15,150 nucleotides of DNA from an uncultured bacterium. Lineage in GTDB: Bacteria; CALINM01. The notes beneath the pieces were generated by a model. The model saw only the letters and a program-made list of their open reading frames with translations. It was not told the origin of the DNA and did not search any database. The position numbers were made by a program, and so were the translations under genes. Where the stretch lies: NCBI GenBank assembly GCA_938045315.1, contig CALINM010000138.1, forward strand, positions 1 through 15,150, written 5' to 3'. The first letter of the stretch is position 1. The number at the start of each line of letters is the position of its first letter. Shown one piece after another: positions 1-15,150 of the stretch.

Positions 1-3000
1 CCCTGTTTAGTTATTCTAACTTCGAACTGATATATTGTCCTTACAGTAAAAGTATCTTCTTTACCTCCTATGTTTAAGGTCAATTCTGTCTGTGTATCAT
101 ACTCCGATGCTGATAACTGCCTTACCCTAACCACATCTCCATTTAGCACAGTTCCATTCTCTTCTCTCCATGTATCATCATTTACTTTATACTCGCATAT
201 CACAGATGAACAGTTTTCTAACCTTATCTGAGTCGGGCTATTTACACCTTTTATTGTTATAGCATTTGACTCCACCATTGTGTTTACTTGTGCTAAAGTT
301 ATATCTTGAAAATTAAATGCATCTGGCTCCATATCTTCTATGAAGCATTTACCCGATGTGTCTGAGTTGTATATGGCTGTTATCTCTCCTATGGTTAGCG
401 ACCTATTGTAAATAGCAACTTCATCTATTACCCCCTCGGCAAATTCTATCACTTGATTATTATTCTGATAATACCTACCACCTATCACTAACCCACTACT
501 ACCACCATTTATTGTAATATCACCAATATTAACAACACCTTTTGACTCACCATTTACATAAAACCTCATCTCACTACCATTTCTCACTACAGCTATGTGA
601 TACCATTCGCCAGCATTTAATATAATTTCTTCTGAATTAAAATCAGTATAAGGATAGCCTTCACCATCATATATGGCAAAATTCAACCTTCTACCATTGC
701 CCCAAAAGGGATGTGAACCATACCCAAATGCCCAAAGCTTATAAGCTCCATCTGCCTCACTTCCTGATGAAATTAACCGCATAACTTTATTTGGATCTGG
801 TGTCTTAACCCAACCCTCTATAGTAAAATCTTCTCTGCCAAAATCCCATACAACATTGTGTGCAACTCTAATGTAATCATCTACACCATCAAAATTAAAC
901 CCATTGTCAACTTTACCACCAGTAAACATTAACCCATTCGCCCCTACACCATGCCCTATACCTACACTATCATAACTATTTCCTTCACCACGCCACCAAG
1001 AAACCATATCGTTTGGTGGCGCACTACATGGCGTACATCTTCCACCACTGCCAGCATTATAGATATTTTGTATTTCCTCTGAATCCAAACTTCGATCATA
1101 AATTAGGATTTCATCTATTGCACCATAGAAACTATTTCCACCAAAGTTAGTTGTATAGCCAACTCTAAAAGGATTGGATGTAGAAGAAATAGTGTTTCTA
1201 TCTGTGATGCCTTCTAAAATCCCATTTATGTAAATGTATATTTTATCAACAGTAGCTGATAAAGCAATGTGATACCATGTATTTAGATTTATTTCTGTGT
1301 TGCTTTCCCAATTATAGTTTGGATCCCAGCCCATTATACCCTCGAGTCTTAATTTTTTGTTATGAATTCTTATATCCCAGCCTAATCCTGCGTCTGGATT
1401 TGATTTTCCCATTACATACATATTCCCCAATAAAGACCTATTATTTATCCAGAACTCTATTGTGAATGGATTTGAACCAAAATCACCAATTGATTGATTT
1501 GTTACTTCTAAATAATTGTATGGCACGGAAAATGAAAAAGCATGTTTTACCTTTCCTAACTCAAAATTTATCCCATAAGTATTAAAATTTTCGTTGGATA
1601 TACTATCTTTAGCATTGTTATCTCCTCGAAGCCATAAAGCCATCCCATTTGGTGACTGAATACATTGAATAGGTAAAAAAAATGCAGACACTTCACAATC
1701 TTCCGTTATAATTCCAGTTTCATATGTGAAATCCAAAAAATTTTGATTATAATTTCGCTGTTGCAATCCACCACACCCTGATACCATATTGAAATAAAAC
1801 CCCTCATTCGCATAGCCAGTAATTGTCCTTGTATCACCATAACTTACTGTGAGATTTGACCCATTTGTTATGTAGCCATTTGTAGTGTTTGTATTGATTG
1901 TAAAAGTTTTTAAATCAAATTTTCCAGTTAAATAGGAGTTATCATTTATGTTAAAAATACAGGGATTGGATGTACATGATGATGCTGAACCGTGCTTATA
2001 ACTCCATTCGATAAAATTAGAACTTATATTTGGAGTCGCCATAACAATAATCTGAGTTCCCTGATCGGGATAACATATACCTGTATCACCAGACCATAAT
2101 ATATTGCAACCAGATACGTTAATATCACCTGTCCCACTTCCTGTTTTTAATACAGTTAAATCATAATATATATTTGCCTGACCACCTTTTACCGCCCAAA
2201 AATTGTTATATGTAGAATTAGATTTGGCATAATTAACTGTTAATCCACTCCAGATAATTACTGACCAAGCTTCACTATTTCTGTAACTATTCGTTGAAGA
2301 AGTCCAGTAACCATAATTTTGAACATTTGTAAATCCCTGTGTGTTTAGCCAGTTTGCTGAATTAGTGTGCCCAGCATTTATTAAACTAAGAAGTTCATTG
2401 ATGTTTGGAAGTCGCCAATCTCCAGCCTGTGAGCCATCAGAAAGTCCACAATATCCATCCATTAGACCATTTGCTAAGCTTAATGCGTTTTCCCAATTTA
2501 TCTGACCATAACAACCCGCATTTTTTAACCATATAAGTCCCGTTAAATTATCAGTTATTGTGCCATTACCATTATCAGTAAACCTTGGAGACGGCCATGA
2601 AACACCAGACATAAACTCCCCATCCTGACCAGTATTTATACAGCTAATCTGTGTTCCCGCATCATTGTAACAATTTGTCTGTCCAGTTTTTGGTATATTA
2701 GTAGGATAATTAGGGTCAGAGTTGTGAAATTGTCCTAATCTTACAGGCAAAACATATTTATTTTCCCATTTTAGTTCATAAAATACATAACCATAATACA
2801 ATGACAAATAGTAAGCATAGTTTTTGCTTAACTCATTACTTGTTGCAGTCCAATAATCTGGTTGAATATTAATAAAGGGATGTCCTTCTAACAGAGCAGT
2901 ATTATTTTTTGAATAATCAATCAGACTTTTTAACTCATTTTTGTTAGGAAGACGCCAATCAGTATATCCAGCTCCACAATTAGAATATGTCCCATCATTT

Positions 3001-3350
3001 ATACCTTTAATAAAATTAAGAGCACGCTGCCAGCTTACCATCCCAGTACCAGCATTTTGATCAAAAGAAGGATAAGATGAACCTATACAATTTGCATCCT
3101 TCAACCACATTAGTCCTGTGAGATTATCCATTATTGTACCATCATTATTATCGGTAAACCTTGGAGAAGGCCAGCTAACACCACTACGCCAGTGAGCATC
3201 TTGCCCTGTCCCTGAGCAAGATATTATACTCCCCGAAGCATCAAAACACAAAGTTTGACCAGTTCTTGGAATTTTAACCACCTGGGAAAAAGAAAATTCA
3301 ACAGAAAAGAATACAAAAAACAAAAAAATAAAAATTTTGGTTGATCTCAT
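1..3350 (-). CDS. Large exported surface protein with Lcl/DUF1566, InlB-like and LamG domains (3' end beyond window)
   Basis: The frame is open from the ATG at 3350 to the left edge, giving 1116 codons with no stop, so the gene is cut by the window. GGAG lies 8 bases upstream of the ATG. Residues 1-22 form a signal peptide (basic start, Phe-rich core, cleavage likely near FSFS-Q). Two Lcl/DUF1566 modules follow, about residues 27-206 and 219-390, each with the lead-in IPxTGQTxC, then RFTDNxxGTI, DNLTGLxWLK and GDWRLP/TDWRLP. Residues about 397-558 resemble divergent InlB B-repeats. Two LamG/concanavalin-like domains span about 570-765 and 782-995, each ending in an IDE(I/V)xIYxRSL motif. A beta-rich unit containing SNAITIKGVNSP spans about 1009-1105. 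Known family roles are carbohydrate or surface binding, so I infer a secreted or cell-surface adhesin-like protein. Ligand and anchoring cannot be seen because the C-terminus is missing. Confidence 0.88.
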   Translation of the reverse strand, partial: MRSTKIFIFLFFVFFSVEFSFSQVVKIPRTGQTLCFDASGSIISCSGTGQDAHWRSGVSWPSPRFTDNNDGTIMDNLTGLMWLKDANCIGSSYPSFDQNAGTGMVSWQRALNFIKGINDGTYSNCGAGYTDWRLPNKNELKSLIDYSKNNTALLEGHPFINIQPDYWTATSNELSKNYAYYLSLYYGYVFYELKWENKYVLPVRLGQFHNSDPNYPTNIPKTGQTNCYNDAGTQISCINTGQDGEFMSGVSWPSPRFTDNGNGTITDNLTGLIWLKNAGCYGQINWENALSLANGLMDGYCGLSDGSQAGDWRLPNINELLSLINAGHTNSANWLNTQGFTNVQNYGYWTSSTNSYRNSEAWSVIIWSGLTVNYAKSNSTYNNFWAVKGGQANIYYDLTVLKTGSGTGDINVSGCNILWSGDTGICYPDQGTQIIVMATPNISSNFIEWSYKHGSASSCTSNPCIFNINDNSYLTGKFDLKTFTINTNTTNGYITNGSNLTVSYGDTRTITGYANEGFYFNMVSGCGGLQQRNYNQNFLDFTYETGIITEDCEVSAFFLPIQCIQSPNGMALWLRGDNNAKDSISNENFNTYGINFELGKVKHAFSFSVPYNYLEVTNQSIGDFGSNPFTIEFWINNRSLLGNMYVMGKSNPDAGLGWDIRIHNKKLRLEGIMGWDPNYNWESNTEINLNTWYHIALSATVDKIYIYINGILEGITDRNTISSTSNPFRVGYTTNFGGNSFYGAIDEILIYDRSLDSEEIQNIYNAGSGGRCTPCSAPPNDMVSWWRGEGNSYDSVGIGHGVGANGLMFTGGKVDNGFNFDGVDDYIRVAHNVVWDFGREDFTIEGWVKTPDPNKVMRLISSGSEADGAYKLWAFGYGSHPFWGNGRRLNFAIYDGEGYPYTDFNSEEIILNAGEWYHIAVVRNGSEMRFYVNGESKGVVNIGDITINGGSSGLVIGGRYYQNNNQVIEFAEGVIDEVAIYNRSLTIGEITAIYNSDTSGKCFIEDMEPDAFNFQDITLAQVNTMVESNAITIKGVNSPTQIRLENCSSVICEYKVNDDTWREENGTVLNGDVVRVRQLSASEYDTQTELTLNIGGKEDTFTVRTIYQFEVRITKQ
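2181..3272 (-). repeat. Tandem duplication of the Lcl/DUF1566 module inside the surface-protein gene
   Basis: Residues from 27 and from 219 align with a constant offset of 192 over the first half of each module. I27-PRTGQT matches I219-PKTGQT, SGVSWPSPRFTDN recurs exactly at 56 and 248, and GLMWLK/GLIWLK falls at 79 and 271. The second halves diverge in length, but both carry DWRLPNxNEL and an aromatic YWT motif. This is an internal gene duplication, not a mobile repeat. Confidence 0.8.
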
Positions 3351-3466
3351 TCTTTGCTCCTTTTTCAATTCAATTAATTACAATACCGTTAGATAAGGCT
3401 TATGAAAGTCAAAAGGAAAGTATTAAAAAGGAAAGGCGAAGGAATGCAAAAAATCATTTTTACATG

Positions 3467-3495
3467 ATAATAACAAAATAAGACAAATATAGCAA
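3467..3495 (-). promoter_or_regulatory. Candidate sigma-70-type promoter of the surface-protein gene
   Basis: Read on the minus strand, TTGCTA (3495-3490) and TATTAT (3472-3467) are separated by exactly 17 bases. The -10 matches consensus at 5 of 6 positions and the -35 at 4 of 6. A start near 3460 would give an untranslated leader of about 110 bases before the ATG at 3350. The rest of the 3351-3566 gap is AT-rich, with no gene and no strong terminator behind prmC. Confidence 0.45.
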
Positions 3496-3566
3496 CTGAA
3501 AAATATTGTAATGATAGAATCTGCTAAAAAAGATGGTTAAGAATAAACTGATGAATTTATGTACTT

Positions 3567-4412
3567 TTACTTTTTTAAACAACCTCTTATAATTCTATCA
3601 TATCCATTCAAATCCTGTTTTACTAAAACTTCAAAACCTTTCTTCTTTCCATATTTTTTTATATATTCACCTTGAGCATTACCAATTTCCAAAAGAATAT
3701 ACCCCTCATCTTTAAGATACAACTTTGATTCTCTTATTATTCTTTTTAACGCCCATAACCCCTTTTCTTTTGACATTAAAGCCTCTTTTGGTTCTTTTCT
3801 TACTTCAGGCTCTGCAGCTAAATAATCGGATTTATTAAGATATGGTGGATTTGATATTATAAGATCAAACTTGGTATCCTTAAGGGGTTCGAAAAAAGCA
3901 CCCTTGAAAATTTTTACTTGTCCTTCCACATTGTGTAATTTTGCATTTTTTAATGTCAAATCTAAAGCTTTTTCACTTATATCGCAGCAATAAACAAAGC
4001 TTTTAGGAAAGAGCTTTGCAAGTGTTATACTTATTATACCCGTACCGCACCAAATTTCATAAATTTTTAAACTATCGTCTGTACCAAAAAGCATTTTTGC
4101 TTCATCAATCAAAAGTTCTGTTTCTGGCCTTGGGCAAAAAACACCTTTTTTAACTATAAATTTTTCACCATAGAACTCTTTTTCTCCAATAATGTAAGCA
4201 ACAGGTAATCTTTTTGATCTTTCTTTCAAATTTTGCAAATATTTTTGTTTCTCCCTTTCATTTAAAATATACTCAGGATGGGCATATAAATATGTTTTAT
4301 CTCTACCTATTGCAGACATTAAAAGAAGCTCAGTATCTAACTGGTATGTAAAAATATTTTTTTTCTTTAAATAGTTCTTACCATATATAAGTGCATCACG
4401 AATAGTCGTCAT
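3567..4412 (-). CDS. prmC: Peptide chain release factor N5-glutamine methyltransferase PrmC
   Basis: This SAM-dependent enzyme methylates the GGQ glutamine of release factors, whose gene lies directly upstream. At 281 residues it is family-typical. Residues 1-75 are the helical N-terminal domain that recognises the release factor. The signature NPPY is at 188-191 (ISNPPYL), and the SAM loop is at 119-125. CPRPETELL (93-101) is also characteristic. The ATG overlaps the prfA stop as ATGA, so the two are probably translationally coupled. One oddity is that motif I reads EIWCGTG, with Trp121 where the first glycine of the usual D/E-x-G-x-G-x-G normally sits; the other two glycines are kept. The Trp codon is TGG, one base from GGG. 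This is the last gene of the rho operon. Identity is secure; full activity is not proven. Confidence 0.93.
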
Positions 4413-5479
4413 AATTGCTGGTTTTTCAGCGCTTCTGCCTGATAATATGTAATAAGAGCATCTATTATCTCATCCAGATCTCCATCCATTATCATATCAA
4501 TCTTATAAAGCGTAAGATTTATTCGGTGGTCAGTTACTCTTCCCTGGGGGAAATTATAAGTTCTTATTCTTTCACTTCTATCACCCGTCCCAACCATACT
4601 TTTCCTTAAACTTGCCTGTTCCTGCTCTTTCTCAGATCTTATTTTTTCAAGAAGTCTTGCTCTCAAGACCTTCATTGCCTTTTCTTTATTTTTTATCTGT
4701 GATTTCTCATCCTGACATTGAACAACTATGCCCGTTGGCAAATGAGTTATTCTAACTGCAGAATAAGTTGTATTAACGCTTTGCCCACCAGGCCCTGAGG
4801 AGCAAAAAGTATCTATTCTTAAATCTTTTGGATCTATCTTAACATCCACTTCTTCCGCCTCTGGTAGAACTGCAACTGTTACAGCAGAGGTATGAATTCT
4901 TCCTTGAGATTCTGTTTTAGGAACCCTTTGAACCCTGTGTACCCCAGCTTCATATTTTAATCTACTATAAACTTTATATCCCGAAATCAAGGCTATGATC
5001 TCTTTTAATCCTCCGATTCCAGTTTCGCTCTTATCTATTATCTCTACTTTCATCTTATGCCTTTCTGCGTATCTTGAATACATCCTAAAAAGATCAGCAG
5101 CAAATAGAGCTGCTTCTTCTCCCCCTGTACCAGCTCTTATCTCAAGAAAGACATTTTTCTCATCATTCTCATCTTTGGGAAGTAATAAAATTTTAAGTTG
5201 TGTCTCCAGCCTATTCCTTTCTTCTTCAAGTATTTCCAGCTCTTCTTTAGCTAATTTTTTCAGTTCATCATCTTTCTCATTTTCCAGTATCTCCTCATCT
5301 TCAGAGATCTTCTTAATAACATCTTTATACTGTAAATAAGTATTTACAATAGGTTCTATCTCTTTCATTTCCTTTGAATATTTCGTATAAAGTACATTAT
5401 TATTAATAACCTCTGGTGAGGTAATCTGACTTTCAAGATTTTTATATTTCTCTACTACAGCATCCAGTTTCTCAAACAT
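4409..5479 (-). CDS. prfA: Peptide chain release factor 1 (RF1)
   Basis: RF1 reads UAA and UAG at the ribosomal A site and triggers peptide release. The 356-residue length is normal. The order is a helical N-terminal domain (about 1-110, with an acidic coiled-coil stretch at 60-95), then [15 protein letters not shown] (116-130), the codon-recognition PxT element as PKT at 187-189 in [10 protein letters not shown], and the catalytic GGQ at 231-233 in [10 protein letters not shown]. The tail [14 protein letters not shown] is typical of RF1/RF2. PxT rather than SPF marks it as RF1. The ATG at 5479 has GAGGA upstream at suitable spacing. It starts 11 bases after the DUF1385 gene and overlaps prmC by 4 bases, matching the common prfA-prmC pairing in which PrmC modifies this GGQ. 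Confidence 0.96.
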
Positions 5480-5490
5480 ACATGTCCTCT

Positions 5491-6342
5491 TTATCGTTCC
5501 AGAGCTTTAAAAGCATGAATAGCAACCTCAACTTGATTTATATCTGGCTCTTTCGTGGTTAATTTTTGTAACCACAATCCTGGCAAGAAAATTAACTTAA
5601 TAAAGGGAACTTTCTCCAGTTTTAATAATTCATAAATAAAACCACTTATAACAGGAAATGCGACAAGCCTCAAGGTGATCTTCCCATAAATGTTTTCTGT
5701 TTTGAACAAAGAAAAAAATATAATGCTTATTAAAATAACCAATATTAAAAAACTTGTTCCACACCTTGGATGAAACCTGCTATATTTTATAACCTTCTCT
5801 GGTATTAGTTCTTCTCCATTTTCATAAGCACTGATTACTTTGTGTTCAGCTCCATGATATTGAAAAACTCTTTTGATATCTTTCATAAAAGATATTGCCA
5901 CCAGATAGATAAGAAAAAAAACAATGCGTATTATACCTTCGTATAAATTAAACCAAACCTGCCTATTCAAAAATGGTAGATATACTTGTGAAAAATGTGT
6001 CACATAAAAGGGTAGAAGAAAAAAGAAAAAGATTGTAAATGCTATTGCTATAATTGCTGAAAAGGCAAATAATAAAGAATCTTTTTTCGTATTTTCTCCA
6101 CCTTCCAACACATTAACAGAAAATTTTAATGCTTCTATACCCAGAATTAATAGAGAAAATAATTGAAAAAAACCCCTTACAAAGGGCATTCTAAACAAAA
6201 AGATTTTTTTTGAATTTGGTATTATCTGTTTTTTCTTTATTACTATACTTCCAGCTATATCTCTTACGGCAACAGCCATGGATTTTTCGTTTTTTAACAT
6301 TACTCCTTCTAAAACCGCCTGACCACCAATTTTCGGTATCAT
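5491..6342 (-). CDS. DUF1385/YqhQ-family integral membrane protein
   Basis: This is a 283-residue membrane protein of the family often found beside prfA and prmC; its biochemical role is not established. The family signatures are clear: [10 protein letters not shown] at 6-15, QYHGAEHK at about 161-168 and [10 protein letters not shown] at about 189-198. Hydrophobic segments lie at about 54-73, 88-115, 131-150, 198-214 and 224-240, suggesting four or five membrane passes with the HGAEHK and HPRCGTS motifs in a loop between them. Conserved His, Glu and Cys in that loop could bind a metal, but that is inference. The start overlaps the thyX stop (ATGA), so expression is probably coupled to thyX. 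Confidence 0.9.
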
Positions 6343-7031
6343 ATACTTAAAAGCTCCTTTTTTACTTCAAAGGATTTACCACAACTCATTTTACCTTCAG
6401 GGCATCTTGTTCTTATACATTCAGGGCCTGCATTACAAAATATGTTTGGGGCAATCTTTTTTACCTCTTTTAGCATTAATTTTGCCATCTCTCTTATTTC
6501 CCACTGGGCTCGTCTACATAGCCTTAATGTAAAAAAATGGAGAAGCTCCCTTGCATTCATAGTAACTATTATTTTTGTTTCTGAAGCATTTGGTAGTACA
6601 TACCTTGCATCTTCTTTATGAATACCCTCTTCAATGAGCTCATCATATACTTTTTTCGTAAATAAAACAGCATCTTCGTATTTTTTAAGCAGTTTTTTGT
6701 TTTTTTTTATGGACTCTGGAATAATATAATCAAAATTATCACCAAAAGTTACATATCTTTGACTTTGTTGAGAATATGAAGCAATCCTGTGCCTAACTAA
6801 TTGATGAGAACAGACCCTCGAAATCCCTTCTATCCCAAAAGTAAAAGAGGCATGTTCAAAAGCAGAAAGATGCCCACTTTCAGAAAGCTTCATTATCATC
6901 TCTCTCGCTTTATTTTTAGTAATTGCTTTCTTTAAATCTGAAATATTAGAAGGAAAATAACACAGCCTACCAGCCCTTGCAACAACTTCTTCCGGTTGCC
7001 CAGTGCAGGCAAGAAGAACTACTCTCAGCAA
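6339..7031 (-). CDS. thyX: Flavin-dependent thymidylate synthase ThyX
   Basis: ThyX makes dTMP from dUMP using methylenetetrahydrofolate and FAD/NADPH, without the dihydrofolate by-product of ThyA. The diagnostic ThyX motif RHRxxSxxxxSxRY is complete at 80-93 (RHRIASYSQQSQRY). FEHASFTF (58-65) and RELLHFFTLRLCRRAQWEIR also fit the family. The C-terminal tail carries several cysteines (GPECIRTRCPEGKMSCG), as in many ThyX proteins. The reading frame has no ATG near its start. TTG at 7031 with AGGA 8 bases upstream is the best start, because the conserved beta-strand begins at residue 3. It lies 3 bases after the rpmE stop and overlaps the next gene. It supplies dTMP, while NrdD in the same window supplies deoxynucleotides. 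Confidence 0.95.
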   Translation of the reverse strand: MLRVVLLACTGQPEEVVARAGRLCYFPSNISDLKKAITKNKAREMIMKLSESGHLSAFEHASFTFGIEGISRVCSHQLVRHRIASYSQQSQRYVTFGDNFDYIIPESIKKNKKLLKKYEDAVLFTKKVYDELIEEGIHKEDARYVLPNASETKIIVTMNARELLHFFTLRLCRRAQWEIREMAKLMLKEVKKIAPNIFCNAGPECIRTRCPEGKMSCGKSFEVKKELLSI

Positions 7032-7034
7032 ATG

Positions 7035-7235
7035 CTATTTCCTATTATACTTTTTGTTAAACTTCTCTATCCTACCAGCTGAATCTATATACTTCTGCTT
7101 ACCTGTATAGTAGGGATGACAACTTGAACAAATGTCTACATGTATCTCCTTTTTAGTTGATGCTGTTTCAAAGGTATTTCCACAAGCACATTTGACAATC
7201 GCCTTACCATATGGTGGATGAATATCTTTTTTCAT
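7035..7235 (-). CDS. rpmE: 50S ribosomal protein L31, zinc-binding type
   Basis: From the ATG at 7235 the product has 66 residues and begins [10 protein letters not shown], the classic L31 N-terminus. Four cysteines (C16, C18, C37, C40 in KCACGNTF and [11 protein letters not shown]) form the zinc site, so this is the C+ zinc-containing type, not the zinc-independent paralogue. The frame can be extended to a TTG at 7256, but AGGGAG sits 8 bases before the internal ATG and family length supports the shorter form. It lies 37 bases downstream of rho and 3 bases upstream of thyX, within the operon. Confidence 0.96.
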
Positions 7236-7272
7236 AATCAAAACTCCCTTTAGCAAAGTTTAATATTGAATT

Positions 7273-8673
7273 TTAATCCATTTTCCCCATATTTTCAAGA
7301 AATTCTTTGTTTGATTTAGTTAATCTTAATTTATCAAGTAAGAACTCCATGCTTTCAACTGGACTTAACTGTTGTAAAATTTTTCTGAGAAGCCAGATCC
7401 TTTGTAATTCAAAATTACTGACCAATAATTCTTCTTTTCTTGTCCCTGACTTATTTATATCAATAGCTGGAAAGATTCTTCTATCTGCTAATTTCCTATC
7501 AAGAACTAATTCCATATTCCCTGTTCCCTTAAACTCTTCAAATATAACTTCGTCCATTCTACTACCTGTTTCAATTAACGCGGTAGCAATAATTGTGAGG
7601 CTACCACCTTCTTCTATATTTCTGGCTGCACCAAAAAACCTTTTTGGCTTCTGAAGGGCATTAGAATCAACACCACCTGATAATACTTTACCACTTGCTG
7701 GAACAACAGTATTGTAAGCTCTTGCAAGCCTTGTTATGCTGTCAAGCAAAATCACCACATCCTTTTTGGCCTCAACAAGCCTTTTTGATCTCTCGATAAC
7801 CATTTCAGCAACCTGAACATGCCTTGAAGCAGGTTCATCAAAAGTAGAACTTACGACCTCACCTTTCACACTTCTTTGCATGTCCGTAACTTCCTCTGGC
7901 CTTTCATCAATGAGTAAAACTATAAGATAAATTTCAGGATGATTTTTCGTAATACTATTTGCTATGTTCTGTAAAAGAACTGTTTTACCTGTTCTTGGTG
8001 GAGCAACAATTAGCCCCCGCTGTCCTTTCCCAATGGGTGTCAATAAATCCATTATCCTCATAGAATAATTATCAGGATCAGTTTCAAGCTTTATCCTCTC
8101 CATTGGATATAGGGGGGTTAAATTATCGAAGAGGATTCTCTCTCTTGCCTGTTCCACAGGCATGTTATTTATTGTTTCAACTTTAAGCAATGCAAAATAC
8201 TTTTCTCCCTCTTTTGGTGGTCTTATTTGTCCAGATATCAACTCACCCGTTCTGAGATTAAATCTTTTTATTTGTGAGGGTGATACATATATATCATCTG
8301 GACCGGGAAGATAATTATAATCTGGAGATCTCAAAAACCCATAACCATCGGGTAGTACCTCAAGCACACCTTCTCCATAAATAATACCATTTTGCTCACT
8401 TTGGGCTTGTAGCATTGCGTAAATGAGCTCTTGTTTTCTCAAGGCATTAGCATTTTCCACATTCATCATCAAAGCCATCTGAGTTAATTCACTAATTCTT
8501 TTTTCCTTCAGTTCCTTCAAATTAATTCGTATGGGTTGGGGTTGTGAGTTTACTACAATATCTGGTTCACTTTCCTTTTCCTGAACCTCTGATGTTGTTT
8601 CTGAAGTTAATGTTGTTTCAGAAGCTTCTACTTCAAAACTTTCCTTTGTTTTTTCAACTTTTCTTCTTACCAT
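7273..8673 (-). CDS. rho: Transcription termination factor Rho
   Basis: Rho is the hexameric RNA-dependent ATPase that ends transcription at factor-dependent sites. The 466-residue protein has an acidic Ser/Thr/Glu-rich extension (about 6-45), the helical RhoN domain (about 52-92), the cold-shock RNA-binding domain (about 97-170, with [12 protein letters not shown]), and a RecA-like ATPase. Walker A is APPRTGKT at 224-231, Walker B VVILLD at 306-311, the Q-loop [11 protein letters not shown] at 331-341, and the arginine-finger region GSRMDE follows at 370-375. All catalytic motifs look intact. The ATG at 8673 has AGGTGG just upstream. The N-terminal extension is longer than in E. coli Rho, where the RhoN domain starts almost at residue 1. 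This is the first gene of the six-gene operon. Confidence 0.97.
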
Positions 8674-8774
8674 AAACCACCTTTAATCTATTTTTTAATT
8701 TTTAAGAACACTCTAATTTCTCACAGGATAATATTCCATATCTTGGCGGGTAACTTAATAAATAACTTAATTTT
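8674..8774 (-). other. Predicted 5' leader of the rho operon
   Basis: This gap between the predicted rho -10 box and the ATG holds no gene. A start near 8768 would give a leader of about 95 bases. Rho commonly represses its own gene by terminating in the leader, so the length would suit attenuation. I see no strong intrinsic terminator or known riboswitch fold in it, so that role is inference. Confidence 0.35.
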
Positions 8775-8803
8775 ACTCTATATTGCAAAATCAAAAATGT
8801 CAA
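8775..8803 (-). promoter_or_regulatory. Promoter of the rho-rpmE-thyX-DUF1385-prfA-prmC operon
   Basis: On the minus strand a perfect -35 TTGACA (8803-8798) and a -10 TAGAGT (8780-8775, 4 of 6 matches) are separated by 17 bases. The TGA inside the -35 hexamer (8802-8800) is also the stop codon of the upstream helical-protein gene, so the two functions share bases. Confidence 0.6.
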
Positions 8804-9432
8804 GCCCTTTCTTTGTAAAAGATTATACTTTTTTCCAATTCCCTAATTACATAAGGAATTCCAACATCTTGAGAACCAGTGCTAAGAAGTTCTTTTTCTA
8901 TTTCTAATCTTTTTTCTAAATCATAAAGCAAGTTTTTATTATTAATTGATCTCATTATTATTACTGAATTCATTCTTGTAAAAGTGTTTTCACTGTTTAG
9001 ACTTTTTTTAAGTTTTAATATAATTGAGCGTGCTTTCAAAGGATTGGTATCACTTATTTTTTTAAATGCATTTATTATGTTCTGGGATGCTATTTGCCTT
9101 ATATATCTATCCATAGGTTTCTCTCTAATTCCAATTAATTCAAATTGAATATCTATTACCCCTTCATCCACATTATTGCCCCAGCTTTCCACGATTAGTC
9201 TTCTCAATTGATCATCTGTTATTTTTTTAAAAAATTCATACATTTTATTCGTAACCTCATTATCCTCTAAACTACCCCCAACGACAATGGCAGATTTTAA
9301 AATTTCCTCATCCACAGGATAAGAATCTATAATCCCTATAACTACCTTTTTCCAAAAGGGTGAACCACTTTGCAAAGGCTTGAGAATCGGATTATACTTT
9401 CTTAAATTGTCGTAGGCTTCTTTTAGTTCCAT
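8800..9432 (-). CDS. Uncharacterised helical protein, possibly HEAT-like, coupled to a diguanylate cyclase
   Basis: I do not recognise this 210-residue protein. It has no signal peptide and no membrane segment, so it is probably cytoplasmic. It looks almost wholly alpha-helical, with paired amphipathic helices such as NAFKKISDTNPLKARSIILK, ARSIILKLKKSLN and RMNSVIIMRSINNKNLLYDL, a pattern reminiscent of HEAT or armadillo repeats. No catalytic motif is evident. The ATG shares a base with the stop of the GGDEF gene (TAATG), indicating translational coupling. The context suggests a partner, adaptor or effector of the cyclase, but that is inference only. The stop codon lies inside the -35 box of the rho promoter. 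Confidence 0.8.
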   Translation of the reverse strand: MELKEAYDNLRKYNPILKPLQSGSPFWKKVVIGIIDSYPVDEEILKSAIVVGGSLEDNEVTNKMYEFFKKITDDQLRRLIVESWGNNVDEGVIDIQFELIGIREKPMDRYIRQIASQNIINAFKKISDTNPLKARSIILKLKKSLNSENTFTRMNSVIIMRSINNKNLLYDLEKRLEIEKELLSTGSQDVGIPYVIRELEKSIIFYKERA

Positions 9433-10487
9433 TATGCTGACATTACATTATTTCTTGACATATTTTTAACTTTATACATTGCATTATCTGCTGCTTTAAT
9501 TAACCCTTCTTTGTCCTTAGCATCTTCAGGATATGAAGCAAAACCCAAGCTCGCTGTTAATTTAATATTTATACCCTCTTCTTTAAGAAAAACAGTATTC
9601 CTCAAACTTTCGAGAATTCTTTTGGCAACTATCTTAGCATCTTGCTTACTTGTTTCAGGTAAAATAATAACAAATTCATCACCACCATATCTTATAGGTA
9701 TATCAATATTTCGAACAGAATCTCTAATAATTTCAGCTACTTGTTTTAAAAGCAAACTTCCATAAATATGTCCATAAGTATCATTTACATCTTTAAAATG
9801 ATCCAGATCCATAAATATTAAAGAAAGATCTCTTTTTTTTCTTATCGCCCTCTTAATCTCCCTTTCGAGCATTTCATGAAAAAACCTTGTATTGTAAAGA
9901 CAAGTGAGATCGTCTTTGATAGTAAGCTCCTGTATTTTTTCAAAATTTTTAGCATTATCAATCGCAATAGCAATATAATCAGCAAGATGAGTTAGTGATT
10001 CTAAATCTGATTCAGTAAACTCATCACCTATTTTTTTATTTATAAGCTCTATTACTCCCAGAACCTTCCCCTTAGAAATCAAAGGAGCACATATTATAGA
10101 TTCCGTTTTAAAACCGCTTACCTTATCCATACCAGGGAAAAACCTTGGATCTTTATAGACGTCAGGTATAAGGATGGGTTGCCTATTTACTGCAACCCAT
10201 CCTGCTATTCCTTCACCTAATTTGAGTCTTTTCTTTTTTATTTTATCTGAACAACTACCTACAACTATACCAAAATATAGCTCCTGTTTTTCCTCATCCA
10301 CGAGCAGTAATGACCAATTTTCAGCTGATAATACTTCTCCTACCTTTTCTGTAATTAACTGTAAAACCTTTTCAGAATCTAAAGTAGAAGTAATAAGCTT
10401 TCCAATTTCATATACGCTTTTTAAAATTTTAAACTTCTTTTCAATATCGTTTTTAGCAATCTCTTCTATTTCACATGTTTTTTCCAT
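9432..10487 (-). CDS. GAF-domain diguanylate cyclase (GGDEF)
   Basis: This enzyme is predicted to make cyclic di-GMP from two GTP. The 351 residues comprise a helical N-terminus (1-35), a GAF sensor domain (about 38-180, with AGWVAVNRQPILIPDVYKD and CAPLISKGKVLGVIELIN), a short linker helix and a GGDEF domain (about 190-345). The active site is intact: DDLTCLYN at 192-199, FMDLDHFKDVND at 225-236 and RYGGDEF at 266-272. An RxxD inhibitory site is present as RNID (259-262), five residues before GGDEF, so product inhibition is likely. No EAL or HD-GYP domain is fused and no membrane segment is seen, so it should be a cytoplasmic sensor; the GAF ligand cannot be read from sequence. The ATG at 10487 has no convincing ribosome-binding site, and a possible promoter ends only 8 bases upstream. 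Confidence 0.94.
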   Translation of the reverse strand: MEKTCEIEEIAKNDIEKKFKILKSVYEIGKLITSTLDSEKVLQLITEKVGEVLSAENWSLLLVDEEKQELYFGIVVGSCSDKIKKKRLKLGEGIAGWVAVNRQPILIPDVYKDPRFFPGMDKVSGFKTESIICAPLISKGKVLGVIELINKKIGDEFTESDLESLTHLADYIAIAIDNAKNFEKIQELTIKDDLTCLYNTRFFHEMLEREIKRAIRKKRDLSLIFMDLDHFKDVNDTYGHIYGSLLLKQVAEIIRDSVRNIDIPIRYGGDEFVIILPETSKQDAKIVAKRILESLRNTVFLKEEGINIKLTASLGFASYPEDAKDKEGLIKAADNAMYKVKNMSRNNVMSA

Positions 10488-10495
10488 TAAAGATA

Positions 10496-10525
10496 AAAAT
10501 AATACAAAGATTTACACTTGTAAAT
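10496..10525 (-). promoter_or_regulatory. Possible promoter with palindromic operator ahead of the GGDEF gene
   Basis: A perfect inverted repeat, ATTTACA-CT-TGTAAAT, occupies 10510-10525. Its minus-strand TTTACA (10524-10519) can serve as a -35, with TATTTT (10501-10496) as -10 at 17-base spacing. The -10 ends only 8 bases before the ATG, which would make the message leaderless or nearly so. The palindrome would sit on the -35, a place suited to a repressor. I cannot assign the regulator. Confidence 0.35.
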
Positions 10526-10554
10526 GAAAAAATTTTTTTAAACCCTGGTTTGCA

Positions 10555-10800
10555 TCATTTTTTCCTTTCTAAGTATCTTACTATGTTATCCTGTCCTCTA
10601 ATCACAAGCCTTTCTTTCTCAACAACGAGAATAGGCAATCCTTCTTCAGCACTTTTAACAAGTCCATGCCATGCAAGAAGTGCAAGCCCTTCTGGATTAT
10701 CTTCAGTTAATTCCTCAACCCTAATACCCAATTCTTTAAGATTAAAATTCTTCTTAATATATGAACATTTATCACAGGTAGGTGCTGAAAATAAAATCAT
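10555..10800 (-). CDS. Small glutaredoxin/NrdH-like thioredoxin-fold protein
   Basis: This 81-residue redoxin has the CxxC redox pair CDKC at C9-C12 after strand MILFSAPT, and a Pro in GLPILVV (about 54-60) at the place of the cis-proline of the thioredoxin fold. The length matches NrdH and glutaredoxin-like proteins. It starts 22 bases after the nrdD stop, with GGAGG 6 bases before the ATG, so the two are co-transcribed. Some class III ribonucleotide reductases (NrdD2 type) take electrons from such a redoxin rather than formate. The linkage suggests this is the reductant for the adjacent NrdD, though no test is possible here. The organism might also use it as a general thiol reductant. Confidence 0.85.
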   Translation of the reverse strand: MILFSAPTCDKCSYIKKNFNLKELGIRVEELTEDNPEGLALLAWHGLVKSAEEGLPILVVEKERLVIRGQDNIVRYLERKK

Positions 10801-10822
10801 TTTTTACCTCCTTACCCTTCTA

Positions 10823-12925
10823 TTAAAAATAGTCTTTACTTCTAAATCTATCTCTCAATTCTCCTAACTTACCTTTATTCCAGCTTGAGATTCTTGTAAA
10901 ATACCCAGTTATCCTTGTAATACCCTCAACCCTTTCAGAACTGCAATAATAACAAGAATCGAGAAGTCCTCGCATGGTTTTTTTACAATCAAGGCAGGTT
11001 GTAAACTCGGGGGAAAAAGCTACCTGATCATTTTCAGTTAAATGAAATATTTTTTTAACGAAATTTGCCATAGCTCCTGTGTCAGGCCTTTTTTCTCCTA
11101 ACCATATATGGGTTAAAGAACCTGCTTCAATCAGAGGATGGAATAAACCTTCAATTCTGATCCTATCTATGGGATTAATTGGATGACTTACATTTAGATA
11201 GGTTGAATTTGTATAGTAAATCTCACCTTTTGCTATATCACCTTTAACTATCCTTCCTGCTTTCTCTGAAAAATGCTTTAAATCAAGCCTTGCAAACCTA
11301 TAAGCGGTGCTTTCTGCTGGAGTTTGTTCTAATACAAAATGCATGTTATGCATTTTACTGAACTTATCACATAAAAGCTTCATATGGGCAATAATTTTTA
11401 ACCCAAATTTTACAGCAAATTCGCTTTCATGCATTTCCTGACCTAAATGATACTGGACAAGTTCATTAAGACCTACCATACCAATTAAATAAGAAACTCT
11501 ATGCATTCTCAAATATGGCTGTCCATCTTTGTTCATGGTAAGAAGTGCAAGGGGCCCCCTTTCACCTTGAGATAAAAGTTTTTCCAGAAATATTCTTTTC
11601 TGAATATGAGCTCTAACAGCAATTTCAACTCTTTCTGTAATCAAACTGAATAGTTTTGTATCATCACCTTTTGCTTCATAAGCAATTCTTGGAAGATTGA
11701 TGGTAACATTTTGAATAGCCGAATACCTCATCTTCCATGGCTGTTTAGCATCTTCAAAATCACTTTTTTCAAGCTTAAAACTTAATCTGCAACATTCAGA
11801 TATTTTAGCAGTATTGCCTCTATCAAAAACAAAATAAGTATTTCCCTTTTCACATGCCACATCGCAAATCAAATGCAAAAACTCTTCATTACCCTCTTCA
11901 TTCCAGAATTTTTCAGTGATGTGGACTAAAGGTTTAGGGAAAAAGAATGGTCTGCTACAACCATCACCCTCCATATAAACTTCAAAAAGTGCCTTAACAA
12001 ATTCTTTCGCAGTTTTTGAGTATTCACCATAAGTTTTACCTGTGTACTCTCCACCAGGACCAATTGCAGGTACATCTTCAAAATGTTTAGGAACTTCCCA
12101 GTATAAATTTATATCTGAAAAAATAGCTTGCCCGCCACGAGCCACAGCCTGTTGAGAAAACTCAAAAATAAGCATTTGAGCTAACTGCTTTAAATCTCTT
12201 TTTGATAACCCCTCTAAATAGGGAGCAAAAAATAAATTCACAGCATCCCACCCTATTGCACCAGCAAAATTAGATTGTAATGCAGCAGCAAATTTAACCA
12301 TGTGTGCTAACAACACTTCAGGATGTTTAGCAGGCTTTGCAATCGCAAGGGAATTAGGCAATGATAATCCAAACTTCTTAATATATTCAAGACTTTGTCC
12401 TGAACAATAGGGTCTATCAATAAAACCTAAATCATGTAAATGAATATCACCTTTCATATGAGCATCAGAAACATCTTGAGAAAAAACGTTTAGCAATGCA
12501 TATTCTTTTTTGATATTCTCTGCAAGGGTTAAATTTGTAGCTTCTGGTCCATGGGGCACATTTGCATTCTCTTTGTTAGGATAAACAATCAACTGCTCTA
12601 CATCATAAAGGGGCATACCAAGTCTGGTGTGCATTCTTCTTGCTTTCTCAAGCCCCTTCTCTATCAATTTTGCATCCACAAGTTCACGAATTAGAGGAGC
12701 TGTAAGTACTGTGATGCCCGATTTCAAAATTATCTTTTCCACTTCCTCACTAATTAATTCTGCTGTACCTTTATCGAGAAATGTTTCTCTAATAAGAGCA
12801 TCAACAATTTTTTGTCTGTTCCACGTAACAAGCTCTTCATCGGAGGTCCTAACAAAAACTGCTAAATCTGTTGTATCCTTTGTGTCAAACAATTTCATGG
12901 GCTTTAATTCTAAAACCTCTCCCAT
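10823..12925 (-). CDS. nrdD: Anaerobic (class III) ribonucleoside-triphosphate reductase NrdD
   Basis: This glycyl-radical enzyme reduces NTPs to dNTPs without oxygen. An ATP-cone allosteric domain covers about 23-112 (numbered from the upstream ATG, 701 residues). The catalytic barrel contains GDIHLHDLG (160-168), C175, and C379-C380 in ISECCR, which includes the likely thiyl-radical cysteine region. A zinc site of four cysteines (C645, C648, C659, C662) precedes the glycyl loop RITGYFTRISSWNKGK, with radical glycine G675. Two ATGs are adjacent (12928 and 12925). GGAGG is 3 bases from the first and 6 from the second, so I prefer 12925. The activase gene nrdG is not next to it. The promoter carries NrdR-box-like sites, and a redoxin gene follows, arguing for the thioredoxin/redoxin-dependent subtype. 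Confidence 0.96.
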   Translation of the reverse strand: MGEVLELKPMKLFDTKDTTDLAVFVRTSDEELVTWNRQKIVDALIRETFLDKGTAELISEEVEKIILKSGITVLTAPLIRELVDAKLIEKGLEKARRMHTRLGMPLYDVEQLIVYPNKENANVPHGPEATNLTLAENIKKEYALLNVFSQDVSDAHMKGDIHLHDLGFIDRPYCSGQSLEYIKKFGLSLPNSLAIAKPAKHPEVLLAHMVKFAAALQSNFAGAIGWDAVNLFFAPYLEGLSKRDLKQLAQMLIFEFSQQAVARGGQAIFSDINLYWEVPKHFEDVPAIGPGGEYTGKTYGEYSKTAKEFVKALFEVYMEGDGCSRPFFFPKPLVHITEKFWNEEGNEEFLHLICDVACEKGNTYFVFDRGNTAKISECCRLSFKLEKSDFEDAKQPWKMRYSAIQNVTINLPRIAYEAKGDDTKLFSLITERVEIAVRAHIQKRIFLEKLLSQGERGPLALLTMNKDGQPYLRMHRVSYLIGMVGLNELVQYHLGQEMHESEFAVKFGLKIIAHMKLLCDKFSKMHNMHFVLEQTPAESTAYRFARLDLKHFSEKAGRIVKGDIAKGEIYYTNSTYLNVSHPINPIDRIRIEGLFHPLIEAGSLTHIWLGEKRPDTGAMANFVKKIFHLTENDQVAFSPEFTTCLDCKKTMRGLLDSCYYCSSERVEGITRITGYFTRISSWNKGKLGELRDRFRSKDYF

Positions 12926-12934
12926 CATAAACCT

Positions 12935-12950
12935 CCATATTTTGTAGTGT
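12935..12950. promoter_or_regulatory. Second NrdR-box-like site, downstream of the nrdD promoter
   Basis: CCATATTTTGTAGTGT matches the NrdR consensus ACACwATATATwGTGT at 11 of 16 positions, with one near-perfect half (TAGTGT). It lies at or just after the predicted transcription start and runs into the ribosome-binding site. It is 29 bases, start to start, from the stronger box, slightly short of the usual 31-32. Confidence 0.45.
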
Positions 12951-12957
12951 AGTCAAA

Positions 12958-12986
12958 ATTAAAACACAAGATATAGTTAAAGTCAA
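12958..12986 (-). promoter_or_regulatory. Promoter of nrdD and the redoxin gene
   Basis: On the minus strand TTGACT (12986-12981, 5 of 6) and TTTAAT (12963-12958, 5 of 6) are separated by 17 bases. Transcription would begin near 12950, leaving a leader of about 25 bases with GGAGGT. The rest of the 12929-13143 gap is very AT-rich. It includes a 10-base palindrome AACAATTGTT at 13010-13019 and no gene. Confidence 0.6.
12964..12979. promoter_or_regulatory. NrdR-box-like operator inside the nrdD promoter spacer
   Basis: ACACAAGATATAGTTA matches the NrdR consensus ACACwATATATwGTGT at 13 of 16 positions. It fills the 17-base spacer between the -35 and -10 boxes almost exactly. NrdR is the nucleotide-sensing ATP-cone repressor of ribonucleotide reductase genes, so a bound tetramer here would block RNA polymerase. 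No nrdR gene lies in the window. Confidence 0.55.
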
Positions 12987-13143
12987 TTTTTTTAATTTTT
13001 AAAATTGCTAACAATTGTTGATAATAGATGTTCTGGCAGGAATTTACTTTATTATTCTAATATTTTCAAACATTTTTCTAATTTTTACACGCATTTATTA
13101 ACAATCATTTCACATTAAAATAACATTAAAAATCTAATGCTCG

Positions 13144-13485
13144 TTAAAATATACTTCTTAATCTGCCATTCTTTTTATTTATTAAAATTACATCAACTAA
13201 ATTGCCCTGTTTATCCAGCACTTCTATTATAAAAAATCTCCTTCTTTCCCTTATCTCACCTATATTAATTTCCCTATCAGAATAAAAGGATTTAAGGATA
13301 TTTACAGCATCTTCTTTGCTGTTTACTGAAAATGGCTTACCATATCTTCCCCTTTGCTTATCAAATTTAAAATCACCATAGGGAGATTTTAAAAGATTGT
13401 TAATATCCCCTTCTTCCTTTGTTTGCGCATAAAGAAGAGATTGAAGAAAAAGTGAAATTATAAGTATTCTAATTAAAGTTTTCAT
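13144..13485 (-). CDS. Small exported PepSY-like protein
   Basis: From the ATG at 13485 the product has 113 residues. Residues 1-20 are a signal peptide (MKTLIRILIISLFLQSLLYA, cleavage likely after the final Ala). A short PYGDFKFDKQRGRYGKPF linker leads into a single PepSY-like fold: helix SKEDAVNILKSFYSD, then strands containing INIGEIRE, RRRFFIIEVLDKQG and VDVILINKKNGRL. Such domains occur in periplasmic proteins, some inhibitory toward proteases, but no specific role can be assigned. The frame extends to a TTG at 13500, giving five extra residues; the ATG fits the signal peptide better, although its ribosome-binding site is weak. A strong terminator separates it from the Spy-like gene, yet both look exported and may belong to one stress response. 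Confidence 0.75.
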   Translation of the reverse strand: MKTLIRILIISLFLQSLLYAQTKEEGDINNLLKSPYGDFKFDKQRGRYGKPFSVNSKEDAVNILKSFYSDREINIGEIRERRRFFIIEVLDKQGNLVDVILINKKNGRLRSIF

Positions 13486-13491
13486 TTTTTT

Positions 13492-13497
13492 ATTATA
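13492..13497 (-). promoter_or_regulatory. Possible -10 box for the PepSY-like gene
   Basis: A perfect TATAAT lies 6 bases before the ATG at 13485, just after the U-tract of the upstream terminator. The hexamer 17 bases further up is only TTATTA, so the -35 is poor. If real, the message would be leaderless. Its AT-rich setting makes a chance match possible. Confidence 0.25.
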
Positions 13498-13505
13498 CAA
13501 CCTAA

Positions 13506-13540
13506 TAAAAAAAATAATAAGGGCGAAAAAATCGCCCTTA
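13506..13540 (-). terminator. Intrinsic terminator of the Spy/CpxP-like gene
   Basis: A 9-base perfect stem TAAGGGCGA / TCGCCCTTA (13518-13526 with 13532-13540) encloses a 5-base loop. On the minus strand it is followed by a U-rich run containing eight consecutive T. It begins 7 bases after the stop codon at 13548. This is the only convincing rho-independent terminator in the window. Confidence 0.9.
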
Positions 13541-13547
13541 AAAAAAT

Positions 13548-14150
13548 TTATCTCAAACTCCTCGCCCTGTGTGATTCCCTTATCTTTTCTAATTCTCTAT
13601 ATATTTCATCAATTTCTTTTTTTAAGTTATCAACCTTAACGTTATCAGGATGTTCAGATAAAAGCTCTTTCTCTAATAAAAATTTTTTTTCATTCAATTT
13701 CGATCTTAATTCAAAAGTTTCTTTTCTCATATCCCTTAACGCGGGTGTAAATCTCTTTATTTTTTTATCGAAATCTACTGGACCACCCCATGTATAACTG
13801 TCCTTTCTCATAAAACCTAAACCACCAAGCTCCTGCCTGTATTTTTCACGGATCTTTTGAAGCTCACTCCACAAATTTCCTACCTCTTTTTCTAATTGGC
13901 TAACTTTTTGTTTGTCGGGAGAATCAGATAACAACTCCCTTTCTAACTCAAATCTCTTTTTATTGATCTTTTCCCTTAATTCAATAGTTTCTTTTCTAAA
14001 ATTCCTATAATTTTCATAATTTCTACAATACGGTCCACCATATGACAACTCATCACACCCAAAAAATCCCCTCCCCCTACCTCTCGCTTCAGCAAAATTT
14101 ACTGATAATAAGAATAAACTCAAAAATAACAGTGTCCACATTTTTTTCAT
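13548..14150 (-). CDS. Periplasmic Spy/CpxP/ZraP-like protein with duplicated helical repeat
   Basis: The 200-residue product starts at an ATG with GGAGG 8 bases upstream. Residues 1-22 are a signal peptide ending ...NFAEA. A Gly/Arg-rich stretch (RGRGRGFF) and two cysteines (C32, C42) follow. The rest is two charged helical hairpins, residues 51-108 and 141-198, which align without gaps at an offset of 90 residues with 31 of 58 identities. Each has RKETxELR, FxLExELLS, PDxxKV and ELxKIRE. This resembles periplasmic heavy-metal-resistance/CpxP/ZraP proteins, which act as chaperones or feedback sensors for an adjacent two-component system. A classic LTxxQ motif is not evident. It follows a histidine-kinase gene, has a possible response-regulator operator ahead, and is closed by an intrinsic terminator. 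Family assignment is moderate; the export signal and duplication are seen directly. Confidence 0.78.
   Translation of the reverse strand: MKKMWTLLFLSLFLLSVNFAEARGRGRGFFGCDELSYGGPYCRNYENYRNFRKETIELREKINKKRFELERELLSDSPDKQKVSQLEKEVGNLWSELQKIREKYRQELGGLGFMRKDSYTWGGPVDFDKKIKRFTPALRDMRKETFELRSKLNEKKFLLEKELLSEHPDNVKVDNLKKEIDEIYRELEKIRESHRARSLR
13557..14000 (-). repeat. Two-copy internal repeat encoding the helical hairpins
   Basis: The segments at 14000-13827 and 13730-13557 encode the two copies, 270 bases apart. Protein identity is about half, without gaps, while the DNA copies have diverged. This implies an old duplication held in frame by selection. Confidence 0.8.
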
Positions 14151-14216
14151 AATTAGTTCCTCCTTTTATTTTTTTATATCTACATACTATTTAAAGGATG
14201 AGGAAATTTTATGGAT

Positions 14217-14237
14217 AATTTGTGAAAAATTTGTGAA
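14217..14237. promoter_or_regulatory. 11-base-period direct repeat, candidate OmpR/PhoB-family operator
   Basis: The 10-mer AATTTGTGAA occurs twice exactly (14217-14226 and 14228-14237), separated by one A, giving an 11-base period. Winged-helix response regulators of the OmpR/PhoB family bind such head-to-tail sites. It sits 3 bases past the kinase stop codon and about 65 bases before the Spy-like ATG. On the minus strand a TAAAAT follows shortly after and could be an activator-dependent -10. The link to the neighbouring kinase is inference. Confidence 0.5.
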
Positions 14238-14240
14238 TTT

Positions 14241-15150
14241 CTAAAGGGGAATTTTGATATTGAATTTTGTCCCTTGATTTATTTTGCTCTGCACAGAAAT
14301 TTCACCACCCAATATATCTACAATTTCTTTTACTATTGTTAATCCAACTCCCAATCCATCGGTATTACTATAAAAGGGATCGAATATGTATGGTATATCT
14401 TCTTCTTTTATTCCCTTTCCTGTATCCTCAACCTCTAAAATCAGCTTTTCCCCCACTTTAAAAACTGTTACTTTAATATACCCCTTATCAGTAGCTTTTA
14501 TAGCATTCGAAATTAGATTAAACAATATTTGCTTTATGAGATCTTCATCATTAATAATTACCAAATCCCCTGGCACATCAAAAATTAATTCAACAACCTT
14601 TCCTTCCAATAATCTATTCTGTATCACCCTCTTAATGTCTTCTATTAAATAGTTAAAATTTACTTCACTTTTATTTATCTTTTTTACTTTTTTCTGGATT
14701 TTATATAGATCTTCAAGGCTAAAAACCATTCCCTTCAGTTTTTCAATCTCTTCTAATAAAGAAACAAGCCTATCTTTTGACAAACTAATAACTCCATCAA
14801 TAGCACCTTCTATTTCGCCTTGAATTATTGTGAGTGGTGTCCTCAACTCATTAGCAAATTTAGCAATACTCACTTTCCTGATTTCTTCCATTTCTTCGAG
14901 TTTATAAGCCATGGTATTAAATGATTCTATCAGCTCTCCCAGCTCATCATTGGTATTAAAATGAATTCTAATATTTTTTTTCCCTTCCCCAATCATTGAA
15001 GTCCCAGAATGCAATAAATTCAAGGGATTTAAAATTGATCGAATAAGCAAAAAATTGAATAATAAAGCCCCTAAAATAGATATGATAATGGAAATCATAA
15101 AAAATTGATTTGTTCTTTTAACAAACAAAAAGGTTTTTTCTTCATCTAAT
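14241..15150 (-). CDS. Two-component sensor histidine kinase, C-terminal part, with Asn at the H-box (5' end beyond window)
   Basis: The frame stays open through the right edge, so the start and probably a periplasmic sensor domain lie outside; 302 codons are visible. Numbering is from the TTG at 15128. A membrane segment (about 11-32) is followed by HAMP (about 30-82), the dimerisation helices (about 84-150) and an ATPase domain (about 190-295). The ATPase motifs are intact: N-box NLISNAIKAT (204-213), G1 DTGKGI (235-240), F-box DPFY (250-253) and G2 GLGVGL (258-263). The H-box reads FANELRTPLT, so residue 93 is Asn (AAT, 14852-14850) where the phosphoacceptor His normally precedes ELRTPL. 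Overall it resembles BaeS/CpxA-type kinases. The response regulator would be expected upstream, outside the window. A Spy/CpxP-like gene follows. Confidence 0.92.
   Translation of the reverse strand, partial: LDEEKTFLFVKRTNQFFMISIIISILGALLFNFLLIRSILNPLNLLHSGTSMIGEGKKNIRIHFNTNDELGELIESFNTMAYKLEEMEEIRKVSIAKFANELRTPLTIIQGEIEGAIDGVISLSKDRLVSLLEEIEKLKGMVFSLEDLYKIQKKVKKINKSEVNFNYLIEDIKRVIQNRLLEGKVVELIFDVPGDLVIINDEDLIKQILFNLISNAIKATDKGYIKVTVFKVGEKLILEVEDTGKGIKEEDIPYIFDPFYSNTDGLGVGLTIVKEIVDILGGEISVQSKINQGTKFNIKIPL

Follow-up and report, generated by a model that had tools for sequence, protein, structure and literature searches.

A sensor histidine kinase fragment with asparagine at the phosphoacceptor position in a draft bacterial genome bin

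The stretch of 15,150 nucleotides analysed here (the window) ends in a sensor kinase gene in which asparagine stands at the position of the phosphoacceptor histidine: the H-box reads KFANELRTPLT where HisKA kinases carry His. The substitution is a real feature of the assembly and is ordinary in kind. Comparison with relatives indicates that it is private to this genome and that the protein does not represent a conserved pseudokinase. Our best reading, which we consider about evenly balanced between right and wrong, is that of a BaeS/AdeS-type sensor in which a recent change from CAT to AAT, confined to this lineage, left a kinase-dead protein with residual phosphatase activity through the Thr at H+4. 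Three things we infer from the sequence: a genuine Asn codon in the organism, the loss of kinase activity and the retention of some phosphatase activity.

The whole window is one contig (C138) of a draft bin of 1.86 Mb (244 contigs, 92% complete). The kinase gene is therefore truncated at position 15150, with its sensor domain outside the window, and what can be read is a frame of 302 amino acids with an open 5' end (...RKVSIAKFANELRTPLTIIQGEIEGAIDGV...). Table 1 lists the features. The architecture of HAMP, DHp and HATPase_c is present: HAMP and HATPase_c (E 4.8e-28) score above the Pfam gathering thresholds, and HisKA reaches 25.0 bits, which is under its gathering score of 26.9, compared to 33.9 bits for the His-bearing kinase of a congener (G001). 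The G1, F and G2 boxes read DTGKGI, FDPFY and GLGVGL, and both the Glu at +1 and the Thr at H+4 (Thr104) are found. The initial annotation had described the motif FANELRTPLT with its AAT codon and had regarded HAMP and the ATP-binding motifs as intact; the assembly, the Pfam match to HAMP and the N, G1, F and G2 motifs bear this out. It had also left room for another conserved His serving as acceptor. We rejected this candidate: the DHp domain contains no His at all, and the only ones in the fragment (residues 47 and 63) both lie before the DHp helix.

Table 1. Features of the window kinase and of the two genes that follow it, in coordinates of the window.
Feature	Position	Strand	Evidence
C-terminal two thirds of a HAMP-HisKA-HATPase sensor kinase	14241..15149	-	ORF, Pfam and 63% orthologue G001:C75:20623-21519
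HAMP domain, residues 34-81	14907..15050	-	Pfam, E 2.7e-11
Phosphoacceptor codon: AAT (Asn100 of the fragment), against CAT (His) in the congener	14850..14852	-	Codon comparison
H-box N-E-L-R-T; acidic +1 and Thr +4 retained	14838..14852	-	Sequence
ATP-site motifs, all intact	N-box 14490-14525, G1 14409-14426, F-box 14370-14384, G2 14340-14357	-	Sequence
Spy/ZraP-like protein, secreted (Pfam Metal_resist); adjacent gene also in G001, with a G002 counterpart	13548..14150	-	
Small exported protein, third gene kept in G001 and G002	13144..13500	-	PepSY-like by eye only

The best family matches are to BaeS and AdeS (NF012163 and NF012226, E 2e-49 and 1.5e-43) and extend over HAMP, DHp and CA, at 168.8 and 149.3 bits against an NCBIfam equivalog cut-off of 500. 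Using phmmer, the kinase is aligned with AdeS, VicK and HK853-type chains. The best match in the PDB is the AdeS chain 7cch_A, and in the alignment the AdeS row reads AHELRTP against ANELRTP in the query. As in BaeS/AdeS systems, an OmpR-type response regulator is encoded upstream; the window kinase differs in having Asn for His, and the window does not include its sensor domain.

Orthologues were compared in the only congener covered and in one genome of a sister genus (G002). The syntenic orthologue in the congener (63% identity) has CAT, thus His, at this position, and the orthologue in G002 has His as well. The Asn is therefore not conserved, and a conserved-Asn or DivL-like pseudokinase family was rejected on this ground. 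The initial annotation had named His in close orthologues as a refuting observation, and both relatives show it.

The N-terminal part of the kinase and the OmpR-type regulator are encoded on C240, a different contig of this bin. The resulting gene order is that of the congener, with TrmA, response regulator, kinase, Spy/ZraP-like protein and small exported protein in succession; G002, which belongs to another genus of the same family, retains the regulator, the kinase and two small exported genes. This set probably constitutes an envelope- or metal-stress system. The Spy/ZraP-like protein and the small exported protein (13144-14150, minus strand) are conserved throughout the family as the genes that follow the kinase. 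The former carries a repeated unit of the type ETxxLRxKxxxKxxxLExELLS; for the latter no family match was found.

The two halves of the kinase gene do not meet. Joining C138 to C240 by overlap was rejected because their ends share no sequence, and, judged by the congener, the gap between the two amounts to about seven codons. The kinase frame on C240 extends to approximately residue 137 (YPLFSGGEE) and then continues, in frame, as a membrane protein with a Gate domain as far as the contig end (kinase-to-Gate stretch L098 6337-6616, G000:C240). This Gate-domain sequence is absent from both G001 and G002, and the search for its origin yielded only distant homologues, none above about 40% identity. 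Where the join reads YPLFSGGEEG, distant Gate proteins carry YxxFxxGxxEG. A join on a short stretch that resembles both genes is as expected of a chimera, which we consider likely here; possibly it is a true rearrangement. The kinase is single-copy, with no second, His-bearing copy in the bin.

The initial annotation had argued that the substitution is not part of a general decay, and the rate tests back this claim. Relative to the congener, pN/pS is 0.12 for DHp, 0.27 for CA and 0.38 for HAMP, where only the order is informative as synonymous sites are near saturation; DHp is the most conserved part of the kinase. When private residues are polarised with G002, 17 fall on this branch against 29 on that of the congener (Tajima chi-square 3.1), and evolution of the kinase on this branch is not accelerated. 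The change H100N is the sole private change within a catalytic motif. Decay by relaxed selection is thus unsupported by either pN/pS or the relative-rate counts, both of which span the whole divergence and are blind to a very recent change. The constraint on the ATP site is not relaxed, as would be expected of a long-dead kinase; this fits a recent change and equally an error.

The latter is the main rival to our reading: the consensus would be wrong, or a minority strain allele would have been assembled, and the kinase of the organism would have His. We regard this as a serious possibility, though on balance a somewhat improbable one. The change concerns a single base and is of the G:C to T:A type, and the site lies 300 bp from a contig end in a fragmented draft of 244 contigs. 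Some 20 bp away from that end, the sequence of C240, which carries the remainder of the gene, switches in frame to an unrelated protein. An unusual residue is also present elsewhere on the window contig, in the single-copy PrmC, which has Trp at a position of the SAM motif that is otherwise Gly or Cys only (29 of 29 relatives at position 121). Nonetheless, all gene frames in the window are open, without any frameshift, and private radical changes show no clear excess (13 on this branch against 8 on that of the congener over 2862 columns, binomial p 0.38). The other radical changes in PrmC need several bases and consequently look like evolution. A systematic signature of base errors, for which PrmC G121W had been the lead, was not confirmed by the branch counts. 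The PrmC-like methyltransferase itself (3567-4412, minus strand) is the sole match in the bin; Trp121 is encoded by TGG and SAM motif I reads EIWCGTG.

The transition into Gate-domain sequence after about residue 137 also bears on the idea of a pseudogene in the making, with a disrupted sensor domain and an Asn that reflects drift. This we consider quite improbable: the downstream frame is open over all 302 codons, the DHp domain is under strong constraint with no sign of acceleration, and the look-alike stretch at the join suits a chimera. Even more doubtful, to the point of being very improbable, is a heterodimer in which another kinase supplies the phosphoacceptor. Pseudokinases that depend on a partner are known (RocA with CovS, PMC7028121; ChrS with HrrS, PMC9491836), but the regulator gene has no adjoining second kinase, and even the nearest paralogue in this genome shares only about 36% identity. 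Among the interpretations offered by the initial annotation, the heterodimer is therefore left unsupported by the gene neighbourhood, whereas a bias towards phosphatase activity remains a possible one given Thr at H+4 and the intact ATP site.

Under our preferred reading of a recent, lineage-only substitution, a single base change would have replaced the phosphoacceptor by Asn. The protein would still dimerise, bind ATP and dock its OmpR-type regulator, but autophosphorylation would be lost. It might then act, by means of the Thr kept at H+4, as a signal-tuned phosphatase of the regulator, probably at a reduced rate, with its activity tuned by signal and nucleotide; the regulator itself would have to be phosphorylated from elsewhere, by another donor. 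Kinase activity of HisKA proteins requires the acidic residue that follows the His, and phosphatase activity requires Thr or Asn at +4 (PMC3510030); Thr104 occupies the latter position. If the base is real, a kinase-dead and phosphatase-competent protein is the most likely state, since the protein retains Glu at +1, Thr at +4 and every ATP-site motif. Changing the His of CrdS abolished autophosphorylation and lowered phosphatase activity without abolishing it, and the same has been reported for EnvZ (PMC3510030; see also PMC7005713). A further step would be fixation of the substitution in this species under selection. In one natural step, a bifunctional sensor of stress would have become a dedicated phosphatase tuned by its signal, seen here before any further decay; this we think unlikely.

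The closest parallels are laboratory mutants. In CrdS H371A and the EnvZ His243 mutants the acceptor is lost while the acid at +1, Thr or Asn at +4 and the ATP site stay, as in the window kinase; the present case differs in being natural (if real) and in having Asn rather than Ala. NtrB H139N is reportedly another such mutant of a HisKA kinase. Among natural cases, DivL of Caulobacter is similar in that the phosphoacceptor of a HisKA protein is replaced, by Tyr. DivL binds ATP poorly, has neither kinase nor phosphatase activity and fulfils a settled role (PMC4211667), whereas the window kinase keeps all ATP motifs and its replacement is limited to a single genome. Kinase-like proteins that act without autophosphorylation of their own are also known in RocA and ChrS(CA-fs). 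In RocA the His is kept but dispensable and the CA domain is degenerate (PMC7028121), and in the ChrS(CA-fs) variant the CA domain is broken (PMC9491836); the window transmitter is otherwise intact, and only this genome carries the replacement. A published case of a natural His-to-Asn HisKA kinase was not found in the literature searched, which is weak evidence as most subscription papers were outside its scope. If the base is real, the protein would be a natural counterpart of the classic laboratory mutants, a sensor kinase lacking only its phosphoacceptor, and would allow one to ask whether phosphatase control alone can run a stress regulator. If it is an error, it calls for caution in inferring pseudokinases from draft metagenome bins.

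To place the substitution in a wider context, kinase H-boxes were collected in a profile survey of fetched loci, covering three genomes of the phylum (two rows aligned outside the H-box were set aside). His is present in 70 of the 72 distinct H-boxes of this non-random sample, and both exceptions occur in this genome: the window kinase and an unrelated protein on contig C78. Elsewhere His is found in 95 of 97 cases, the exceptions being one Asp and one Gln. Loss of the His is thus uncommon: the sample, though not random, puts it at no more than a few per cent. The C78 gene (L180 1292-2191, G000:C78, plus strand) encodes a soluble kinase-like protein of 299 amino acids whose H-box contains Asn (SNFISNIKNELNNPITSI) and whose G1 box is degenerate (DFGFQM). 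Neither G001 nor G002 has a close orthologue, and the gene is located directly before genes that by eye resemble CheD, CheY, STAS and CheA. The Gln was observed in the H-box of a HisKA-like protein from a Candidatus Zipacnadia bin (L132; ARLAQDIRTPLAS) and the Asp in that of a kinase-like protein of 739 amino acids (L195, G026:C60; GDICDGLNNPVMN).
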